From contig CP033051.1 in the NCBI GenBank assembly GCA_003667865.1, positions 3,498,501 to 3,562,500 of the forward strand: DNA of 64,000 nt, in the 5' to 3' direction. The position numbers and the translations under genes were made by a program. Numbering within the stretch: position 1 is the stretch's first letter; every line of letters begins with the position of its first letter. The notes under the pieces were generated by a model that had not been told where the DNA came from, searched no databases, and was given only the letters and a program-made list of their open reading frames with translations. This DNA comes from Rossellomorea marisflavi (lineage in GTDB: Bacteria > Bacillota > Bacilli > Bacillales > Bacillaceae_B). Of this stretch, positions 1 to 64,000 are shown piece after piece.

Positions 1-7
1 AAAAAAA

Positions 8-442
8 TTAGTCTTCAATAACAACCTTTTCCATTACATCTCCATTACTCATTGCTTTTGCAGCCTCAACATTTGATGTAACTTTTCCAAATACAGTGTG
101 AACTCCATTTAAATGAGGTTGTGGCTCATGAACGATAAAGAATTGGCTCCCACCTGTATCTTTACCTGCATGTGCCATAGAAAGTGAACCTACTTCATGC
201 TTATGAGGATTACCTTGTGTTTCACATTTAATTGTATAGCCAGGTCCACCAGTACCTGTTCCGTTCGGACACCCACCTTGACTTACAAAACCTGGAATCA
301 CTCGATGGAATGTTAATCCATTATAAAAACCTTCTTTTGCTAGCTTCTCAAAGTTTTCAACTGTTCCAGGTGCCTCATTTGGATATAGTTCAAATTCAAT
401 TTTTTCACCATTTTGCATTAATATGTATCCATTTTTCGACAT
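8..442 (-). CDS. ppiB: Peptidyl-prolyl cis-trans isomerase (cyclophilin type)
   Basis: This 144-residue protein is a small single-domain cytoplasmic cyclophilin that catalyses proline cis-trans isomerisation during folding. Visible hallmarks are FHRVIPGF at residues 45-52 with the catalytic Arg47, a QGGCP loop after it, GGSQFFI at 97-103, and VHTVFG near 114-119. There is no signal peptide. The length matches the Bacillus PpiB family. It is transcribed away from the exonuclease gene, with a 169-bp gap between their starts. The family is certain; the symbol follows Bacillus usage. Confidence 0.93.
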
Positions 443-611
443 AAGTACATCTCCTTCTACGTTAAAATCATTGTTATCATATCATTTTTAAGACAGAAAA
501 AGAAAGTAACGAACTCTATATTTGTGCTAATTACAGAAAACTGGAATGAATTGCTCGTATTCCTTATATGATTCTTTCTAATATAATAGGAATTTGAAAG
601 GAGTTGTGGGT

Positions 612-1541
612 ATGGCAGAAATTCAACAGTATGTATTCTTTGACTTTGAGATGCTCTGTTCTGATCAAGGGATGCCATATGAATCGATGGAATCCATTCG
701 AATAGGGGCAGTTAAGTATGAGCTAGGAAGTGGATCCATACATTTCTTTGATCGGTATATTAAACCTATCAATAATGAACCCCTATCTAATTTTTGTAAG
801 GAGCTAACAGGCATCCGTGACATTGAGCTACTATTCGCAGATTCTTTTGATGTCATCTTTAAAAGCTTTTTATTCTGGGTTGGCGGAGTGAAAAAAACAC
901 AATTTTTTTCTTGGTCTAAGAGTGATTTAACACGCTTGCAGTTGGATGCAAAAAACCATGAAATCCCTATAACAACCATAGATGAAATTTCAAAAAGATA
1001 TGTTGATTTTCAAGCAGTATTTTCAAGAAGAGTAACAAAAAATAATGTTTCCGTTGAAAATGCATTAAAGTTATACGGATTAGATTTTATTGGAGAACCT
1101 CACAATCCGATGTATGATGCCTATAACACATTGCGTATTTACTTCTCCTTCATAAACGAACCAGAAAGAACAGACATTCTTATGCTAGAGCACTATTTAC
1201 TAGGAGAGCCGATTTCTTGTATGTTACAGATAAATGAGAAACTTGATGAATGCCTGAATAAGGATATTAAGGAATTAATGAGGGATATTCATTTTATTTA
1301 TCCCATGAAAACATTTCTAAAAGTTCTTAAAAACACACAAAAGCGAATTATAAAATACCAGAATGTACAGGCAAACCGTTCAAAAATGGTTTCAAGGACT
1401 AATCTACAGAAAATAAATCAATTGAATACCTTTTATAAAGAATTAAAATCCTCTTACGCAGAACATAACATGTACGGCTGTAAAGTATTAATTTTAGAAG
1501 ACTTCGTTAAAGTTCATCTAACAGGTGAAGTAAAAACATGA
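612..1541 (+). CDS. DEDDh-type 3'-5' exonuclease domain protein
   Basis: The ATG at 612 is chosen over the upstream TTG at 594 because AAAGGAG at 597-603 sits 8 bases before it, giving 309 residues. The N-terminal ~180 residues form a DnaQ/RNase T-like exonuclease fold. Exo I has Asp11 and Glu13 (FFDFEM), an Exo II-like Asp105 lies in WSKSDLTR, and Exo III has His164 and Asp169 (HNPMYDA). The ~130-residue C-terminal extension is lysine-rich and unassigned. Bacillus KapD-type exonucleases are shorter, so the tail is notable. The substrate (RNA or DNA) is not visible. It stands alone and is divergent from ppiB. Confidence 0.75.
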   Translation: MAEIQQYVFFDFEMLCSDQGMPYESMESIRIGAVKYELGSGSIHFFDRYIKPINNEPLSNFCKELTGIRDIELLFADSFDVIFKSFLFWVGGVKKTQFFSWSKSDLTRLQLDAKNHEIPITTIDEISKRYVDFQAVFSRRVTKNNVSVENALKLYGLDFIGEPHNPMYDAYNTLRIYFSFINEPERTDILMLEHYLLGEPISCMLQINEKLDECLNKDIKELMRDIHFIYPMKTFLKVLKNTQKRIIKYQNVQANRSKMVSRTNLQKINQLNTFYKELKSSYAEHNMYGCKVLILEDFVKVHLTGEVKT

Positions 1542-1634
1542 AGTGAAGATACGAATGAACATCTTCCTTCAATCTTACATAACTCCTCATTAGAATCACC
1601 TATTTTTAATCCACCCTTCAAAAATAACGCAAAC

Positions 1635-1662
1635 TTGACAAGCTTATAGAATAGATTATAAT
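1635..1662 (+). promoter_or_regulatory. Sigma-A-type promoter of the ABC transporter operon
   Basis: A perfect -35 TTGACA (1635-1640) and -10 TATAAT (1657-1662) are separated by 16 bases, about 50 bases ahead of the ATPase start. No riboswitch fits between the promoter and the gene. Confidence 0.7.
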
Positions 1663-1714
1663 TAACCTTTGTATTCCGACTAAACTAATAAGAATTATAA
1701 GACTAGGTGATATA

Positions 1715-2503
1715 ATGTTTATTTCAATAAAACAATTAAACAAGCAATACCTTGATAAATCAAACACACCTATAGATGTCTTAAAAGATATTAATCTTGA
1801 CATTAAAAAGGGTGAATTTGTCTCTATCCTAGGACCTTCAGGGTGTGGAAAGTCTACTTTACTATCTATTGTTGCTGGATTAACTTCATCGACTACCGGA
1901 GAAATTCTCGTTAATGGAAATCCGATAAAAAAACCCGGAAAAGATAGAGGAATGGTCTTCCAACAGGCTGCATTATTTCCATGGTTACATGTTCTTGACA
2001 ATGTGATGTTTCCATTAAAGAAAGAGATGTCAAAGGCCGAAGCAAAAAAACAGGCCATAAAGTATCTGCATATGGTTCAATTAGGCAACTATCAAGAACA
2101 CTATCCTCATGAATTATCTGGCGGTATGCAGCAGCGGGTTGCGATTGCAAGAGCACTATCAATGGATCCTGAAATTTTATTAATGGATGAGCCTTTTGGA
2201 GCCTTGGATGAACAAACCCGTTCACGACTTCATCATCAATTAGAAACCATTTGGATGGAAACCAAAAAAACAGTATTATTTGTCACTCATAGTATATCTG
2301 AATCTATCAAACTCTCTGATCGAATTGTTGTTATGGGGACTCGACCAGGTACCATATTAACTGATATCAAAGTGGATTTACCTCGTCCGCGCGATGCTTA
2401 TAAGGCAGAAATGATAAAGATTGAAGAGGAGATCATGAGCTATCTGAAAAGAGAAATAGATAAAGTTGTTAGTGAGGAATTGTCATATGAAAGTAATGAT
2501 TAA
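1715..2503 (+). CDS. ABC transporter ATP-binding protein, sulfonate/nitrate/taurine type
   Basis: This 262-residue nucleotide-binding subunit belongs to the SsuB/TauB/NrtD family and powers uptake through the adjacent permease. Walker A GPSGCGKST is at 40-48, the Q-loop at VFQQ 81-84, signature LSGGMQQ at 134-140, Walker B ILLMDEP at 154-160 and the switch histidine in FVTHS. The RBS is AGGTGAT. It is the first gene of an ATPase-permease-binding protein operon and overlaps the permease by 17 bases. The family does not fix the substrate: sulfonate, taurine, nitrate or a pyrimidine precursor are all possible. The later S-box operon holds a second system of the same class. Confidence 0.85.
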   Translation: MFISIKQLNKQYLDKSNTPIDVLKDINLDIKKGEFVSILGPSGCGKSTLLSIVAGLTSSTTGEILVNGNPIKKPGKDRGMVFQQAALFPWLHVLDNVMFPLKKEMSKAEAKKQAIKYLHMVQLGNYQEHYPHELSGGMQQRVAIARALSMDPEILLMDEPFGALDEQTRSRLHHQLETIWMETKKTVLFVTHSISESIKLSDRIVVMGTRPGTILTDIKVDLPRPRDAYKAEMIKIEEEIMSYLKREIDKVVSEELSYESND

Positions 2504-3242
2504 AAGGTTATTATTTTTTGCTATTGTCTTAGTATTATGGGAATCAGGTTCTAGATTAGAGCTTTGGTCAGAAGTTGTTCTCCCATCCCCTACTTCAGTT
2601 TTTCAATCATTGTATACAGGGATTGCGGATAAAACTTTAATCTATGATCTGATTGCAAGTTTCAAAAGGCTATTTATTGGACTTGGAATTGCCATCGTCA
2701 TTGGAACTAGCATCGGTGTTCTCTTGGCAAAATCCAAAACAGCAGACGAGACATTAGGCTCCCTATTATTAGCCTTTCAAAGTGTGCCAAGTATCGTGTG
2801 GTTACCATTAGCAATCATGTGGTTTGGTCTTAATGAGAAAGCTGTTATTTTTGTTGTAATCCTTGGTGGAACGTTTGTAATGGCCTTAAATATTCGGATG
2901 GGAATCAAAAATGTTTCTCCCTTATATATAAGGGCAGCTCAAACAATGGGTTCTAAGGGATTGGATTTATTTATACGAGTTATATTCCCTGCTTCTATCC
3001 CTTATGTTGTAACCGGAGCTAGGCTAGCCTGGGCATTTGCATGGAGAGCATTGATGGCAGCTGAACTCTTAAGTACCGGCCCTGGGCTTGGATATACATT
3101 GCGATACGCTTCCGACTTTGGTGATATGAGCCTCGTTATTGGCGTTATGATTATCATTGGTGTTATTGGCGCTATCGTTGACCAACTACTATTCCAGCGT
3201 ATGGAAAAATCAGTAATGGAACGCTGGGGACTAGATTCATAG
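2487..3242 (+). CDS. ABC transporter permease, SsuC/TauC family
   Basis: This is the membrane subunit, 251 residues from the ATG at 2487; GTGAGG lies 8-13 bases upstream inside the ATPase gene. An alternative TTG at 2466 would add seven residues. It has about six hydrophobic segments and a cytoplasmic EAA-type coupling loop around RAAQTMGSKGLDLFIRV, followed by FPASIPY. Overlap with the upstream gene suggests translational coupling. It forms the channel for the solute delivered by the lipoprotein encoded next. Confidence 0.85.
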   Translation: MKVMIKRLLFFAIVLVLWESGSRLELWSEVVLPSPTSVFQSLYTGIADKTLIYDLIASFKRLFIGLGIAIVIGTSIGVLLAKSKTADETLGSLLLAFQSVPSIVWLPLAIMWFGLNEKAVIFVVILGGTFVMALNIRMGIKNVSPLYIRAAQTMGSKGLDLFIRVIFPASIPYVVTGARLAWAFAWRALMAAELLSTGPGLGYTLRYASDFGDMSLVIGVMIIIGVIGAIVDQLLFQRMEKSVMERWGLDS

Positions 3243-3298
3243 TATAACCGGGTTCTCCCCATCTTCATACAATTTTAAAGACTTCTAGGAGGATAATG

Positions 3299-4288
3299 AT
3301 GAAAAAGATTTTTGTACTTATGACTGTATTATTCACATTTTTAGGTATTCTTGCTGGTTGTGGAACAAGCAGCACATCAGGAGCAAACGAGAAGATTGTG
3401 ATTGGTTATTTTCCAAATATCAACCATGTTCCTGCAATGGTAGCTAAGGAAAAAGGCTTTTATCAAGATCAACTGGGTGATGGAACCACAATTGAATATA
3501 AGACGTTTCCTGACGGAGCATCATTTATGACAGCTCTTAAAACGGGTGAGATTCATGCAGGTCTTGTTGGACCGGGACCAGCAATGAATAACTATTCTAC
3601 AGGAGCAGATGTTAAGATTATTGGTGGTGGTTCTACAGGTGGAACAGTTGTTCTTGCAAGAGCAGACAGTGGCATTAACTCTGTAGAAGATTTTGGCGGG
3701 AAATCATTTATTACTCCACGTGTTGGTTGTACACATGATGTTCAAGTAGAAACATTCCTTCAAGACCATGGTATTTCTTCAGAGCGTATCGGTGGTACTA
3801 TGAAGCATGTTACAGGGAACCCTGCTCAGTATGTAGCGATGTTTGAAACTGGAAAAGTTGATATCGCAGTTGCTCCAGAACCATGGGCTGCTGTATTAGA
3901 ACAAGAAACAGGTGCTAAAGTAATTATTAATGCAGATGAAATTTCATTTGGAGAAACCCTACCTGCTTCTGTTTTAGTATCTTCTGGTGAATTAATTAAT
4001 GAGAATCCTGAGCTTGTACAAAAGATTGTCAATGCACATAAAGACGCGACTGCATTTATTGAAGAAAATCCAGATGAAGCGAAACAAATTACGATTCAAG
4101 ATGTTAAAGAAGTAACAGGTCAAGAATTAAGTAAAGAAGTTGTTGATAGTGCTTGGGAACGAATAGGTTTTACGTACAAAGTAGATTCAGAAGCAGTTCA
4201 AGCATTTGCTGACTCTTCTTACGAATTAAAATTTCTTAAAGAAAAACCAGACTTCTCGGATTTAATTGACAAACAATTCATTAACTAA
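3299..4288 (+). CDS. ABC transporter substrate-binding lipoprotein, NitT/TauT type
   Basis: This is a secreted, lipid-anchored binding protein. The signal peptide ends in a lipobox ILAGC with the acylated Cys near residue 22, then a Ser/Thr linker and a periplasmic-binding-protein type II fold. The ATG at 3299 is about 6 bases past TAGGAGG, so it is preferred to the adjacent ATG at 3296. Motifs typical of the NMT1/SsuA group include IVIGYFPNINHVP near the N-terminus and APEPWA in the second lobe. It is the last gene of the transporter operon and is followed at once by a terminator. The ligand cannot be read from the sequence. Confidence 0.85.
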   Translation: MKKIFVLMTVLFTFLGILAGCGTSSTSGANEKIVIGYFPNINHVPAMVAKEKGFYQDQLGDGTTIEYKTFPDGASFMTALKTGEIHAGLVGPGPAMNNYSTGADVKIIGGGSTGGTVVLARADSGINSVEDFGGKSFITPRVGCTHDVQVETFLQDHGISSERIGGTMKHVTGNPAQYVAMFETGKVDIAVAPEPWAAVLEQETGAKVIINADEISFGETLPASVLVSSGELINENPELVQKIVNAHKDATAFIEENPDEAKQITIQDVKEVTGQELSKEVVDSAWERIGFTYKVDSEAVQAFADSSYELKFLKEKPDFSDLIDKQFIN

Positions 4289-4302
4289 TTAGCAAAGCTA
4301 GA

Positions 4303-4336
4303 GGTGTCAGGATATTATGATTCTGGCACCTTTTTT
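4303..4336 (+). terminator. Intrinsic terminator after the ABC operon
   Basis: GGTGTCAG and CTGGCACC form an eight-pair stem with one G-T pair, followed by six T residues. Confidence 0.85.
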
Positions 4337-4402
4337 ATGGGAACTTTCAATTAAGTCACCCTGGCATAGGTTTAAACAATTCATTTTTTGGAGGTTCCAA
4401 AG

Positions 4403-4996
4403 TTGAACATTTTCAATAGAAGATTCATATTTATCGTTATTGTAACCCTGTTATCCCTAGTTGGTTGTCAAAATGAACCGATAGAAAGTACATTTCCAAT
4501 GAGTGTTGAGATTCAAGATTTTAAAGCATACAATCAACTGGAGGAATCGGTTTCCCTTGAAAGCTTACATGGAACTATTTGGATTGCTAACTTTATCTTT
4601 ACAAATTGTGACACCGTATGTTTACCTATGACTGCAAATATGAAAACGTTACAAGATACCATTAAAGATAACGGGTTAGAAAATGATGTACAACTTATTT
4701 CATTCAGTATAGATCCTGAACATGACACAGAAACCGTACTCCAACAATATAGCGAAATTTATCATGCGGATCACTCTAATTGGAGTTTTCTAACTGGATA
4801 CACACAGGAAGAAATTGAAAGCTTTGCAAACGTATCCTTTAAAACACCTGCTGCTAAAGTTGAGGGCTCAAATCAATTTATCCATGGAACTTCCTTCTAC
4901 CTAATTAGTAAGGATGGGATATTATTAAAGGATTATGAAGGCGTTTCAGACCCTCCATTTGAAGAAATTATAAAAGATATAAAAAAATTAAAATAG
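4403..4996 (+). CDS. SCO1/SenC-family copper-binding lipoprotein
   Basis: This is a thioredoxin-fold protein that helps assemble the CuA site of cytochrome c oxidase outside the membrane. The TTG at 4403 is chosen because GGAGG at 4390-4394 lies 8 bases before it; 197 residues result. The lipobox is LSLVGC (Cys22). The copper ligands are the CxxxC pair Cys69/Cys73 (NCDTVC) and His161 (FIHGTS). The motif DPEHDT is also family-typical. Length agrees with BsSco/YpmQ. It has its own leader after the upstream terminator and lies 102 bases before the YeiH-type gene. Confidence 0.88.
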   Translation: MNIFNRRFIFIVIVTLLSLVGCQNEPIESTFPMSVEIQDFKAYNQLEESVSLESLHGTIWIANFIFTNCDTVCLPMTANMKTLQDTIKDNGLENDVQLISFSIDPEHDTETVLQQYSEIYHADHSNWSFLTGYTQEEIESFANVSFKTPAAKVEGSNQFIHGTSFYLISKDGILLKDYEGVSDPPFEEIIKDIKKLK

Positions 4997-5098
4997 CAGT
5001 ATCATTTAATTTTTACTATACTAGTAATGTTGATTAAAGGTTTTCACTTGGGATGTACTTATAAAAGAGCTCCCTCAACTCTGAAGGAGGTAATCAAC

Positions 5099-6115
5099 GT
5101 GCAACAAGTATTGACGCAAACGTATACAAAATTATTTAGTAAACTTCCTAACTGGACAATTGGGCTACTAGTAGTCATTATGATTGCTTTCATCTCAAAG
5201 TTTTTAGGGACACTTTTCCCTCTCATTGGAAATATTCTTTTTGCTATTTTAATTGGTATCGCAATTCGAAATAGTATTGGCATACCGTCTGTCGTTGAAC
5301 CAGGAATGCAGTTTACATTAAAGAAACTTCTTAAAGTATCCATTGTGATGCTTGGAGTAAGCTTGAGTATTACAGATATTTTATATATTGGTCAGCAATC
5401 ATTTCTTATAATTTTATTATCTGTTGTTATGGGAATTGGACTAACCATTTGGTTTGGAAAATTACTAGGATTAGATCAAAAACTCAGTATGCTAATTGGA
5501 GTAGGTACTAGTATATGTGGAGCTACAGCAATATCAGCTGTTAAAGGAATTGTTGAGTCAGATGAAAATGAAACAGCCTATGCGATTTCAACAATTGTGC
5601 TGTTTAATTTACTCGCATTCTTTCTATATCCCCTTATCGGACATATGATTGGATTAACCGAAAATCAATTTGGAATTTGGGCCGGTACAGCTGTTCATGA
5701 TACATCTTCTGCAGTAGCTGTAGGATATGTTTACGGAAATGAGGCTGGACAAACAGCAACGACTGTTAAGCTAGCCAGAACACTTTTTTTATTACCTGTA
5801 ATGCTAATCCTCCCCTTCATGCTCAGAAAAAATGTCGATAACCGATCAACACAAGTAAAAAAGGCATTTCCATGGTTTGTAGTATGGTTCTTAGCTGTAA
5901 GTATAATGAATTCATTCTTTATATTACCTGTTACAGTTACGGACTTTATCATTGATACAGCAAAATTCATTATTATTATGGTTATGGCTTCTGTTGGACT
6001 ACAAGTGAATCTTCAACAGTTCATAAAACTTGGACTAAAGCCGTTACTAACTGGGTTATTTGCTTCTCTAACTGTTTCCATTGTAAGTCTTTTATTTATT
6101 ATTCTATTTACATGA
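5099..6115 (+). CDS. YeiH/UPF0324-family putative sulfate exporter
   Basis: This integral membrane protein has about ten hydrophobic segments. The GTG at 5099 is chosen because AAGGAGG at 5084-5090 precedes it by 8 bases; the open frame extends to a TTG at 5027 that lacks such a site. The product has 338 residues. Family features visible are GNILFAILIGIAIRN, SICGATAISAV and WAGTAVHDTSSAVA. The family (putative sulfate exporter, PSE) is often linked with organosulfur breakdown, but transport was inferred rather than shown for most members. Its placement near a sulfonate-class ABC importer fits disposal of sulfur oxyanions. Confidence 0.8.
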   Translation: MQQVLTQTYTKLFSKLPNWTIGLLVVIMIAFISKFLGTLFPLIGNILFAILIGIAIRNSIGIPSVVEPGMQFTLKKLLKVSIVMLGVSLSITDILYIGQQSFLIILLSVVMGIGLTIWFGKLLGLDQKLSMLIGVGTSICGATAISAVKGIVESDENETAYAISTIVLFNLLAFFLYPLIGHMIGLTENQFGIWAGTAVHDTSSAVAVGYVYGNEAGQTATTVKLARTLFLLPVMLILPFMLRKNVDNRSTQVKKAFPWFVVWFLAVSIMNSFFILPVTVTDFIIDTAKFIIIMVMASVGLQVNLQQFIKLGLKPLLTGLFASLTVSIVSLLFIILFT

Positions 6116-6159
6116 AAAAGAGCCTTAATCTCCATACTATGAGATTAGGCTCTTTTTTT
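6116..6159. terminator. Bidirectional terminator between yeiH-like and ybxH-like genes
   Basis: The arms AGAGCCTTAATCTC and GAGATTAGGCTCT form a long stem with an 8-base loop, flanked by A-run and T-run, so it can stop both converging genes. The T-run overlaps the stop of the minus-strand gene. Confidence 0.92.
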
Positions 6160-6352
6160 AATCAATGTTATGTTTATGGCAATAGTCATCAACAATCTGT
6201 TCGATCTGATCATGCTCTGGATATTGTCCATGAAACGTGAATGGAATTTCTTGAATAAATTCCCCTTGATGATAAACGTGAACGGCACCATTTTGATGAA
6301 TAACACTGAACTCTGGTTCAAAACGATAAGTACTTCTTTCTATTGCTCCCAT
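6158..6352 (-). CDS. YbxH-like small protein (DUF5370)
   Basis: This is a 64-residue soluble protein. The ATG at 6352 is preferred over the ATG six bases upstream because AAGGAG would lie only one base from the earlier one. The sequence begins MGAIERSTYRFEPEF and contains NGAVHVYHQGEFIQEI, which I recognise as resembling B. subtilis YbxH. No function is known. It is monocistronic. Confidence 0.65.
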   Translation of the reverse strand: MGAIERSTYRFEPEFSVIHQNGAVHVYHQGEFIQEIPFTFHGQYPEHDQIEQIVDDYCHKHNID

Positions 6353-6401
6353 AGTCATACTCCTTTTTTCTTTAGTATGACTACATCTGTAAAAGATATC
6401 C

Positions 6402-7538
6402 TTATTCTTCAGATAACCTTTTTATTACGGCAGCTAATAAATGAGTTCGCTCTACTAGGGAAGGTATTTCTAAGTATTCCTTTTCACTATGCGGATTTCC
6501 TCCAACTGGACCTAACCCATCAATTGTTGGGATCCCTAAAGCAGCAGTAAAGGATGCATCAGAACCTCCACCAGTCGCAGTATCCTCAACTGCAACTCCA
6601 ATAGACTCACCTACTTCTTCAATTATTTTCAAAAGGGAGCGAGTTCCTTTATTCTTTTCCATTGGTGGCCTATTCATTTCACCTTCTAGGGAGATGGTTG
6701 TCCCCGGAATTTCAGTGGTAGAGCAGATTTCTTCAATTCTCTTTTCAACAGTTTCCGCTTGTTCGATGTCCGTAATTCGAACATCCACATGGGCACTCGC
6801 ATGAGCTGAAACGGTATTTGCAGAAGAACCACCTTCTATTAATCCAACATTTACACTAATTCCATTTTCCGGGTCGGATAACTCATGTAATTGAATGACT
6901 TTATGTGCCAACTCTTCAATGGCACTTCTACCTTTTTCAGGCTCAATTCCAGAATGTGCAGCCTTCCCTTCAATATTCAGGACATAATTTCCTTTTCCTT
7001 TTCTTGAAGATACAAGGGAGCCATCTTTTCTAGCAGGCTCCATGACAAGGGCATATTTTTTCCCTTTAGCCAATTGCTCAATCCACTTTCTTGATGTTAC
7101 TGAACCGATTTCTTCATCACTGTTCAAGAAGATTTGAACGTTTTTATATGATACTTCTTCATGTTCAATTAATGCTTTAAGTGCAAAAAGCAAGGTCACT
7201 AAGCTTGACTTCATATCGATAACTCCTGGACCATATGCCCGTTCGCCATCTATTCGAAATGGTCTACTTTTTACCGTTCCAACCGGAAATACAGTATCCA
7301 TATGAGCTAATATAATCACTTCAGGCTTCTGTGCATCCTTATGCTGTATTATAAGGTGATTCCCTTGTTCCTTTTCAACGATTTCTCTATATGTGAATTC
7401 CATGTCTGAAAAGTGTTCTTTTAGAATCGTTCCAACTTGGTCTATACCAGGCTTGTACAAGGAACCACTATCTATATTTACTAACTTCTCAATTAATATG
7501 ATCATCTCATTTAGATATTTTTGAACAAATGTTTGCAT
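6402..7538 (-). CDS. M20-family zinc metallopeptidase (CPG2-like)
   Basis: This is a 378-residue cytoplasmic dimetal peptidase of the ArgE/DapE/CPG2 family. Metal and catalytic residues appear in order: His79 and Asp81 (LAHMDTVF), bridging Asp108 (GPGVIDMKSS), general base Glu142 and ligand Glu143 (NSDEEIGS), and a C-terminal His in NPHSEKE. The lid/dimerisation domain lies around 180-290. The RBS TAGGAG is well placed before the ATG. Substrates could be N-acyl amino acids, gamma-glutamyl or other peptides; the sequence does not decide. No operon partner. Confidence 0.85.
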   Translation of the reverse strand: MQTFVQKYLNEMIILIEKLVNIDSGSLYKPGIDQVGTILKEHFSDMEFTYREIVEKEQGNHLIIQHKDAQKPEVIILAHMDTVFPVGTVKSRPFRIDGERAYGPGVIDMKSSLVTLLFALKALIEHEEVSYKNVQIFLNSDEEIGSVTSRKWIEQLAKGKKYALVMEPARKDGSLVSSRKGKGNYVLNIEGKAAHSGIEPEKGRSAIEELAHKVIQLHELSDPENGISVNVGLIEGGSSANTVSAHASAHVDVRITDIEQAETVEKRIEEICSTTEIPGTTISLEGEMNRPPMEKNKGTRSLLKIIEEVGESIGVAVEDTATGGGSDASFTAALGIPTIDGLGPVGGNPHSEKEYLEIPSLVERTHLLAAVIKRLSEE

Positions 7539-7964
7539 ATACTAATCTCCTATTTTTTCCGAAAAACTCTCTTAACTACATAATTATACAGGTTTTCATG
7601 GATTTCCGCTATATTCTCCAATTTTTACAAATTTTAAAGAGAGTATCACGGTATGTTGCAACCATAACACTCTCTTCTCTGTATCTGTATTAACCTCTAT
7701 ATAAGTGAATTAAATTTTGACTTTGTCCTTGAACAAATACATGAACACGATTTGGTTAAAAGTTTTTGTTAGAGGAAATCGAAACCTTTTCGTAAAACGT
7801 GGAACGATTCACGATGGTCAAATTGGCAGAACCTTCGTTGGAGGTTAGACTCAAAACCCGCAGCAGTATCATGGGTATTTAACTCAATAATGCTGTTACT
7901 CAGTTATATTAAGTTTGTCTATGGCATGTAAACTAAACAACTTTCCTATGCAGTACACCACAGT
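7539..7964. other. 426-bp gene-poor interval with a hairpin and a possible relic ORF
   Basis: No convincing gene is present. Beside the terminator at 7631-7675, the plus strand holds a 35-codon open frame at about 7751-7858 that reads like structured protein (IWLKVFVRGNRN, VKRGTIHDGQIGRTFVGG) but lacks an RBS. It could be a decayed fragment or chance. The rest is AT-rich spacer. Confidence 0.4.
7631..7675 (-). terminator. Putative terminator downstream of the VanW-family gene
   Basis: On the minus strand AGAGAGT-gtt-ATGGT pairs with ACCGT-gat-ACTCTCT, an interrupted 12-pair stem, followed by a weak TTAAAATTT tract. It lies about 290 bases past the VanW stop, so the assignment is tentative. 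Confidence 0.5.
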
Positions 7965-8918
7965 TTATTGATTAACTGCAACAAGTTTTGAAGCTCTAAA
8001 CTCCACCGTTAACACACCATTTTCTTTATCTGTATAAGCTTTTAAAATTACCGGATAATCTTTATTGTTCAAAAATTTAAAGTCTGGTCCTCCCCAAGAA
8101 ACGGTTGCATCTCTTCCTTCTGGTACATATCCAACAGGCTTTGAGTGACTCGATCGTGCATAAACTTCTAAGCCTAGTTCATCCACAGCATTAAAAAGGG
8201 TCGAAGAAACTTGACAGATTCCTCCTCCAATCCCCATAACATATTCATCATTTACAATTTCCAAAGCGGGTTGATATCCTTGTTCAGGAGTTCTTTCTCC
8301 TAATGTCTCATTATATGAAAAACGATCTCCCGGTCCTATCACGATATTATTGATTGCTTCAACTGCAAGCTGAATGTTTTGATTTCTTCCTGAATCAGCA
8401 GGATCAAAGAAGGTTTCATATTTCGAAATAACTGTATTTGAAATATTCTTTGTCATTTCTACACTGACATTTGGTTTGGTTTCATAGACTGGTAGCGGGA
8501 CCGTTAAAGTATTAGGTTCAATATTTAAAAGAATTTGTATAAGTTCATCCTCGTTCAGAATGACTCTGTTTCTACCACCAATAAGTTCACCTTGGTCAGA
8601 CAACTTTACATTTTTCATTGGTTGATCAATTTCCTTGGCAAGTTCACTAGCTAGTTCACTTATTTCATTTTCATAAACTGGTTTATTATAAATATTTTTC
8701 GGAACAAACTCTCTCATGGTTTCATCTGTTAAAGGGTTAACTAATTGTATTTCAATTTTGTCTATAGAAAAGATCTCCTCATCCTCTTTGATTTCAACAG
8801 GATATTCATTTTTGACAGCCTCAACGTCAATCTCACTTCCTTTCACATTCTCAGGATCATTTACATTACACCCTGAAACAAATAACAAAATGACGAACAA
8901 AAGTATGGTTTCTCTCAT
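7965..8918 (-). CDS. VanW-family lipoprotein
   Basis: This 317-residue protein starts at the ATG at 8918, where GAAGG precedes it; an earlier in-frame ATG at 8957 would place the signal peptide internally. The N-terminus is a lipoprotein signal with lipobox LLFVSGC. A PG-binding-like middle is followed by the VanW domain: GPGDRFSYNETLG, GGGICQVSSTLFNA, then the G5-like terminal strand region. VanW proteins are extracellular and linked with glycopeptide-resistance clusters and cell-wall stress, but their activity is not established. No van genes surround it, so a resistance role is not implied. Confidence 0.85.
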   Translation of the reverse strand: MRETILLFVILLFVSGCNVNDPENVKGSEIDVEAVKNEYPVEIKEDEEIFSIDKIEIQLVNPLTDETMREFVPKNIYNKPVYENEISELASELAKEIDQPMKNVKLSDQGELIGGRNRVILNEDELIQILLNIEPNTLTVPLPVYETKPNVSVEMTKNISNTVISKYETFFDPADSGRNQNIQLAVEAINNIVIGPGDRFSYNETLGERTPEQGYQPALEIVNDEYVMGIGGGICQVSSTLFNAVDELGLEVYARSSHSKPVGYVPEGRDATVSWGGPDFKFLNNKDYPVILKAYTDKENGVLTVEFRASKLVAVNQ

Positions 8919-9255
8919 ATAACAACCTTCTTCTTTATTAAATTTCCATTCAGCCATTGTGACTTTAAACTATATGAAGTAGGGAATTATGTAATACCTT
9001 TATACAACCCTTTGATTAACATTAAATTCCATTCCAACGATTTTGTTACAAAAATAATTGAATGACTATAAATGAATCAACCTCATCAGAAGATTCTAGA
9101 GATATGTTACACAGGAACCCATTAGTGTGTTAACTTAAATAAAGTTTCACACGGTACTCAAAATACAAGGATACAAAATAGAAATAGTTTGCGATTACGT
9201 ACAAATCAATTCATAATAGGAATATATACGATTCATAGAGATTAGGAGTGATGAA
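8919..9255. other. Divergent intergenic region, no gene seen
   Basis: AT-rich spacer between the VanW-family gene and the YpbS-like gene. Apart from a possible promoter for the latter and an imperfect GTGTG/TCACAC inverted repeat near 9127-9154, I see nothing. Confidence 0.4.
9189..9217 (+). promoter_or_regulatory. Possible promoter of the ypbS-like gene
   Basis: TTGCGA (9189-9194) and CATAAT (9212-9217) are separated by 17 bases, 38 bases ahead of the ATG. Both hexamers deviate by one or two bases. Confidence 0.4.
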
Positions 9256-9522
9256 ATGAGTGTACATAAAGAAATTACAGCTCATTCTAAAAAACAAAAT
9301 GAGATAGTAAAAGAATTTGTAACATTAGATGCTCAACGTGAAGCATATATTGAAGAGGCTTTAAAACTCTATCAAAATGGTGAGCCTTTTACGACAGATA
9401 AAATAAATGAAGTGTCAAGAAAAATAAATGAGTTAGCAAGAAAGGGAATAGCACCTCAAAGAAAATATGTGACCATTGATATGGTGAAAGAATACGCAGA
9501 GAAGCTTAAAAACAATCAGTAA
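9256..9522 (+). CDS. YpbS-like protein (DUF2533)
   Basis: This is an 88-residue, charged, mostly helical soluble protein with RBS TTAGGAG before the ATG. The opening MSVHKEITAHSKKQNE and the later KINELARKGIAPQRKYVT match my memory of the Bacillus YpbS/DUF2533 family. No catalytic motif and no known function. It is a single-gene unit ended by a strong terminator. Confidence 0.65.
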   Translation: MSVHKEITAHSKKQNEIVKEFVTLDAQREAYIEEALKLYQNGEPFTTDKINEVSRKINELARKGIAPQRKYVTIDMVKEYAEKLKNNQ

Positions 9523-9548
9523 CACTAAACAAACTGTTAAATCAAAAA

Positions 9549-9579
9549 AGAGACAGCCTATAATACGGCTGTCTCTTTC
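9549..9579. terminator. Bidirectional terminator
   Basis: AGAGACAGCC and GGCTGTCTCT form a perfect 10-bp stem with an 8-base loop and flanking A and T runs, serving the converging YpbS-like and CorC-like genes. Confidence 0.92.
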
Positions 9580-10844
9580 TATCCCTCTTCACTTATAAAC
9601 TCATGAATCTCAATACCAACTTTTCGAATTCGTCGATTTTCCACTTCATTAACAGTAAGTGTAAGGTTTTTATATTCAAATCGATCTCCTACTTCTGGTA
9701 TCCTTTCAAAGGATTCAAATAACCAGCCACCAACAGTGTGGTAGGACGACTCGGGTTCATCAACATCGATAAGCTTTACTAATTCATCTAAAGGTAATTC
9801 GGCATTGATTTCGTAAAGATGATCATTGATTTTCGTTACATTCTTCTCTTTCTCATCATGCTCATCCCAGATTTCGCCGACAATTTCTTCTAGAATATCT
9901 TCTAACGTAACAAGTCCTGATGTACCACCAAATTCGTCTACTACAATCGCCATATGAGTTTTATGTTTTTGAAGTTCTGGTAAAAGGGTGGAGATTTTCA
10001 TTGATTCTGCAACAAAAAATGGGACTCGTAAAATCTCACGAAGATTGATTTCCTCTTTTTTAACCAGGTAACTAAGAAATTCACGTTCTGATAGTATTCC
10101 AATAATATTATCAATATTATCTTCATATACAGGTACACGAGAATACCTTTCTTCAAAGAACATATCCCGAATTTCTTCAACAGATTGATTTACTTCAACT
10201 GCGATAATGTCAATTCGTGGTTTTAAAATCTCACCTACGATGATATCGTTAAAATCTAATGAACGGTGGACAAGTTCCTTTTCGTTATTATCAATAACTC
10301 CCTCTTCTTCACTTAAGTCAATCATAACTTTTAGTTCTTCTTCAGTAACAGAAGGAGTGTCATCTTTATTTTTTATTAATTTTGATGCGGCTAACTTTAA
10401 CAAAACAAACAAATACGTAATTGGGGTAAAAATTTTCATTAATACATATAAAATACCTGATATTACTAAAGTAAATGATTCGGCATTTTCTTTAGCAAAA
10501 GACTTAGGTAGAACTTCCCCAAAAATGAGTATAAGAATCGTCATTATGACGGTACTAATTACTAATCCAGTATTCCCTCCGAAAATGTCTGTTGCAACTT
10601 TGGCAGAAATAGAAGCAGCAGCAATGTTCACAATATTATTTCCGATTAATATGGTTGACAATGCTTTATCAAAATGCTCCGTGATAAAATATGCTTTCTT
10701 ACTTCCTTTTCGATTTTCATCAGCATAGTTTTTCAAACGAATTTTATTAACACTTGAAAAAGCTGTTTCCGTTGCAGAGAAAAATGCGGATAAGAAAATT
10801 AAAACGATTAATAATGAGATGGTACTCAGCGGCAAGTCGCCCAA
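9579..10844 (-). CDS. CNNM/CorC-family (HlyC-type) membrane protein, probable Mg2+ exporter
   Basis: This 421-residue protein starts at a TTG (10844) 11 bases after GGAG. Domain order is a DUF21/CNNM membrane domain with four helices (~1-135, including SATETAFSSVNKIRL), a CBS pair (~200-330, with EILKPRIDIIAV and VDEFGGTSGLVTLEDI), and a CorC_HlyC/TerC C-terminal domain (~345-420). Bacillus homologues such as YhdP and MpfA-type proteins export Mg2+. The older hemolysin label is not supported. It is monocistronic, with no Mg2+ riboswitch visible in its 5' region. Confidence 0.85.
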   Translation of the reverse strand: MGDLPLSTISLLIVLIFLSAFFSATETAFSSVNKIRLKNYADENRKGSKKAYFITEHFDKALSTILIGNNIVNIAAASISAKVATDIFGGNTGLVISTVIMTILILIFGEVLPKSFAKENAESFTLVISGILYVLMKIFTPITYLFVLLKLAASKLIKNKDDTPSVTEEELKVMIDLSEEEGVIDNNEKELVHRSLDFNDIIVGEILKPRIDIIAVEVNQSVEEIRDMFFEERYSRVPVYEDNIDNIIGILSEREFLSYLVKKEEINLREILRVPFFVAESMKISTLLPELQKHKTHMAIVVDEFGGTSGLVTLEDILEEIVGEIWDEHDEKEKNVTKINDHLYEINAELPLDELVKLIDVDEPESSYHTVGGWLFESFERIPEVGDRFEYKNLTLTVNEVENRRIRKVGIEIHEFISEEG

Positions 10845-11034
10845 GAACGTTCACACTCCTAAAATTATATACTACTTTTTGTATACAGAATAAGAATATC
10901 ATAGCAGAATATGTGTTAAATGAAAACTAATTTTGCTTACACTATGTTTATAGTAATGGCGATTATTATAAGATGCTATATAATGGTTTCATACTAATAT
11001 ATATGCAGGAAAGCTAATCTTTAAATACCTACTT

Positions 11035-11964
11035 TTAAAAATTTATTTGTTTTTTAGGTTTATAGGATAGAATACTTATCGTAATGATAATACAAACTGT
11101 ACCTAACCACTGATAGAACCCAAGGGTCACTTGAAGCCATATAACGGATAAAAAGGCAGCAGATAAAGGCTCAGTACAAGCTAAAAGACTCGTTTCACTA
11201 GCGCTAATGTATTTTAAGCTTTCTAAGTAGCAAAAAAATGCAATTAATGTACCAAATACGACAACAAAAAGGATAGCTGAAGCTGTATAACCATTAAATT
11301 CACCCTCATAGGACCAAGGAGGTCGAACAAAACTAAAAAATAACCCGCCTATCAACATCCCCCAGCCTACTATTAAGGATGTCCCCCACTCCTTTATAAG
11401 TTTATATGGTTGCAGGGTATAAAAGGCTGCTGTAATAGCAGATGCAATCCCCCAAAAAACAGCCCAATTTGATATTGATAGTTCTTTTATATTTCCGTTT
11501 GTTATTAGTAAAAATGTTCCTAATAGTGCAATAAATAGCACAGTGACTTCCTTTTTTGAAGGAGACCTTTTATCCCTAATTACTAAATAGGCAGTAACAA
11601 AAATCGGTGCTAAATATTGTAAGATTGTAGCACTAGCAGCATTACCTGCTTCAATTGCTGCAAAATATGTATACTGAACTCCTAGCATTCCTAGTACACT
11701 AAATAGAATAATGGATAGCGTGCCATTTCTACTTTTCCAAATAGCAAAAATGTCTCGTTTCTCGAGCAAGCTTGTAAAAGTAAGCATAATGACTCCAGAG
11801 CATAACAAGCGAATCACAACAAGCCATTCAGCTGTAAAACCCTTCTGTTGGAATAAGTATTGAGCAACTGTTCCAGAAATGCCCCACAGCGTAGAACCTG
11901 TTACAACGAGTAGAATACCCAGTACTCTTGGATTTATCGTTTTTATACCTTTTTGAACAATCAC
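11035..11964 (-). CDS. EamA/DMT-family metabolite exporter
   Basis: This is a 309-residue transporter with ten hydrophobic segments in two EamA repeats. I place the start at the GTG at 11964, 7-8 bases after GAAGGA; the frame is open to an ATG at 12015 that lacks an RBS. Repeat 1 shows GSTLWGISGTVAQ and repeat 2 shows VFWGIASAITAAFYTL. Members of this superfamily export amino acids, nucleosides or drugs; substrate unknown here. It is separated from the homoserine dehydrogenase gene by a terminator, so it is not part of the methionine operon. Confidence 0.82.
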   Translation of the reverse strand: MIVQKGIKTINPRVLGILLVVTGSTLWGISGTVAQYLFQQKGFTAEWLVVIRLLCSGVIMLTFTSLLEKRDIFAIWKSRNGTLSIILFSVLGMLGVQYTYFAAIEAGNAASATILQYLAPIFVTAYLVIRDKRSPSKKEVTVLFIALLGTFLLITNGNIKELSISNWAVFWGIASAITAAFYTLQPYKLIKEWGTSLIVGWGMLIGGLFFSFVRPPWSYEGEFNGYTASAILFVVVFGTLIAFFCYLESLKYISASETSLLACTEPLSAAFLSVIWLQVTLGFYQWLGTVCIIITISILSYKPKKQINF

Positions 11965-12106
11965 TTCTTTTCCTTCTTTCTTAGAAAAATAACGGAACCA
12001 GCATAAATCAGACAAAATTTCCCTTTATTATAATTTGAAGGAAGCTACAATGGAAGCTTAAATAGTAAACTTTTTAATATGTGATTTAACGACAAAATAA
12101 CCTAAA

Positions 12107-12148
12107 CAAAATACGCTTGAACTCTTTTTTAAGAATCCAAGCGTTTTG
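12107..12148 (-). terminator. Terminator of the methionine operon
   Basis: On the minus strand, AAACGCTTG pairs with CAAGCGT around an AT-rich loop and is followed by a TTTTG tract, 20 bases past the hom stop. Confidence 0.75.
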
Positions 12149-12168
12149 AATAAAATACTCTTTACCGT

Positions 12169-13440
12169 TTATGCGTAAAGAGTTTCTATATTGTTTTGCA
12201 AATCTGCTTTCTTTTCTTCGTTAATATGAACGGGATAGATTGAGATATTTGGAAGTGCCTTAATAACCTCAATCAGCTCTTGTGTACAAGAAAGACTGTA
12301 AAAATAATGACCGTATTTTGTTCCTTCTTCTAAGATACGACATTTAGAATTGAAGTACTTTTTAGGTATTTCAGATTGTGAAAACACACCCCATTCATTG
12401 TAATGCTCTTCACCTTTAGGCTGTAATCCCCTACTTACTAGATTCTTTTCAAAAAATTGCTTTTCTTTTACAACTTGTTTTTGAGTTTGCCATATATGGA
12501 TAAAATCTTCTATCATTGCACTTGCTGTTGGCAACTTACCTGCCCCTGGTCCTCTCAATGTTATACTTCCTACTATGTCTGCCTCAATCGTTAATGCATT
12601 GTCTACTCCATTAATATGATATAAAGGATGTTGATCATCAACTAATAACGGCTGAACAGAAGCATAAATCCCCTGAGGATCTTTCCTTATGTCAATGATA
12701 TGTTTAAAGCGGTAGCCTGCGTTTTCTGCTAATGAGATATGCACTTTATCAATTGACTCGATACCAATTTTTTCGACTTCAGACCAATCAGGTTGGAAGC
12801 CAAAGGCTTGCTGACATAGAATCATACATTTATAAAAAGCATCAGATCCATCAATATCATTTGAAGGGTCGGCTTCTGCATATCCATTTTCTTGAGCCAG
12901 CTCTAACGCATGTTCAAATGGTAGATTATTTTCATTCATCTCAGTTAGAATGAAATTGGAGGTTCCATTCACGATTCCCTGAATTCTTGTAATCTGATTT
13001 ACTTGTAATAAATGCTGAATGGTACGAATAATTGGTGTACCACCAGCTGTTGTGGCTTCAAACCCTATTTGGATATTCCGTTCTTCTGCTTTTCTAAGTA
13101 GAGTCGAAGCGTGCTTAGAGAACATTTGTTTATTTGCTGTAACAATATGAATTCCTTTTTCAATCGCTCTTTCTATATAAGACCTTCCCGGCTCATCCCC
13201 TACAATTGCCTCAAACACAACATCTAAACCCTCAATATTAATAATATCTTCGTAATCTGTCGTTAATATAATATTTGGATTAACATGGCGCTCTTTTTGA
13301 ATATCTTTAATTAATATGGCTACAACTTCAACTTTAGCTCCTAAAAGCTGTTGAAATCGCTTTTGGTGTGTTTGAATCGTTTCATAAACACCTTGGCCAA
13401 CTGTACCAAATCCTAATAATGCTACTTTAATGGTCCTCAT
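12169..13440 (-). CDS. hom: Homoserine dehydrogenase
   Basis: This enzyme reduces aspartate semialdehyde to homoserine, the substrate of the MetX encoded just upstream. The ATG at 13440 overlaps the metX stop (ATGA) and has AGGAGG 9 bases before it, giving 423 residues. The Rossmann motif GFGTVGQGVYE starts near residue 10, TANKQ holds the active-site lysine, and GTSNFILTEM and EADPSNDIDGSDA are the classic substrate-binding blocks. The last ~80 residues are divergent and not a clear ACT domain, so threonine feedback control is uncertain. Placement in an S-box operon suggests a methionine-dedicated copy. Confidence 0.9.
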   Translation of the reverse strand: MRTIKVALLGFGTVGQGVYETIQTHQKRFQQLLGAKVEVVAILIKDIQKERHVNPNIILTTDYEDIINIEGLDVVFEAIVGDEPGRSYIERAIEKGIHIVTANKQMFSKHASTLLRKAEERNIQIGFEATTAGGTPIIRTIQHLLQVNQITRIQGIVNGTSNFILTEMNENNLPFEHALELAQENGYAEADPSNDIDGSDAFYKCMILCQQAFGFQPDWSEVEKIGIESIDKVHISLAENAGYRFKHIIDIRKDPQGIYASVQPLLVDDQHPLYHINGVDNALTIEADIVGSITLRGPGAGKLPTASAMIEDFIHIWQTQKQVVKEKQFFEKNLVSRGLQPKGEEHYNEWGVFSQSEIPKKYFNSKCRILEEGTKYGHYFYSLSCTQELIEVIKALPNISIYPVHINEEKKADLQNNIETLYA

Positions 13441-14549
13441 GCCAGTGGTTCCTCCTTTTTTAACAATGTAAAACGATTCTCTAAATGGTGCTGTATGACC
13501 CTTCCCCATTTTTCAAATTCTACGAGAAACCCATCATGACCAAAGTTTGTCTCGACAAAGTAAAAATGACTGTTTGCTATCTCTTCAATAAATGGTTCCA
13601 TTAATTCTTTTGGATAAAGTAGATCATGCTCATAGGCAATTCCGATAAACTTAGCTTTAAATTGTTTTGCCGCTTCTTTAAAATGTGTTCGATCTCGACC
13701 AATATCATGGTTGTTCATCGCTCTTAATAAGTATAAGTAACTATTAACATCAAATCGTTTTGTAAACTTCTCTCCTTGATACTTTAAGTAAGATTCAACA
13801 GAAAACAACGTTTCCATATCAGGTGATCGTTGTGTCTGTCTATTAAATCGGTCATTATATAAAATTGGACTCCGATAGGTTACCATACCAGCCATTCTTG
13901 CAATCTCTAAGCCTTTTACTTTATTAGAATACACATATCTTCCTTGATCCCAAGCAGGGTCATTGACTATTGCACTTATTCCAATCTGATTAAATGCAAT
14001 TCCATAGTCACTTAAGTAAGGAGTTGCTGCAAGAACGTATAGCTGCTCCATATCATCTGGATATAACAGCCCCCATTCTAATGCTTGCATTCCTCCAAGT
14101 GACCCACCAATTACTGCTTTTAATGTTTGAACATCTAGAGCATGTAATGCTTTCCGTTGAGCATGAACCATATCTCGAATGGTGATCGTTGGAAAATCCA
14201 TTCGATACTCTACGTTATTAATTGGGTTAATGGATGTGGGTCCACTTGAACCATTACATCCGCCTAATACATTAAAGGTAATCACTTGCCATTGGTTCGT
14301 ATCAATAGATTTCCCAGGGCCAATTAAACCGCTCCACCATCCAGGTTCTTCTTCTGTACCAACTGAATACTGGTTACCTGTTAATGCATGGCAAACTAGA
14401 ATTACCGGTAAGTGTGGGGAACCGACTTGTTCATACGCAAGCTGGGCATTTTCAATAACCTCTCCAGATTCCGTTTGAAATGAGCCAATTGAAATCTGAC
14501 CTTCCTTATAATTAGTAAACTGGTGCTGATGAACTCCTTTTACTTTCAA
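13437..14549 (-). CDS. metX: Homoserine O-acetyltransferase
   Basis: This 370-residue alpha/beta-hydrolase-fold enzyme transfers acetyl from acetyl-CoA to homoserine. The nucleophile elbow GGSLGGMQ has Ser150. The oxyanion and substrate region LTGNQYSVG is at 56-64, NVLGGCNGSSGP at 93-104, with the catalytic Asp in AYEHDLLYP and His in FGHDGF near the C-terminus. The only plausible start is a TTG at 14549, which overlaps the upstream ligase gene by 38 bases, pointing to coupled translation. Acetyl rather than succinyl specificity is inferred from family and from the sulfhydrylase-type MetY in the operon. Confidence 0.9.
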   Translation of the reverse strand: MKVKGVHQHQFTNYKEGQISIGSFQTESGEVIENAQLAYEQVGSPHLPVILVCHALTGNQYSVGTEEEPGWWSGLIGPGKSIDTNQWQVITFNVLGGCNGSSGPTSINPINNVEYRMDFPTITIRDMVHAQRKALHALDVQTLKAVIGGSLGGMQALEWGLLYPDDMEQLYVLAATPYLSDYGIAFNQIGISAIVNDPAWDQGRYVYSNKVKGLEIARMAGMVTYRSPILYNDRFNRQTQRSPDMETLFSVESYLKYQGEKFTKRFDVNSYLYLLRAMNNHDIGRDRTHFKEAAKQFKAKFIGIAYEHDLLYPKELMEPFIEEIANSHFYFVETNFGHDGFLVEFEKWGRVIQHHLENRFTLLKKEEPLA

Positions 14550-16224
14550 GTGCTTTCAACTCTCTTCGTAAAATTTTCCCGCTAATTTTCGTTTTCGGTA
14601 ACTCCTCTATCACTTCAATCTCACGTGGTGCTGCATGAGCCGATAATTGACTACGAACGAATAAACGGATCTCTTCCAATAAATTAGAGTTTTCTTGAAA
14701 TCCAGGATTTAATACAATAAATGCCTTTACAATTTCTCCTCTTATAGCATCTGGCTTACCAATGACTGCAGCCTCTGCAACAGCTCTATGCTCAATCAAT
14801 TTACTTTCTACTTCAAACGGACCAATACGTTCACCGGAAGAATTAATCATGTCATCACTTCGACCTTGGAAATAAACATACCCCTCCTCATCGCGTAAGG
14901 CTAAATCACCTGAAACATACCACTGTTTACCAAATGGAAAATAAGACTGATATTTTTCTTCATTTTTCCATACTTCTCTCATAAGTGATGGCCATGAAGC
15001 TTTTATAGCTAAATGCCCGATTTGGCCTTGAGTAACGGGAAATCCTTGATCATCCAAGATTTCCACCTTTATAAATGGTAAAGGTTTTCCCATTGAACCA
15101 GGTTTAATCGTATCTGTAGGTAAATTGACAATTAATTGAGCCCCAGTCTCGGTCATCCACCACGTATCATGTATACGTAACTGTAATTTTTCAAGTCCCC
15201 AATAAATAACCTCGGGATTTAAAGGCTCACCAACACTTAAAACATGGCGCAATGCTGATAAATCATATTTTTCTATTACTTGATCGCTTTTTGACATGAG
15301 CATCCGGAAAGCGGTAGGAGCACTATACCAAACAGAGATCTTTGCTTTTTCAATGGTTTCAAACCATTTTTCTGCCTGAAACCTGCCACCATGTATAACG
15401 ATAGTGGCACGGTTCAATAGTGGTGAAAAAACCCCATACACAGTACCTGTAACCCAACCTGGATGTGCTGTACACCAATAAACATCCGTTTCTTTTAGAT
15501 CGAGAACCCATCGACCAGTAACGTATTGTTGAATCATTGCACGATGTGTGTGAATAATTCCTTTTGGCTTACCTGTTGACCCACTAGTGTAATGAATATT
15601 TAAACCATGGTTAAAGTCAACCCATTCTATTACTGATTCTAAATTTTCAATCTGTTTTACTTCTTCTGATATTGAAATGGTGTCATCTTCTGTTGCTTCA
15701 TCAGTAATAAATATAGTTGATAAGGATGGAAGATCCTTTCTCGGAATACGGGGTAAGAATTCTTTATTCGTAATGAGAAATGTTCCCTCACAGTCTTGAA
15801 TACGATCACGTACTGCATCCTCCATGAATGCCTCAAATAATGGTCCTACAATGGCACCTAGTTTGATCGCAGCTAACATCGCAATGTGACAGCTAGGATG
15901 TTTAGGCAAAAATACGAACACAAAGTCTCCTTTAGTAACGCCGTGTTTTTTTAATACTTTTGCCCACTGATCTGTTTCATCCTTCAGTTGACTATAGGTT
16001 AACTGGCTTTCTAAGTTGTCATCTATATAATGAAGTGCGACTTTATCTCCGAATCCCTCTTCAACATGTCGGTCCACACATTCATAAGCCATATTAATCT
16101 TTTGTGTATGCGTCCAACTAAAGTGTTTTGTAATGATCGTCCAATCAAAATTCTCTCGATTTGGTAAGTCCTTGCTTATGTTATATGCTCCTTCAACTGG
16201 TGCAAGTTTTGTAACACGACTCAT
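14512..16224 (-). CDS. Acetyl-CoA synthetase-like AMP-forming acyl-CoA ligase
   Basis: This 570-residue ANL-superfamily ligase starts at the ATG at 16224, six bases after GGGAGG (a TTG two codons upstream overlaps the RBS). The P-loop-like YTSGSTGKPKG is at 212-222, the WWMTETG adenylation motif near 370, the hinge-side GRSDDMINSSGERIGP near 470, and the catalytic lysine in SGKILRR near 550. Acetate is the likeliest acid because the closest general resemblance is to AcsA. The gene lies between the sulfonate transporter and metX, overlapping metX, so it may supply acetyl-CoA for O-acetylhomoserine formation. That role is inferred from context. Confidence 0.85.
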   Translation of the reverse strand: MSRVTKLAPVEGAYNISKDLPNRENFDWTIITKHFSWTHTQKINMAYECVDRHVEEGFGDKVALHYIDDNLESQLTYSQLKDETDQWAKVLKKHGVTKGDFVFVFLPKHPSCHIAMLAAIKLGAIVGPLFEAFMEDAVRDRIQDCEGTFLITNKEFLPRIPRKDLPSLSTIFITDEATEDDTISISEEVKQIENLESVIEWVDFNHGLNIHYTSGSTGKPKGIIHTHRAMIQQYVTGRWVLDLKETDVYWCTAHPGWVTGTVYGVFSPLLNRATIVIHGGRFQAEKWFETIEKAKISVWYSAPTAFRMLMSKSDQVIEKYDLSALRHVLSVGEPLNPEVIYWGLEKLQLRIHDTWWMTETGAQLIVNLPTDTIKPGSMGKPLPFIKVEILDDQGFPVTQGQIGHLAIKASWPSLMREVWKNEEKYQSYFPFGKQWYVSGDLALRDEEGYVYFQGRSDDMINSSGERIGPFEVESKLIEHRAVAEAAVIGKPDAIRGEIVKAFIVLNPGFQENSNLLEEIRLFVRSQLSAHAAPREIEVIEELPKTKISGKILRRELKALESKRSSSAPVY

Positions 16225-16242
16225 TTGCAACCTCCCAACTAC

Positions 16243-16950
16243 TTATTTCAAACCTAATATCTTCAAGATTTGTTCTTTTTGTTGTACTAATTCTCCATCG
16301 CTTCTTGTTCTTGGTTTTTGCTTATTAATCGTAATTTCTGTATGAATTTCTCCAGGTTGCCCATTTAAAACCAGGATTCGATCACATAGATATAAGGCTT
16401 CATCTATATCGTGAGTAACTAAAATCATCGTTGTTTGACGTTGATTCCAGATTGAAAGTAAAAGGTCTTGTAGCTGCATTTTTGTAAAAGCGTCTAACGC
16501 ACTAAATGGTTCATCTAAAAGAAGTATATCTGGTTCACCGATAAGAGCTCGAGCGATGGCAACCCTTTGAGCCATCCCACCAGATAAACTTTTTGGAAAA
16601 TGTTTTTCAAACCCATTTAGACCAACAAGAGCAAGTAGTTCTTGAACATTTTCTTTTTTCGGACTATTTCCAACGCCGAAGCGAACATTATCTTCTACGG
16701 ATAGCCAAGGCATTAATCTAGGCTCCTGAAATATCATCCCTGTAGGCTGTTCAGAAATCGTTTCTGATAGAGAAATGCTTCCCTCATACCCTGTATCTAA
16801 CCCAGAAATTACCCGAAGTAATGTACTTTTCCCACAACCACTTGTTCCCAAGACACCAATAATCTCACCTTTTTGAATTGAAAAAGACAAAGATTTGAAG
16901 CCTGCTTTTCCTTCGTCAAAAATTCTCGAAACATTCTGAACTGTTAACAC
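16243..16950 (-). CDS. ssuB: ABC transporter ATP-binding protein, aliphatic sulfonate type
   Basis: This 235-residue SsuB-like ATPase starts at GTG 16950, ten bases after AAGGAG. Walker A GTSGCGKST is at 35-43, signature LSGGMAQRV and Walker B DILLLDEP follow in order, and the switch histidine is in LVTHD. It energises the adjacent permease and lies 18 bases ahead of the ligase gene. S-box control of the operon supports a sulfur source as substrate (alkanesulfonate or a methionine precursor). No SsuD-type monooxygenase is seen in the window. Confidence 0.8.
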   Translation of the reverse strand: MLTVQNVSRIFDEGKAGFKSLSFSIQKGEIIGVLGTSGCGKSTLLRVISGLDTGYEGSISLSETISEQPTGMIFQEPRLMPWLSVEDNVRFGVGNSPKKENVQELLALVGLNGFEKHFPKSLSGGMAQRVAIARALIGEPDILLLDEPFSALDAFTKMQLQDLLLSIWNQRQTTMILVTHDIDEALYLCDRILVLNGQPGEIHTEITINKQKPRTRSDGELVQQKEQILKILGLK

Positions 16951-16964
16951 GTACTTATCACTCC

Positions 16965-17807
16965 TTAGCTTTCATTGCCAATGCTGTCCTGCCATTTTAA
17001 TGATTTTGCTTCAAGCTTTTTTAGAACGGAGTCTGTTATTTTACCTAAGATGGCAAATAATAAAATACTAGAAATAATGAGTTCTGGTGAGTACGTATTT
17101 TGTCCTACGACAAGTAGGTACCCCAATCCTTTACTTGCTCCCATAATCTCAGCAGCTACAACAAACATCCACCCTAAACCAAGTCCTGTTCGGATTCCAA
17201 CAAGGAAAGAAGGTAGTGAAGCTGGTAGAATTATTCTCTTAACAATTTGAAATTGACTAAACTTATAAATCCTTCCAACTTCAATGAGTTTCCGATCAAC
17301 GTTTTGAATTCCAGAAACCATATTAATATAAACCGGGAAGAATACACCGACTGCAATTAATGTTACTTTTGAGGCTTCACCTATTCCCATCCACAAAATA
17401 AAAAGTGATACCCATGCCAATGATGGAATGGAGCGAAAAGCTTGAAGTAGTGGGTCAAGTAGCTTTTCAAATAACTTTACATAACCAACAGCTGCACCGA
17501 GTACTACTGCAGCACCTACACCTAACATAAATCCAAGAAACACTCTATATAATGTAGTGCCAATATGTCCCCATAAGGTCCCCTCTAATGCCATTTCATA
17601 AATTTCATTCACAATAACACTTGGTGCAGGTAAAAGGTGAGCCTCAACTAGTCCTGTTCTCCCTGCCAACTCCCATATAACTAGTAAAATAATAGGGAAT
17701 ATACTACCGAGAACAATATGATGGCTTCGAAACCCTTTTAAGTTCCATTTTTTACCAATGTTTTTTTGGACTGTTTTTGAACGAATTGTTTCAATTCTAC
17801 TGTTCAC
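16965..17807 (-). CDS. ssuC: ABC transporter permease, aliphatic sulfonate type
   Basis: The GTG at 17807 is chosen because AAAGGA lies 11 bases upstream; a GTG at 17837 has no RBS, so the exact start is uncertain (280 or 290 residues). A basic cytoplasmic N-terminus is followed by about six membrane segments and the EAA loop (EVGRIYKFSQFQIVKRI then LPASLPSFLVG). It pairs with the ATPase 14 bases downstream and the lipoprotein upstream. Confidence 0.8.
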   Translation of the reverse strand: MNSRIETIRSKTVQKNIGKKWNLKGFRSHHIVLGSIFPIILLVIWELAGRTGLVEAHLLPAPSVIVNEIYEMALEGTLWGHIGTTLYRVFLGFMLGVGAAVVLGAAVGYVKLFEKLLDPLLQAFRSIPSLAWVSLFILWMGIGEASKVTLIAVGVFFPVYINMVSGIQNVDRKLIEVGRIYKFSQFQIVKRIILPASLPSFLVGIRTGLGLGWMFVVAAEIMGASKGLGYLLVVGQNTYSPELIISSILLFAILGKITDSVLKKLEAKSLKWQDSIGNES

Positions 17808-17890
17808 AGAAATCACCGTCCTTTCTATATTCTTCACTCGTCATATAATGACAGTGGGGAAATCACCTCCCCACTGTCAAAGTTTTATGT

Positions 17891-18874
17891 CTATTCAATA
17901 ACCTTCTCAGCAAAGCTTGGTTCAAACAGTTCATCTACTAAACTTTCGATTTCAACATCTTCTTCAATAATCCCTTCAGCCTGCAATACATTACCAGCAC
18001 CTATAATGGTATCTTTCTGTTTCTGACCTGGTACTGAGTTCGAAAAATCATTTCGTTCTAATTGTTTCTTTGCAACTTCGAAATCTATTTGAGCTTCTTT
18101 CGCTAAAATCTCAGCTGTTTCTTCAGGGTTCTCAATTGCCCATTTACGTGCTTTCTCGTAAACTTCAATTACTTTTTCTACATATTCAGGGTACTTTTCT
18201 GCAAACTCAGAACGAACATTTAACGTTCCATACGTATTGAAATCAGCATTTCGGAAAAACAAATTACCTTCAGATTGTAGCTCAACACGTGCCATGTGAG
18301 GGTCTAAACCAGCCCATGCATCTACATCTCCTGCTAGTAAAGCTGTCGCACCATCTCCATGCTGAAGGTTAACAAGCTCAATATCCTTCTGTGTTAACCC
18401 ATGTTCTGTAAGAGCACGAACTAAGAAAATATAAGGATCTGTCCCTAATGTAGCAGCAACTTTTTTACCTTTTAAATCTTCAACAGATGTAACAGCACCA
18501 TCTTTCGTAACCAATGCCGTCCACTCAGGCTTCGAAAAGATATAAACTGTTTGAATTGGAGAGCCTTTTGCTTTAGCCATAAGGGCAGCAGCACCAGCGG
18601 TTGAACCAAAATCTGCACTATTAGAATTTAGAAATTCTAATGCTTTATTACTTCCTTGGCTTAATACATACTCAACTTCAATTCCCTCTTCCTTAAAGAT
18701 GTCTTCTGCAAATCCCTTCTCTTTTAAGACAAGACTCGTTGGAGAATAGTATGCATAATCTAATACAATTTTTTCTGGCTTACCACTTGCACTGCTTGAG
18801 GATTGTGAACACCCTGAAATAACTAGAGCAGATATAACAATTGCAACCAAACCTAAAGTAAGAATTTTTTTCAA
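17891..18874 (-). CDS. ssuA: ABC transporter substrate-binding lipoprotein, aliphatic sulfonate type
   Basis: This 327-residue lipid-anchored binding protein has a signal peptide ending in lipobox LVISGC, a serine-rich tether, and a type II binding fold. SsuA-like stretches are LDYAYYSPTSLVLKEKG, SADFGSTAGAAALMAKAKG and AGLDPHMARVE. It is the second gene of the SAM-riboswitch operon, 36 bases after the metY fusion. Ligand assignment is by family and context only; it is only distantly similar to the other NitT/TauT-type binding protein at 3.3 kb. Confidence 0.8.
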   Translation of the reverse strand: MKKILTLGLVAIVISALVISGCSQSSSSASGKPEKIVLDYAYYSPTSLVLKEKGFAEDIFKEEGIEVEYVLSQGSNKALEFLNSNSADFGSTAGAAALMAKAKGSPIQTVYIFSKPEWTALVTKDGAVTSVEDLKGKKVAATLGTDPYIFLVRALTEHGLTQKDIELVNLQHGDGATALLAGDVDAWAGLDPHMARVELQSEGNLFFRNADFNTYGTLNVRSEFAEKYPEYVEKVIEVYEKARKWAIENPEETAEILAKEAQIDFEVAKKQLERNDFSNSVPGQKQKDTIIGAGNVLQAEGIIEEDVEIESLVDELFEPSFAEKVIE

Positions 18875-18910
18875 CGGAACATTCCTCCACTTTATTGTTA
18901 TCGATATGTT

Positions 18911-20710
18911 TTAGACTTCACATGCATAGGTAACAATCGAACCACGTAATCGTTGAGCCTCTTTATATGTGCATCGGTTATGAACTACTTCAAGACCTGC
19001 ATCTTTTGCTATATCAGCAGCTTCTTGTGAGATTACGCCTTCTTGCAACCAGAATACTTTAGGTTTTATTTCAACTGCCTCTCTTGCTAATTCAACAGCA
19101 GCCTCCGGACTTCTAAAAATTTGCACAATATCAATTTTAAATGGAATAGAACGAAGATCCGGATAAGCCGTTTCACCTAACACTTCTGTTTCTCTTGGAT
19201 TGACTGGTACGATTTTATAACCAAGTCTTTGCATTTTTCTTGCTAAGCGATGACTCGGTCTTGCCGGATTACTGCTTAACCCAACAATAGCTAAGGTTTT
19301 TTGACGTTGAATTTCTTGGCCGTTTTCAATTTCTCTTTCTATCGGTGATTGAAGAGCCCATTTTATAACTCCCTCATCATTTACGGTAATTGTAGATTTT
19401 TCATCTCCATTTCTTGTAATACCTGTTGCAATTGTGATTGCTCGATCTAAATCATGAATCAGATCATCTACTAATTCGAGTCCAACTGAAAGTCGTATTA
19501 ATTCCTCTGTTACTCCTGTTTTCTTTAAATCGTCTGCGCTTAATTGTTGGTGTGTTGTTGAAGCTGGATGAATGATGAGAGACTTTGCATCACCTACATT
19601 GGCTACATGTGACCATAATGCAATATTATCTATGGTCTTTTTCCCTGCATCTCGACCACCTTTAATACCAAACACAACCATTGAACCGTGTCCACCACGT
19701 AAATATTTATTCGCAAGTGAATGTGCTGGGTGATCCTCTAAACCAGGATAGGATACCCATTCCACCGCTGGATGCTCCTGTAAGTATTGTGCAATAGTTA
19801 ACGCATTTTCGTTATGTTTTGGTACTCTTAGATGTAACGTTTCAAGACCTTGTAGTAATAAGAAAGCATTTTGTGGACTTAAGCATGAACCAAAGTCACG
19901 TAGCAACTGCACTCTTAATTTTGTTGCGAAAGCTAGCGTTCCGAAATCTGTTGCATATCGAATTCCATTGTAGCTACTATCAGGCTCTGTAAAGCCAGGA
20001 AATTTATCACTATTCCAATTGAATCGTCCTCCATCTACTACAATTCCACCAATGGCTGTACCATGACCACCGATCCACTTCGTTGCAGAGTGAACAACGA
20101 TGTCTGCACCCCAAGTTAATGGTTTTGATAAATAAGGTGTACCAAATGTATTGTCAATAATTAATGGGATTCCATGTTTATGAGCAATATCAGCAACTGC
20201 TTCTACATCAAGAACATACAAACTTGGATTTCCGATAATTTCTCCAAATATCGCTTTGGTATTATCCGTAATGGCATCTCTAAAGTTTTCTGGATTCGTC
20301 GGGTCAACAAATTTCACATTAATTCCGTACCTTGGAAGTGTTACGGCGAATAAGTTGTATGTTCCACCATAAATGTTAGTGGCTGCTACAATTTCATCAC
20401 CAGCACCTGCAATATTTAAAATAGAAAGGGCGATTGCTGCCATTCCAGAAGATGTTGCTACAGCCGCAACACCATCCTCTAATAAAGCAATTCTTTTTTC
20501 TAATATATCTACTGTTGGATTTCCTATTCGAGAATAGATATTCCCTGGTTCATCTAAAGCAAATAAACTCTGTGCATGATCGGTGTCATGAAAAACATAA
20601 GAAGTTGTTTGATAAATGGGTACTGCACGAGAACCAGTGGTAGGGTCCGGTGATTGCCCCCCGTGTAATAATAATGTTTCAAGTCCGTAGCTATCGAATG
20701 ATTTTGACAT
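18911..20710 (-). CDS. metY: O-acetylhomoserine sulfhydrylase fused to a CoA-binding domain
   Basis: The ATG at 20710 is preceded by GGAGG; 599 residues. Residues 1-430 are a PLP-dependent O-acetylhomoserine aminocarboxypropyltransferase, which makes homocysteine from sulfide: [10 protein letters not shown] at 57-66, and the PLP lysine Lys211 in [12 protein letters not shown] ~40-residue linker leads to a CoA_binding_2 (YccU-like Rossmann) domain at 471-599: [15 protein letters not shown], then [13 protein letters not shown], and [13 protein letters not shown]. Stand-alone MetY ends near residue 430, so the tail is a genuine fusion rather than read-through. It is the first gene after the SAM riboswitch. 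The role of the extra domain is unknown; binding CoA or an acyl-CoA is a family inference. Confidence 0.92.
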
Positions 20711-20831
20711 AATGATAAAACCTCCAATTATAATTAAGTTTATAGGTTTACTAGGAATTACAGATAAAGTTGTTACCATTTTCTTATTCTTTTCTAAAAT
20801 GGAGTTACAAGATAGAGAGAATCAGAGAAAC

Positions 20832-20858
20832 AAAAAACCCTCTTCATAAGAAGAGGGT
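20832..20858 (-). terminator. Riboswitch-controlled terminator
   Basis: ACCCTCTTC-TTAT-GAAGAGGGT is a perfect stem followed by TTTTTT. Its 5' arm plus loop (CTCTTCTTAT, 20846-20855) is exactly complementary to ATAAGAAGAG at 20872-20881 at the 3' edge of the aptamer, which gives the antiterminator. Confidence 0.92.
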
Positions 20859-20876
20859 GTATGTACATCGTCTCTT

Positions 20877-20992
20877 CTTATCTCTCAGATCACTTGGATC
20901 TGCAGGAATTAGCACCTTTTCAAGTATAATCAAGATATACTCGAAGGTTGCCGGGTTTCATAGGGCCTAGTCCCTCCACCACTCTGGATAAG
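20877..20992 (-). ncRNA. SAM-I (S-box) riboswitch
   Basis: Read on the minus strand the aptamer opens with CTTATCCAGAGTGGTGGAGG, continues with GACTAGGCCCTATGAAACCCGG and CAACC, has GGTGCTAATTCCTGC in the 3' half, and closes with ATCTGAGAGATAAG. These are the conserved S-box blocks, including the kink-turn and the P1 stem CTTATC/GATAAG. SAM binding stabilises P1, which occupies ATAAG and frees the terminator arm, shutting off the metY-ssu-ligase-metX-hom operon when methionine is plentiful. Confidence 0.96.
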
Positions 20993-21040
20993 ATTCAGTT
21001 TTTAATTGGGTAAAGCATTAATATGTTGCTTATGAATTGA

Positions 21041-21069
21041 AGTATAAAGTACATAGAATATATTGTCAA
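21041..21069 (-). promoter_or_regulatory. Sigma-A promoter of the S-box methionine operon
   Basis: On the minus strand TTGACA (21069-21064) and TATACT (21046-21041) are exactly 17 bases apart. Transcription would begin near 21033, about 40 bases before the aptamer. Confidence 0.85.
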
Positions 21070-21149
21070 TTAAAAAAATAAAATCTTTTTGAAAATTAAT
21101 AAAATACAATTATCTATTTATTAGTAATCACTTTCTATATAAATATGTC

Positions 21150-21210
21150 CGTTGTTTCCGCTTCAGATGATTGCTTTCCGCAGGAGTCAAGCAGCTTCCA
21201 CTCAAGAAAC
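21150..21210. repeat. Possible remnant of a Bacillaceae intergenic repeat
   Basis: The stretch with GTTTCCGCTTCAGATG, GCTTTCCGCAGGAGTC and AAGCAGCTTCCACTC resembles the GC-richer intergenic repeats with CCGCAGGAGTCAAGC that I recall from several Bacillus genomes. It lies in a gene-free stretch and has no coding signal. Only one copy is in the window, so the call rests on recall. Confidence 0.35.
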
Positions 21211-21238
21211 TCTTTTCATAATTATTACTTTTATATGG

Positions 21239-21445
21239 TTATGTTGATTTTTCAAGTATTTCATCTAACCACTCTTCATGTAACTCATCTTCTGTTAAAA
21301 AATTATCAAAAATTCTGCGAACAAGCTCTTCTTTTAAATCATTCTGAAGCCGTATCATGTTTAATGAAGTCGGTTTTGTAGACCGGTAGTACCGTACTGC
21401 TTTATACATTTGTATGAGTTCTTGGTTACTTAATGATTCTTTCAT
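21239..21445 (-). CDS. Hypothetical 68-residue protein
   Basis: This is a small soluble, acidic protein predicted to be helical, with AAGGAG 11 bases before its ATG. It starts MKESLSNQELIQMYKAVRYY and ends in an acidic helix with EDELHEEWLDEI. I do not recognise the family. A strong terminator just upstream separates it from the MpsC-like gene, so it has its own transcription or depends on read-through. Confidence 0.55.
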   Translation of the reverse strand: MKESLSNQELIQMYKAVRYYRSTKPTSLNMIRLQNDLKEELVRRIFDNFLTEDELHEEWLDEILEKST

Positions 21446-21471
21446 ATCTGTTCTAGCTCCTTGAAGAAAAT

Positions 21472-21527
21472 AATAAGCCGAGACAAACGTAATGAATGAT
21501 ATGATTCATTACGTCGTCTCGGCTTAT
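21472..21527 (-). terminator. Terminator after the MpsC-family gene
   Basis: A very long stem: AATAAGCCGAGAC and ACGTAATGAAT pair with their complements, interrupted only by an AA/C bulge, with a 6-base loop. The downstream T content is poor, but the stem exceeds 20 pairs. Confidence 0.8.
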
Positions 21528-21541
21528 GTTTAGCTCTATCT

Positions 21542-22279
21542 CTAACTCATTTCCACCGATGGTATTTTATCTGGCATTCTGTTAGGGTTTGTGACAATGG
21601 TTATCACACTACGATCAAGTTCGAAGTCCCAATCGACAAATATATCCATTATATCTTCATTTAAAATCTTTTCAAAGTTAATATTGTTGTGCAAAAAACT
21701 CTTTTCCATACCACGTTTTACTGTCTTAAGGGTGTGTGTTTGTCCAATTCGTATAAGTTCCTTCTCGATCCGAACAAGTATACCATTACGAATAACAAGG
21801 ATTGTACGTGGATTCACACGGAAAGAGCGTATTTCTTCAGGTGCCTTTTGTGCATAATGACTTAATTTAATGACACCCTCTTCAATTCCCTGTTTACCAA
21901 GATAATCTGTTTCTATTTCATTTTCAATAAAGGTAAATGCTTCCTCACAGATTCCAACAAACATACCAGAATGATTATGTAAGCCCCAATCTGCATATAG
22001 CTCTTTTACAAAATTGTTTGTTTGTATCTGGATATAGGCCTTTATTTCAGGTTGAATTTTTTCTACCAATTTTTCTCTAATATCATTTAACATTGCATTA
22101 TGATTTTGTTCTTCTAAAATCTTTTCAATTGGAGAAATAAAATTTTTCAAATAAACAGTAAAGTAGTGACCACAAAAGCTTACATAAACTGCTTCAGGAC
22201 CCTTACCGAACGTATCACGAATTAATCTTCCAAAGAAGCTTGCAAAACTCTTCTGGAATTCAATTTCACTTTGTTCCAT
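21542..22279 (-). CDS. MpsC-family (DUF2294) protein with two repeats
   Basis: This is a soluble 245-residue protein; AAAGGAG is seven bases before the second of two adjacent ATG codons. DUF2294, now linked with the MpsC component of a Na+-dependent membrane-potential-generating system, is normally ~115 residues (as in YbcI). Here residues ~8-110 (FGRLIRDTFGKGPEAV through LYADWGLHNHSGMF) and ~135-235 (NPRTILVIRNGILVRIEKEL through IFVDWDFELDRSVI) look like tandem copies. No MpsA/MpsB-like genes lie nearby, so a role in ion transport is unsupported here. Confidence 0.7.
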   Translation of the reverse strand: MEQSEIEFQKSFASFFGRLIRDTFGKGPEAVYVSFCGHYFTVYLKNFISPIEKILEEQNHNAMLNDIREKLVEKIQPEIKAYIQIQTNNFVKELYADWGLHNHSGMFVGICEEAFTFIENEIETDYLGKQGIEEGVIKLSHYAQKAPEEIRSFRVNPRTILVIRNGILVRIEKELIRIGQTHTLKTVKRGMEKSFLHNNINFEKILNEDIMDIFVDWDFELDRSVITIVTNPNRMPDKIPSVEMS

Positions 22280-22423
22280 CATATCTCTCCTTTGAAGAAT
22301 GGCATTTTTGTCCGTTCTTTTTAGTGTACCAAGGAGAACATGATGATAAACATATATGTAACATCTATTAATTATTTTACAATACCATTGAAATTATTTT
22401 CAAGAATCAATTTACAATAATAT

Positions 22424-22450
22424 AAAAAAAGCTCGATCACATGATCAAGC
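22424..22450 (-). terminator. Terminator of the 42-codon gene
   Basis: GCTTGATCA-TG-TGATCGAGC followed by TTTTTTT on the minus strand. Confidence 0.9.
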
Positions 22451-22461
22451 CTTTCTTATTA

Positions 22462-22590
22462 TTACGATTTGTCTTCAATTGATTCAGCGTCAGTTTTCTT
22501 TACTGTCTTCATTTCAACTACGTCACTCATTTGCTCCGTTGCAAGTTTTTTTGCTGCATCGTGTTGTGTAAGCTTTTTACCTTTAGCCAA
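22462..22590 (-). CDS. Hypothetical 42-residue basic small protein
   Basis: A TTG start at 22590 stands nine bases after GGGAGG, whereas the in-frame ATG at 22599 abuts that RBS directly and is unlikely to be used. The peptide is lysine-rich (starting with AKGKKLTQHDAAKK) and ends with an acidic tail (DAESIEDKS). A strong terminator 11 bases after the stop supports a real transcript. I do not recognise a family; small spore proteins have similar composition, but this is only a resemblance. Confidence 0.5.
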   Translation of the reverse strand: MAKGKKLTQHDAAKKLATEQMSDVVEMKTVKKTDAESIEDKS

Positions 22591-22674
22591 TTTTGACATC
22601 CTCCCTATTACACATGAATTCATATTTATCTTTTGGCAGGGAAGGTGTAATTATTCAGTGTTAAATAAAAATGG

Positions 22675-23559
22675 TTAAGCACGATACAATTCAATAAGTG
22701 CTTGCGTTCCTGAGTTTTCATGCCCTATTTTAGCCAATTTTTCATATAGAGATAATGCTTTTTCTAAGCCTGGAGTATAAAGTTTCATCTCTTCAGCACT
22801 TTCTAAAGCAATTTTTAAATCTTTAATAAAATGCTTTACATAAAATCCAGGTTCTAGATTTCCTATAATCATTCTTGGAACAAGGTTTGATAGAGACCAG
22901 CTTCCTGCCGCACCATAACTAATACTTTTTAAAACGGTCTCCGGATCTAATCCCACTTTCTCTGCATAGGCAAGCGATTCACAAACCCCCATCATATTTG
23001 AAGCTATTGCAATTTGGTTGCACATTTTTGTGTGTTGACCATTTCCAGCTTTTCCTTGATAAACAACATTTTTACCCATTAGATTTAATAAAGGAACAAC
23101 ACACTCAAATATATCCTTATCTCCTCCAACCATTATGGATAAAGTGCCTTCTTTCGCACCAATATCTCCACCTGAAACAGGTGCATCAAGACTATAAATT
23201 CCCCTCTTCTTTGCTTCCTCATAGATCGATTGTGCAAGGACGGGAGATGAAGTTGTCATATCAATTACGATAGAATCTTCTGATGCATTTTGTAATATTC
23301 CATTGTCGGTGAAATAAATCTGCTTCACATCATGTGGATACCCTACCATCGTAATAATAACGCTGCATTCTTTAGCAACCTCTCCAGGAGTAGATTTCCA
23401 GGTTGCACCTGCCTCAATCAGTTCCTTTGCTTTACTTTCTGTACGATTATACACAAAGACTTGATAGCCTCTTTTTATCAAATGTAGTGCCATGCTTTTC
23501 CCCATTACCCCTATACCAATAAACCCAACCTTTGTATTTAAATGATTGATTTCTTTCAT
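22675..23559 (-). CDS. NAD(P)-dependent beta-hydroxyacid dehydrogenase (HIBADH family)
   Basis: This 294-residue enzyme is related to 3-hydroxyisobutyrate dehydrogenase and tartronate-semialdehyde/glyoxylate reductases. The N-terminal Rossmann motif GFIGIGVMG is at 12-20, the substrate loop DAPVSGGDIGAKEGTL near 124-139, and the catalytic lysine is in GNGQHTKMCNQ. The helical C-terminal domain starts near 170. AGGAGG lies 6 bases ahead of the ATG. Substrate cannot be fixed; neighbouring oxidoreductases hint at a catabolic setting, but they are on other transcripts. Confidence 0.85.
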   Translation of the reverse strand: MKEINHLNTKVGFIGIGVMGKSMALHLIKRGYQVFVYNRTESKAKELIEAGATWKSTPGEVAKECSVIITMVGYPHDVKQIYFTDNGILQNASEDSIVIDMTTSSPVLAQSIYEEAKKRGIYSLDAPVSGGDIGAKEGTLSIMVGGDKDIFECVVPLLNLMGKNVVYQGKAGNGQHTKMCNQIAIASNMMGVCESLAYAEKVGLDPETVLKSISYGAAGSWSLSNLVPRMIIGNLEPGFYVKHFIKDLKIALESAEEMKLYTPGLEKALSLYEKLAKIGHENSGTQALIELYRA

Positions 23560-23987
23560 GTAATCTCCTCCTATTTTTAACGAGAGTTCTGTTTACTTTT
23601 CGATAATAGTAAGGCAAATTCCTTTTTAACTTCAAAATGAATGTAGTCTGTTCTTCTAATTTAGAAATCAATTCTAAATTTTGAGCACTTCTTCAACTGC
23701 GCAGAAGTACTCTTAATGAACCTATTTTCCGTTTTTTAAAGAAAAACATGATTTAAAGTTGTTCACGGACGTTTGTCCCGTATTCATCAAAAGCAGTTCA
23801 TTTCCTTGGATTTTTGTTTAATAGACGGGGGATTTCCATTATTTCAGAAAATTTTACATTTCAATTAATAATAGCTTACTAAATGTCCACTCCAAATCAA
23901 CATACCCTGTACCTCTTTATTTATTGTACTAAATCAATTTTTTACATTAAACTGAATATATAAAATTTTAGTTTAGTAGGTGGAATT
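23560..23987. other. 428-bp intergenic region with hairpin elements
   Basis: No gene is seen. An inverted repeat GAGcACTTCT/AGAAGTaCTC around CAACTGCGC lies at 23682-23714, and ACGG/CCGT around ACGTTTGTC lies at about 23765-23781. Both resemble short intergenic elements of Bacillaceae, but neither has a T-run. The final ~100 bases are AT-rich leader of the SDR gene. Confidence 0.4.
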
Positions 23988-24746
23988 ATGATAAATCTTA
24001 AAGGAAGAACAGTATTAGTTACAGGAGGTTCTAGAGGATTAGGAAGAGCAATATCTTTTAGACTCGCTGAACTTGGTGCTTATGTATTGGTAAATTATGC
24101 TCACAATAAGCATCATGCAGATGAAACAATTGAAACGTTTGTGAAGAATGGATGGTTTGGAGCTTCTTTAAAAGGTGATATTACAGATGCAAGCTCTATA
24201 AAAAATATGATTCAAGAGGCATATAAGATTTGTGGGAAATCTATAGATACTGTAATTAATAATGCAACAGGACCACAACCTGAGTTGTCTATTGAAGATA
24301 GTAAATGGGAAGATTATTTGGATCAACTAAACTTCTTTGTAAAAGCCCCATTATTACTAACAAAGGAGCTCTTACCTTCAATGAAAGAGAAAGGCTTTGG
24401 GAGAATTATAACAATCGGTAGCGAAGTAGTCCAAATTGGCAACCCTAACTTTGCAAATTATGTAACAGCAAAGTCAGCTCAATTAGGAATGACAAGATCT
24501 TGGGCAAATGAATTAGGTTCCTATGGGATTACTGTCAACTTGGTCAATCCAGGATTCATTCCAGTAGAAAGACACCAGCACTTAAAAGAAGAGGATATTG
24601 AAGGATATAGAAGGAATGTACCATTACAAAGAATGGGTGTTCCTAATGATATTGCGAATACTGTAGCGTTTTTGGCTTCAGAGGAAAGCGGATTTATAAC
24701 AGGTCAATCCATTTCCGTTAATGGAGGAATGACAACGGGTATATAG
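23988..24746 (+). CDS. SDR-family oxidoreductase (FabG-like)
   Basis: This is a 252-residue classical short-chain dehydrogenase. The cofactor motif TGGSRGLG is at 12-19, NNAT near 90, catalytic Ser in ITIGSEVV, and the YxxxK pair in NYVTAKSA. NPGFIPVE and the C-terminal TGQSISVNGGM also fit 3-oxoacyl reductase-like members. It is unlikely to be the essential FabG since no fatty-acid genes adjoin it. RBS GGTGG precedes the ATG. It converges on the HpaB-type gene with a shared terminator. Confidence 0.85.
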   Translation: MINLKGRTVLVTGGSRGLGRAISFRLAELGAYVLVNYAHNKHHADETIETFVKNGWFGASLKGDITDASSIKNMIQEAYKICGKSIDTVINNATGPQPELSIEDSKWEDYLDQLNFFVKAPLLLTKELLPSMKEKGFGRIITIGSEVVQIGNPNFANYVTAKSAQLGMTRSWANELGSYGITVNLVNPGFIPVERHQHLKEEDIEGYRRNVPLQRMGVPNDIANTVAFLASEESGFITGQSISVNGGMTTGI

Positions 24747-24752
24747 TAAGTG

Positions 24753-24792
24753 AAAATGAAAAGGCATCTCAATTGAGATGCCTTTTCATTTT
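24753..24792. terminator. Perfectly palindromic bidirectional terminator
   Basis: The 40-base segment AAAATGAAAAGGCATCTCAA and its exact reverse complement form an uninterrupted palindrome centred at 24772/24773, with A and T runs at either end. Confidence 0.9.
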
Positions 24793-24803
24793 TATAAAAA
24801 ACT

Positions 24804-26255
24804 CTAAAGTTTCCCTTTTTCTAAATTTAAAAACTGACTAATATCTTTCACAAAAGGTTGTTTATCATAATGATTATAGCTTCCCATTGCTAGCCGTACT
24901 GGATCACCAAAAAAGAATCGTTCAAATTGTGTTTGTCTAGAACCAAAAGCTGACATAGAAAGGTCCCATGCGAGTCGAAACGTTTTTACTCGTTCCACCG
25001 CATCTGCATTCGCTCCTTGAAGATATTGATTTAGATCATCTCGTATTTCTGATTGGAAATCTTTTTCTGTCGGTATTGAGATGATACCACTTGAACTCAA
25101 TAACTGGATAATCTCCATTAATCTTGGATAGAATTTTGTATAATATTGGACCGCTGTAGATAATGGTTGGATACTAGGTGTATACGTTCCATAATTATTT
25201 ACAGTACCCTGAACTTCTGATGCAACCTTTAAGCTTTTCATAATTTCTAAACCAATAATAATTTCATTTACTTTATCTTGAATGTGTTGATATTGTTGTA
25301 TCTGGATAATATCAACAATTTTTTCTGCTAAACCTAGGATACATTCAGTCTTCACAATTTGACGACAAACCGCTTGATATTGCAAATAATGATACATGCC
25401 TGTTTCATTAATAAAATTCATTGCTACTTGGTGATTTTTATATAGAAATACGCGATTCCATGGTACTAAAACATGATCAAAAACAACAACAGAATCTGTC
25501 TCTTCATACCTGGATGCTAGCGGGTGATCGAAGGAAGAATCAGAATAATTAAAGGCTTCCCTACATAGAAATTTCAGTCCTTTTGTATCAGAAGGAATGA
25601 CAAAGCCATAGATATATTCACCTTCGATATAATTCCCTCCAGAAGGTAGCACTAAGATTTCGTCTGTTATACCCCCTTGTGTAGCTAGCAAACGAGCTCC
25701 CTTAATAATAATACCTTTATCTGTTTCATCTATAACTTTTGCTGCGATGATATTCTCATCTGTTTCATAATGAAGTAAGGAACGATTTACTTGAGGATTA
25801 ATAAATGTATGAGTAAACGATAAATCGTTCCTTTTAGCATGATTATAAACAGAGTTAATACTCGTACCGAATTCTTTTCCTCCATTCGAGAAAAATTCAG
25901 CACCACTACCTAAGCACATTATGGCAGAATTTATGTAATCCGGTGAACGTCCCATCATGCCTAATGAATCTCTTGCCCAAATTGTTGTTGCCTTCCCTCT
26001 CCGTACAAGTTCTTCTTTACTTTTTGGTTGATGAAAAGAGAAGCTATACTCTTCTCCGTTTGGTTCTGAGTACCCCTTAAATAGTTCTTTATGTTCATCA
26101 TCATGTTGGAGATCATAAAGCTTTGATTTACTATTTAAAATTCCTTTAAAAACGGAATGTGTAGATAAAGGACCATTCACGACTTCTCCATTCAACCAAA
26201 TATTATGATGTAGTTGATCTACCCGATCTAAAAATTGACTACCGTTAATTAACAT
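24804..26255 (-). CDS. 4-hydroxyphenylacetate 3-hydroxylase family (HpaB-type) monooxygenase
   Basis: This 483-residue flavin-dependent hydroxylase is related to HpaB, the oxygenase component that hydroxylates phenolic substrates with FADH2 from a separate reductase. The acyl-CoA-dehydrogenase-like fold shows RRGKATTIWARDSLGMMGR near 85-103, THTFINPQVNRS near 150 and VLVPWNRVFLY near 275. The reductase partner (HpaC) is not visible nearby. 4-Hydroxybutyryl-CoA dehydratase is also in the superfamily but less similar in my reading. A role in aromatic degradation is inferred. Confidence 0.82.
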   Translation of the reverse strand: MLINGSQFLDRVDQLHHNIWLNGEVVNGPLSTHSVFKGILNSKSKLYDLQHDDEHKELFKGYSEPNGEEYSFSFHQPKSKEELVRRGKATTIWARDSLGMMGRSPDYINSAIMCLGSGAEFFSNGGKEFGTSINSVYNHAKRNDLSFTHTFINPQVNRSLLHYETDENIIAAKVIDETDKGIIIKGARLLATQGGITDEILVLPSGGNYIEGEYIYGFVIPSDTKGLKFLCREAFNYSDSSFDHPLASRYEETDSVVVFDHVLVPWNRVFLYKNHQVAMNFINETGMYHYLQYQAVCRQIVKTECILGLAEKIVDIIQIQQYQHIQDKVNEIIIGLEIMKSLKVASEVQGTVNNYGTYTPSIQPLSTAVQYYTKFYPRLMEIIQLLSSSGIISIPTEKDFQSEIRDDLNQYLQGANADAVERVKTFRLAWDLSMSAFGSRQTQFERFFFGDPVRLAMGSYNHYDKQPFVKDISQFLNLEKGKL

Positions 26256-26339
26256 TTTGTAACACCCCTTTTACACTTCATAATCATTCTATGCAAGAGG
26301 ATGGCTGAATACCTCAATGACATGGCATATTTGCATTGT

Positions 26340-26370
26340 AAAAAGGAGCTGAACGTAAACGTTCAACTCC
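26340..26370 (-). terminator. Terminator of the Gly/Tyr-rich protein gene
   Basis: GGAGTTGAACG and CGTTCAGCTCC pair (one G-T) around a short loop, followed on the minus strand by TTTTT. Confidence 0.85.
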
Positions 26371-26384
26371 TAGATAACATTATA

Positions 26385-26780
26385 TTAGAATAAACCACCA
26401 TTATAGTCATTATCAGTGAGCTCTCCACCAAGATAACCTAAACCTAGACCTAACAATCCTGCTCCTAGTGGACCAAATCCGCTTCCACCAAAGCCAGGGC
26501 CACCATATCCTGGGCCAAACCCTGAGCCGTAGCCAGGTCCATAGCCTGAGCCGTAACCTGGACCAAATCCTGTTCCATAACCTGGACCAAATCCTGTTCC
26601 ATAACCTGGACCAAATCCTGTTCCGTAACCTGGGCCAAACCCTGTTCCATAACCTGGACCAAATCCTGCACCGTAACCTGTGCCATATCCTGCTCCATAT
26701 CCAGGTCCAAATCCACCAGTAGGTGCACCATATCCAAACGGGCTAAATTGTCTAGTCATTGGTTGTCGATTTCTAAACAT
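26385..26780 (-). CDS. Gly/Tyr/Phe-rich tandem repeat protein
   Basis: This is a 131-residue low-complexity protein with a strong RBS (AGGAGG). After MFRNRQPMTRQFSPFGYG come about ten copies of a GFGPGYGT-like octamer (residues ~22-100), then a Gly/Leu-rich tail GAGLLGLGLGYLGG and an acidic end. It has no signal peptide. Aromatic-glycine repeats of this sort occur in spore coat and other self-assembling surface proteins of Bacillaceae, so spore association is plausible but unproven. Antisense and other-frame ORFs over the repeats are shadows of the periodicity. Confidence 0.75.
   Translation of the reverse strand: MFRNRQPMTRQFSPFGYGAPTGGFGPGYGAGYGTGYGAGFGPGYGTGFGPGYGTGFGPGYGTGFGPGYGTGFGPGYGSGYGPGYGSGFGPGYGGPGFGGSGFGPLGAGLLGLGLGYLGGELTDNDYNGGLF
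26505..26712. repeat. 24-bp coding tandem repeats
   Basis: Near-identical 24-base units (GGACCAAATCCTGTTCCATA plus ACCT, with synonymous and a few missense changes) repeat in frame inside the Gly/Tyr-rich gene. Unit similarity is highest at 26560-26660, which suggests recent slippage or unequal exchange. Confidence 0.9.
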
Positions 26781-27040
26781 ATCATACTCTCCTCCTACTA
26801 TGTGTCTCTCATGTAATAAGTCATGTTGAATGATTACTACGTTACTAGCCTATTAGAAAAACAAATAGTTGGGAGGGCGAATGACTATTTTTAGCAAATT
26901 TAATGAAAACACCCAATCAAAGAGCAGATGATAAAAAACAGTACTCATACTTGAAGAAATGAATTCATGTTGTGAAATACTTATCTCTACAAAAAAACTT
27001 TGATCATACAATGCCACATACAACCATTATTTATTAAAGA

Positions 27041-27970
27041 TTATTTAAAGAGATTTCCTAAAGAAGCAAATAAATCGGAAATTGCATTTATTAGTTCCTT
27101 AAAAAAGTTAGAGATTTTTTGTCCTAAGCCTTCATCGCTAACCAAATCTTTAATTGTTGATTCAATTTCTTTTGTCAAATCCTCTAATTGTGTTTTTACT
27201 TGATCAAAGTCAATATTAATTGATCTCATTTTTTCAAATAAATTGATTAGTAATTGTCGATCCTGTTCGGATAATTCGATATTTAATGTTTGTAGTTGTT
27301 CTTCGACAATTTGTTGGATTTCTTCTTTGGTAGCAGGATTTTGTTCTGCAATCTGTTTTTTAATTTCAGTCAATAGCTCACTAACCTGTTCCTGATCTAA
27401 TCCTGCATCCTTTACAAGCTCCGTTGCAACGTTAAGCTCCTCATTTGCAACTTCCATTCTGACTGTATCAAGCTTTTCTCCACCAACATCATACGCCTTA
27501 TAGATTCCAACAAGTGCAGAATGACCGCTAACTTTTACAGGTGAAGCTACAAGCACCTCTGCACCTTCAACTCCTGCTGTAATTAAAGCATTTGCATACA
27601 TGGATTCTGATACTTCCGTAATATTACCTGGAGTAACAATCTCTACTTGAAGTCCGTCCTCTTTATCGTTTCTCGTTATTTTTGCTGAAGAAAACATTCT
27701 AGCATTGCGGTTTTCCCCTTCAATATACGTTACTAAATCTTCACCTGTCGCTGTAAATTCTTCTACTTGACTTGTATCTGTTACATTTAAATCCTTTTTC
27801 ACTTGTTCCTTTTGTTCAGCTGTTAAGGTTTCACCATAGACGACAATGGGAAGTCCATACTTTTCATTGATGCTTTCCTTATCATTATCAGCAGCATAAG
27901 TGCTTGTTCCATTCGCAAAAACAGAAGAAGTAAATAATGTAAATAGTAGTGCAATTGTTATTTTTTTCAT
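27041..27970 (-). CDS. YpuA-like exported protein (DUF1002)
   Basis: This 309-residue protein has a cleavable signal peptide (MKKITIALLFTLFTSSVFA) and a DUF1002 domain with IVVYGETLTAEQKEQVKKDL and YANALITAGVEGAEVLVASP. The C-terminal ~100 residues are helical and coiled-coil-like, rich in Glu/Gln/Lys, ending in an amphipathic FFKELINAISDLFASLG segment. Bacillus YpuA is linked with envelope stress but has no known activity. It is monocistronic; RBS GGGAG. Confidence 0.75.
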   Translation of the reverse strand: MKKITIALLFTLFTSSVFANGTSTYAADNDKESINEKYGLPIVVYGETLTAEQKEQVKKDLNVTDTSQVEEFTATGEDLVTYIEGENRNARMFSSAKITRNDKEDGLQVEIVTPGNITEVSESMYANALITAGVEGAEVLVASPVKVSGHSALVGIYKAYDVGGEKLDTVRMEVANEELNVATELVKDAGLDQEQVSELLTEIKKQIAEQNPATKEEIQQIVEEQLQTLNIELSEQDRQLLINLFEKMRSINIDFDQVKTQLEDLTKEIESTIKDLVSDEGLGQKISNFFKELINAISDLFASLGNLFK

Positions 27971-28190
27971 TCTTTGTTTTCTCCCTTTTATATATAATTT
28001 GGAAATTATAAGTTTAAGAATGTCATGCTAATATCAAATCGTTATTATATTACTCAAAACTTTTATTATTTCTTAAGAAGTGTAACGGTTTCCAGCCTAA
28101 AAAACATCCATCCCTAGTCTTATGTTTCACGTAATATATGACGTATAAACCTATAAAAGGTTTCATGATTTGCTAAAGAATTAAAATGAA

Positions 28191-28224
28191 AAGAAAACTG
28201 CCCCAAAAAACGTTTTTGGAGCAG
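28191..28224 (-). terminator. Terminator of the HD-domain gene
   Basis: CTGCTCCAAAAA and TTTTTGGGGCAG pair around a short loop and are followed by TTTTC on the minus strand. Confidence 0.8.
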
Positions 28225-28232
28225 CTTCACTA

Positions 28233-28841
28233 TCAACTAGTATACATTTCTATTGGAATATTTGCAGCTTGTAATTTTTTGGCACCTTCATCTTCAATTT
28301 CTTTCATTAGTTTCTGTAGAAAAGAATCAAATTCAACATGTTTCTTCATTTTAAATGTCATCTCGTATTCTACCTCTAACCATGTATCAAGGTCCGCTTC
28401 ATTGTGTTGAATCTGTACTTCAAGCTTATCAATAGCATTTGCTACCTTTGCTTCATATGAATTCTTGTCTTCAAATTCATACCACAGTTGATATAACTCT
28501 TGTCCTAGTGGTGATGGCAACATGTCGCGAATTGCTTCAATTGCCTGCACTTCTCTTAAACGCTTTTCCTTTTTTACATTGAGGTCATTAGCCGATTTAA
28601 AAGCCTCTACATCTCCAGCTTCTGCCTCAACTAGGTCATGGATTATAATCATTTTTAATAGTTTTTCAGAATTTATTTTTTGATCTAAATAGGGTTCTAT
28701 TAAAATTGCCATAAGAGACATACGGAAGGTGTGTTCTGCTACACTTTCCCTTCTGCCATCAGATAGCCAGCTATGACGTAGTTCTTTTTTTAGGTTTTCT
28801 GATAAGTGTAATAGCTTCATGATTTGTTTCATTTCTTTCAT
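28233..28841 (-). CDS. HD-domain hydrolase, YfbR-type 5'-deoxynucleotidase-like
   Basis: The ATG at 28841 follows AAAGGA; the open frame extends to 28889 without an RBS. The 202-residue protein has an HD phosphohydrolase fold: RRESVAEHTFRMS supplies the first His, IIIHDLVEAEAGD the HD pair and helix, and a later Asp (NAIDKLE) completes the metal site. This pattern matches HD_3/YfbR and HDDC2 enzymes that dephosphorylate deoxynucleoside 5'-monophosphates. Substrate inferred from family. Confidence 0.8.
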   Translation of the reverse strand: MKEMKQIMKLLHLSENLKKELRHSWLSDGRRESVAEHTFRMSLMAILIEPYLDQKINSEKLLKMIIIHDLVEAEAGDVEAFKSANDLNVKKEKRLREVQAIEAIRDMLPSPLGQELYQLWYEFEDKNSYEAKVANAIDKLEVQIQHNEADLDTWLEVEYEMTFKMKKHVEFDSFLQKLMKEIEDEGAKKLQAANIPIEMYTS

Positions 28842-29068
28842 ATCGTTTTCCTTTCTTGAAAAGTTCCGAGGAAAAACCAGTTGAATCACTTACTAATGGT
28901 TCCCGTTGTTTTTCGCTTCTAGGAACTCAGCAGTCTCAATCAAATTCCTTTCTTCTAAAAAAATGTTATATCATTAATATACCTAACTTAAAATCTACAA
29001 AGTAATCTAAAACACCTAGTAAATTATACCTTATCCAGTACTATGAGATAGTGGAAAAGAAACTCAAT

Positions 29069-30325
29069 TTAGATTAGATAAAAGGATGTTTGTCTATCTG
29101 CCATGTATTGTGCTCTTCCATTTAATATCGCAATAGGTTCTTCTAGATATAATGGTACTTCTTGATTCCATTCTTGTACGTATTGACGAATATTAAATTC
29201 CATCGCATAGCAGGTATTTTCTTGTATGAGTAAGTCTCCTTTTATAGGAATTGAACGTTGCTGGTCATAGAGACCAATCAATGCACCTAGTTCATGACAA
29301 TGAACACCAACTGGGTGGGAGTAGATCATTGCTTGAATATCCTCTAATTTCGCTTGCTCCATAGATTGTAAAAACACAGTGTTGCCAGTTTTACTAGGTT
29401 TAAGATTTTCAAAAATAATATCTTCTAAACGTAATGCTGTATCAAATGCTAACCTTAATCCCTCAGGCGGCTCACTCTCGCCTGCTCGAAGTACATAAGC
29501 TAACTGCTGAGTATCTGTTGCTAATCCTAAATATCGTATTCCAAAATCTAAATGAACAATATCACCTGGGAGGATTTCCACACCTTCAAGTCGATCTACA
29601 GTAGAGCCTTTTCGTTGCACATCAACTGTAGGATAAAAGGATGTTTCTAAACCTAAATCCAATACTTTTTGACGAATCCAGTCTACAACATCCTCTGTAG
29701 TAGTTATTCCAGGATGTATAACCTCTCTAGAAAGTGCCTGTTTCGCGATCTGTAATGCTAGTTTTGCAATCGATGGGTATGAAATTAACTCCTTCTCAGA
29801 TCGCATACTTAACCAATCAACAACTAATCCTTCAGAACTGACAAGTTTTTCCCCATCCTCAGCTAGTAACTCTTTTAACTTTTTAAATAGGCTATGACCC
29901 AAACCATCTGCAGCTGCATAGTTCTTTGAACTATTAACAGCGATATTATTAGGTTTCTTTTCAATAACAATTCTCTGCAGACACTCCCATTGATCTTCAT
30001 GAAATACCGTCGGGTTCCAAACCCTTTCGTAAAAGGATTCAAAGCTTGGATTTTGATGAATTACAAATCGATGAAGGATTTGCTTATAATCTAAGTAAAA
30101 TACTAAGATTGTTAGTCTTCTAGAACTATCAATCGCTGATGGATATAATGACTTAAGAACAGGGTCTTCATTATACTCTCTCCCAATAACAATCCACATA
30201 TCTAGCTTATGTTTCATCATTAAGTTAGGTAATAAAGTATTTAGCCGATGAAACAGCCAACGATTCATCATTTCTTCTCTGTTCTTTAAAGGTAGAATTG
30301 CCATGGTGGGTTGACACGTATTCAT
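29069..30325 (-). CDS. M24-family metallopeptidase (Xaa-Pro peptidase/creatinase fold)
   Basis: The ATG at 30325 has TTGGAG nine bases before it, giving 418 residues. The N-terminal creatinase-like domain (~1-170) is followed by the pita-bread catalytic domain. Metal ligands are visible in order: Asp in VHLDFGI, Asp in LATDTQ, His in SHPVGVHCHE, Glu in AMEFNI and a final Glu in YLEEP. Substrate is unknown; prolidase-like dipeptide cleavage is the default expectation. The active-site spacing is intact, so it is probably functional. Confidence 0.8.
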   Translation of the reverse strand: MNTCQPTMAILPLKNREEMMNRWLFHRLNTLLPNLMMKHKLDMWIVIGREYNEDPVLKSLYPSAIDSSRRLTILVFYLDYKQILHRFVIHQNPSFESFYERVWNPTVFHEDQWECLQRIVIEKKPNNIAVNSSKNYAAADGLGHSLFKKLKELLAEDGEKLVSSEGLVVDWLSMRSEKELISYPSIAKLALQIAKQALSREVIHPGITTTEDVVDWIRQKVLDLGLETSFYPTVDVQRKGSTVDRLEGVEILPGDIVHLDFGIRYLGLATDTQQLAYVLRAGESEPPEGLRLAFDTALRLEDIIFENLKPSKTGNTVFLQSMEQAKLEDIQAMIYSHPVGVHCHELGALIGLYDQQRSIPIKGDLLIQENTCYAMEFNIRQYVQEWNQEVPLYLEEPIAILNGRAQYMADRQTSFYLI

Positions 30326-30400
30326 ATTGATCAACTCCAATTCATATTGTTACAGTAACTTTCGACAAAAAAAAGGTTTTTCCTTCATATCAGAATACAT

Positions 30401-30430
30401 AAAAAATAAGAGGTGAAATCCTCTTACTTT
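30401..30430 (-). terminator. Terminator after the MDR gene
   Basis: AAGAGG-ATTTCA-CCTCTT followed by ATTTTTT on the minus strand. Confidence 0.85.
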
Positions 30431-30474
30431 TTGAACTATTTTTAACTTAGATTGAAACCTATATTCAACTAGTT

Positions 30475-31464
30475 CTAAAATAGAAACACTAACTTACCAA
30501 AGTTTTCACTATTTTTTAAATAAGTAAATGCTTCATTGTATTCTTCAGGTGAATACGTTTTATTAACGATTGGCTTAATTTGATATTTATCTATAAATGC
30601 CAGCATCTCCACAAACTCTTCTCTACTACCCATTGTGGATCCTAATAGATTTTGCTGAGCATAGAAAAACTTCCGTATATCGATTGTAACTTCATCTTCG
30701 GTAGTAGCCCCAAATGTTACGATTGTACCACCAGGCTTTACAATATCTAATGATTTATTGAATGTAGAGGCACCGATACTTTCAATGAGCAAGCTAACTT
30801 GTTCATCCTTCAATTCTTCTTTCCAATCCGAGTATGTATCTATTGCCAAATCGGCTCCTAATTCAATGGCTTGCTTTCGTTTTTCTTCACTTCTAGATGT
30901 AACAATAACTCGTGCTCCAGCCGCTTTAGCAAATTGTAGAAGAAATGTTGCAACCCCACTCCCAATGCCTGGTATCATCACGGTATCACTTTCTTGAATA
31001 TTTCCTCTAGTAAATAATGCTCTATATGCCGTTATTCCTGCTAACGCTAATGTGCCTGCTTCATCCCAAGATAAATATGTTGGTTTTTTCTCTACGTTTT
31101 TAGAGGAAATAATCATTCTTTCAGAAAAAGTCCCGTGATTAGGTAAACCTACTATCTGAAAGTTTTCAGGTGGTGCTGAACTTTTTTCTTCCCAACCAAG
31201 TGATGGATTAATAATCACTTCATCACCAACCTGTATGCCTTGAACGTGATCTCCAATTTCTTCAATAATTCCCGCAGCATCAGAACCTAATATTAAATAA
31301 GGTTCATTTTCTTTATGCCTTGTTAACAGCATAAGATCTCTACGATTCATTCCAGCAGCTTTAATCCTAACTTTTACTTCATTAGGTCCTAGTGCAGATA
31401 GTTCTGCATCAATTAAAGATAAGCCTTCCATTCCTTGCTTTCCAACATGAACAATGGCCTTCAT
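30475..31464 (-). CDS. Zinc-independent MDR oxidoreductase (YogA/quinone reductase-like)
   Basis: This 329-residue medium-chain dehydrogenase has a GroES-like N-terminal domain with AAGMNRRDLMLL and LGSDAAGIIEEIG, and a Rossmann domain with IPGIGSGVATFLLQFAKA near 160-180. The structural-zinc Cys cluster of alcohol dehydrogenases is absent. It resembles Bacillus YogA and NADPH:quinone reductases. It lies 23 bases after the Spo0M-like gene, so the two are probably cotranscribed. Confidence 0.82.
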   Translation of the reverse strand: MKAIVHVGKQGMEGLSLIDAELSALGPNEVKVRIKAAGMNRRDLMLLTRHKENEPYLILGSDAAGIIEEIGDHVQGIQVGDEVIINPSLGWEEKSSAPPENFQIVGLPNHGTFSERMIISSKNVEKKPTYLSWDEAGTLALAGITAYRALFTRGNIQESDTVMIPGIGSGVATFLLQFAKAAGARVIVTSRSEEKRKQAIELGADLAIDTYSDWKEELKDEQVSLLIESIGASTFNKSLDIVKPGGTIVTFGATTEDEVTIDIRKFFYAQQNLLGSTMGSREEFVEMLAFIDKYQIKPIVNKTYSPEEYNEAFTYLKNSENFGKLVFLF

Positions 31465-31487
31465 GTTAAATCCCCCTTTTCTATAGA

Positions 31488-31892
31488 TTATTTTATAATG
31501 ATTTTATCTTCATCTTTTACATCAACAGCATTTGGGATATCCACATATGTTCTAAGTAGTGTTTCTACTTTTTCAGAGGTTATCGGATGATCTGAATCCA
31601 ACTCAATTGAAAATGTAATTTTTTTCTCAGAGTTCGCTTGAATGAATTCAATATTTTCTAAAACAACACTTTTTATTTCTTTCTCATGAAAACTAAAGTC
31701 ACTATCCTCCCGATAGGAATCATGATTTATTAGTAGTGTCAAGCTAATTTTATTAATTGGTTGGTCAGCAATCCCGCCATGAATAATGACTTCCCCTTCA
31801 ATTCGCTCTCCCCTATTGAGCGCTGCTTCTTTAACAACCGTGTCAACCTTTATGTGACCAATACCAATGCTAGTTAAGAATTCTTTCCACAA
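31488..31892 (-). CDS. Spo0M-like protein, short form
   Basis: This 134-residue protein starts at TTG (31892) after AGGGTGAT. It aligns by eye with the arrestin-like N-terminal domain of Spo0M: IGIGHIKVDTVVKEA, then GERIEGEVIIHGG. B. subtilis Spo0M is about 258 residues, so roughly half is missing. The end is a normal stop followed by an MDR gene, with no frameshifted remnant of the second domain evident. It could be a single-domain paralogue rather than a degraded gene. Confidence 0.75.
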   Translation of the reverse strand: MWKEFLTSIGIGHIKVDTVVKEAALNRGERIEGEVIIHGGIADQPINKISLTLLINHDSYREDSDFSFHEKEIKSVVLENIEFIQANSEKKITFSIELDSDHPITSEKVETLLRTYVDIPNAVDVKDEDKIIIK

Positions 31893-32032
31893 AAAACATC
31901 ACCCTTTCAATAATAACTCGAATTTTACAATCCATCATAACGTTAATGGATAACTTGATACTACTACTTTTACATATTTTCAATATAAAAAACAAATAAT
32001 AACGTTGATTATAAAAAAGGAGTGTTGTTAAA

Positions 32033-32353
32033 ATGAAAAAATTTGTTGTCACGTTGTCCATTCTTGTATTTGTTTCTCTAGGTTTTGCGAATGTGTCTCT
32101 TGCTGAAAACGATAGCAATCAACAAACACAAAAAGTTGAGCTTACTGACAAGCAAAAGAAAGAGCTAGGTAAGTTACATAAAGAAATTTATGAAAAGAAA
32201 GTCAATTTAATTAACAAATATGTAGAATATGGTGTGTTAACAAAAGAACAAGCTGAAAGAATGCAACAAAAAATGGAAGAGCATTATGAACTATTAAAAG
32301 AAAATGGATTCGTAATGAAGGACTATCACCATAAACATCACAGCAAAGAATAA
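32033..32353 (+). CDS. YckD-like exported protein (DUF2680)
   Basis: This 106-residue protein has a signal peptide (MKKFVVTLSILVFVSLGFA) and a mature helical domain with LTDKQKKELGKLHKEIYEK and YGVLTKEQAERMQQKM, the pattern of YckD/DUF2680. It ends in a His-rich tail (KDYHHKHHSKE) that might bind metal. RBS AAAGGAG; terminator follows at once. Confidence 0.75.
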   Translation: MKKFVVTLSILVFVSLGFANVSLAENDSNQQTQKVELTDKQKKELGKLHKEIYEKKVNLINKYVEYGVLTKEQAERMQQKMEEHYELLKENGFVMKDYHHKHHSKE

Positions 32354-32386
32354 AAAAGATCAGCCCACTGTGGCTGATCTTTTTTG
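32353..32386. terminator. Bidirectional terminator
   Basis: AAAAAAGATCAGCCCA and TGGGCTGATCTTTTTT-type arms form a 16-pair stem (TGGCTGATC side has one variation), ending the yckD-like and threonine aldolase genes. Confidence 0.9.
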
Positions 32387-32408
32387 TAGTATGCTTGTTT
32401 AAATCATT

Positions 32409-33434
32409 TTACTTTGAAATCATTTTATTCACTGTAGAAACAACTTCATGTATTTGTTCCATTGTTACATCGTAATGTGTTACGAAACGTACTAATGTTG
32501 GACCGAACGTAACTGCTAAAATACCGTGCTCTTTAAGAGCGGACACAAATTGATCTGAGGTTACGTTTAAGTCTTTTACATTAACAACGACAATATTTGT
32601 ATCAACGGTATTTGAGATCTCTAATCCTTTAGTATTCGCAAGGCCAGCTTGTAGCTCAATTGCCTTTTCATGATCCTCGGATAATCTTTCTCTCATCTTC
32701 GTTAAAGCGATAAATCCTGGTGCTGCAATAACTCCTACTTGGCGAAGTCCACCACCTAGTCGCTTTCTCCATTTTCTAGCTTTCTTTATAAAATCCTTAT
32801 CGCCAGCGATAATCGAACCAACAGGAGCTCCAAGCCCTTTTGATAAACATACTTGAACAGTATCACAGTATTGTGTGAAGTCATTCATAGAGTATGGAGC
32901 ATTAGCAACAGCATTGAATAAGCGAGCACCGTCTACATGGACAGGTATATTTGATTTTTGTGCGATCTCATAGATCCCTTTCATGTTCTCTAATGGGAGT
33001 ATAGCCCCACCAGCACGATTATGTGTGTTTTCCAAACAAATTAGACCTGTTTCAGGAAAATGTTGATCTTCACCTCGGATAGCTGCTGCAATGGCTAATG
33101 GATCCATTGCTCCTCTTTCACCTTTAATTGTTCGTGTTTGAACTCCAGCAAAAGCAGAAGCTGCCCCAGATTCATAATAGAAAATATGCGATTCCTCTTC
33201 TAAAAGGATTTCATTACCTGGTGTAGTATGTGTTAATACCGCAATCTGGTTTCCTTGGGTTCCACTTGTTACAAAGAGCGCAGCTTCCTTTCCAAGAATT
33301 TCAGCAGCAGCCTCTTCTAATTTTAATACAGTAGGGTCTTCCCCATATACATCATCCCCTACTTCAGCTTCATAGGAAGCTTTTCTCATTTCTTCTGTTG
33401 GTTTTGTTACTGTGTCACTTCGTAAATCAATCAT
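32409..33434 (-). CDS. ltaE: Low-specificity L-threonine aldolase
   Basis: This PLP enzyme splits threonine or allo-threonine to glycine and acetaldehyde. The ATG at 33434 lies eight bases after GGGAG (an ATG pair further upstream has none); 341 residues. It opens MIDLRSDTVTKPTEEM, has SGTQGNQIAV for phosphate binding, HVDGARLFNA for the cofactor Asp, and the Schiff-base lysine in CLSKGLGAP. It is monocistronic. Confidence 0.9.
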   Translation of the reverse strand: MIDLRSDTVTKPTEEMRKASYEAEVGDDVYGEDPTVLKLEEAAAEILGKEAALFVTSGTQGNQIAVLTHTTPGNEILLEEESHIFYYESGAASAFAGVQTRTIKGERGAMDPLAIAAAIRGEDQHFPETGLICLENTHNRAGGAILPLENMKGIYEIAQKSNIPVHVDGARLFNAVANAPYSMNDFTQYCDTVQVCLSKGLGAPVGSIIAGDKDFIKKARKWRKRLGGGLRQVGVIAAPGFIALTKMRERLSEDHEKAIELQAGLANTKGLEISNTVDTNIVVVNVKDLNVTSDQFVSALKEHGILAVTFGPTLVRFVTHYDVTMEQIHEVVSTVNKMISK

Positions 33435-33497
33435 TCTGTACTCTCCCATCATTGTTTATCTTTTTGAGATTATATCATGAATTAATTTACAACATAA

Positions 33498-33552
33498 GAA
33501 AAGAGCCTTTCTACATTTTATTAAATAACAAAAAGTAGAATAAGACTCTTCA
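33498..33552 (-). terminator. Terminator of the DUF421 gene
   Basis: AAGAGTCTTATTCTAC pairs imperfectly with GTAGAAAGGCTCTT around a 21-base loop, followed by TTCTTA on the minus strand. Confidence 0.6.
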
Positions 33553-33563
33553 GAGGTAAACTA

Positions 33564-34226
33564 CTATTGTAGTTCATCAGGTGGCTCATAAGTATGTGTG
33601 TTGTTTGCAACTTCCTCAAAAATGTTATTTGGATGTATGGACGCCGTTAATCCAGGCTGCATCGGCTGTTGAGTTTGCTGATAGGTTGGAACAACATTCA
33701 TATTAAGGGCATTACTAATCTGTTGCTTTAAAGATTGAATTTCCTGCTGTAAATGTTGAATTTCTTCTTTTGTAGCAGGTTGTTTATTTTGATGCAATAG
33801 TACAGCAACTTGCCCATTTGGTTCTAATGTAGCATATTGAACATCGCTCATTTTACTGACTTGTTGCTGTCGCAAGGCCATTTCTAATTGATCTACCGTC
33901 AAACGAAGTTTTTTAAGGTTTTGTGTCTGTATTTCTCCATTATTTATTAGGATTTTAGAACGTCCAGTAATAAACTTTTCAAAAAAATCAGTCTTTGTTT
34001 GAATAAATTCTAATGCAACTAGCGTACAAACAAGAGTGAAACCTACTAAAATTGTTGCCCAAACATTTTTACCAACAACGGGCTGAACGAGTAATGATCC
34101 AAGACCAATCATTATCACTACTTGCGCAAGAGTCATTTGTGAGATAGACTTTCTTCCTGCAACTCGCAATAATAGGGTACCACCTATTACGATAATTACT
34201 GCTTTCCAGAGTAAACTATAATCCAT
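33564..34226 (-). CDS. DUF421 membrane protein (YetF family)
   Basis: This 220-residue protein has three N-terminal hydrophobic segments (~5-80) with RVAGRKSISQMTLAQVV, then the cytoplasmic YetF-type domain: INNGEIQTQNLKKLRLTVDQLEMALRQ, typical of DUF421. A short coiled-coil (EEIQHLQQEIQSLKQQI) and a Pro/Gln-rich tail follow. Related YetF proteins are linked with spore-germination or envelope functions in Bacillus; no activity is known. Confidence 0.8.
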   Translation of the reverse strand: MDYSLLWKAVIIVIGGTLLLRVAGRKSISQMTLAQVVIMIGLGSLLVQPVVGKNVWATILVGFTLVCTLVALEFIQTKTDFFEKFITGRSKILINNGEIQTQNLKKLRLTVDQLEMALRQQQVSKMSDVQYATLEPNGQVAVLLHQNKQPATKEEIQHLQQEIQSLKQQISNALNMNVVPTYQQTQQPMQPGLTASIHPNNIFEEVANNTHTYEPPDELQ

Positions 34227-34396
34227 TTGACATCACATCCCTAAAATTTCTTCCTACTCCTTAGCTTGATATGATTTAATATAGATTATTCTTTTAAGTA
34301 CGATAAATAAATGGAAGTTTTTTATGAGGAAGAAAATAGTAATTATCTATAAAAAGAGTTATATTGTAGTTGTATACATATAAAGGGGGATTCTAA

Positions 34397-35629
34397 ATGA
34401 ATCAATTTGAACAGAATTTAGAGAGATATGCTGATTTAATTGTACAAGTAGGATTGAACATCCAAAAAGATCAAGTTCTATGGGTAAATGCTCCAATTTC
34501 TGCATATGAATTCGTGAGGAAAATTTCTGTGAAGGCTTATGAAATTGGTGCTAAAAATGTAATGGTTGATTATTATGATGAAGAGTTAAAGAAAATTCGA
34601 TTAGAAAAATCAACTGAAGAAGGTCTATCTTCCTTTCCAACATGGAAGGCAAAAGGACAAGTCGAAATGGCTAAAGAAAATGTTGCCGTTTTAAGTCTAG
34701 CAGCTCCTAATCCATCGTTGTTAAAAGGGGTAGACCCGAAGCGTACTGCCATTCTTAATAGAGTATCTGCTGAAGGAATGAAAGAGTTTAATTCATATAT
34801 TTCAGGAGGAAAGATAAGCTGGCTAATTGCAGCCATTCCAACGAAAGAATGGGCACTTAGTGTGTTTCCTTCGCTAGAAGAAGATGAGGCCTACGATAAG
34901 CTTTGGGCAAATATTTTCTACACGACTAGAGTGGACCGCGAAAACCCAGTAGAACTTTGGAAAGAGCATATTGCAACAATGACTGAAAAAGCAAACTACT
35001 TAAATGATCAGGATTTCAGAAAACTTTATTATAAGGCACCAGGTACTGACCTTTCAATTGAGTTACATCCAAAAACTAAGTGGATTTGTGCGGAATTCAC
35101 AAATGACAAGGGCACAAAATTCGTACCGAATTTACCAACAGAAGAAGTGTTCACAATCCCTGTTAAAAACGGTGTAAATGGTGTTGTTACTAGTACAAAG
35201 CCACTTAACTATAGTGGGAATTTACTAGAAAATTTCACACTTACATTTGAAAACGGTAAAGTAGTCGATTTCCAAGCTGAACAAGGATACGAAACATTAA
35301 AAAACCTATTAGAAACAGATGAAGGTGCATCTTTCCTAGGTGAAGTAGCATTAGTACCTCATGATTCACCTATTTCTAATACAGGCATCGTATTTAATAA
35401 TACACTTTATGATGAAAATGCGTCTTGTCATATTGCATTAGGGAATGCATTATCGATTTGTGTAGAGGATGGCAAGTCTATGACAGAGGAGCAGCTTAAA
35501 GAAATTGGTTACAATTCAAGTATTACACATGTTGATTTCATGATTGGTTCTGCCGAGATGGATATTGATGGAGAACGCGAGGATGGAACCATTCTTCCTA
35601 TATTCCGAAAAGGGAATTGGGCTTTTTAG
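34397..35629 (+). CDS. ampS: M29-family aminopeptidase
   Basis: This 410-residue dimetal aminopeptidase is of the AmpS/AmpT thermophilic metalloprotease family. Visible family blocks include AVLSLAAPNPSLLKGVD, CAEFTNDKGTKFVPNLPTEEVFTIP (Glu ligand region), LGEVALVPHDSPIS (Glu/His) and a C-terminal HVDFMIGSAEMDIDG with His and Asp ligands. RBS GGGGG precedes the ATG. Removes N-terminal residues from peptides in the cytoplasm. Monocistronic. Confidence 0.9.
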   Translation: MNQFEQNLERYADLIVQVGLNIQKDQVLWVNAPISAYEFVRKISVKAYEIGAKNVMVDYYDEELKKIRLEKSTEEGLSSFPTWKAKGQVEMAKENVAVLSLAAPNPSLLKGVDPKRTAILNRVSAEGMKEFNSYISGGKISWLIAAIPTKEWALSVFPSLEEDEAYDKLWANIFYTTRVDRENPVELWKEHIATMTEKANYLNDQDFRKLYYKAPGTDLSIELHPKTKWICAEFTNDKGTKFVPNLPTEEVFTIPVKNGVNGVVTSTKPLNYSGNLLENFTLTFENGKVVDFQAEQGYETLKNLLETDEGASFLGEVALVPHDSPISNTGIVFNNTLYDENASCHIALGNALSICVEDGKSMTEEQLKEIGYNSSITHVDFMIGSAEMDIDGEREDGTILPIFRKGNWAF

Positions 35630-35643
35630 TAAAGATACTTCTA

Positions 35644-35685
35644 TAAAAAAAGATGACCGGAACTCTTGATTCCGGTCATCTTTTT
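35644..35685. terminator. Bidirectional terminator
   Basis: AAAAGATGACCGGAA and TTCCGGTCATCTTTT form a perfect stem of about 15 pairs with a seven-base loop. Confidence 0.95.
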
Positions 35686-36296
35686 ACTCCCAACACCCAT
35701 TCTAAATATTCAATTAGTAAAGTGGATTGCTTCTTTAAGTCCGTTTCGTCTGGTCCCAGTACAGAATGACTTAAAGCAGTTCCATCAATCCAGCTAATGA
35801 TTGACTTCGCTATTACTTGTTTTTCAAATCTAGGAGTGAATTCTCCGACTCTCTCTCCATCTTCAATTAACTTCGTTGTTAACTTAATTGCAGAGTGATA
35901 TCGTTCACGAGCATGTTCTAATCTCCTCTTATCATTTCTTCCAGTAATAAAATATTCTAGTTTTGACGGAGCAAGTGGGTCCATTCGGTCATTAGGGGTC
36001 TTTTCTTTACCTAGGAAGGTCATTAATAGAGCATCCCAATAGGTTCCTTGTGATTCAATCATTGTCTGTATAGACAGATCTAATGCTTCTGTTTGCTGAG
36101 ATTGAATAACAGCCTCAAACAGATCCTCCTTATTTTCAAAATATTGATAAAGCCCTCCCCTACTTACACTAGCTTTTTCCATTACGTGCTTCATTGTCAT
36201 ATTTTCGTAACCATGCTCAATAAATACCTCTGTAGCAGCTTGAATTAATTTAGCTCGACGCTGCTCCTTGTGTTCTTGACTTACTTTCGGTGTCAT
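35676..36296 (-). CDS. TetR/AcrR-family transcriptional regulator
   Basis: This 206-residue repressor has an N-terminal HTH: AATEVFIEHGYENMTMKHVMEKASVSRGGLYQYF spans residues ~20-53 in parts. The C-terminal ligand domain is divergent. Its start overlaps the MFS gene by 47 bases, with AAAGGAGGAG inside that gene, so both are made from the promoter at 37571-37599. Twin operators there suggest it represses its own operon until an effector, probably an exported compound, binds. Confidence 0.88.
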   Translation of the reverse strand: MTPKVSQEHKEQRRAKLIQAATEVFIEHGYENMTMKHVMEKASVSRGGLYQYFENKEDLFEAVIQSQQTEALDLSIQTMIESQGTYWDALLMTFLGKEKTPNDRMDPLAPSKLEYFITGRNDKRRLEHARERYHSAIKLTTKLIEDGERVGEFTPRFEKQVIAKSIISWIDGTALSHSVLGPDETDLKKQSTLLIEYLEWVLGVKR

Positions 36297-37521
36297 TTAA
36301 CTCCTCCTTTGAAACTCGATTCTTTGAAAGAATAGAAATAATAAATAGAACGATTAATAAGGAACTAGTTACGATAAAGGATGGTACGATCCCTAACACT
36401 GTTGCTAACCATCCCCCAGCCAACGGACCTAAAATTGTAGCAATTGTTGTAGTACTGTTAATGACTCCAAACACTCTACCTGTCATGTGAATAGGCGTTT
36501 TTTCTTGTGCCGCCGCTTGAAATGGAATAAATACTAGCCCTGCTGAAAGCCCAGCTAAGAATCCTAAGCTTGGAACCCAAATTGTCGAGAACAATAGATC
36601 ATAATAGGTTAGTACCGCCATACATCCAAATCCTAATCCAATACCTAATACCCCTATCGACATAAATACATATGCGTTATACTCTGTTCTTTTTGATAAA
36701 TAAATTCCGGTAACGAGCATTCCTAGCCCTGAACATGTAACCGTATAGCCGAAAAGATCAGGAGAAACATTCGTTAACTCTCTTAATAACACAATAATTT
36801 GTGAATCAGATAATTGTAAAATAAATAAGCTTACCCCTAATAAAAATAATCCATATATAAGGAATGAGCTACTTTTTATAAAATGAATTCCAACCTTTAG
36901 CTCTTCTATAAAAGAAATTACTTTATTTTCATTTGTCTTGTTATCTGGAGACTCTCTTACACCCTTAGGTAATAGTAATATTAGTAAAGCAGATAAGAAG
37001 AATGTTGCAGAATCAATATAAAAGACCGGATAGGTACCAAATGCAGAAACTAGAATTCCACTAACAAGCGGTCCTAGCACTTTTGTACTCGAATCTATCA
37101 TAGAAGTAATGGACATAGCTGATTTAATATTGTAACCGGCTATAAGTTCTTTTAGCTTTCCGTTCTTAGCTGGTATAAAGATTGACGAAAAAATCCCTAT
37201 TGTAAACAAACATACGTAAACAACCCATAATGTATCCGCTATCGTTAAAAGAAGAATTAACCCTCCTCTAATAATATCAGATAGGAACATTAATGATTTT
37301 CTCTCTAATTTATCCGCTACTGTCCCAGCTATAGGTCCAAAAAGAGCCATAGGCAATGCGAGACATAAAATGATGAAGGACATTTGCATTGGGGTTGCTT
37401 CCCATTTTAACCCAACTAACGTAATAATCGCTACAATACTTAACCAATCTCCTAGACCTGATATTGCTTGAGCTGTCATCAATGTAATAAAACCCTTATT
37501 TCTTCTTAATTGTGATTCCAT
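36250..37521 (-). CDS. MFS efflux transporter
   Basis: This is a 423-residue, 12-segment major facilitator of the MFS_3/macrolide-efflux-like group. The ATG at 37521 follows GGAGGAG; the frame is open to 37599 across the promoter but without RBS. Signatures include SGLGDWLSIVAII in TM1 and AGTVADKLERKSLMFLSD in the loop 2-3 motif A position. Cotranscribed with the TetR repressor, it is probably an inducible drug or metabolite exporter. Substrate unknown. Confidence 0.87.
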   Translation of the reverse strand: MESQLRRNKGFITLMTAQAISGLGDWLSIVAIITLVGLKWEATPMQMSFIILCLALPMALFGPIAGTVADKLERKSLMFLSDIIRGGLILLLTIADTLWVVYVCLFTIGIFSSIFIPAKNGKLKELIAGYNIKSAMSITSMIDSSTKVLGPLVSGILVSAFGTYPVFYIDSATFFLSALLILLLPKGVRESPDNKTNENKVISFIEELKVGIHFIKSSSFLIYGLFLLGVSLFILQLSDSQIIVLLRELTNVSPDLFGYTVTCSGLGMLVTGIYLSKRTEYNAYVFMSIGVLGIGLGFGCMAVLTYYDLLFSTIWVPSLGFLAGLSAGLVFIPFQAAAQEKTPIHMTGRVFGVINSTTTIATILGPLAGGWLATVLGIVPSFIVTSSLLIVLFIISILSKNRVSKEELNDTESKSRTQGAASS

Positions 37522-37542
37522 AAAATATCTCCTCCATAATAT

Positions 37543-37599
37543 CGACACTAACGTCGTTTTTATATAATTAATTATATCGACATAAGTGTCGTTTAACAA
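37543..37599 (-). promoter_or_regulatory. Promoter with two palindromic TetR-type operators
   Basis: On the minus strand the -35 TTGTTA (37599-37594) and -10 TATAAT (37576-37571) are 17 bases apart. Operator O2 CGACACTTATGTCG (37591-37578) fills the spacer; operator O1, CGACACTAACGTCG in plus-strand orientation (37543-37556), lies just downstream of the start point. Oriented this way the two differ at only two positions, with 35 bp between centres. Repressor on either site would block initiation. Confidence 0.8.
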
Positions 37600-37938
37600 C
37601 CATTAATTCAATATTTTTACAAAAAGGGCTTGTATAAAATGAATTCCATATAAAAAGTGGCTTACAGTACTAATACAAATAATGAATTATTTCCACTTAG
37701 TCATTCATTTTATCAATACTGAGTTTCTGGCATGGGAGCATAGACTAGAGCAATGAAGATATTCAAGATAAAGATTGGCTGCAATTACATTCTGGCTAAA
37801 ATAGAAAACTAATACCTAATTGTTTAATCTAAATTTTATTAGGGAAAAATAAACATTATATTTCCATGGAAAGCGCATGAAAAGATATGATGTACTACTT
37901 TTCCAGTTTTCTTGATATGACAAAAAGGAGTTGAAAAC
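37600..37938. other. Gene-free spacer
   Basis: AT-rich region between the divergent MFS promoter and the HAD phosphatase gene. I see no RNA element or ORF with an RBS. Confidence 0.4.
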
Positions 37939-38472
37939 ATGGAAAAAGCGATCTTTTTAGACCGCGATGGAGTTATTAATGAAGTCAAAACAAAACGAGT
38001 AAAATTCGTAAATCGTCCAGACCAAATGTATCTATTGGAAGGTGTCCCAGAAGCCATTAAAATATTTTCACAAAATAATTATAAAAATTTTGTTGTTACA
38101 AATCAGGGTGGAGTTGGATTAGGGTACTTATCAAAGGATGAACTAAATAATATTCATGATTATATGAAACGAAAGATTGAAGAAGCAGGAGGGAAAATTG
38201 AGGAAGTTTCTTCTTGTGTACATAAGCCACATGAAGGCTGCAAGTGTAGAAAACCAGAACCGGGAATGATACATACATTAGCTGAAAAACATAACATTGA
38301 CATTTCAAAATCTTATATGATAGGTGATCGTGATGTAGATATAGATGCTGGAAAGAAAGCTGGATGTAAAACTATACTGATCTCAAGTAAACGTAAAGTT
38401 GATTTTGAAGTAGACTACATCTTCCCTAGTCTTTATGAAGCAGCTAAATTCATACAAAATAATGAATTATAA
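37939..38472 (+). CDS. HAD-IIIA phosphatase, GmhB-like
   Basis: This 177-residue enzyme resembles D-glycero-D-manno-heptose 1,7-bisphosphate 7-phosphatase and histidinol phosphatase. The HAD motif FLDRDGVIN has Asp8 and Asp10, motif II is VVTNQGG, and motif IV MIGDRDVDIDAG. The zinc-binding CVHKPHEGCKCRKP element (CxH...CxC) is intact. AAAGGAG precedes the ATG. No heptose pathway genes are visible, so the true substrate is open. Confidence 0.85.
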   Translation: MEKAIFLDRDGVINEVKTKRVKFVNRPDQMYLLEGVPEAIKIFSQNNYKNFVVTNQGGVGLGYLSKDELNNIHDYMKRKIEEAGGKIEEVSSCVHKPHEGCKCRKPEPGMIHTLAEKHNIDISKSYMIGDRDVDIDAGKKAGCKTILISSKRKVDFEVDYIFPSLYEAAKFIQNNEL

Positions 38473-38485
38473 ACGTATTAGAGGA

Positions 38486-38520
38486 AAAGAAACTTTGTTA
38501 ATAAACTAAGTTTCTTTTTT
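38486..38520 (+). terminator. Terminator of the HAD phosphatase gene
   Basis: AAAGAAACTT and AAGTTTCTTT pair around a 12-base loop and run into TTTT. Confidence 0.85.
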
Positions 38521-38821
38521 ATCGTAAAAACATATAACTCTTTTACTTTACGTAAAAAGATACCTTAGCTTGTATTTATAGTATAGAGTCAATAAGAATA
38601 AATCGTCGTTTTGAACCTTCATTAGAGCATCATTACAAGCTAATTAATGTGAATTCTTGTAAACTTTTCAATAGATGTGGCTCACATCGCACCAAAAGTT
38701 GCGAATAGAATTCTAATTAGAACGTCATAAGTTCATTAGCATAAAGACTGAGTTTGTATCGAAGAATAACCGTTTTATCTATGATACACTTGTAATACAT
38801 ATATAAATAAGGAGGTCGAAT
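38521..38821. other. Leader region of the DUF294-exonuclease operon
   Basis: Gene-free and AT-rich. A TATGAT-like -10 may lie near 38779-38784, but no good -35 is in place; otherwise I see nothing. Confidence 0.35.
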
Positions 38822-40738
38822 ATGAATTCACAAGAGCTATTTCAAATGTTAAAAAATTATCATCCTTTTGATGTTCTTCAAGATGATGAGCTTCGTAAAA
38901 TTATTGCGACCTCAAAGTATAATACATTTAACAAAAATGAATTCATCTTTCATGAGGAACAGACGATTGATGACCTGGAAATCTTCTTTCTTGTATCTGG
39001 TGTAGCCAAGAACGTCCTTCACCGTTCAAATGGAAAGCAATTTTCATTACGGTTTTATTATCCGGGTGACTTGATTGGATTAATGATTCTGATGACTAGC
39101 GGTCAAATGACCTTTTCAGTACAAGCGATAGAAGAATGTAATGTGTTTCGAATGAATAAAGTGAACTTTTTCAAAGTTATGGGCGAAAATGCTGAGTTTT
39201 CTAGAATCATATTTGATTCAATTGGTGATCGAATGAAAACGTTGTATGATGAGATTAAAGCAAAACCCTCTTCTCAAGACTCCGAGGAGAACATATCTCT
39301 GTTCCGTACGAAAGTACAGTCATTAATGGATACCCCCGTTACAATTACAGAACACTCTTCCATGCTAGATGCAGCATCGCTTATGGATAGGAAAAATAAA
39401 TATGGACTTGTCGTTACAAATGATCAAGACTCAATGTCTGGTATCCTTACTCAAAATGAAATTGTGCAGTATGTTCTTAATCCTATTTCAAAGAAACAAG
39501 TGAAAGATTGGATGCAGCCTAAACCCCAATGGGTACGAGATGAAGCATTTGCATATGAAGCATTGTCCTTTTTTAAACATGAGGATGCTTCCTTTGTACC
39601 CGTTCTTCGAAATCAAACTGTTGTTGGTACCTTAACTACGAGCTCTTTTCTTAATATTCAAGACTCTGATTATCTTGATCTCTCATACAAGATTCAGAAG
39701 GTTGCCTATACAGAGGACCTAATAAATCTAGCAGCTATAAAAAATAATACATTTCATCGTTTTATTGAAGAACTGCTAGATCAAGATAGCTTCGCTTACG
39801 ATGTTTGTGAAGTGTTATCGAATTATAATGATCGTCTCCATAGGAAAGTCATTCAATTAACAGAAAAAGAGATGATTGAACAAGGCTATGGTCCCCCTCC
39901 TATCAATTATTGTTTTATTGTAATGGGGAGTCAGGGAAGGTCTGAACAAGGCTTCTTTACTGATCAGGATAATGGCATCATCTTAGATGACTATCACCAC
40001 CTTTCTAGAAAAGAAATGGTAGATAAGTATTTTGAGATTTTCACTGAGAAGCTAAATGAAAAGTTGGTATTGTGTGGTTTCCCTCTTTGTACAGGAGGTA
40101 TTATGGCAAAAGAGACAAAATGGAAGCGTACCACCTCTGACTGGAAAAAAGCTATTCAAGATTGGTTATTTGAAATTGATGCAGAAGAAGTTCAAAATTT
40201 CACGATGTTTTTTGACTTTCGACCAGTGTATGGAGATTATTCCCTAGCTGATGAAATACGTAATGAGGTTCGTACTAGATCACAAAAGTCCTTAAGTATG
40301 CAACAGTTACTGCGTAAGGATGCACTTCGCTTCCGTCTTCCAGTAGGGCCACTAGGAAGAGTGAACTTCAAAGTCAAAGGCAATCAATTCGATTTGAAGA
40401 AGTCTGGGCTCATGCAACTCGTTAATATGATTCGTATCCATGCAGTGAAATATGGTGTAAAAGAAGTAAATACAGTAAAACGCCTACATGCATTAAAGAA
40501 CCTAGAAGCTTTTCATCCTAGAGATGTAAAAAATGCGATGACTGCACTACATTATTTCTTAAGTTTTAGAACAAGACAAAATCTTCAACAGCTAAAAGAA
40601 AACAAACCATTAACGAACACAATTGATATTACTTCCCTATCTAAAGAGGATAAACGTAAGCTCAAAGAATCCATACAAATTGCGCATCGTATGCAACAAG
40701 TTATGGAAATTAGCTTCAATAGGAATCGGGTGGTTTAG
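38822..40738 (+). CDS. cNMP-binding/CBS/DUF294 nucleotidyltransferase-like protein
   Basis: This is a 638-residue signalling-type protein. A cyclic-nucleotide-binding (Crp-like) domain occupies ~1-125, a CBS pair ~150-275, a nucleotidyltransferase-fold DUF294 domain ~300-440 with MGSQGRSEQGFFTDQDNGII holding the GS and DxD-like metal motif, and the DUF294_C helical domain ~490-630. Relatives resemble GlnD-type nucleotidyltransferases, but the modified target is unknown. AAGGAGG precedes the ATG. Its stop overlaps the next gene's start by one base, a tight pairing. Confidence 0.87.
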   Translation: MNSQELFQMLKNYHPFDVLQDDELRKIIATSKYNTFNKNEFIFHEEQTIDDLEIFFLVSGVAKNVLHRSNGKQFSLRFYYPGDLIGLMILMTSGQMTFSVQAIEECNVFRMNKVNFFKVMGENAEFSRIIFDSIGDRMKTLYDEIKAKPSSQDSEENISLFRTKVQSLMDTPVTITEHSSMLDAASLMDRKNKYGLVVTNDQDSMSGILTQNEIVQYVLNPISKKQVKDWMQPKPQWVRDEAFAYEALSFFKHEDASFVPVLRNQTVVGTLTTSSFLNIQDSDYLDLSYKIQKVAYTEDLINLAAIKNNTFHRFIEELLDQDSFAYDVCEVLSNYNDRLHRKVIQLTEKEMIEQGYGPPPINYCFIVMGSQGRSEQGFFTDQDNGIILDDYHHLSRKEMVDKYFEIFTEKLNEKLVLCGFPLCTGGIMAKETKWKRTTSDWKKAIQDWLFEIDAEEVQNFTMFFDFRPVYGDYSLADEIRNEVRTRSQKSLSMQQLLRKDALRFRLPVGPLGRVNFKVKGNQFDLKKSGLMQLVNMIRIHAVKYGVKEVNTVKRLHALKNLEAFHPRDVKNAMTALHYFLSFRTRQNLQQLKENKPLTNTIDITSLSKEDKRKLKESIQIAHRMQQVMEISFNRNRVV

Positions 40739-41496
40739 TGAGTCAGAGTCATTTAGATATAAAAGTCGGCTTCAAGCTTTTCAAGTATTTGTTATGGCAT
40801 CGATGTAACTTTAAGAACCAAGTAAAAAAAGCGAAACAGCACCCAAATTATATAAAACTTGCAGAAACACTTAAAGAATTTGAACTAGAAAAACCAATCC
40901 TTAAAAAGCAAAGTCTTTCTTCTTGTACATTCACTGTATTTGATTTAGAAACAACAGGTTTTTTTCCGGAAATTGGAGATGAAATCATTTCAATAGGAGC
41001 AATAAAAATTCATAATCAACAAGTGTTAGAAAAAGAAACATTTTATCAGGTAATTAACCCTTTACAAAATGTTTCTAAAGAAACAGAGATATTCACCGGG
41101 CTAAATAAAAAGGACTTTCAACATGCTGTTACACTCCCCGTTGGACTAGAGGGCTTTCTTGAGTTTAGTAAAGGAACAATCTTAGTAGCACATCCGGCTA
41201 CTTTCGATATTAACTTCTTACAGAAACGAATAAAAAAATGGGATCTCCCCTCCTTTAATCCTGTATATATTGATTCATTTGCACTTTCAAATTTCTTATT
41301 AGATACTCAGGATAGTTATTTAGACAAAATGGTTGAAACCTACAATATCGTCATGAGAGAGCGTCACCATGCTCTTAATGATGCCATCATGACAGCTGAG
41401 GTTTTTGTGAGATTATTAGAGGAATGTATGCATCAACAGCTTTTCACGGTTGAGATGATTGATGGGATTATGGAAGAAAAAGTGATTAGTGCATAA
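40738..41496 (+). CDS. DnaQ/PolC-type DEDDh 3'-5' exonuclease
   Basis: This 252-residue exonuclease begins at GTG 40738, overlapping the DUF294 stop (TAGTG). After ~60 basic residues, ExoI is VFDLETTG, ExoII is LVAHPATFDINFL and ExoIII is HHALNDAIMTAE. It is not part of a polymerase. DUF294 proteins and such exonucleases are recurrent neighbours, including in acetate/DUF485 settings, and the overlap implies joint function. Nucleic-acid substrate unknown. Confidence 0.87.
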   Translation: MSQSHLDIKVGFKLFKYLLWHRCNFKNQVKKAKQHPNYIKLAETLKEFELEKPILKKQSLSSCTFTVFDLETTGFFPEIGDEIISIGAIKIHNQQVLEKETFYQVINPLQNVSKETEIFTGLNKKDFQHAVTLPVGLEGFLEFSKGTILVAHPATFDINFLQKRIKKWDLPSFNPVYIDSFALSNFLLDTQDSYLDKMVETYNIVMRERHHALNDAIMTAEVFVRLLEECMHQQLFTVEMIDGIMEEKVISA

Positions 41497-41688
41497 AATT
41501 TGTCCTTGAATAAGCTATCAGTGCTTGTTTAAGGGCTTATTTACATTAATTGTATTTAAATCCGTGTATGTCTACTTAGAATAAGTAAAATAAAGCAATC
41601 AGCTAAACCACAAGCATCAGGGTACCCGTGCAATCCATAATTTTATAATGAAACAAATTAGTAATACTTCTTAACGATTCTGCTTACC

Positions 41689-41732
41689 AAAAAAGACTCA
41701 TTAGAAGAAGATTCCCCTTCAAATGAGTCTTA
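41689..41732 (-). terminator. Terminator of the proline operon
   Basis: AAGACTCATT pairs with AATGAGTCTT around an inner GAAG/CTTC stem, followed by TTTT on the minus strand. Confidence 0.85.
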
Positions 41733-41746
41733 TTTATATCATATAA

Positions 41747-43009
41747 TTATCGCACTTGCCCAGTTCCATGCATTAGATATTTCACAGTTGTTAATGCAGG
41801 TAATCCCATAGGTCCTCTCGCATGTAGCTTTTGAGTTGAAATTCCAATTTCAGCTCCAAAGCCTAATGCTCCACCATCTGTAAAACGTGTAGAAGCATTG
41901 TGATAAAGTGCAGCTGCATCCACTAAAAGCATAAACATTCTTGCAGTTTCAGCATTTTCCGTAATAATGGCTTCAGAATGCTTTGTACCATATTGATCAA
42001 TATGATCTGCAGCTTCTTCTAATGAACCTACAACTCTTACAGCAAGGTCTAAACTTAAATATTCATTTGCCCAGTCTTCTTCTTCTGCTTTCTTTGCACT
42101 TGGTACAGCTTTTACTAGCGTATCGTCTCCATGAAGTGTGATGTTGAACTCTTCCATTTTCGTTAAGAATGTATCCTTATGCTTGTTAAACCAATCCTCG
42201 TGAATAATGACAGTTTCTGCTGCATTACATACTGCAGGACGATCTGTTTTGGCATTAATCAAGATATTTAATGCCTTTTCAATATCAGCTTCTTTATCAA
42301 TGTATATGTGGCAGTTTCCTACACCTGTTTCAAGTACAGGTACTGTTGCGTTATTCACTACAGCATTGATTAAAGCTCCTCCACCACGTGGAATTAGAAC
42401 ATCTATGTGCTCTTTCATTGTAAATAATTCTTGTGTAGCTTCCCTAGCTGTAGTGTTTATAAACTGAACTGCATCTTTAGGGATGTCCGTTTTTTCAAGT
42501 GCACTATGCATAACATCAACAATTGCTTTGTTAGAAGTGATTGCATTTGAACCACCTTTTAATACAATAGCATTTCCGGATTTAAGTGCTAGTCCTGTTG
42601 CATCAACTGTTACATTAGGGCGCGCCTCATAAATCATTCCAATCACACCAAGTGGAACCGTAACTTTCTGTACTTGAAGACCATTTTCAAGTGTCCAGTC
42701 AGAGACAATGTTTTTGGTAGGGTCTTCTAAGTCTGATACGTCACGTAAGCCATTAGCAAAGTCTTTGATACGATCTTCAGTTAGTGCTAATCTGTCCATA
42801 AATGCAGCATCGAAACCTTTCTCTTTTCCTCGCTCAAGGTCTTTAGCATTTGCATCTAAGATATATTGTGAGTTCTCAATTAACGTGTCAGCAATTATAT
42901 GAAGTGCCTCATTCTTTTGCTCGGTTGAAAGTAATGTCAGTGTTTTTGCTGCCTTTTGTGCTGCCATCGCTTGTTTTTTTACATTTGTCGTTTCTGTTAT
43001 AATAGTCAT
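41747..43009 (-). CDS. proA: Gamma-glutamyl phosphate reductase
   Basis: This enzyme catalyses the second step of proline synthesis, reducing glutamyl-5-phosphate to the semialdehyde with NADPH. The ATG at 43009 has GGAGG before it; 420 residues. The aldehyde-dehydrogenase-like fold shows VPLGVIGMIYEARPNV, SGNAIVLKGGSNA, the catalytic cysteine in TDRPAVCNAAETV and the C-terminal TTVKYLMHGTGQV. It lies 223 bases downstream of proB with a long palindrome between them. Confidence 0.95.
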   Translation of the reverse strand: MTIITETTNVKKQAMAAQKAAKTLTLLSTEQKNEALHIIADTLIENSQYILDANAKDLERGKEKGFDAAFMDRLALTEDRIKDFANGLRDVSDLEDPTKNIVSDWTLENGLQVQKVTVPLGVIGMIYEARPNVTVDATGLALKSGNAIVLKGGSNAITSNKAIVDVMHSALEKTDIPKDAVQFINTTAREATQELFTMKEHIDVLIPRGGGALINAVVNNATVPVLETGVGNCHIYIDKEADIEKALNILINAKTDRPAVCNAAETVIIHEDWFNKHKDTFLTKMEEFNITLHGDDTLVKAVPSAKKAEEEDWANEYLSLDLAVRVVGSLEEAADHIDQYGTKHSEAIITENAETARMFMLLVDAAALYHNASTRFTDGGALGFGAEIGISTQKLHARGPMGLPALTTVKYLMHGTGQVR

Positions 43010-43034
43010 CAAATTCCTCCAATATTTATTTTTT

Positions 43035-43051
43035 GAGACATAACGTGTCTC
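43035..43051. other. Small hairpin in the proA leader
   Basis: GAGACA-TAACG-TGTCTC forms a six-pair stem ending 26 bases before the proA start. On the proA sense strand it is followed by an A-run, so it is not a terminator. Confidence 0.5.
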
Positions 43052-43190
43052 TTTAGTAACAAAGTAATGATCGTATTTCAATATAGAATATAATATATAT
43101 TCATCTAAACTATTTTCTAATCATATAAATGTTTGAATTCAATACATGTGAGGAACATGTAGGGTATAAAACTTTCGCGGTTAATTGGGG

Positions 43191-43218
43191 ATGAGTTCTG
43201 ACAATTGTCAGAACTCAT
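43191..43218. promoter_or_regulatory. 28-bp perfect palindrome between proB and proA
   Basis: ATGAGTTCTGACAA followed by its exact reverse complement, starting 15 bases past the proB stop. The RNA would form a 12-14-pair hairpin, but no T-run follows on the operon strand. It could be a protein-binding site or an mRNA-end stabiliser. Confidence 0.75.
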
Positions 43219-43232
43219 TACCATCATTCTAT

Positions 43233-44351
43233 TTATAGTCCTACAGGTAAGGACACTTCAACATGACACACAAGGTGATCAATAGAAACGGCTTCATCAT
43301 TTGCATCAAAATCTTCATTTTCATTAAGCAAATCTTCTGCTGTATAATTTACTATTCCTAAAGCAATTTCTTCTTGGTTAGAATCTAATATTCTAACAAC
43401 TGCTCCCTTTTTGAATTGTCCTGACACATCCTCTATATCATACAAGTTAAGACCACCTGTTTGGTTCAGGATACGCTGTTTTGCGTTATCTTTAATAATG
43501 ATCTGACCTTCTGGACCAGAATTAAAAGCAATCCACTGCTGCCTTGAATCTAGGTTTGCAGTTTCATCCTTGGATTCAAAATACGTTCCCTTAGCTGTTC
43601 TTTGGACAGCATCATAGATGATATTCGGAATTCCAGATTTCCCAAGGAACGCCGGTATTCCTGCTGCCATTGTAATCTTAAAGGCATCAATCTTTGAGCG
43701 CATTCCACCTGTACCGACAGAACTACCAGGTTCACCAGCCATATCTTCAATATTTTTTGTAATTTCTTCAACTTGGTCAAGGAGTGAAGCATTAGGGTTT
43801 TTTCTTGGATCTGAATCGTATAGTCCATCAATGTCTGAAAGAATAACCAGCTGATCAGCATCAACTAATGCAGCAACCTTTGCGGATAGCGTGTCATTGT
43901 CTCCAAATTTCAGTCGATCAATGGTAACCGTATCGTTCTCATTAACAATAGGAATAATTCCTCTTTCTAGCAGAACGTTTATTGTATTACGTGCATTATT
44001 GTAACGATTTTCGTCTGAAAAATCGCTTCTTGTTATAAGAATTTGAGAAGCAACGTAGCCATGTGATAAAAATAGGTCAGAATAAGCTTCAATTAATAAG
44101 CCTTGACCAATTGCTGCTGCTGCTTGTTTCTCTGGTAATGAGCTAGGTCTTTCCAAGCAACCTAATTTTCTATATCCAGCAGCAACGGCTCCTGAGGATA
44201 CTAGTAGTACTTCATGACCGTCATCCTTTAAGCGAACAACCTCATCTACTAATCTCTCAAGCTTTCGACGGCTTATTTCACCGTGCATACTTGTTAAGGA
44301 ACTGCTTCCTATTTTGATTACGACACGCTTCTTCTTGTTGTCAGGGGACAT
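43233..44351 (-). CDS. proB: Glutamate 5-kinase
   Basis: This 372-residue kinase makes glutamyl-5-phosphate, the first step of proline synthesis. The amino-acid kinase domain (~8-260) has VVIKIGSSSLT, VSSGAVAAGYRKLG, NENDTVT and FGDNDTLSA; the C-terminal PUA domain (~275-365) includes GLNLYDIEDVSGQF. RBS TAGGAG. Full-length ProB with PUA usually is the anabolic, feedback-inhibited type. Confidence 0.95.
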   Translation of the reverse strand: MSPDNKKKRVVIKIGSSSLTSMHGEISRRKLERLVDEVVRLKDDGHEVLLVSSGAVAAGYRKLGCLERPSSLPEKQAAAAIGQGLLIEAYSDLFLSHGYVASQILITRSDFSDENRYNNARNTINVLLERGIIPIVNENDTVTIDRLKFGDNDTLSAKVAALVDADQLVILSDIDGLYDSDPRKNPNASLLDQVEEITKNIEDMAGEPGSSVGTGGMRSKIDAFKITMAAGIPAFLGKSGIPNIIYDAVQRTAKGTYFESKDETANLDSRQQWIAFNSGPEGQIIIKDNAKQRILNQTGGLNLYDIEDVSGQFKKGAVVRILDSNQEEIALGIVNYTAEDLLNENEDFDANDEAVSIDHLVCHVEVSLPVGL

Positions 44352-44373
44352 TCTATCACTCCTATTACGTAAA

Positions 44374-44418
44374 GGTGTGCCTCATAACCCCTATAAATAT
44401 TAAAATATAAGACACACC
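44374..44418. promoter_or_regulatory. 13-bp stem-loop between proC and proB
   Basis: On the operon strand GGTGTGTCTTATA (44418-44406) pairs with TATGAGGCACACC (44386-44374) including two G-T pairs, around a 19-base loop. It ends 22 bases before the proB start and lacks a T-run, so it is more like a leader or processing hairpin than a terminator. Confidence 0.7.
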
Positions 44419-44480
44419 CTATAATTAATCTACTTTTTTGGATTATTTTTTTGCTATAACAGCTTAGAGGAAAAAAACTA

Positions 44481-45323
44481 TTATTGTGCTACGAGGTTAG
44501 ATTTTAGATTTGAACTAATTTCTTTTGATTTTGTTTCTGCTCCCTTAATTGCTTGCTTAATGGCATTTCCTCCACCACTTTCAGCTAGCGCTTCAAGACC
44601 TGCAGCAGTAGTACCATTTGGGGATGTTACATTTTCACGTAACTCAGTCGGAGTTTCGCTACGTTCAAGCATCATTTTTGCAGCTCCTAAAATAGTCTGT
44701 GCTCCAATTTCACGTGCTTGTTCTGGTTCTAAGCCACTATCAACTCCTGCTTTTTCCATGTGTTCCATTAAGTAATAGAAATAGGCAGGACCACTACCAG
44801 CAATACCAGTAAAGATATCCATTTGCTTTTCCTTAATAACAAATACTTTACCAATACTACGTAATAATTCTTCAGCGATTTCTAAGTGCTCAACTGTTGT
44901 GTTTTTTCCAGCAGAAATTGCAGTAGCAGACTCTTGCAACATACTAGATGTGTTTGGCATAACCCTAATTACTGATTGACCTTCATTAAGTCCTAGCTCC
45001 ATATGCTCCGTTGTAATACCTGCGAGTACTGACATGACAATTGTTTTTGGATGAAGCGAATCTTTTAATGATTCTAATACAGCATCAATATCTTTCGGTT
45101 TCATTGCTAAGATTAGAATATCTATTTCATTGAACGGTAGATCGGCTTTTGGCATAACCGTTACATTATATTTTGCATTCACCTCTTGTAACCTACCCAT
45201 GTCACTTCTATTTGAAACAATAATTTTATCATTTGGAATCATTTTCGTATTGACCATTCCAGAGATCATTGCTTCTGCCATATTTCCTGCGCCTAAAAAG
45301 GCTACCGTTTTATTTTTCAACAA
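44481..45323 (-). CDS. proC: Pyrroline-5-carboxylate reductase
   Basis: This 280-residue NAD(P)H enzyme catalyses the last step of proline synthesis. The TTG at 45323 is the likely start, 12 bases past AGGAG; an out-of-frame ATG just upstream stops quickly. Rossmann motif FLGAGNMAEAMI is at 9-20, and the C-terminal dimer domain has GSGPAYFYYLMEHME and NVTSPNGTTAAGLEAL. It is the first gene of the proC-proB-proA cluster. Confidence 0.94.
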   Translation of the reverse strand: MLKNKTVAFLGAGNMAEAMISGMVNTKMIPNDKIIVSNRSDMGRLQEVNAKYNVTVMPKADLPFNEIDILILAMKPKDIDAVLESLKDSLHPKTIVMSVLAGITTEHMELGLNEGQSVIRVMPNTSSMLQESATAISAGKNTTVEHLEIAEELLRSIGKVFVIKEKQMDIFTGIAGSGPAYFYYLMEHMEKAGVDSGLEPEQAREIGAQTILGAAKMMLERSETPTELRENVTSPNGTTAAGLEALAESGGGNAIKQAIKGAETKSKEISSNLKSNLVAQ

Positions 45324-45408
45324 TCATATCCACTCCTAATTGTTTAATAAATGCCTATACAGAGGCTTTTTTAATGTTTTTTCCGAACTCATTTATTGAA
45401 CGTTATTA

Positions 45409-45436
45409 ATCGTAACATGTTTCAAAATGGTTTCAA
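45409..45436 (-). promoter_or_regulatory. Possible promoter of the proline operon
   Basis: TTGAAA and TACGAT are 16 bases apart on the minus strand, about 85 bases upstream of proC. Both hexamers are imperfect. Confidence 0.4.
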
Positions 45437-45478
45437 GGATTTTCAGGGAAGTCATATGGAAAAGGCCAAATTAGTGAG

Positions 45479-45492
45479 TGGAAACGTTTACA
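45479..45492. promoter_or_regulatory. cre-like site (CcpA operator)
   Basis: TGGAAACGTTTACA matches the catabolite-responsive pattern TGWNANCGNTNWCA except for G at the third position. It is a near-perfect palindrome located about 45 bases upstream of the possible proC -35. Confidence 0.5.
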
Positions 45493-45770
45493 TTTACTGC
45501 TGAGCTATTCTAATCCCTTCTGAACAGCAATAATCCGTGTATAAGAGCAAATAAAGCGAAATTTAATATTGTATAGTTCCTTCAAAAACTACATTTGTTT
45601 ACTATAGAAATACAAAGACAAAATTAGACAACATTCGAAAAACACGATAATATCAGCACTTATAGATTTTAAATACATTTTTATATACAAGTAAATGAAG
45701 CATAATGTTATAAATAGGCTTTTGAGATATGGAGTAGTTTGATCTTTCAATTTCAGTTTTTCTAGAGATA

Positions 45771-45803
45771 AAAAAACCCGAAATGACGATCATCTCGGGT
45801 TTA
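45771..45803 (-). terminator. Terminator of the LCP gene
   Basis: AAACCCGAGATGA and TCATTTCGGGTTT form a 13-pair stem with one G-T pair, then TTTT on the minus strand. Confidence 0.92.
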
Positions 45804-45808
45804 GCAAA

Positions 45809-46774
45809 TTATTCTGTTTCTTCTGTTGTTGATGTATCAATATTATTTAAAAAATCATAAAGCGCCTGGCTATTCGCTTCAAAATCAATATCAATTACAG
45901 AACCTGCCCCTTGATAACGTGTAAGCTCATACGTACCTTCAACAGGAATCGTAAGCTTTTTAACCTCATCATTGTTACTTAACAAGATATCTTTTAACAA
46001 TCCTATTTGATCTAACTTATCCATATTGGTTTGGATATAAGGTTGGATGGCACCGGTTAACTTTGGAAGTTTGGACACTCCACCAATCGTTAGCGCTTCT
46101 TCCTTGATAGCCGAGATTACTTGTTGCTGACGTCGTACTCGACCAAAATCACCTTCCGCATCAGCACGAAAACGAGCATATCCTAATAGTTCTTTTCCAT
46201 CTAACTGCTGTAATCCTGGTTGAAGTGAGACACCAATCTTTTCTTCCATTGCTTTCTCAACATCAATTTCAATTCCATTTGGTGCTAAAATGTCAACAGA
46301 TTGCTCAAACCCTTTAAAGTCTACAACCATATAATATTGTGTATCAATTCCGAAATTTTCTTTAATGGTTTGGCGTAGTAATTCTGGACCACCTAAATAG
46401 AAAGCAGTATTTAGTTTGTAATAATCATACCCAGGAACTGGTGCATATATGTCACGCATAAATGATACAAGTTTTGTTTCATTTGTTTTCGGATCAACTT
46501 GTGCTAGCATCATTGTATCTGTTCGCGATTGCTCTTCACCACGACTATCAACACCTAATAATAGGATATTAATACGTCCGTCTTCATCTTTTACTCCATT
46601 AAACTCATAATCTTCTGTTATTTCGGTTGCATCATCACTAGTTAAATTTAATCCTTCATAATATTGATATGCAGAATAACCGAATAGAGCTAATATAATT
46701 AAAAGTAATGTAAGTATTACTTTTTTACCAGTATGTTTTTTCTTTTTCTTTTTATAATCAAAACGAGATTCCAT
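45809..46774 (-). CDS. LytR-CpsA-Psr (LCP) family glycopolymer transferase
   Basis: This 321-residue protein attaches anionic polymers such as teichoic acid to peptidoglycan at the outer face of the membrane. A lysine-rich cytoplasmic tip (KKKKKKHTGKK) is followed by one TM helix (~19-40) and the LCP domain (~65-300) with NILLLGVDSR, RTDTMMLAQVD, SFMRDIYAPV and the Arg-rich YARFRADAEGDFGRVRRQQQ that binds the lipid pyrophosphate. Length is close to TagU. Confidence 0.9.
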   Translation of the reverse strand: MESRFDYKKKKKKHTGKKVILTLLLIILALFGYSAYQYYEGLNLTSDDATEITEDYEFNGVKDEDGRINILLLGVDSRGEEQSRTDTMMLAQVDPKTNETKLVSFMRDIYAPVPGYDYYKLNTAFYLGGPELLRQTIKENFGIDTQYYMVVDFKGFEQSVDILAPNGIEIDVEKAMEEKIGVSLQPGLQQLDGKELLGYARFRADAEGDFGRVRRQQQVISAIKEEALTIGGVSKLPKLTGAIQPYIQTNMDKLDQIGLLKDILLSNNDEVKKLTIPVEGTYELTRYQGAGSVIDIDFEANSQALYDFLNNIDTSTTEETE

Positions 46775-46950
46775 CTCTACACCTACTTTTCTATCACATT
46801 ACTACTAGCCAATATTATAGTAAAATGATGAAAGTGACAATACCTACTTAAATGGACTATTAAACATGTATTTCCATGGAACCGTAATTAGACATCATAA
46901 ATCCATATTTCAATGTACTTTCAATTCTGTTCAAATTACTTAAACCATTC

Positions 46951-46979
46951 AAAAAAATAGTTGTTTTATACTATTTTTC
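46951..46979 (-). terminator. Terminator of the cobalamin operon
   Basis: AAAAATAGT and ACTATTTTT pair around an 8-base loop, ending in TT on the minus strand, 20 bases past the cblS stop. Confidence 0.75.
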
Positions 46980-46998
46980 TCTAGTTATTATCGATTAT

Positions 46999-47718
46999 TT
47001 AGTGATAGCTCAATGAATGCATATAGTCACCCAGCTGTTGAATTAGGTGATCTTTCTCATGTTCACGATACGATATAATAAAACATGTGGAAGGACCAGA
47101 GGACTTCAAAACATCTAATTTACATTGAATGTTCTCTACGCTAATGTTTTTTCTTGTAATGACACTAAGCTCATATAATATCCCTTTTGAACCAACCGGT
47201 ATCACATCCTGAATATATTGACTGGAAACACACCATTTAAAAAGATACAAAGGAGCAATCTCCATACTTCGTTCCATTACTTCAATTCCGACTAAGGGAT
47301 AACCAATAACTGCATAACATAAATGGGAATCTTCTTCAAAGTGCCCTTCATTATTCATTCTAGACCTTTTCCCTAGTACAGTTAAGCCCATACAAGATTG
47401 TTGAAGCTCAAAATTTGATTCTGTACTACCTGTTATCTGTAGAGTCTCCATTTCCAGTTCCGCAATCGCTTTATGAATTCCACTTATGTAAGGGTTCCAA
47501 GTTTCATCGCCTGAGAAATTCTGAATAATAACTGAAAATGGCTGTCCACCAAATGCCATACATTCCATTACAGCAACACGAAAACTAAAATATCCTACAA
47601 CTGAATAATCAGCTTGTACGCGATCATCTTTTTTAAGTCCGATTCCACCTGATGAATCAGTAGTAATAACTAATTCCTCTGATTCAGTTAATGGAACCGT
47701 AACAGCATCCCTCTTCAT
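46999..47718 (-). CDS. cblS: Alpha-ribazole kinase
   Basis: This 239-residue protein has an AIR synthase/ThiL-like fold (TTDSSGGIGLKKDD near the N-terminus, MECMAFGGQPFSVII). Its position directly after an ECF-type S-component inside a cobalamin operon matches the CblT-CblS pair of Gram-positive B12 salvage, where CblS phosphorylates imported alpha-ribazole to alpha-ribazole-5'-phosphate for CobS. The start overlaps the cblT stop (ATGA). Assigned from fold plus context. Confidence 0.78.
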   Translation of the reverse strand: MKRDAVTVPLTESEELVITTDSSGGIGLKKDDRVQADYSVVGYFSFRVAVMECMAFGGQPFSVIIQNFSGDETWNPYISGIHKAIAELEMETLQITGSTESNFELQQSCMGLTVLGKRSRMNNEGHFEEDSHLCYAVIGYPLVGIEVMERSMEIAPLYLFKWCVSSQYIQDVIPVGSKGILYELSVITRKNISVENIQCKLDVLKSSGPSTCFIISYREHEKDHLIQQLGDYMHSLSYH

Positions 47719-48197
47719 AACTCAGAACTCCTGTTCAAAAGCTTCTTCAAAGGGGGAAATGTAAAATGTGCAATCGTTAAATTAATTCCAGTAGCAATTG
47801 CTAAAGGAATGACTATGCCTATGTAAAATTCAAAGCTAAATAATGCTATGAACGGCATCCCTGCTACAAAAGAATTACCAATAAAAAAAAGTATAGCAGC
47901 AGTAACTCGTTTATCCCTATGAAAGATCATCCCAAAAATCCAAGTTAAAACGGCGATCTCTACTGCAACCATGAGATGAAAAGGACCTAACGGGAATCCT
48001 GAGTATAAAGCAGATGCGAGATGTCCAACAAAAGCAACGATTGCCCCGTAGCCCCCAGTAAAGAGCGATGCTACTAAAAGGGCTGGAGCGCTATCTAGAG
48101 CTATAGAACCAATTGGAGCAGGGATCTTTATGATGCCTCCTATGGCTGCAATTGCAGAAAATAATGATAAAAGTACGAGCTTTCTCAAATTACTCAT
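47715..48197 (-). CDS. cblT: Alpha-ribazole transporter S-component
   Basis: This ~160-residue ECF-type S-component has about five or six hydrophobic helices, LDSAPALLVASLFTGGYGAIVAFVGH being the substrate-side block in part. The ATG at 48197 overlaps the pduO end by eight bases and probably depends on coupled translation, since the nearest AAGAAGGG is 14 bases away. Its likely partners are the shared ECF ATPases and EcfT, encoded elsewhere. It imports the lower-ligand nucleoside alpha-ribazole, which replaces the missing CobT. Confidence 0.82.
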   Translation of the reverse strand: MSNLRKLVLLSLFSAIAAIGGIIKIPAPIGSIALDSAPALLVASLFTGGYGAIVAFVGHLASALYSGFPLGPFHLMVAVEIAVLTWIFGMIFHRDKRVTAAILFFIGNSFVAGMPFIALFSFEFYIGIVIPLAIATGINLTIAHFTFPPLKKLLNRSSEL

Positions 48198-48783
48198 TGT
48201 GATTTGACTGTCCCTTCTTCTTAGAAGAAAACACATTTGCACTTCTTATATATTCTACATCACTAATTTCTAAGCGGAAATTTATCACTCTGCTAATGGC
48301 GAAGAGATAATCAGATAATCGATTTAAATATTGTAAAGCAGTAACAGGTGTATCCGAATCCGCTTTTAATAAAGACACAACATGTCTTTCTGCTCTACGA
48401 GTAATGGTTCTTGCAATATGAATGGATGCAGATGGCTTAGAGCCACCAGGTAAGATAAATTTTTCTAGAGGCGGTGCTTCCTGTATGTATTGATCAATTC
48501 TATTTTCTAGAAATAGAATTGAATCCTCTTTCAGCTTTAGTACTCGATTTTTTGAAACGTTTGAGAGATCTCCTCCACAGTCAAATAGCTCGTGTTGAAT
48601 CGTTTCAAGCTCTCCTATTATATCTGGAAATATAGTTGTATCTAACTCTGCTATAGCTTGTCCAATAAATGAATTGACTTCATCAATTGTTCCATATGCC
48701 TCGACTCTAATATCATCCTTATCTACTCTTCCACCGATTAGACTAGTTTGCCCTTTATCACCTGTTTTAGTATACAATTTCAT
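48190..48783 (-). CDS. pduO: Cob(I)alamin adenosyltransferase, PduO type
   Basis: This 197-residue enzyme transfers 5'-deoxyadenosyl from ATP to the corrinoid cobalt. N-terminal TGDKGQTSLIGG at 7-18 binds ATP, followed by YGTIDEVNSFIG and the C-terminal RTITRRAERHVV with the catalytic arginines and LNRLSDYLFA. RBS GGGGG. The last ~20 residues (SSKKKGQSNHNE) are a polar extension overlapping cblT. Confidence 0.92.
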   Translation of the reverse strand: MKLYTKTGDKGQTSLIGGRVDKDDIRVEAYGTIDEVNSFIGQAIAELDTTIFPDIIGELETIQHELFDCGGDLSNVSKNRVLKLKEDSILFLENRIDQYIQEAPPLEKFILPGGSKPSASIHIARTITRRAERHVVSLLKADSDTPVTALQYLNRLSDYLFAISRVINFRLEISDVEYIRSANVFSSKKKGQSNHNE

Positions 48784-48794
48784 TTGTAGACCCC

Positions 48795-49238
48795 CTATTT
48801 GAGTTTAGTTGATATTCCATACCATATTGTAAACACGTGTTCCACTTCATTTACAAGATCTTGATAGCACCATCCTGTAAGGTCTCTCCAATTTCGCTCA
48901 TTCTTTTCCATCGGAACAATTCCTTTTGATATGTCAGAACCAATCCAGATGACACGTCGATGCTTCTCCTGTCTTTCCCATTCTTGCCACCAGATAACAT
49001 TTTCCCGGAATTGATTCCTTAATTCCTTTAGTGACATGATTTCATTAGATAACATAGTATGATATAGTCCATATTCAATCCCTTCAAATATAATAGTAGG
49101 GTGTTTACATTCTTTTATAGTAAAAAGCTTCTCTTGATTCTGAAAGTAAGATATCCATCGTGTATTTTGACATGGAATTAGATTATGCCTTACCCATTCT
49201 TTTTTTCCATTAAAGGCGCCTCCCGAAACAAAGAACAT
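48795..49238 (-). CDS. Second CobU-like protein with degenerate P-loop
   Basis: This 147-residue protein resembles a shortened adenosylcobinamide kinase/guanylyltransferase. The N-terminal strand VSGGAFNGKKEW sits where CobU has GGxxSGKS but lacks the hydroxyl residue after Lys. The C-terminal half keeps ISKGIVPMEKN, NWRDLTG and YGISTKLK, which match the GIVP, RD-x-G and terminal GIPL-like blocks of CobU. It overlaps cobC by 49 bases and has its own GGAGGGG. The true CobU of this operon has the opposite pattern, so a split or regulatory role is possible. Confidence 0.7.
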   Translation of the reverse strand: MFFVSGGAFNGKKEWVRHNLIPCQNTRWISYFQNQEKLFTIKECKHPTIIFEGIEYGLYHTMLSNEIMSLKELRNQFRENVIWWQEWERQEKHRRVIWIGSDISKGIVPMEKNERNWRDLTGWCYQDLVNEVEHVFTIWYGISTKLK

Positions 49239-49822
49239 TGAGTCACCCCTCCCATTTTATCTGAATCAGTCCAAACAAGTTCATATCCTAAACCATGGGG
49301 TACCTTCCATTCCCAAAAATTCTTTTGTAACGTTTTAGGAACTAGAGTTGTTAATAACTGTCTTATCACTCCACCATGTGTAATCACAGCCATCCGATTT
49401 ACTTTAGTAGATGCTGCATAGGATAAAATCTCTTCCCAAGCATTTGAAATTCTACTACGAAACTGTTGAAAACTCTCCCCACCTGGGATGGGAATTTCCA
49501 TATCAGAAAGCCATTGTCGATACTCTTTATTGTTCTGTAATTCGGAATAAGTTTTATTTTCCCATTCACCAAAATGTATTTCTCTCAAAGAAGGTAATTG
49601 TATATGAATAGCAGCCGGGAATAGTATTTCTGCTGTCTGCCTACATCTTGTAAGATCACTTGTACAAATGACATCATAAGGAGGTAGATGGTCTTTAAGC
49701 ATTGAAAGTTGTTCAATTCCTTCATTTGATAACGCCGGGTCGCTCCATCCAATATATTTTCCTTTAGCGTTTTCTTCCGTTAACCCGTGACGAAATAAAA
49801 GGATAGCCATAGTATCATCCAT
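49190..49822 (-). CDS. cobC: Alpha-ribazole phosphatase (histidine phosphatase family)
   Basis: This 210-residue phosphoglycerate-mutase-like phosphatase dephosphorylates alpha-ribazole phosphate or adenosylcobalamin 5'-phosphate. LFRHGLTEENAKGKYIGW near 9-26 contains the RHG catalytic histidine, FGEWENKTYSEL the second block and ITHGGVIRQL the second His. It starts 43 bases inside cobS. The assignment to CobC rather than a general phosphatase comes from the operon. Confidence 0.85.
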   Translation of the reverse strand: MDDTMAILLFRHGLTEENAKGKYIGWSDPALSNEGIEQLSMLKDHLPPYDVICTSDLTRCRQTAEILFPAAIHIQLPSLREIHFGEWENKTYSELQNNKEYRQWLSDMEIPIPGGESFQQFRSRISNAWEEILSYAASTKVNRMAVITHGGVIRQLLTTLVPKTLQKNFWEWKVPHGLGYELVWTDSDKMGGVTQCSLFREAPLMEKKNG

Positions 49823-50592
49823 AATAACATCTCCATCCCTTCAACAGTTGCACCTAATGTGTCTCCATTAATGCCTCCAAACCATTTAATCCATTTAGAA
49901 CGAATCCATATGAGAAACAATAAAGCAACAAGCCACATAATGCTATAGAGTGGCATACTAGATGGAGAAACACTATATAGGCTGACTCCTACCACAACAA
50001 TTTGAAGAAAAATAGATAGTATGTGTTTCCTTTCTAATCCTTTTTTAAAGAAGGATGCCAGCCCTTTTTCTTTTGAACTAACTGTAGTTATTAGTAACGT
50101 GCCGATGACACTTCTGCTAATAAAAGGTATTAATGCTATAGCAAAATAAAACTGAGATGATGTCTCATCGAACATCATAATAGATTCGTAAATAAATAAG
50201 AACTTAACTACTAACAAAATGATAATTGATATAACAGCAAATGCCCCTACTCTAGGATCGCTCATAATTTCTAGTCTCTTATGCTTATCTTTATATGAAA
50301 AAAAAGCATCACAAACATCCATATAACCGTCTAAATGGAGTGCACCAGTTAAAATAATTGGAATTAACAAAGTAAAAATAGAAATAGCTAAATCAGAAAA
50401 GGGTGTATAATTGTAAAACAAGTAAAAAGCTAGAGAATATAAACATCCGAGTACTATACCAAGTATAGGGAGAGTTTGCACCATATAAATGGTTCTTTTC
50501 TGTGTTAGATGAATGGTACGAGAGATTGGAATAGAAGTAAAAAATTGAATGTTTAGTATGAATGCACTCAGAAAAGCTCTCATCCTTATCAT
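49780..50592 (-). CDS. cobS: Adenosylcobinamide-GDP ribazoletransferase (cobalamin synthase)
   Basis: This 270-residue integral membrane enzyme joins adenosylcobinamide-GDP to alpha-ribazole(-phosphate), the final assembly step. About six to seven helices; the CDP-alcohol-transferase-like motif LHLDGYMDVCDAFFS and DPRVGAFAV carry the metal-binding aspartates. The end block NGDTLGATVEG is also CobS-typical. It lies one base after cobU. Confidence 0.92.
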   Translation of the reverse strand: MIRMRAFLSAFILNIQFFTSIPISRTIHLTQKRTIYMVQTLPILGIVLGCLYSLAFYLFYNYTPFSDLAISIFTLLIPIILTGALHLDGYMDVCDAFFSYKDKHKRLEIMSDPRVGAFAVISIIILLVVKFLFIYESIMMFDETSSQFYFAIALIPFISRSVIGTLLITTVSSKEKGLASFFKKGLERKHILSIFLQIVVVGVSLYSVSPSSMPLYSIMWLVALLFLIWIRSKWIKWFGGINGDTLGATVEGMEMLLWMILWLSFYFVTG

Positions 50593-50593
50593 C

Positions 50594-51151
50594 CTATTCT
50601 CTTCCCTTCATTACAAGAGGTATGCCAAAGTTCATATGAATAGCCTGATTGGACTCCTTAACAAGCTGTTGATGGATCATTCCAAGCATCTGTTGATAAG
50701 CTAGTACAATGTCAGATTGTATAGGAACAGATTCTGTCACTTCATTACTAACGACTATAAATATGCTACATTTCCTTACGATCCCTTTCACTCCTGTTAT
50801 AATGTCAGAAATGATGCTTTCCCTTGCTTGAGGACGGTAATAAAGCTCATTACTTAGTAATGTCGTAATACAATCTAACACACAGATTGATAGGTCAGGT
50901 ATTGTTTTTACAACCTCGTGAAGAGCATAAGGTTTTTCAATCGTTTCCCAGTATGTAGATTGTTTACTCCGATCTTCTTGATGTAAAGCAATTCTTGACT
51001 CCATCTCTTTATCACTCGATACTCCACACGCAATATAGAGTAGCTTCTCTGAATCCTTCTGTTTTTGATACTGATATGCTAGCTGTTCAGCGAAGCTACT
51101 CTTACCACTGCGAGCACCTCCAGTGATAAAAATCAATTGTGACGTTTCCAT
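50594..51151 (-). CDS. cobU: Adenosylcobinamide kinase/guanylyltransferase
   Basis: This 185-residue CobU phosphorylates adenosylcobinamide and adds GMP. Walker A GGARSGKSSFAE is at 11-22, and RIALHQEDRS contains the His that forms the GMP-enzyme intermediate. DCITTLLSN and VSNEV follow. The region after VSNEV lacks the usual GIVP and RD-x-G blocks, which are kept instead in the second CobU-like gene. It overlaps cobD by 19 bases. Confidence 0.9.
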   Translation of the reverse strand: METSQLIFITGGARSGKSSFAEQLAYQYQKQKDSEKLLYIACGVSSDKEMESRIALHQEDRSKQSTYWETIEKPYALHEVVKTIPDLSICVLDCITTLLSNELYYRPQARESIISDIITGVKGIVRKCSIFIVVSNEVTESVPIQSDIVLAYQQMLGMIHQQLVKESNQAIHMNFGIPLVMKGRE

Positions 51152-52206
51152 TCCGTAAGTGCCCCCAATAGCATTTGGTTTTCTTCCTTTTTCTTAATGG
51201 CAAAGCGCAGCCATTTCCCTTCTAATGTATTAAAGTTGTATGTATGTCTCGGTACAATTCCTTTTTCCATACAAAATTGAAGTAATTCTTTTTGATCCTC
51301 ATATTGGGGATCACGCAAAAGAAAATAATTCACCTTAGAATTTGAATGTTCAAAGCCTAATTGACTTAATTTAGAAAAAACAAATTCTCTTTCCTTTTTC
51401 ACATAGGCTCTTGTGTGCTGAACAAAGTCATCTAAATCTTCAATCATTTCTCCTGCCAGTATGGCAAGTGAATTTACATTCCAATGTGGAAGAAACAGTG
51501 ATAGCTGACAAACGAGTTTTGGAGACATGATCCCATATCCAATTCGAAGACCGGCCAATCCGTACATTTTTGTTAAGGATCGAAGAATAATCATGTTAGG
51601 ATATCGATGAATAAGGTGAACATAGGAAAACCCATCTTCTAAAAAATCATAAAATGCCTCATCTATTATTATATAAGCATCATTTTTTTCAGCTTCCTGG
51701 ATTAGTAGCTCTAGTTGTTCGTTTGTAAGTATTTCACCTGATGGATTACTAGGGTTACAAATAAAAATAGCTTTTACATTTGGAAATCGATTAAATATTT
51801 CTATATTTGTATGTAATTCTTCATAAAGTAACTGCTCGACTTGGCATCCGAAAGTGGTACAAGTCGTATAATACTCGGAAAAAGTCGGTTCCAAAATTAA
51901 TACTCGTTGCTTTTGTAGTTGATAACCGATTATATGAATAAGCTCCGCGGCGCCATTTGTTAGTATGATGTTATTTGATGAAACATTATTTTTTGTTGCT
52001 AGAGTCTCTCTTAACCTCTTAGCCCCTGGATCTGGATAATGTTCTATACTATTTATATTTGATATTAATTTTTCTTTTATCATTTGTGGTGTGCCTAAGG
52101 GATTAACATTTGTACTAAAATCAATAATTCTTTCAGGTAATGATCGTTGATATGAATGATAAAGATAGTGTGGATTTGATCCATGCTTTGGTAAAAACAA
52201 AGGCAA
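51133..52206 (-). CDS. cobD: Threonine-phosphate decarboxylase
   Basis: This 357-residue PLP enzyme of the aminotransferase I/II fold makes (R)-1-amino-2-propanol phosphate, the linker attached by CbiB. LPKHGSNPHYLY and IIDFSTNVNPLG mark the N-terminus, CNPSNPSGE and IIDEAFYDF the cofactor region, and the Schiff-base lysine is in RSLTKMYGLAGLRIGYG. The TTG start at 52206 follows GGAGGG inside the cbiB gene, a 74-base overlap. The gene name follows the Salmonella convention. Confidence 0.9.
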   Translation of the reverse strand: MPLFLPKHGSNPHYLYHSYQRSLPERIIDFSTNVNPLGTPQMIKEKLISNINSIEHYPDPGAKRLRETLATKNNVSSNNIILTNGAAELIHIIGYQLQKQRVLILEPTFSEYYTTCTTFGCQVEQLLYEELHTNIEIFNRFPNVKAIFICNPSNPSGEILTNEQLELLIQEAEKNDAYIIIDEAFYDFLEDGFSYVHLIHRYPNMIILRSLTKMYGLAGLRIGYGIMSPKLVCQLSLFLPHWNVNSLAILAGEMIEDLDDFVQHTRAYVKKEREFVFSKLSQLGFEHSNSKVNYFLLRDPQYEDQKELLQFCMEKGIVPRHTYNFNTLEGKWLRFAIKKKEENQMLLGALTEWKRHN

Positions 52207-53149
52207 TCGTCCCTCCAGTTAATAAGAAATAAAACAATAGAACGGTTCTATGCATAATTGAAATGGTTTTGTTAATATGTTCTTTCACAAGCAGTGTTTG
52301 ACCACTACCCATAATGGCTCTATTAGATACAATTCCCTTGTAGTAATTTACTCCACCTAGTTTACTATCAAGGAGTGCAGCGACAGCAGCCTCTCCCCAC
52401 CCACTATTGGGACTAGGATGCTTCTTTGCATCTCTGAACACAATTGTCATAACCTTTTGTAGCTGACAGAACTTTGTTGGCATTGTAAAAACCATGCAAA
52501 GAGCTGTTAATCTACTAGGTATCCAATTTAATAGATCATCTACGCGTGCAGATGCCCAACCAAAATAAAGGTATTGTTCATTTTTATAGCCTACCATAGA
52601 ATCACATGTATTAACGGCACGATATACTAGGGCAAGCGGGGCTCCCCCTACTAATGCCCAAAAGAGTGGTGCGGTAATACCGTCTGAAGTATTTTCAGCA
52701 ACGGTTTCAACCGTCCCTCTTACAACTTCAGACTCATTTAAATGCTCCGTATCTCTTCCTACAATATACGATAACTTTTCCCTTGCTTCTAGAAGATTTC
52801 CATTAAGAAGTGGGTTATAAACGTCTAAAGCTGCTGTTCGCAAGCTTTTCTGTGCTATTGTTGTTGAAATAAAAATAGCTTCCCCAATGATTCCAGTGAT
52901 AGGATGAATGAAATAAAGGCAAAATAATAAACTGTAGGACACGACTAATACAATGGTCACAAGACAAGCAAGCATTAGAATTCCTCTTAGCCTTAATAAA
53001 GTCGTAGTGTCCCTGCTATTCCAACGTTTATCAACAAATGAAATATACTTTCCAAACCATTTCACGGGGTGAGGCCATGTTGGAGGATCTCCAATGAACC
53101 GATCAATTAAGAGAGCAATTGTTATAGCAAATAGATGATTCCATATCAT
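52133..53149 (-). CDS. cbiB: Adenosylcobinamide-phosphate synthase
   Basis: This 338-residue membrane enzyme condenses adenosylcobyric acid with aminopropanol (phosphate). The start shares ATGA with the btuD-cbiZ stop. Typical blocks are FIGDPPTWPHPVKWFG near 18-33, ENTSDGITAPLFWALVGGAP, NEQYLYFGWASARVDDLLNWIPSRLTA in parts, and SPNSGWGEAAVAALL. Together with the CbiZ domain upstream it permits remodelling of imported corrinoids. Confidence 0.93.
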   Translation of the reverse strand: MIWNHLFAITIALLIDRFIGDPPTWPHPVKWFGKYISFVDKRWNSRDTTTLLRLRGILMLACLVTIVLVVSYSLLFCLYFIHPITGIIGEAIFISTTIAQKSLRTAALDVYNPLLNGNLLEAREKLSYIVGRDTEHLNESEVVRGTVETVAENTSDGITAPLFWALVGGAPLALVYRAVNTCDSMVGYKNEQYLYFGWASARVDDLLNWIPSRLTALCMVFTMPTKFCQLQKVMTIVFRDAKKHPSPNSGWGEAAVAALLDSKLGGVNYYKGIVSNRAIMGSGQTLLVKEHINKTISIMHRTVLLFYFLLTGGTIAFVFTKAWIKSTLSLSFISTIIT

Positions 53150-54615
53150 ATGTTTACCCTGCTTTTATATTTTTGAAGCGCCTCTCTTGTACAATCATAA
53201 ACTCCCTTACCAATCAATTTACCTACCGTTGTAATAGGACCTGCAAACGGATGCACATTTCCTTGTTGTGTTGCTGCTAACAAAATACTATCTGTTGATG
53301 TCCCTGTTGCTGATGTTCCTGTATTAGGATCCTTAATGTTTTCATCAAACAAGGCACGAACTTTTGCTTCTGTAGCTGTGACAAAGCCTTGGATATAAGC
53401 TTCATCTGTTAAGATCCCATTTACGAATATCCATGTGTTAATCGTCCCAGGACTAAGATTATAATCAAATTTATAGCTAGAAGAGGCATCAATCGCATTG
53501 CCAACTCCTGCAGTAACAACGATAAAGACTGAACAATTCTCTTCTTTAAGTAAACTATAACGAACATCTTCTAACTGTACAGCTGTCATCATCCCTACTG
53601 ACATCGTTGGGTCAAATCCATTATCAACTAAGTATTGCTGCATATCCTCTATATAGTTCTCACATTGATAGTCCTTTGGAACATGTCGGTTAATGAAATA
53701 TTCGTACCATCCCAACCCTGCACCAATAACTCCAGAAGACATTGATTTAAGTGGCTGAGGTGAATGATATTCAATTCTATCTCTTGATATACGAATATAT
53801 TGTTCATCTAAGAAAATCGTTTCTTGTTGTATTGGGTCATTTTCTGGGACAATAACCATTTGAGGCTTTGCTACTTTGGGATGTGCCTGCTTTTGGACGA
53901 TTGTATTATATACTTCCTCAACGTGCTTTTCCCGTAACACTTCCTCAGGATGACCAATTAAATTGATACTGCCCTTGTCTAACAATAACAATTGATCACA
54001 ATAAAGGCTTGCTAAATTCAGGTCATGAAAAATAGCGATCACAGTCAAATCATCGATTCTCGTTTGTTTCCTTAATAAATCTAACAAACTCTTTTGATAA
54101 GACAAATCCAGATGATTTGTTGGTTCATCAAGAATTAAGATTTTAGGTTGTTGGGCTAATGCTTGTGCAAGAAAAACCCGCTGTCTTTCACCACCAGATA
54201 GCTCATGTAGATACCGGTCCTGTAATCTATCCACTCCTGTTTGCTCCATCACATTCTGAACTATTTGTTCGTCCTCAAAGGATTGTGATTTAAGCCAGCC
54301 TTTCTGGTGGGAATAGCGACCGAGCATTACCGTTTCCTTTACTCCATAAGAAAATACTTCAGAGGACAATTGGGGCAGAACGGCAATGTGTTGCGCTAAT
54401 TCTCTAGAGGTAAAATCTCTAACATTTCTCCCTTGGATCATGACCTCGCCTTCAGAACTTGGTAATATGTTTGTTAATACTTTTATCAAAGTCGTTTTAC
54501 CACTTCCATTAGGACCGAGAATTCCGAAGAATTGTTGCTTTTCCACTTTAAAATCCACATTTTTGAGGACTAAACTATCTGATATTCGAGCTGATACATT
54601 CTTGACTTCAATCAT
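53146..54615 (-). CDS. btuD: Corrinoid ABC ATPase fused to adenosylcobinamide amidohydrolase
   Basis: This 489-residue fusion has, at 1-245, the ATPase of a BtuCDF importer: Walker A GPNGSGKTT at 34-42, signature LSGGERQR, Walker B ILILDEPTNHLD. Residues ~275-489 are a CbiZ domain (SSGVIGAGLGWYEYF, VTAGVGNAIDAS, NTGTSATGTSTDSIL), which removes the aminopropanol-linked side to give adenosylcobyric acid. B. subtilis YvrA is a comparable fusion, so it is known rather than new. It links import with remodelling. One base separates it from btuC. Confidence 0.92.
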   Translation of the reverse strand: MIEVKNVSARISDSLVLKNVDFKVEKQQFFGILGPNGSGKTTLIKVLTNILPSSEGEVMIQGRNVRDFTSRELAQHIAVLPQLSSEVFSYGVKETVMLGRYSHQKGWLKSQSFEDEQIVQNVMEQTGVDRLQDRYLHELSGGERQRVFLAQALAQQPKILILDEPTNHLDLSYQKSLLDLLRKQTRIDDLTVIAIFHDLNLASLYCDQLLLLDKGSINLIGHPEEVLREKHVEEVYNTIVQKQAHPKVAKPQMVIVPENDPIQQETIFLDEQYIRISRDRIEYHSPQPLKSMSSGVIGAGLGWYEYFINRHVPKDYQCENYIEDMQQYLVDNGFDPTMSVGMMTAVQLEDVRYSLLKEENCSVFIVVTAGVGNAIDASSSYKFDYNLSPGTINTWIFVNGILTDEAYIQGFVTATEAKVRALFDENIKDPNTGTSATGTSTDSILLAATQQGNVHPFAGPITTVGKLIGKGVYDCTREALQKYKSRVNI

Positions 54616-54616
54616 G

Positions 54617-55669
54617 TTAAGAGCCTCTCTTTTTCATTAGAATATACCCAAAGATCGGTGCACCGATTAGTGCTGTAATCACCCCTATAGGCAATTCTGA
54701 AGGAGTAATAATAGTTCTTGCAACTAAATCGGCTAACACTAAAAAACCACCACCTAATAATATGGAAAGGGGCAATAGATGAACATGATTATGACCAACA
54801 AGCTGTCGTACAAAATGAGGAACTACTAATCCAACAAATCCAATTGTTCCGGAAACGGCTACAGCAGATCCTGTTAGAATAGAACTAGATACCAAAATTA
54901 AGAGCTTTCTTCTTTGAACATGAATTCCTAGATGCTGCGCTTGCTCTTCTCCAAAGCTCATTGCATTTAATTCCTTTGCATTAAATCCAATTAATACAAT
55001 CCCAAGCAAAAAGAAAGGGAGAATAATTTTTACATAGTCCCATCCTCGCATTGACACACTTCCTAACAGCCAGCCAATAATTTGTCGAAGCTCCTCACCT
55101 GTTAGTGCAATCATTAGAGAAATAAGTGAACCAAGAAATGAACTAAATATGATTCCTGTTAGAATAATCGTTTCTACCTTCATAGACCGCTCTACTTTTT
55201 GAGCGAAAGATAATACTAGGATGACTGTAATGATTGAACAGATGATACTTAAAAAAGGTAATGTAAAGATGCCAATGAAAGGAATTGAAAGTTGGAAAAA
55301 TAACGTGACAACTGCACCAACAGAAGCACCTGAAGATACACCTAGAGTATATGGATCAGCAAGAGGATTACGTAAAAGCCCTTGAAAGGCGGCTCCTGCA
55401 ACAGCAAGCGAGCCACCAACTAAAAAGGCTAATATCACACGAGGTAAACGAATGGAATAGACAATATTAACAAACATCGTGTCAATCGTACTTGGCAATT
55501 CTAAGCGGAATATCTTAGCACCAATGATTGTCAAAATATCTATCGGTGGTACAGAGACTGTCCCAATCGAAATACCGGCAATAATTGAGAGGATTGAAAA
55601 ACCAAAAGCTAATCCATAGGGTATCCACTTTTTATTCTGCAAAAAGTTCTGGATATACTGCTTTGGCAA
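54617..55669 (-). CDS. btuC: Corrinoid ABC transporter permease (FecCD family)
   Basis: This 350-residue permease has about ten TM helices. PRVILAFLVGGSLAVAGAAFQGLLRNPLADPYTLGVSSG in parts is the FecCD signature block, and GTIGFVGLVVPHFVRQLVGHNH the coupling region. The TTG start at 55669 overlaps btuF by 38 bases, with GAGGAAC as RBS. Iron-siderophore permeases are in the same family; the B12 riboswitch fixes corrinoid use. Confidence 0.9.
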   Translation of the reverse strand: MPKQYIQNFLQNKKWIPYGLAFGFSILSIIAGISIGTVSVPPIDILTIIGAKIFRLELPSTIDTMFVNIVYSIRLPRVILAFLVGGSLAVAGAAFQGLLRNPLADPYTLGVSSGASVGAVVTLFFQLSIPFIGIFTLPFLSIICSIITVILVLSFAQKVERSMKVETIILTGIIFSSFLGSLISLMIALTGEELRQIIGWLLGSVSMRGWDYVKIILPFFLLGIVLIGFNAKELNAMSFGEEQAQHLGIHVQRRKLLILVSSSILTGSAVAVSGTIGFVGLVVPHFVRQLVGHNHVHLLPLSILLGGGFLVLADLVARTIITPSELPIGVITALIGAPIFGYILMKKRGS

Positions 55670-56627
55670 GTTCCTCTACTCCTTCTGCTAATCTTGGTCC
55701 TGTACGAGTAACAAGATCTGAGTGAACATCATAAACGTTTTCATTTACAATTGCAGTCATATCTTGCCAACCTTCACGACTTAATACTTGGCCTTTTGGA
55801 TCTTCTGTGTAATATCCATAAGTTGTTACAATTACATCTGGATTTAAGGCAATTACTGCTTCTTGGTTTACTGCAATCCACCCTTCTTGATCTCCCATTA
55901 CATTTTCAGCATGAATTAGTGAAAGCATTTGGTCCATAAAGGTGTTTTTACCTGTAGAATAAATATCTGGAGCAGGAGCAACCTCAACATACACAGATTT
56001 TTTTTCTTCAACATTTGCCACTTTATCAAGCACTGCTTGTAAATCATCCTTCATTGTTTGAACAACTTGCCCAGCCTCTGCTGTTGTTCCAGTAAGTTGA
56101 CCAATGGTTTCGATCGTTTCATATACTTCATCAAAGCTTGTAGCATCGTTTACGACAAAAACAGCAATTCCAGCATTGCGAATTTGATCTAAAGCTTCTG
56201 TTTGTGTACTAGCTCCCGACTCATGTGCAAGAACGAGATTTGGACTTAAAGAAATAATCTTTTCAACATTAAATTCCATAGCTCCAACTTTTTCTTTTGT
56301 TAAAGCCTCTTCAGGATAATTATCATAATCAGAAACTCCGACAATTTGTTCATTCAATCCTAGAGCAAATGCAATCTCAGTATTACTGGGAATAAGTGAA
56401 ACAATTTTTTCTGGCTTTTCTTCAACCGTTACTTCCTGGTCTAATGCATCTGTAATCGTTACTGGGAACGTTGCAACCTCTTCAGAATCCTGTCCACTAG
56501 ATTCTTCATTACGATCTTCTGTTTGTTCTACTTTTCCAGGTTCTTCTTGAGTTTGTTCTCCACAAGCGGTTAATAGTCCAAATGCCATTAGCATTGAGAT
56601 GAGTATAGTTAAAATACTCTTTTTCAT
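55632..56627 (-). CDS. btuF: Corrinoid-binding lipoprotein
   Basis: This is a 331-residue type III periplasmic-binding-protein lipoprotein. Lipobox LLTACGEQ is followed by an acidic Glu-rich linker to about residue 50; then KIVSLIPSNTEIAFALGLNEQIVGVSDYDNYP, seen in parts, is the BtuF-like core. A conserved Trp (QEGWIAVNQEA) lies in the ligand region. It is the first gene after the B12 riboswitch and terminator. Confidence 0.9.
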   Translation of the reverse strand: MKKSILTILISMLMAFGLLTACGEQTQEEPGKVEQTEDRNEESSGQDSEEVATFPVTITDALDQEVTVEEKPEKIVSLIPSNTEIAFALGLNEQIVGVSDYDNYPEEALTKEKVGAMEFNVEKIISLSPNLVLAHESGASTQTEALDQIRNAGIAVFVVNDATSFDEVYETIETIGQLTGTTAEAGQVVQTMKDDLQAVLDKVANVEEKKSVYVEVAPAPDIYSTGKNTFMDQMLSLIHAENVMGDQEGWIAVNQEAVIALNPDVIVTTYGYYTEDPKGQVLSREGWQDMTAIVNENVYDVHSDLVTRTGPRLAEGVEELAKAVYPELFAE

Positions 56628-56744
56628 CTTAAATCCCCCTAAATATGTAATTGGTCAATCTAATCGTTTACTTTTAAGATAACTGACATATTAAATAAAT
56701 CATCCAAGTCACCTTTACTTCAAAACGAAAACAGAATAAAAATA

Positions 56745-56766
56745 AAAAACCCCCAGCCAATGCTGG
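56745..56766 (-). terminator. Riboswitch-controlled terminator of the cobalamin operon
   Basis: CCAGCATTGGCTGG plus GGG followed by TTTTTT on the minus strand. Its GCATTGG (56763-56757) can instead pair with the upstream CCAATGC (56843-56837). Confidence 0.88.
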
Positions 56767-56847
56767 AGGAGTCTGTGTAATGTGCAAGCATAAGTGAACT
56801 TATATGGAAGCATATTACACCTTCCCATCCTCGTAGGCATTGGTGTT
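56757..56847 (-). promoter_or_regulatory. B12 riboswitch expression platform: P13, antiterminator and spacer hairpin
   Basis: ACACC (56846-56842) can pair with GGTGT (56821-56817) as a P13-type hairpin. The CC of ACACC is shared with CCAATGC, which alternatively pairs with GCATTGG in the terminator. Between them, GTGTAATATGC and GCACATTACAC (about 56820-56776) form a long hairpin. P13 (ligand-bound) and antiterminator (ligand-free) are mutually exclusive. Confidence 0.7.
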
Positions 56848-56990
56848 AAAGAATTAAGGCAGGTCTCCTGGCTTTTGGTCATGGCTTGCTACACCTTCCC
56901 ATGCAAACACACACAGTGGTATTTAGTAGCTTACTCCCAATTTACAGTGGCGGGACCGCGTTGGAATTTCACCAACTTCCCTATTAAGTA
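56848..56990 (-). ncRNA. Cobalamin (B12) riboswitch aptamer
   Basis: Minus-strand blocks in order are AATAGGGAAGTTGGTGAAAT, TCCAACGCGGTCCCGCCACTG (B12 box GCCACTG at 56951-56945, in part), GGGAGTAAGC, and GCCAGGAGACCTGCC closing near 56858. This is the classic order of the AdoCbl riboswitch. Binding of adenosylcobalamin should stabilise P13 and turn off the operon. Confidence 0.95.
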
Positions 56991-57147
56991 GAAGATTTTC
57001 TTCTACACCATAATTCACTAAGGGTATTCTTTTTCCGCTAACACGAATTATACACATAGTTGATTTTAATTGAAAATAATTTTTTATATTTTGTCGAAAA
57101 CGAATCATACTTGAAAAGGAACAAGATAGCTCCTTACAATACCATAA

Positions 57148-58611
57148 TCATTCTAATGGAAATTTCCTCAGTTCTTTCTTTGCTTTTGCGTTTATAATGT
57201 TATACCCTTGCCAACTACTATCTTGTCTTTCAAGTTCCTGTTTCTCATTTTGAAGGATGGCTTGTAAACCGGGTATATTTTGATCCTTTTCGTATAAGTC
57301 GACAAGTGCAATTGTGCCCGTTCCAGATAGTGCTTCTAAATAATACGGATCGATTTTACCCGTATTTTTATATCGGTTCATGTTTTGATCTACAATCATT
57401 TGATCCATGTTGATCAGGTTGAGAATGGTGAAACTCACAATTCCTGAAAAGAAATAGAAGCGTGCTAGTGAGAGCTTTTCAATCCAGACTCTAAGAAGTG
57501 TATAGATAAAGATAAGAAGCAGGAAAATCATAAAGGAATGAACCAAAAAGCGGGTTGTAGTAAATCCATATTCCTGTTCATATAACATCAGGCGTATAAA
57601 TGCAGACAATAGCATGACACCACTAGCAAAGACAATACATGTGAGTAATATTTTAATGAAATACTTTATTCCTTTGCTACTCGTCTTTACGTAAGAGATT
57701 ACTGACAGTAGTACAGACCAATTAATCAACGTCACAATAACGAGCTCAAAAAAACCTCTTCTAGCATACTCAGCATAAGATAAGCCTTCCTGTACACTAC
57801 CAGCAAAGAAATAGTGAAATTGTACAAAAATGAAAAGCACATACAAGAGATTTAATGATATCAAAATGGTCATGGCGATAAACACATTCCAGTTTAATTT
57901 AAGTGGGGTACAATCAATTGAATGTGTTCTGTACTTCGGTTGTTTCACAGCCTGAATAAAACCAAAAACGAATAACCCTACGAATAGGCCTATAACAGCT
58001 CTTAAAACATATTCTTCCCACTGAAAAGAGAAAATCCAATTTGGAAAACGACTTAAAAATTTTGCAAATTGCATATCTGCTGACATTAGTAAAATTGAAA
58101 CAACTAAAATTAGTGGAACTGAAACCATGGTTCCGAATAAAATCATTTTAATATTTTGGTAATGAGTAGGATTAAGCTGCTTTTTAATCTTCCTCTTTCC
58201 GAACATTAGATATCTCCCTAAGTAATGAAACGAATGTAAAAAGAATGAACACACATTACGTATAAACGACCACTTATACCAAGGAGTGTTGCTGTGATTC
58301 GTCATTAACACCACATGAAAGGAGACCAAGAAAGGTAGTACAATTAAATCCCACCCCCTTATCCCACTGTTAGTGAAAAATAAAAAGCTGAATGAGATTA
58401 ATAAGATACAAGCAAATAGAAACAAACTCATCCTTATGTTCTTCTTTGGAACCCTACTATTACTCCAAAAGAATAATAAATAAAAAAGTGTAACTGATAT
58501 TGGTACGGAAACACCCAATTCCGGTTGAATAATCAGCCATTGAAGTGAGATACCAAATAGTAAACTTAGAAAAAACAATTGCAGGATTGATGGCTTTCGA
58601 AACAAATTCAT
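57148..58611 (-). CDS. DUF4153/DUF4173-family membrane protein
   Basis: The ATG at 58611 is chosen because TAGGAGGG precedes it; an open frame extends to 58698. The 487-residue protein has about 12 hydrophobic segments and a soluble C-terminal tail (~420-487) with NRYKNTGKIDPYYLEALSG. The arrangement matches DUF4153/DUF4173 proteins, which have no established activity. It lies downstream of the PadR-HAAS pair on the same strand but is separated by ~190 bases. Confidence 0.75.
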   Translation of the reverse strand: MNLFRKPSILQLFFLSLLFGISLQWLIIQPELGVSVPISVTLFYLLFFWSNSRVPKKNIRMSLFLFACILLISFSFLFFTNSGIRGWDLIVLPFLVSFHVVLMTNHSNTPWYKWSFIRNVCSFFLHSFHYLGRYLMFGKRKIKKQLNPTHYQNIKMILFGTMVSVPLILVVSILLMSADMQFAKFLSRFPNWIFSFQWEEYVLRAVIGLFVGLFVFGFIQAVKQPKYRTHSIDCTPLKLNWNVFIAMTILISLNLLYVLFIFVQFHYFFAGSVQEGLSYAEYARRGFFELVIVTLINWSVLLSVISYVKTSSKGIKYFIKILLTCIVFASGVMLLSAFIRLMLYEQEYGFTTTRFLVHSFMIFLLLIFIYTLLRVWIEKLSLARFYFFSGIVSFTILNLINMDQMIVDQNMNRYKNTGKIDPYYLEALSGTGTIALVDLYEKDQNIPGLQAILQNEKQELERQDSSWQGYNIINAKAKKELRKFPLE

Positions 58612-58800
58612 TTTAAATTCCCTCCTATTGATATTACTTAGTAAAACTAGGTATATAGGTATATGGAGCCATTCATAATAAATTATTTTATCTTTCATAC
58701 ATAGTAATTCTAGGCATGTAGGTAAAAAAAGAAAAGAGACTTCCCTTTTATGTAAAATGTTTTGTTATATTTAGTTCGATCAAATACAACAAAACCTTAA

Positions 58801-59442
58801 TTAAACAGAAACTCTCTTTCCTAAATAAAACCCACAGAAACTAATCGGATATAAACATGCTGTACATGTAATACACATAATTATGAATGTATTCGACAGG
58901 AATGGTTCGAACCAACTATGCGGAATAATGTGAAATACAACTAGACACATTAAAACGAGGTTTGGTAAAAGTGACAGTAAAAAGGTTTTCACAAGTAACC
59001 TTTTTCCTCCTTGACCAAATTCCTTACCAATTTCGTATCCAAGTAGAATCCAGAAAAATAAATAAAGAAAGATAATGACAGCAGTAAAACTAGTCAAGCT
59101 TTCCCACACCACCCTAATCCAATCAAGATCAAAAAAGTGGTTCACAATTGTCAAAATAATTCCACCTAGAAAAAAACACAAATTAATGAATATAAATGCC
59201 CAAGTAGTCTTTGACGGTGTAATCGCTAATTCCTTATTCCAAAGCTTTGCAATATATTCTGGTTCACCAAGCCGATTCAAAATGAATGACCATTTTTCAT
59301 CCTCTTGCAAGGAGTGGAAGGCATCTTCTGCCATTAGTAAATCTAGATGTTGCTCGTACTCTTCCTGAATAAACTGTATTTCAGGGTGATTCTGAAGGTG
59401 ACTAGTTAGTTCAAAAAGGAAGCGCTCCTTATAATGAATCAT
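58801..59442 (-). CDS. HAAS/DUF1700-like membrane protein
   Basis: This ~213-residue protein has an N-terminal helical cytosolic domain (~1-80, with [19 protein letters not shown] and a conserved [11 protein letters not shown] helix) followed by four membrane helices. I favour the ATG at 59442 over the TTG at 59457; either overlaps the PadR gene by 14 or more bases. PadR-HAAS pairs are common in Firmicutes, and the membrane partner is thought to act with the regulator in envelope stress responses. Confidence 0.72.
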
Positions 59443-59770
59443 GGCCAGTTTTTCCAATCATTTTATTCATTACAGATACAAAGCGATTCCATTCACTCGT
59501 CTTTTCATCTAAAATTTCTTTCCCTGCTTCTGTAATACGATAGTACTTTCTGGCAGGGCCTTTTTGCTGCTCTTGCCAGTAAAACTCAATATATTGTTGT
59601 TTTTCAAGCTTGTGTAATGCAGGATAAAGAGTTCCTTCTTTTACTTGTAAGTGATGGCCACTTCTTTTCTCCATTTCCTTTACGAGCTCATAGCCATACA
59701 TATCTTTTTCATTCAGTAATTGAAGTAAAATTAAAGAAGTACTTCCCTTTACTAGCTCTCTGTTAAACAT
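59429..59770 (-). CDS. PadR-family transcriptional regulator
   Basis: This 113-residue winged-helix protein starts at ATG 59770 after AGGTGAT. The PadR core is [22 protein letters not shown] then [18 protein letters not shown] and [14 protein letters not shown]. It is likely autoregulated, as is typical of PadR proteins, and coexpressed with the overlapping HAAS gene. No clear operator was found in the short upstream gap. Confidence 0.88.
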
Positions 59771-59823
59771 TTTTATCACCTACCTAGAATTAAAAGGTAT
59801 ATGTCCATCTTATCAAAACCTCG

Positions 59824-60456
59824 TTATAATGTAAATTTTTTTCGAAGAAAGAGATACTGAAAGGACAAATTAGACCCAAGTACCTCAGGTTCAATTGTAT
59901 GATATTTTTCAATAGTGAAGTAAGGCTTAATCATTTCTTGTAAAGAACGATTGCTAAAGAAAGAGAAATAGCGCTTTGGTTCATAATGGTCTTCAGCCCA
60001 TACTCCTTCTGAATCTTCGCCACCATATATACCTAGAAAGAAGACACCCTCTTCTTTTAAAATGGAGTGAACCCTGTTTAAGATATCAGGTAAATTTTTC
60101 TTAGGCACATGTAGGAGACTATTTTGTGACCAAACAGCATCAAAGCTTTTTGAGGGAAATTCCAATTGATCAAAGCTCATCACCTTTGCATTCAAACCTT
60201 TTTGTAAACATCGCGAAATCATTTCCGGTGATAGATCTACACAAAGAGGTTCAAATTGCTTCTTTTTAAAAAACTCACTGTCACGGCCAGGTCCCGAGCC
60301 CAAATCTAAAATCGATGTAACATCATTATGACGAAACCATTCTACAGTTTCATCACGAATCGTACGCTTCCATTCTTCTATGTATGTTGTGTTTCGATTA
60401 TCAGCTTCTCGGTTATAAGCCTTTACTAGGTTTTTCTTTAATTCCGCTTCAATCAT
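59824..60456 (-). CDS. Class I SAM-dependent methyltransferase
   Basis: This 210-residue enzyme has motif I ILDLGSGPGRDSEFF near 45-59, an acidic residue at the end of strand 2 (LCVDLSPEM) and SFDAVWSQNSLLH for motif IV. The substrate is unknown. It is close to a second methyltransferase gene 29 bases upstream on the same strand, so the two may be cotranscribed. Confidence 0.85.
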   Translation of the reverse strand: MIEAELKKNLVKAYNREADNRNTTYIEEWKRTIRDETVEWFRHNDVTSILDLGSGPGRDSEFFKKKQFEPLCVDLSPEMISRCLQKGLNAKVMSFDQLEFPSKSFDAVWSQNSLLHVPKKNLPDILNRVHSILKEEGVFFLGIYGGEDSEGVWAEDHYEPKRYFSFFSNRSLQEMIKPYFTIEKYHTIEPEVLGSNLSFQYLFLRKKFTL

Positions 60457-60485
60457 GACAATTTCCCCTTTAGAATCGTTTTAAA

Positions 60486-61265
60486 TTATTTTTTTAGAAA
60501 AAAGTACGTAAGCTCAACCTTTTCATTAAAATTACCTTCTGGGTTTATTTCTAGTAGCTTATTCGTTAATTCTTCTTCAAATAAAAAACAATTTTCACCT
60601 AATAGCTCCCTATTACAAAATGAAGTGGAGTACAGATACCCAATAATGGTTTCAACAGTCCATGTGTAATGGAATATAAAGTTATCCGTTTTTAGAAGCT
60701 TAAATCGTGATTCTTTTATAATCTCCTCATGTCGCTTCTCATTATTTCCATAAATTGTGCTTCCTGCTCTTCGTTTACTACCGAGCCATTTTTTTATAAC
60801 TTTTACCGTGCTCTTTTGCCAATCATGTTGCTCATTCCATACACTTCCCCCTGCAATAATGACCATTCCGCCATTATCAGTTAAGCTGTTGTAGCATTGT
60901 TGCAAAACTTTTTCTCGGTTCATCCAATGAAATGAATTCCCACTAACAATAAATGTGAAGCTTTTATTCAGTTCATGCATTCTTTCTGCAGGTAGATGAA
61001 ACCATTGAATATTGTTTTCTGTGTTTTGTTCTTCTGCTACCTGAAGCATTTCTGTGCTTGTGTCTATTCCAATACAGTTATTGAAGTACGGACTTAAGGG
61101 AATTGTTAATTGACCAGTACCACAACCAAGATCTAGCAGCGTACCTTTGCCATCTATAGAATAAAATTGTGCGATCATCTCAATAAATTCTTTTGGATAC
61201 GGAATCCGATACTTTGCATAGTAATTAGCAGTACCCTTGAATAAATCTGAAGCTGACCCTAACAT
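60486..61265 (-). CDS. Class I SAM-dependent methyltransferase (Methyltransferase_11)
   Basis: This 259-residue enzyme has LLDLGCGTGQLTIPL near 43-57 for SAM binding, IGIDTSTEML for ribose recognition and FIVSGNSFHWMNRE for the catalytic region. Related Bacillus proteins are annotated as trans-aconitate-like or generic methyltransferases. Substrate unknown; only the fold is shared with its neighbour. Confidence 0.85.
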   Translation of the reverse strand: MLGSASDLFKGTANYYAKYRIPYPKEFIEMIAQFYSIDGKGTLLDLGCGTGQLTIPLSPYFNNCIGIDTSTEMLQVAEEQNTENNIQWFHLPAERMHELNKSFTFIVSGNSFHWMNREKVLQQCYNSLTDNGGMVIIAGGSVWNEQHDWQKSTVKVIKKWLGSKRRAGSTIYGNNEKRHEEIIKESRFKLLKTDNFIFHYTWTVETIIGYLYSTSFCNRELLGENCFLFEEELTNKLLEINPEGNFNEKVELTYFFLKK

Positions 61266-61391
61266 TACATCCCTCCTTCTATATTAATTCGGTAATCACT
61301 GGAAAATATAAGCATATTAACTTATTTTGAAGGAATTAACAAAACAATTCAATACATGCACTAAAAGTTATACATTTTCAAAACATTTCTA

Positions 61392-61420
61392 TTGCAGCTT
61401 ACGAAACACAATGATACAAT
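61392..61420 (+). promoter_or_regulatory. Promoter of msrA
   Basis: TTGCAG (61392-61397) and TACAAT (61415-61420) with an exact 17-base spacer, 54 bases ahead of the start codon. Confidence 0.6.
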
Positions 61421-61474
61421 CCTTCTATAATTTAATGCTTTAACTGATTATAGTGTAAGTTTAGGGGGAGCAAC

Positions 61475-62002
61475 ATGGAAGAAAAATATGAATTGGCTAC
61501 TTTTGCAGGTGGTTGTTTTTGGTGCATGGTAAAGCCATTCGATCAATTACCCGGAATTATTAAGGTAGTATCTGGTTACACAGGCGGTCATGTAATCAAT
61601 CCTACTTATAAAGATGTAAAGACTGGACAAAGCGGTCATTATGAAGTTGTTCAAATCACTTTTGACCCTAAGCTATTTCCATATGAGCAATTATTAGACT
61701 TATATTGGCCACAGATTGATCCAACAGATGATGGCGGTCAATTTCAGGACCGTGGTGATCAGTACCGAACAGCTATATTTTATCATAATGAAAAACAATT
61801 AGAGCTTGCCGAACATTCTAAACATGTTATTGAGCAAAGTAATCGTTTTAAAAACCCTATCGTGACAAAGATCTTACCTGCAACTACTTTTTATGAGGCA
61901 GAGGAGTATCATCAAGACTTCTATAAAAAGAGCCCTGTTGAATATAAATTGGATAGACAAAAATCTGGTCGAGACGAATTTATCGATGAATTTTGGAAGT
62001 AA
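61475..62002 (+). CDS. msrA: Peptide-methionine (S)-S-oxide reductase
   Basis: This 175-residue repair enzyme reduces methionine sulfoxide. GGCFWCM at 12-18 has catalytic Cys14 and a second Cys17; GYTGGH and GHYEVVQITFDP follow. FDQLPGIIKVVSGYTGG agrees with the standard fold. Strong RBS (GGGGG). No msrB is adjacent; the following small ORF is unrelated. Confidence 0.95.
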   Translation: MEEKYELATFAGGCFWCMVKPFDQLPGIIKVVSGYTGGHVINPTYKDVKTGQSGHYEVVQITFDPKLFPYEQLLDLYWPQIDPTDDGGQFQDRGDQYRTAIFYHNEKQLELAEHSKHVIEQSNRFKNPIVTKILPATTFYEAEEYHQDFYKKSPVEYKLDRQKSGRDEFIDEFWK

Positions 62003-62061
62003 ATGAAAGGAATGGACTAGAACCTTCTCTGGAAAACTAAACTGAAAGAGAGGGATTTTTC

Positions 62062-62262
62062 ATGAAAAACAATAAAATAGTCAAGGATCAAGCTCATGTA
62101 GCGCCTGATGAACGAGAGTTAAGCACTTATGCTGGACCGACAAAATATACAAACCTAGAAGAACCATATCCTGGTGATTCCGTTGAATCCCACAAGCGAT
62201 TAGAGCAAGGAAATATGGATCTTGCCGAAAAAGAGATTGAACAACAAACTGAAAATCTCTAA
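62062..62262 (+). CDS. Hypothetical 66-residue hydrophilic protein
   Basis: This is a charged, low-hydrophobicity protein with RBS GAGAGGGA before its ATG, 59 bases after msrA. The stretch STYAGPTKYTNLEEPYPGDS is proline/aspartate-rich and the C-terminus is an acidic helix (RLEQGNMDLAEKEIEQQ). I do not recognise the family. A terminator directly after it suggests an msrA-linked transcript. Confidence 0.6.
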   Translation: MKNNKIVKDQAHVAPDERELSTYAGPTKYTNLEEPYPGDSVESHKRLEQGNMDLAEKEIEQQTENL

Positions 62263-62263
62263 A

Positions 62264-62304
62264 AAAAGAACCTCTGAGAGAAACATACTCTCACGGGTTC
62301 TTCT
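62264..62304. terminator. Bidirectional terminator
   Basis: AAGAACC-tc-TGAGAG and CTCTCA-cg-GGTTCTT type arms form a 13-pair interrupted stem with A and T tracts on the outside. Confidence 0.85.
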
Positions 62305-62309
62305 TGCAT

Positions 62310-63815
62310 CTACACGATATATTGTTTCAGTTGTTCTTGTTCCTCTACTATTAATTCTGCAGTTAATTGCCCTGATAGACAAACCATAGGAACTCCTCCA
62401 CCGGGATGCGTAGATCCTCCTACAAAATACATATTTTGTAACACCTTGCTCTTGTTTGGGATTTTAAATCCACCGTTTAACTTACGATCCGTAATAGTAC
62501 CATAGATGGACCCACCATTTGAACCATATAACTTCTGTAAATCATTAGGGGTAAACTGATGTTCAAATTCTATATGCTTGCGCAAATCAGTGACACCATT
62601 TCTTTCTAACTTCTGAAGTACAAGTTCTCGGTACTTTGCTTTGTACAACTCCCAATCTTCCCCTTCTTTTAAAGGAGGGACATGTGTTAAGACAAATAGA
62701 TTTTCACTACCAGCAGGTGCTTGTGTGGAGTCTGTTTTGGAAGATATTCCAACATAAATCGTAGGATCCTCTGCTAACTTTTTGTCCACGAAAATTTGGT
62801 TAAACTCCTTCACTGGGTCTTTAGAGAAAAAGAAATTGTGATGTGCAAGCTGATTGTATGTACGATTCACTCCAAGTAATAGAACTAGACCAGATACAGT
62901 AGGTTCATATTTTTGAAGATCTCTTACTTCTTTTTCACTTTCGAAATGATTCTTTAATAATGTTTTATAGGCTGGAATGGCTTCTAAATTTGATATCACG
63001 ATATCAGCAAATAGTTCTTGACCATTTTTTGTACGAACTCCTTCTGCCCTACTGCCATTAGTAATAATCTCTTCAACTTCCGTTCCAAGCTTAATATCTA
63101 CTCCTATTTCAGATAATACTTTACTAAAAGCTTCTGCAAGCTTATACATTCCACCCTTAATGTAGTGGACCCCTAAACCTAACTGTACGTGAGATAATTG
63201 GGACATAATTGCAGGAGCATGATAGGGAGACGATCCAACATACATAATCAAGAAATTGAACATTTGCTGCAAATGCTTGTTCTTAAAAAATTTGGATGTA
63301 GCGCCAGCCATTGATTTCATAGGATCCATTTGTAAGAGCTCTTTCATTGGATGCATCATACGTAAGTCTGATAGTCCATTGATGCTCTTTTTATAAAAAC
63401 TCTTCATTGTCAGGTCGTACATTTTTTGCCCATATGATAAAAATGGATATAAATTATTTGCATCGTCGGGTGATATTTTTTTTACTTCGTTAATGAGTGT
63501 TGGTAGATCACTTGAAAGATCTAGTACTGTTCCATCATTAAAAAATGATCTCCAGCCTGGTTCAACACGCTCAATTTCCAAATAGTCGTTTAGGTTACGA
63601 CCAACTTCTTGAAATAACTTTTCCAAAACCCAAGGCATGGTTAAAATAGATGGACCCGTATCAAACGTATAACCATTACCTCTTCTAATATTTAGCTTCC
63701 CTCCTAAACGCTCTCCTTTTTCAAGGATCGATACTTCCAGTCCCTTTGCTGCTAATCGAATAGCCGCTGACATACCTGCAATTCCTCCACCAACAATTAA
63801 CACACTCTTCTTCAC
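62310..63815 (-). CDS. Phytoene desaturase-family carotenoid oxidase (CrtP/CrtNb-like)
   Basis: This 501-residue FAD enzyme starts at GTG 63815 after AGGAGG. The dinucleotide motif LIVGGGIAGMSAAIRLAAKG is near 5-24; FDTGPSILTMP follows. Blocks such as WRSFFNDGTVLDL, LAHHNFFFSKDP and GGSTHPGGGVPMV resemble staphylococcal CrtP (4,4'-diaponeurosporene oxygenase) more than the desaturase CrtN, by memory comparison. It probably makes the aldehyde/acid end of C30 carotenoids. Other crt genes would lie beyond the window end. Confidence 0.8.
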   Translation of the reverse strand: MKKSVLIVGGGIAGMSAAIRLAAKGLEVSILEKGERLGGKLNIRRGNGYTFDTGPSILTMPWVLEKLFQEVGRNLNDYLEIERVEPGWRSFFNDGTVLDLSSDLPTLINEVKKISPDDANNLYPFLSYGQKMYDLTMKSFYKKSINGLSDLRMMHPMKELLQMDPMKSMAGATSKFFKNKHLQQMFNFLIMYVGSSPYHAPAIMSQLSHVQLGLGVHYIKGGMYKLAEAFSKVLSEIGVDIKLGTEVEEIITNGSRAEGVRTKNGQELFADIVISNLEAIPAYKTLLKNHFESEKEVRDLQKYEPTVSGLVLLLGVNRTYNQLAHHNFFFSKDPVKEFNQIFVDKKLAEDPTIYVGISSKTDSTQAPAGSENLFVLTHVPPLKEGEDWELYKAKYRELVLQKLERNGVTDLRKHIEFEHQFTPNDLQKLYGSNGGSIYGTITDRKLNGGFKIPNKSKVLQNMYFVGGSTHPGGGVPMVCLSGQLTAELIVEEQEQLKQYIV

Positions 63816-64000
63816 AATTTTTCCTCCTATAGCTTGATCGTTCACTTAGGATAACAATCTTGATGAATGTAATATTAATGATCATTTTTACCAAAAGTAT
63901 AGGCTTTCATAACTATTTTGGTCATATCAATGTGCAATTTAATTGAACATGTATCAATTAATATAGAATTGGAGAAAATTTCAATGTATAGACATTTTGA
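63816..64000. other. Window end, no gene seen
   Basis: AT-rich upstream region of the carotenoid gene; no promoter with both good hexamers and no ORF recognised. Confidence 0.4.

Follow-up and report, generated by a model that had tools for sequence, protein, structure and literature searches.

The window analyzed here, a stretch of 64,000 nucleotides from Rossellomorea marisflavi, contains seven genes, all on the minus strand between positions 12169 and 20710 and arranged in the order metY fusion, binding protein, permease, ATPase, ligase, metX, and hom, behind a single SAM riboswitch (Table 1), one of nine in the genome. The genes are closely packed, with gaps of 36 bases between the fusion and the binding protein, 53 between the binding protein and the permease, 14 between the permease and the ATPase, and 18 between the ATPase and the ligase. 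The ligase, read as the longest open reading frame, overlaps metX by 38 bases, and the stop codon of metX is overlapped for 4 bases by the ATG of hom. A preliminary description of this DNA had claimed a continuous, tight operon under one S box, with an AcsA-like ligase sited between transporter genes and metX; gene order, spacing, and the match of the aptamer to RF00162 confirm this arrangement.

Table 1. Genes and signals of the operon in the direction of transcription (positions in the window).
Feature	Positions	Strand	Details
Sigma-70-like promoter, TTGACA-17-TATACT	21041..21069	-	11/12 consensus match
SAM riboswitch (S box) aptamer, RF00162	20875..20994	-	92.8 bits; gathering score 44.4
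Riboswitch intrinsic terminator	20837..20858	-	9-pair stem, then T run
MetY fused to C-terminal CoA_binding_2 domain	18911..20710	-	ATG at 20710 after GGAGG
SsuA-family binding protein, lipoprotein-like start	17891..18874	-	TIGR01728 231.1 bits, cut-off 163.5
12-pair hairpin, binding protein/permease gap	17849..17879	-	no T run on operon strand
ABC permease, SsuC/TauC-like	16965..17837	-	PF00528 97.3 bits; PRK11365 187.7, below 347
ABC ATPase, SsuB/TauB-like	16243..16950	-	PF00005 121.9 bits
AcsA-type acetate--CoA ligase, methionine-operon clade, 570 aa	14512..16224	-	NF003313 787.9 bits, cut-off 729
MetX, probable homoserine O-acetyltransferase	13437..14549	-	NF001209 381 bits, cut-off 331; overlaps ligase end
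Homoserine dehydrogenase (hom)	12169..13440	-	PF00742 193.3 bits
Terminator-like hairpin 3' of hom	12113..12144	-	14 pairs

The aptamer and terminator together fold with a z-score of -4.8. The 5' side of the terminator is exactly complementary, over 10 of 10 bases, to ATAAGAAGAG, the 3' side of aptamer helix P1, and this pairing is a possible antiterminator in the usual OFF-switch layout. The promoter is a consensus match alone, and such matches are no commoner in the region than in shuffled sequence (24 against a mean of 31.8). At the hairpin between the binding protein and permease genes, a terminator-like site was called on the plus strand; on the operon strand this hairpin is probably a stabilizer or a partial attenuator. 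The hairpin behind hom is terminator-like, a kind of site that shuffled sequences give just as often.

The claimed metY fusion is real, and its partner can now be named more precisely as a C-terminal CoA_binding_2 domain (PF13380, 134.2 bits), the MetY part matching PF01053 with 469 bits. MetY scores 652.6 bits against TIGR01326, over the cut-off of 495.1, and 688.7 against the equivalog NF006096, below 726. No other MetY-type enzyme was found in the genome, where the next best protein is 41-44% identical. Its CoA-binding domain strongly matches stand-alone CoA-binding proteins (2duw, 1iuk/1iul); in NDP-forming acetyl-CoA synthetases, it has a weak match to the first domain that extends over half its length. 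MetX, in addition to the match in Table 1, scores 360 against TIGR01392 (cut-off 500) and 287.8 against MetX_succinyl (cut-off 560).

The transporter genes follow the order binding protein, permease, ATPase. The binding protein passes the cut-off of the SsuA_fam subfamily (TIGR01728), and SsuA (2x26) is the top PDB match for a profile of its family. The SsuB, SsuC, and taurine models score below their cut-offs, as do all 25 NCBIfam models shown for the ATPase. The earlier label of sulfonate importer thus stands as a family-level call only, supported by SsuA subfamily membership and not by the SsuB and SsuC equivalogs. The transporter may still act as an SsuABC-like importer, and its substrate is most likely an organosulfur source, because of the kinship with SsuA and of the SfnG and DmoA-type neighbors found in other genomes (see below).

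The ligase and its clade

Apart from the match in Table 1, the ligase scores below the cut-offs of TIGR02188 (500.3 against 724.95) and NF001208 (507.8 against 657), and its best solved relative is B. subtilis AcsA (9g79). The housekeeping acsA of this genome shares 57% identity with the operon ligase and lies next to three genes which, from their position and sequence start, are presumably acuA, acuB, and acuC (L045). Residues V258, T259, V331, and W356 of the operon ligase, located by counting along an alignment with its solved relative, are the ones we take to correspond to V310, T311, V386, and W414 of the acetate pocket of Salmonella Acs. Together with the catalytic lysine K550, they are invariant in alignments of 10 and 12 rows, and V258 and T259 are each retained in 74 of the 75 rows of the clade described below. 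Judged by family and pocket residues, the operon ligase is an acetate--CoA ligase, in a clade apart from housekeeping AcsA. Long-chain, aromatic, o-succinylbenzoate, MbcS, and propionate ligases were set aside from the family scores and the nearest solved relatives. In particular, the family scores do not favor the long-chain or aromatic acids whose preference by the enzyme had been named beforehand as counting against an acetate-based role.

We collected ligase frames of at least 400 aa scoring at least 500 bits, which left 105 distinct rows out of 117 after identical ones were dropped. The sequence around the catalytic lysine is PKTxISGK in 75 of these, all from methionine contexts, and PKTRSGK in the remaining 30. 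The two sets were drawn by the motif itself. Their genomic surroundings fit the division in all 75 rows of the first set (the window, 69 survey loci, L013, L015, L128, L129, and L133) and in 26 of the 30 rows of the second, a number that covers L045, L130, and 24 others but not L131, L132, L134, and L136. A rapidly built LG+G4 tree, with a few long branches that join one another, separates the two sets with full SH-aLRT support. On this tree, transporter presence changes at least 11 times, with L092, which has a partial transporter, scored as without.

Nine columns are fixed for different residues in the two sets (at least 93% within each set, neither letter in the other), including lysine 108 and histidine 255 (B. 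subtilis numbering), which are found in all 75 clade rows and in none of the 30 other AcsA rows. In the window ligase, the clade marks are K108, H254, and the inserted I547. All eight further ligases from such contexts carry K108, H255, and the inserted residue; one of the eight (L147) is a gene examined before, retrieved again with more flanking sequence.

In a cryo-EM study of the B. subtilis AcsA-AcuA complex, D255 and R108 of AcsA form hydrogen bonds to the AcuA main chain, A303, F283, and R282 make weak contacts, and the K549 loop reaches into the active site of AcuA; the region through which AcuA meets R108 and D255 overlaps the CoA site, and other interface mutations had no significant effect on the complex (PMC11910552). 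K549, in the A10 motif, is given as the acetylation site in another study (PMC11255334). Three of the nine clade-defining differences fall where AcuA, an inhibitor of AcsA, contacts the enzyme. The pattern of the AcuA-regulated AcsA (R108, D255, PKTRSGK) is absent from all 75 clade rows, the window ligase among them, which have K, H, and PKTxISGK, while the weak contacts R282, F283, and A303 and the catalytic lysine are unchanged. The chance of finding two of the five named contacts among the eight fixed substitutions is 0.0017, or 0.004, 0.008, and 0.033 under other definitions, all figures that ignore shared descent.

Since these contact points are changed, the operon ligase may keep working when the housekeeping AcsA is shut off. 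We note that the named contacts are to the AcuA main chain and that R108K is a mild change. Because the part of AcuA involved overlaps the CoA site, an altered CoA site in the clade is an equally fair reading. The nine fixed differences, among them K108 and H255 with their counterparts at this overlap, would also suit a ligase whose substrate is a different short acid, for example propionate, 3-methylthiopropionate, or a sulfonated acid like sulfoacetate. We regard such a substrate as very improbable, given the acetate-type pocket, the propionate--CoA ligase and MbcS scores, which fall far short of their cut-offs, and an operon with neither an acylating aldehyde dehydrogenase nor Dmd-type partner genes. 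The lack of these partners also led us to set aside 3-methylthiopropionate ligase as such.

Conservation of the gene neighborhood

A search in 60 relatives, 35 of them from the same genus, found a ligase more than 60% identical in a single genome of the genus (G002), within an operon fusion-ligase-metX-hom that has no transporter (L039). Four genomes from other families have the order fusion-binding protein-permease-ATPase-ligase (L040-L043). A SAM riboswitch is present in all five stretches, L039 included. The operon is patchy within its own genus.

We scanned contigs with the CoA-binding domain of six fusions, every one near a ligase, and took the best 80 of 139 confirmed places. By record titles, the hosts of these 80 are Bacillus and relatives, the furthest being Salinicoccus, Lacicoccus, and Ammoniphilus. 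In all of the best 80 loci the fusion is preceded by a riboswitch, which is weak in one (L089, 38 bits) and more than 1 kb before the called start in two (L069 and L092). The ligase follows within 6.5 kb in 69 of the best 80, a set biased toward the ligase because the profile was built from ligase-adjacent fusions. Among the same best 80, tblastn finds a full transporter with the ligase in 58, a partial transporter with the ligase in one, the ligase without a transporter at the locus itself in 10, neither in 11 (one of which, L116, ends 109 bases past the match), and a transporter without the ligase in none. The ten transporterless loci come from eight genera: Salinicoccus (three loci), Fictibacillus, Siminovitchia, Gracilibacillus, Rossellomorea, Aquibacillus, Halobacillus, and Terrihalobacillus. 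Downstream of the 69 ligases lies metX in 18 cases, hom in 19, and neither in 32; in 18 of the 69, the reading frames of ligase and metX, as called, share 23-32 bases. A neighborhood specific to this strain, which the preliminary description had proposed to check in relatives, is therefore rejected by the near kin, by these best 80 of 139 loci, and by the survey below.

Ten of the 11 genomes with a ligase-less fusion locus (all except that of L116) were searched for the ligase elsewhere. Three of the ten have a clade ligase: it is solitary, behind its own riboswitch, in B. timonensis (L128), where no such binding protein was found in the genome (G069, identical with G387); it ends a riboswitch-transporter-ligase array in Bacillus sp. 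HNG (L129), and an array with two riboswitches before transporter and ligase in Schinkia (L147). In the remaining seven, the best AcsA is without the clade mark, i.e. an ordinary AcsA.

We also surveyed 397 genomes of the order with profiles derived from the operon members, and found the binding protein in 80, the fusion in 65, and the ligase clade in at least 68. The latter count is 67 by score and position (G079, G272, and G053 were added by position) and 68 with G240, added after reading its context; it is a lower bound, since the survey cut-offs missed G053 and G240. All three members occur together in 58 genomes, the binding protein and ligase in seven, the fusion and ligase in three, the binding protein and fusion in one, the binding protein alone in 14, and the fusion alone in three. 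Among the 68 clade-ligase genomes, 65 have the binding protein and 61 the fusion, and none lacks both. The co-occurrence of the three exceeds chance, by P values calculated before G240 was added and taking no account of common ancestry. At that stage, the genomes with all three numbered 57 of 397, from 13 family-level groups; the binding protein and ligase are consecutive in all 57, and the fusion adjoins the binding protein in 50.

Seven genomes have the transporter and ligase without a recognized fusion. All seven hold a MetY 68-73% identical, which is unfused in six, judged by frame length, and carries a much diverged CoA-binding-like tail in G385; a good MetX match is missing in six of the seven. 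A ligase tied to the MetY fusion alone is not an exclusive description of these genomes. Conversely, the transporter occurs without the clade ligase in 15 of 80 genomes (corrected for G240), once on a contig that ends within the operon. Among the 11 of these 15 whose contexts were read, three from one family show riboswitch-metY-metX-transporter, four show a riboswitch and the transporter alone (one at a contig end), two carry monooxygenases and a MetY-like gene, their riboswitches lying further upstream, one carries an SfnG monooxygenase but gave no riboswitch match, and G050 reads riboswitch-fusion-transporter-metX-hom.

Monooxygenases also appear beside the conserved genes. SfnG (dimethylsulfone monooxygenase, over cut-off) is a neighbor of the transporter in L154 and of the clade ligase in L162; L157 has an NtaA/DmoA-type monooxygenase (over cut-off) with riboswitches nearby, and L161 a luciferase-type monooxygenase in the same place. 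In G259, the ligase is preceded by a riboswitch and by genes for a dimethylsulfone monooxygenase and an FMN reductase-like protein.

What the ligase may do

These neighbors would fit a ligase that serves imported organosulfur compounds: FMN-dependent monooxygenases would desulfonate them, and the ligase would activate the small acid left, for example acetate from a C2 sulfonate. The binding protein and ligase are consecutive, with room for two genes between them, in 64 of 64 measured genomes, and since transporter and ligase are linked as closely as fusion and ligase, we give such a role some weight. We nevertheless consider it rather unlikely. At 10 of the best 80 of 139 loci the ligase has no transporter gene with it, in L128 it stands solitary behind a riboswitch, the transporter does without the clade ligase in 15 of 80 genomes, and the operon of the window has no monooxygenase. 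Moreover, the C1 substrates of such monooxygenases leave formaldehyde, not acetate. The stricter view that the ligase belongs to the transporter alone is weakened by the transporterless loci, the solitary ligase of L128, and the transporter changes on the ligase tree.

Loci that retain the ligase but have no transporter beside it, and the solitary riboswitch-led ligase of L128, favor a role in methionine synthesis itself. Our best explanation, which we hold to be somewhat better than evenly supported, is a SAM-riboswitch homocysteine operon with its own acetate-recharging ligase and an organosulfur importer. At low SAM, transcription would read through the riboswitch. From family chemistry, Hom is predicted to supply homoserine, MetX to acetylate it with acetyl-CoA, releasing CoA, and the MetY fusion to replace the acetate with sulfide, releasing acetate. 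The AcsA-type ligase would join that acetate to CoA at the cost of ATP to AMP, giving acetyl-CoA and closing the loop, while the transporter would bring in an organosulfur compound as sulfur source. The ligase would then be a specialized paralogue of the housekeeping AcsA with altered AcuA contact points. The acetate loop, the transported substrate, and the escape from AcuA are what we infer from gene order and residues, and acetate recycling is, by a modest preference, the reading of the ligase that we adopt.

The recycling idea already appeared in the preliminary description. Its acetate-type ligase is borne out by family and pocket, and the neighborhood is conserved far beyond the strain, but the link is not exclusive, the binding protein being present in 65 and the fusion in 61 of the 68 ligase genomes. 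In the survey, the binding protein is as close a companion of the ligase as the fusion is, only three of the 68 ligase genomes lack it, and in three of the 397 genomes the fusion occurs with neither partner. With the seven fusion genomes that have an ordinary AcsA, the latter three indicate that an acetate loop is not essential.

The ligase could also be a spare AcsA that makes acetyl-CoA from external or overflow acetate when methionine is short, with no special link to the acetate of MetY. Its family and pocket are those of the housekeeping enzyme, MetX needs acetyl-CoA from any source, and gene order cannot separate recycling from supply; the separate clade tied to methionine genes makes us think this account improbable. 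Returning to recycling, we propose, as a tentative extension that we doubt more than we believe, that MetX, MetY with its CoA-holding domain, and an AcuA-free acetyl-CoA synthetase form one closed acetyl-loop unit, in which the acetyl group would be a recycled carrier paid for with ATP. Such a unit would define a second, anabolic class of AcsA under SAM control across Bacillales.

Comparison with known systems

O-acetylhomoserine sulfhydrylation loses one acetate per homocysteine. If the ligase recovers it, the stated ATP cost of this route changes, with a possible use in engineering Bacillus for methionine production. The clade ligase also offers a natural AcsA variant for testing target recognition by AcuA.

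The Bacillus S-box regulon includes metI-metC, metE, metK, cysH, and others. The operon of the window shares with it the riboswitch class and the sulfur amino acid genes; to our knowledge, an AMP-forming acetate--CoA ligase is not among its textbook members. Members of this regulon are partly listed in an RNA-seq study of B. methanolicus MGA3, which, in the part seen, also lists (SAM)-(PyrR)-BMMGA3_03030-ssuA1-ssuC1-ssuB1-acsA1-thrA as sulfonate uptake (PMC4342826). The gene order itself is therefore already published there; that part of the paper says nothing on acetate or the role of the ligase, and acetate recovery would explain this conserved gene filed under sulfonate uptake (PMC4342826). 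We found no proposal for the role of the ligase in the literature examined, though earlier print may hold one. The operon was seen in PMC4342826 and not in PMC3766115, PMC11910552, PMC11255334, or PMC13121692, and a term search of the main text of PMC13121692 gave no match to methionine, riboswitch, or paralog.

The MGA3 operon matches that of the window in gene order behind a SAM riboswitch; unlike in the window, the listed operon has hom and lacks metX (PMC4342826, part seen). In B. methanolicus PB1 (L093), the riboswitch, fusion, transporter, and clade ligase are all present. The transporter resembles the SsuABC alkanesulfonate importer in its SsuA-subfamily binding protein and A-C-B order, but the operon has no SsuD and the SsuB and SsuC equivalog cut-offs are not reached. 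Unlike in stand-alone CoA-binding proteins and NDP-forming acetyl-CoA synthetases, the CoA-binding domain is fused to a PLP enzyme. Finally, the ligase is of the same family as B. subtilis AcsA and keeps its pocket residues and catalytic lysine, whereas it lies in a riboswitch operon instead of an acu neighborhood, and has K for R108, H for D255, and one residue inserted in the lysine loop.

The CoA-binding domain of the MetY fusion

In the MetY fusion, conservation of the CoA-binding domain roughly matches that of the MetY portion (74-83% in L039-L043, the first from the same genus and the others from other families). In G385, a ligase genome with no recognised fusion, this domain has decayed or diverged (L173).

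Positions of the domain, RNA elements and gene groups
Feature	Position	Strand	Score	Remark
CoA-binding domain fused to MetY	window 18914-19402			
Cobalamin riboswitch	window 57027-56841	minus	120.8 bits	
12-pair hairpin	window 17849-17879			in the spacer that separates the permease gene from that of the binding protein
Second riboswitch and genes behind it	L091 10566-15211			Ammoniphilus
SAM riboswitch pair (n=2), divergent	G000:C1:2340879-2343143			in L171

Variant operons

Three loci of one family (L152, L153, and L164) show the order riboswitch, unfused metY, metX, and transporter, and the ligase is absent. In L162, the locus of G259, a riboswitch, metX, and the fusion come first; behind them a second riboswitch precedes the gene for a dimethylsulfone monooxygenase, one whose product resembles an FMN reductase, and that of the clade ligase. 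The second riboswitch of the Ammoniphilus locus is followed by genes for an oxidoreductase-like protein and a symporter-like protein and by the transporter-ligase genes. The first of these proteins looks like a molybdopterin oxidoreductase; an NCBIfam search returned no match for it at 1e-20.

Divergent SAM riboswitches in L171

The divergent riboswitches of L171 are flanked by the gene for a luciferase-type monooxygenase, NtaA/DmoA-like by appearance, and by an ABC transporter that resembles metNPQ.
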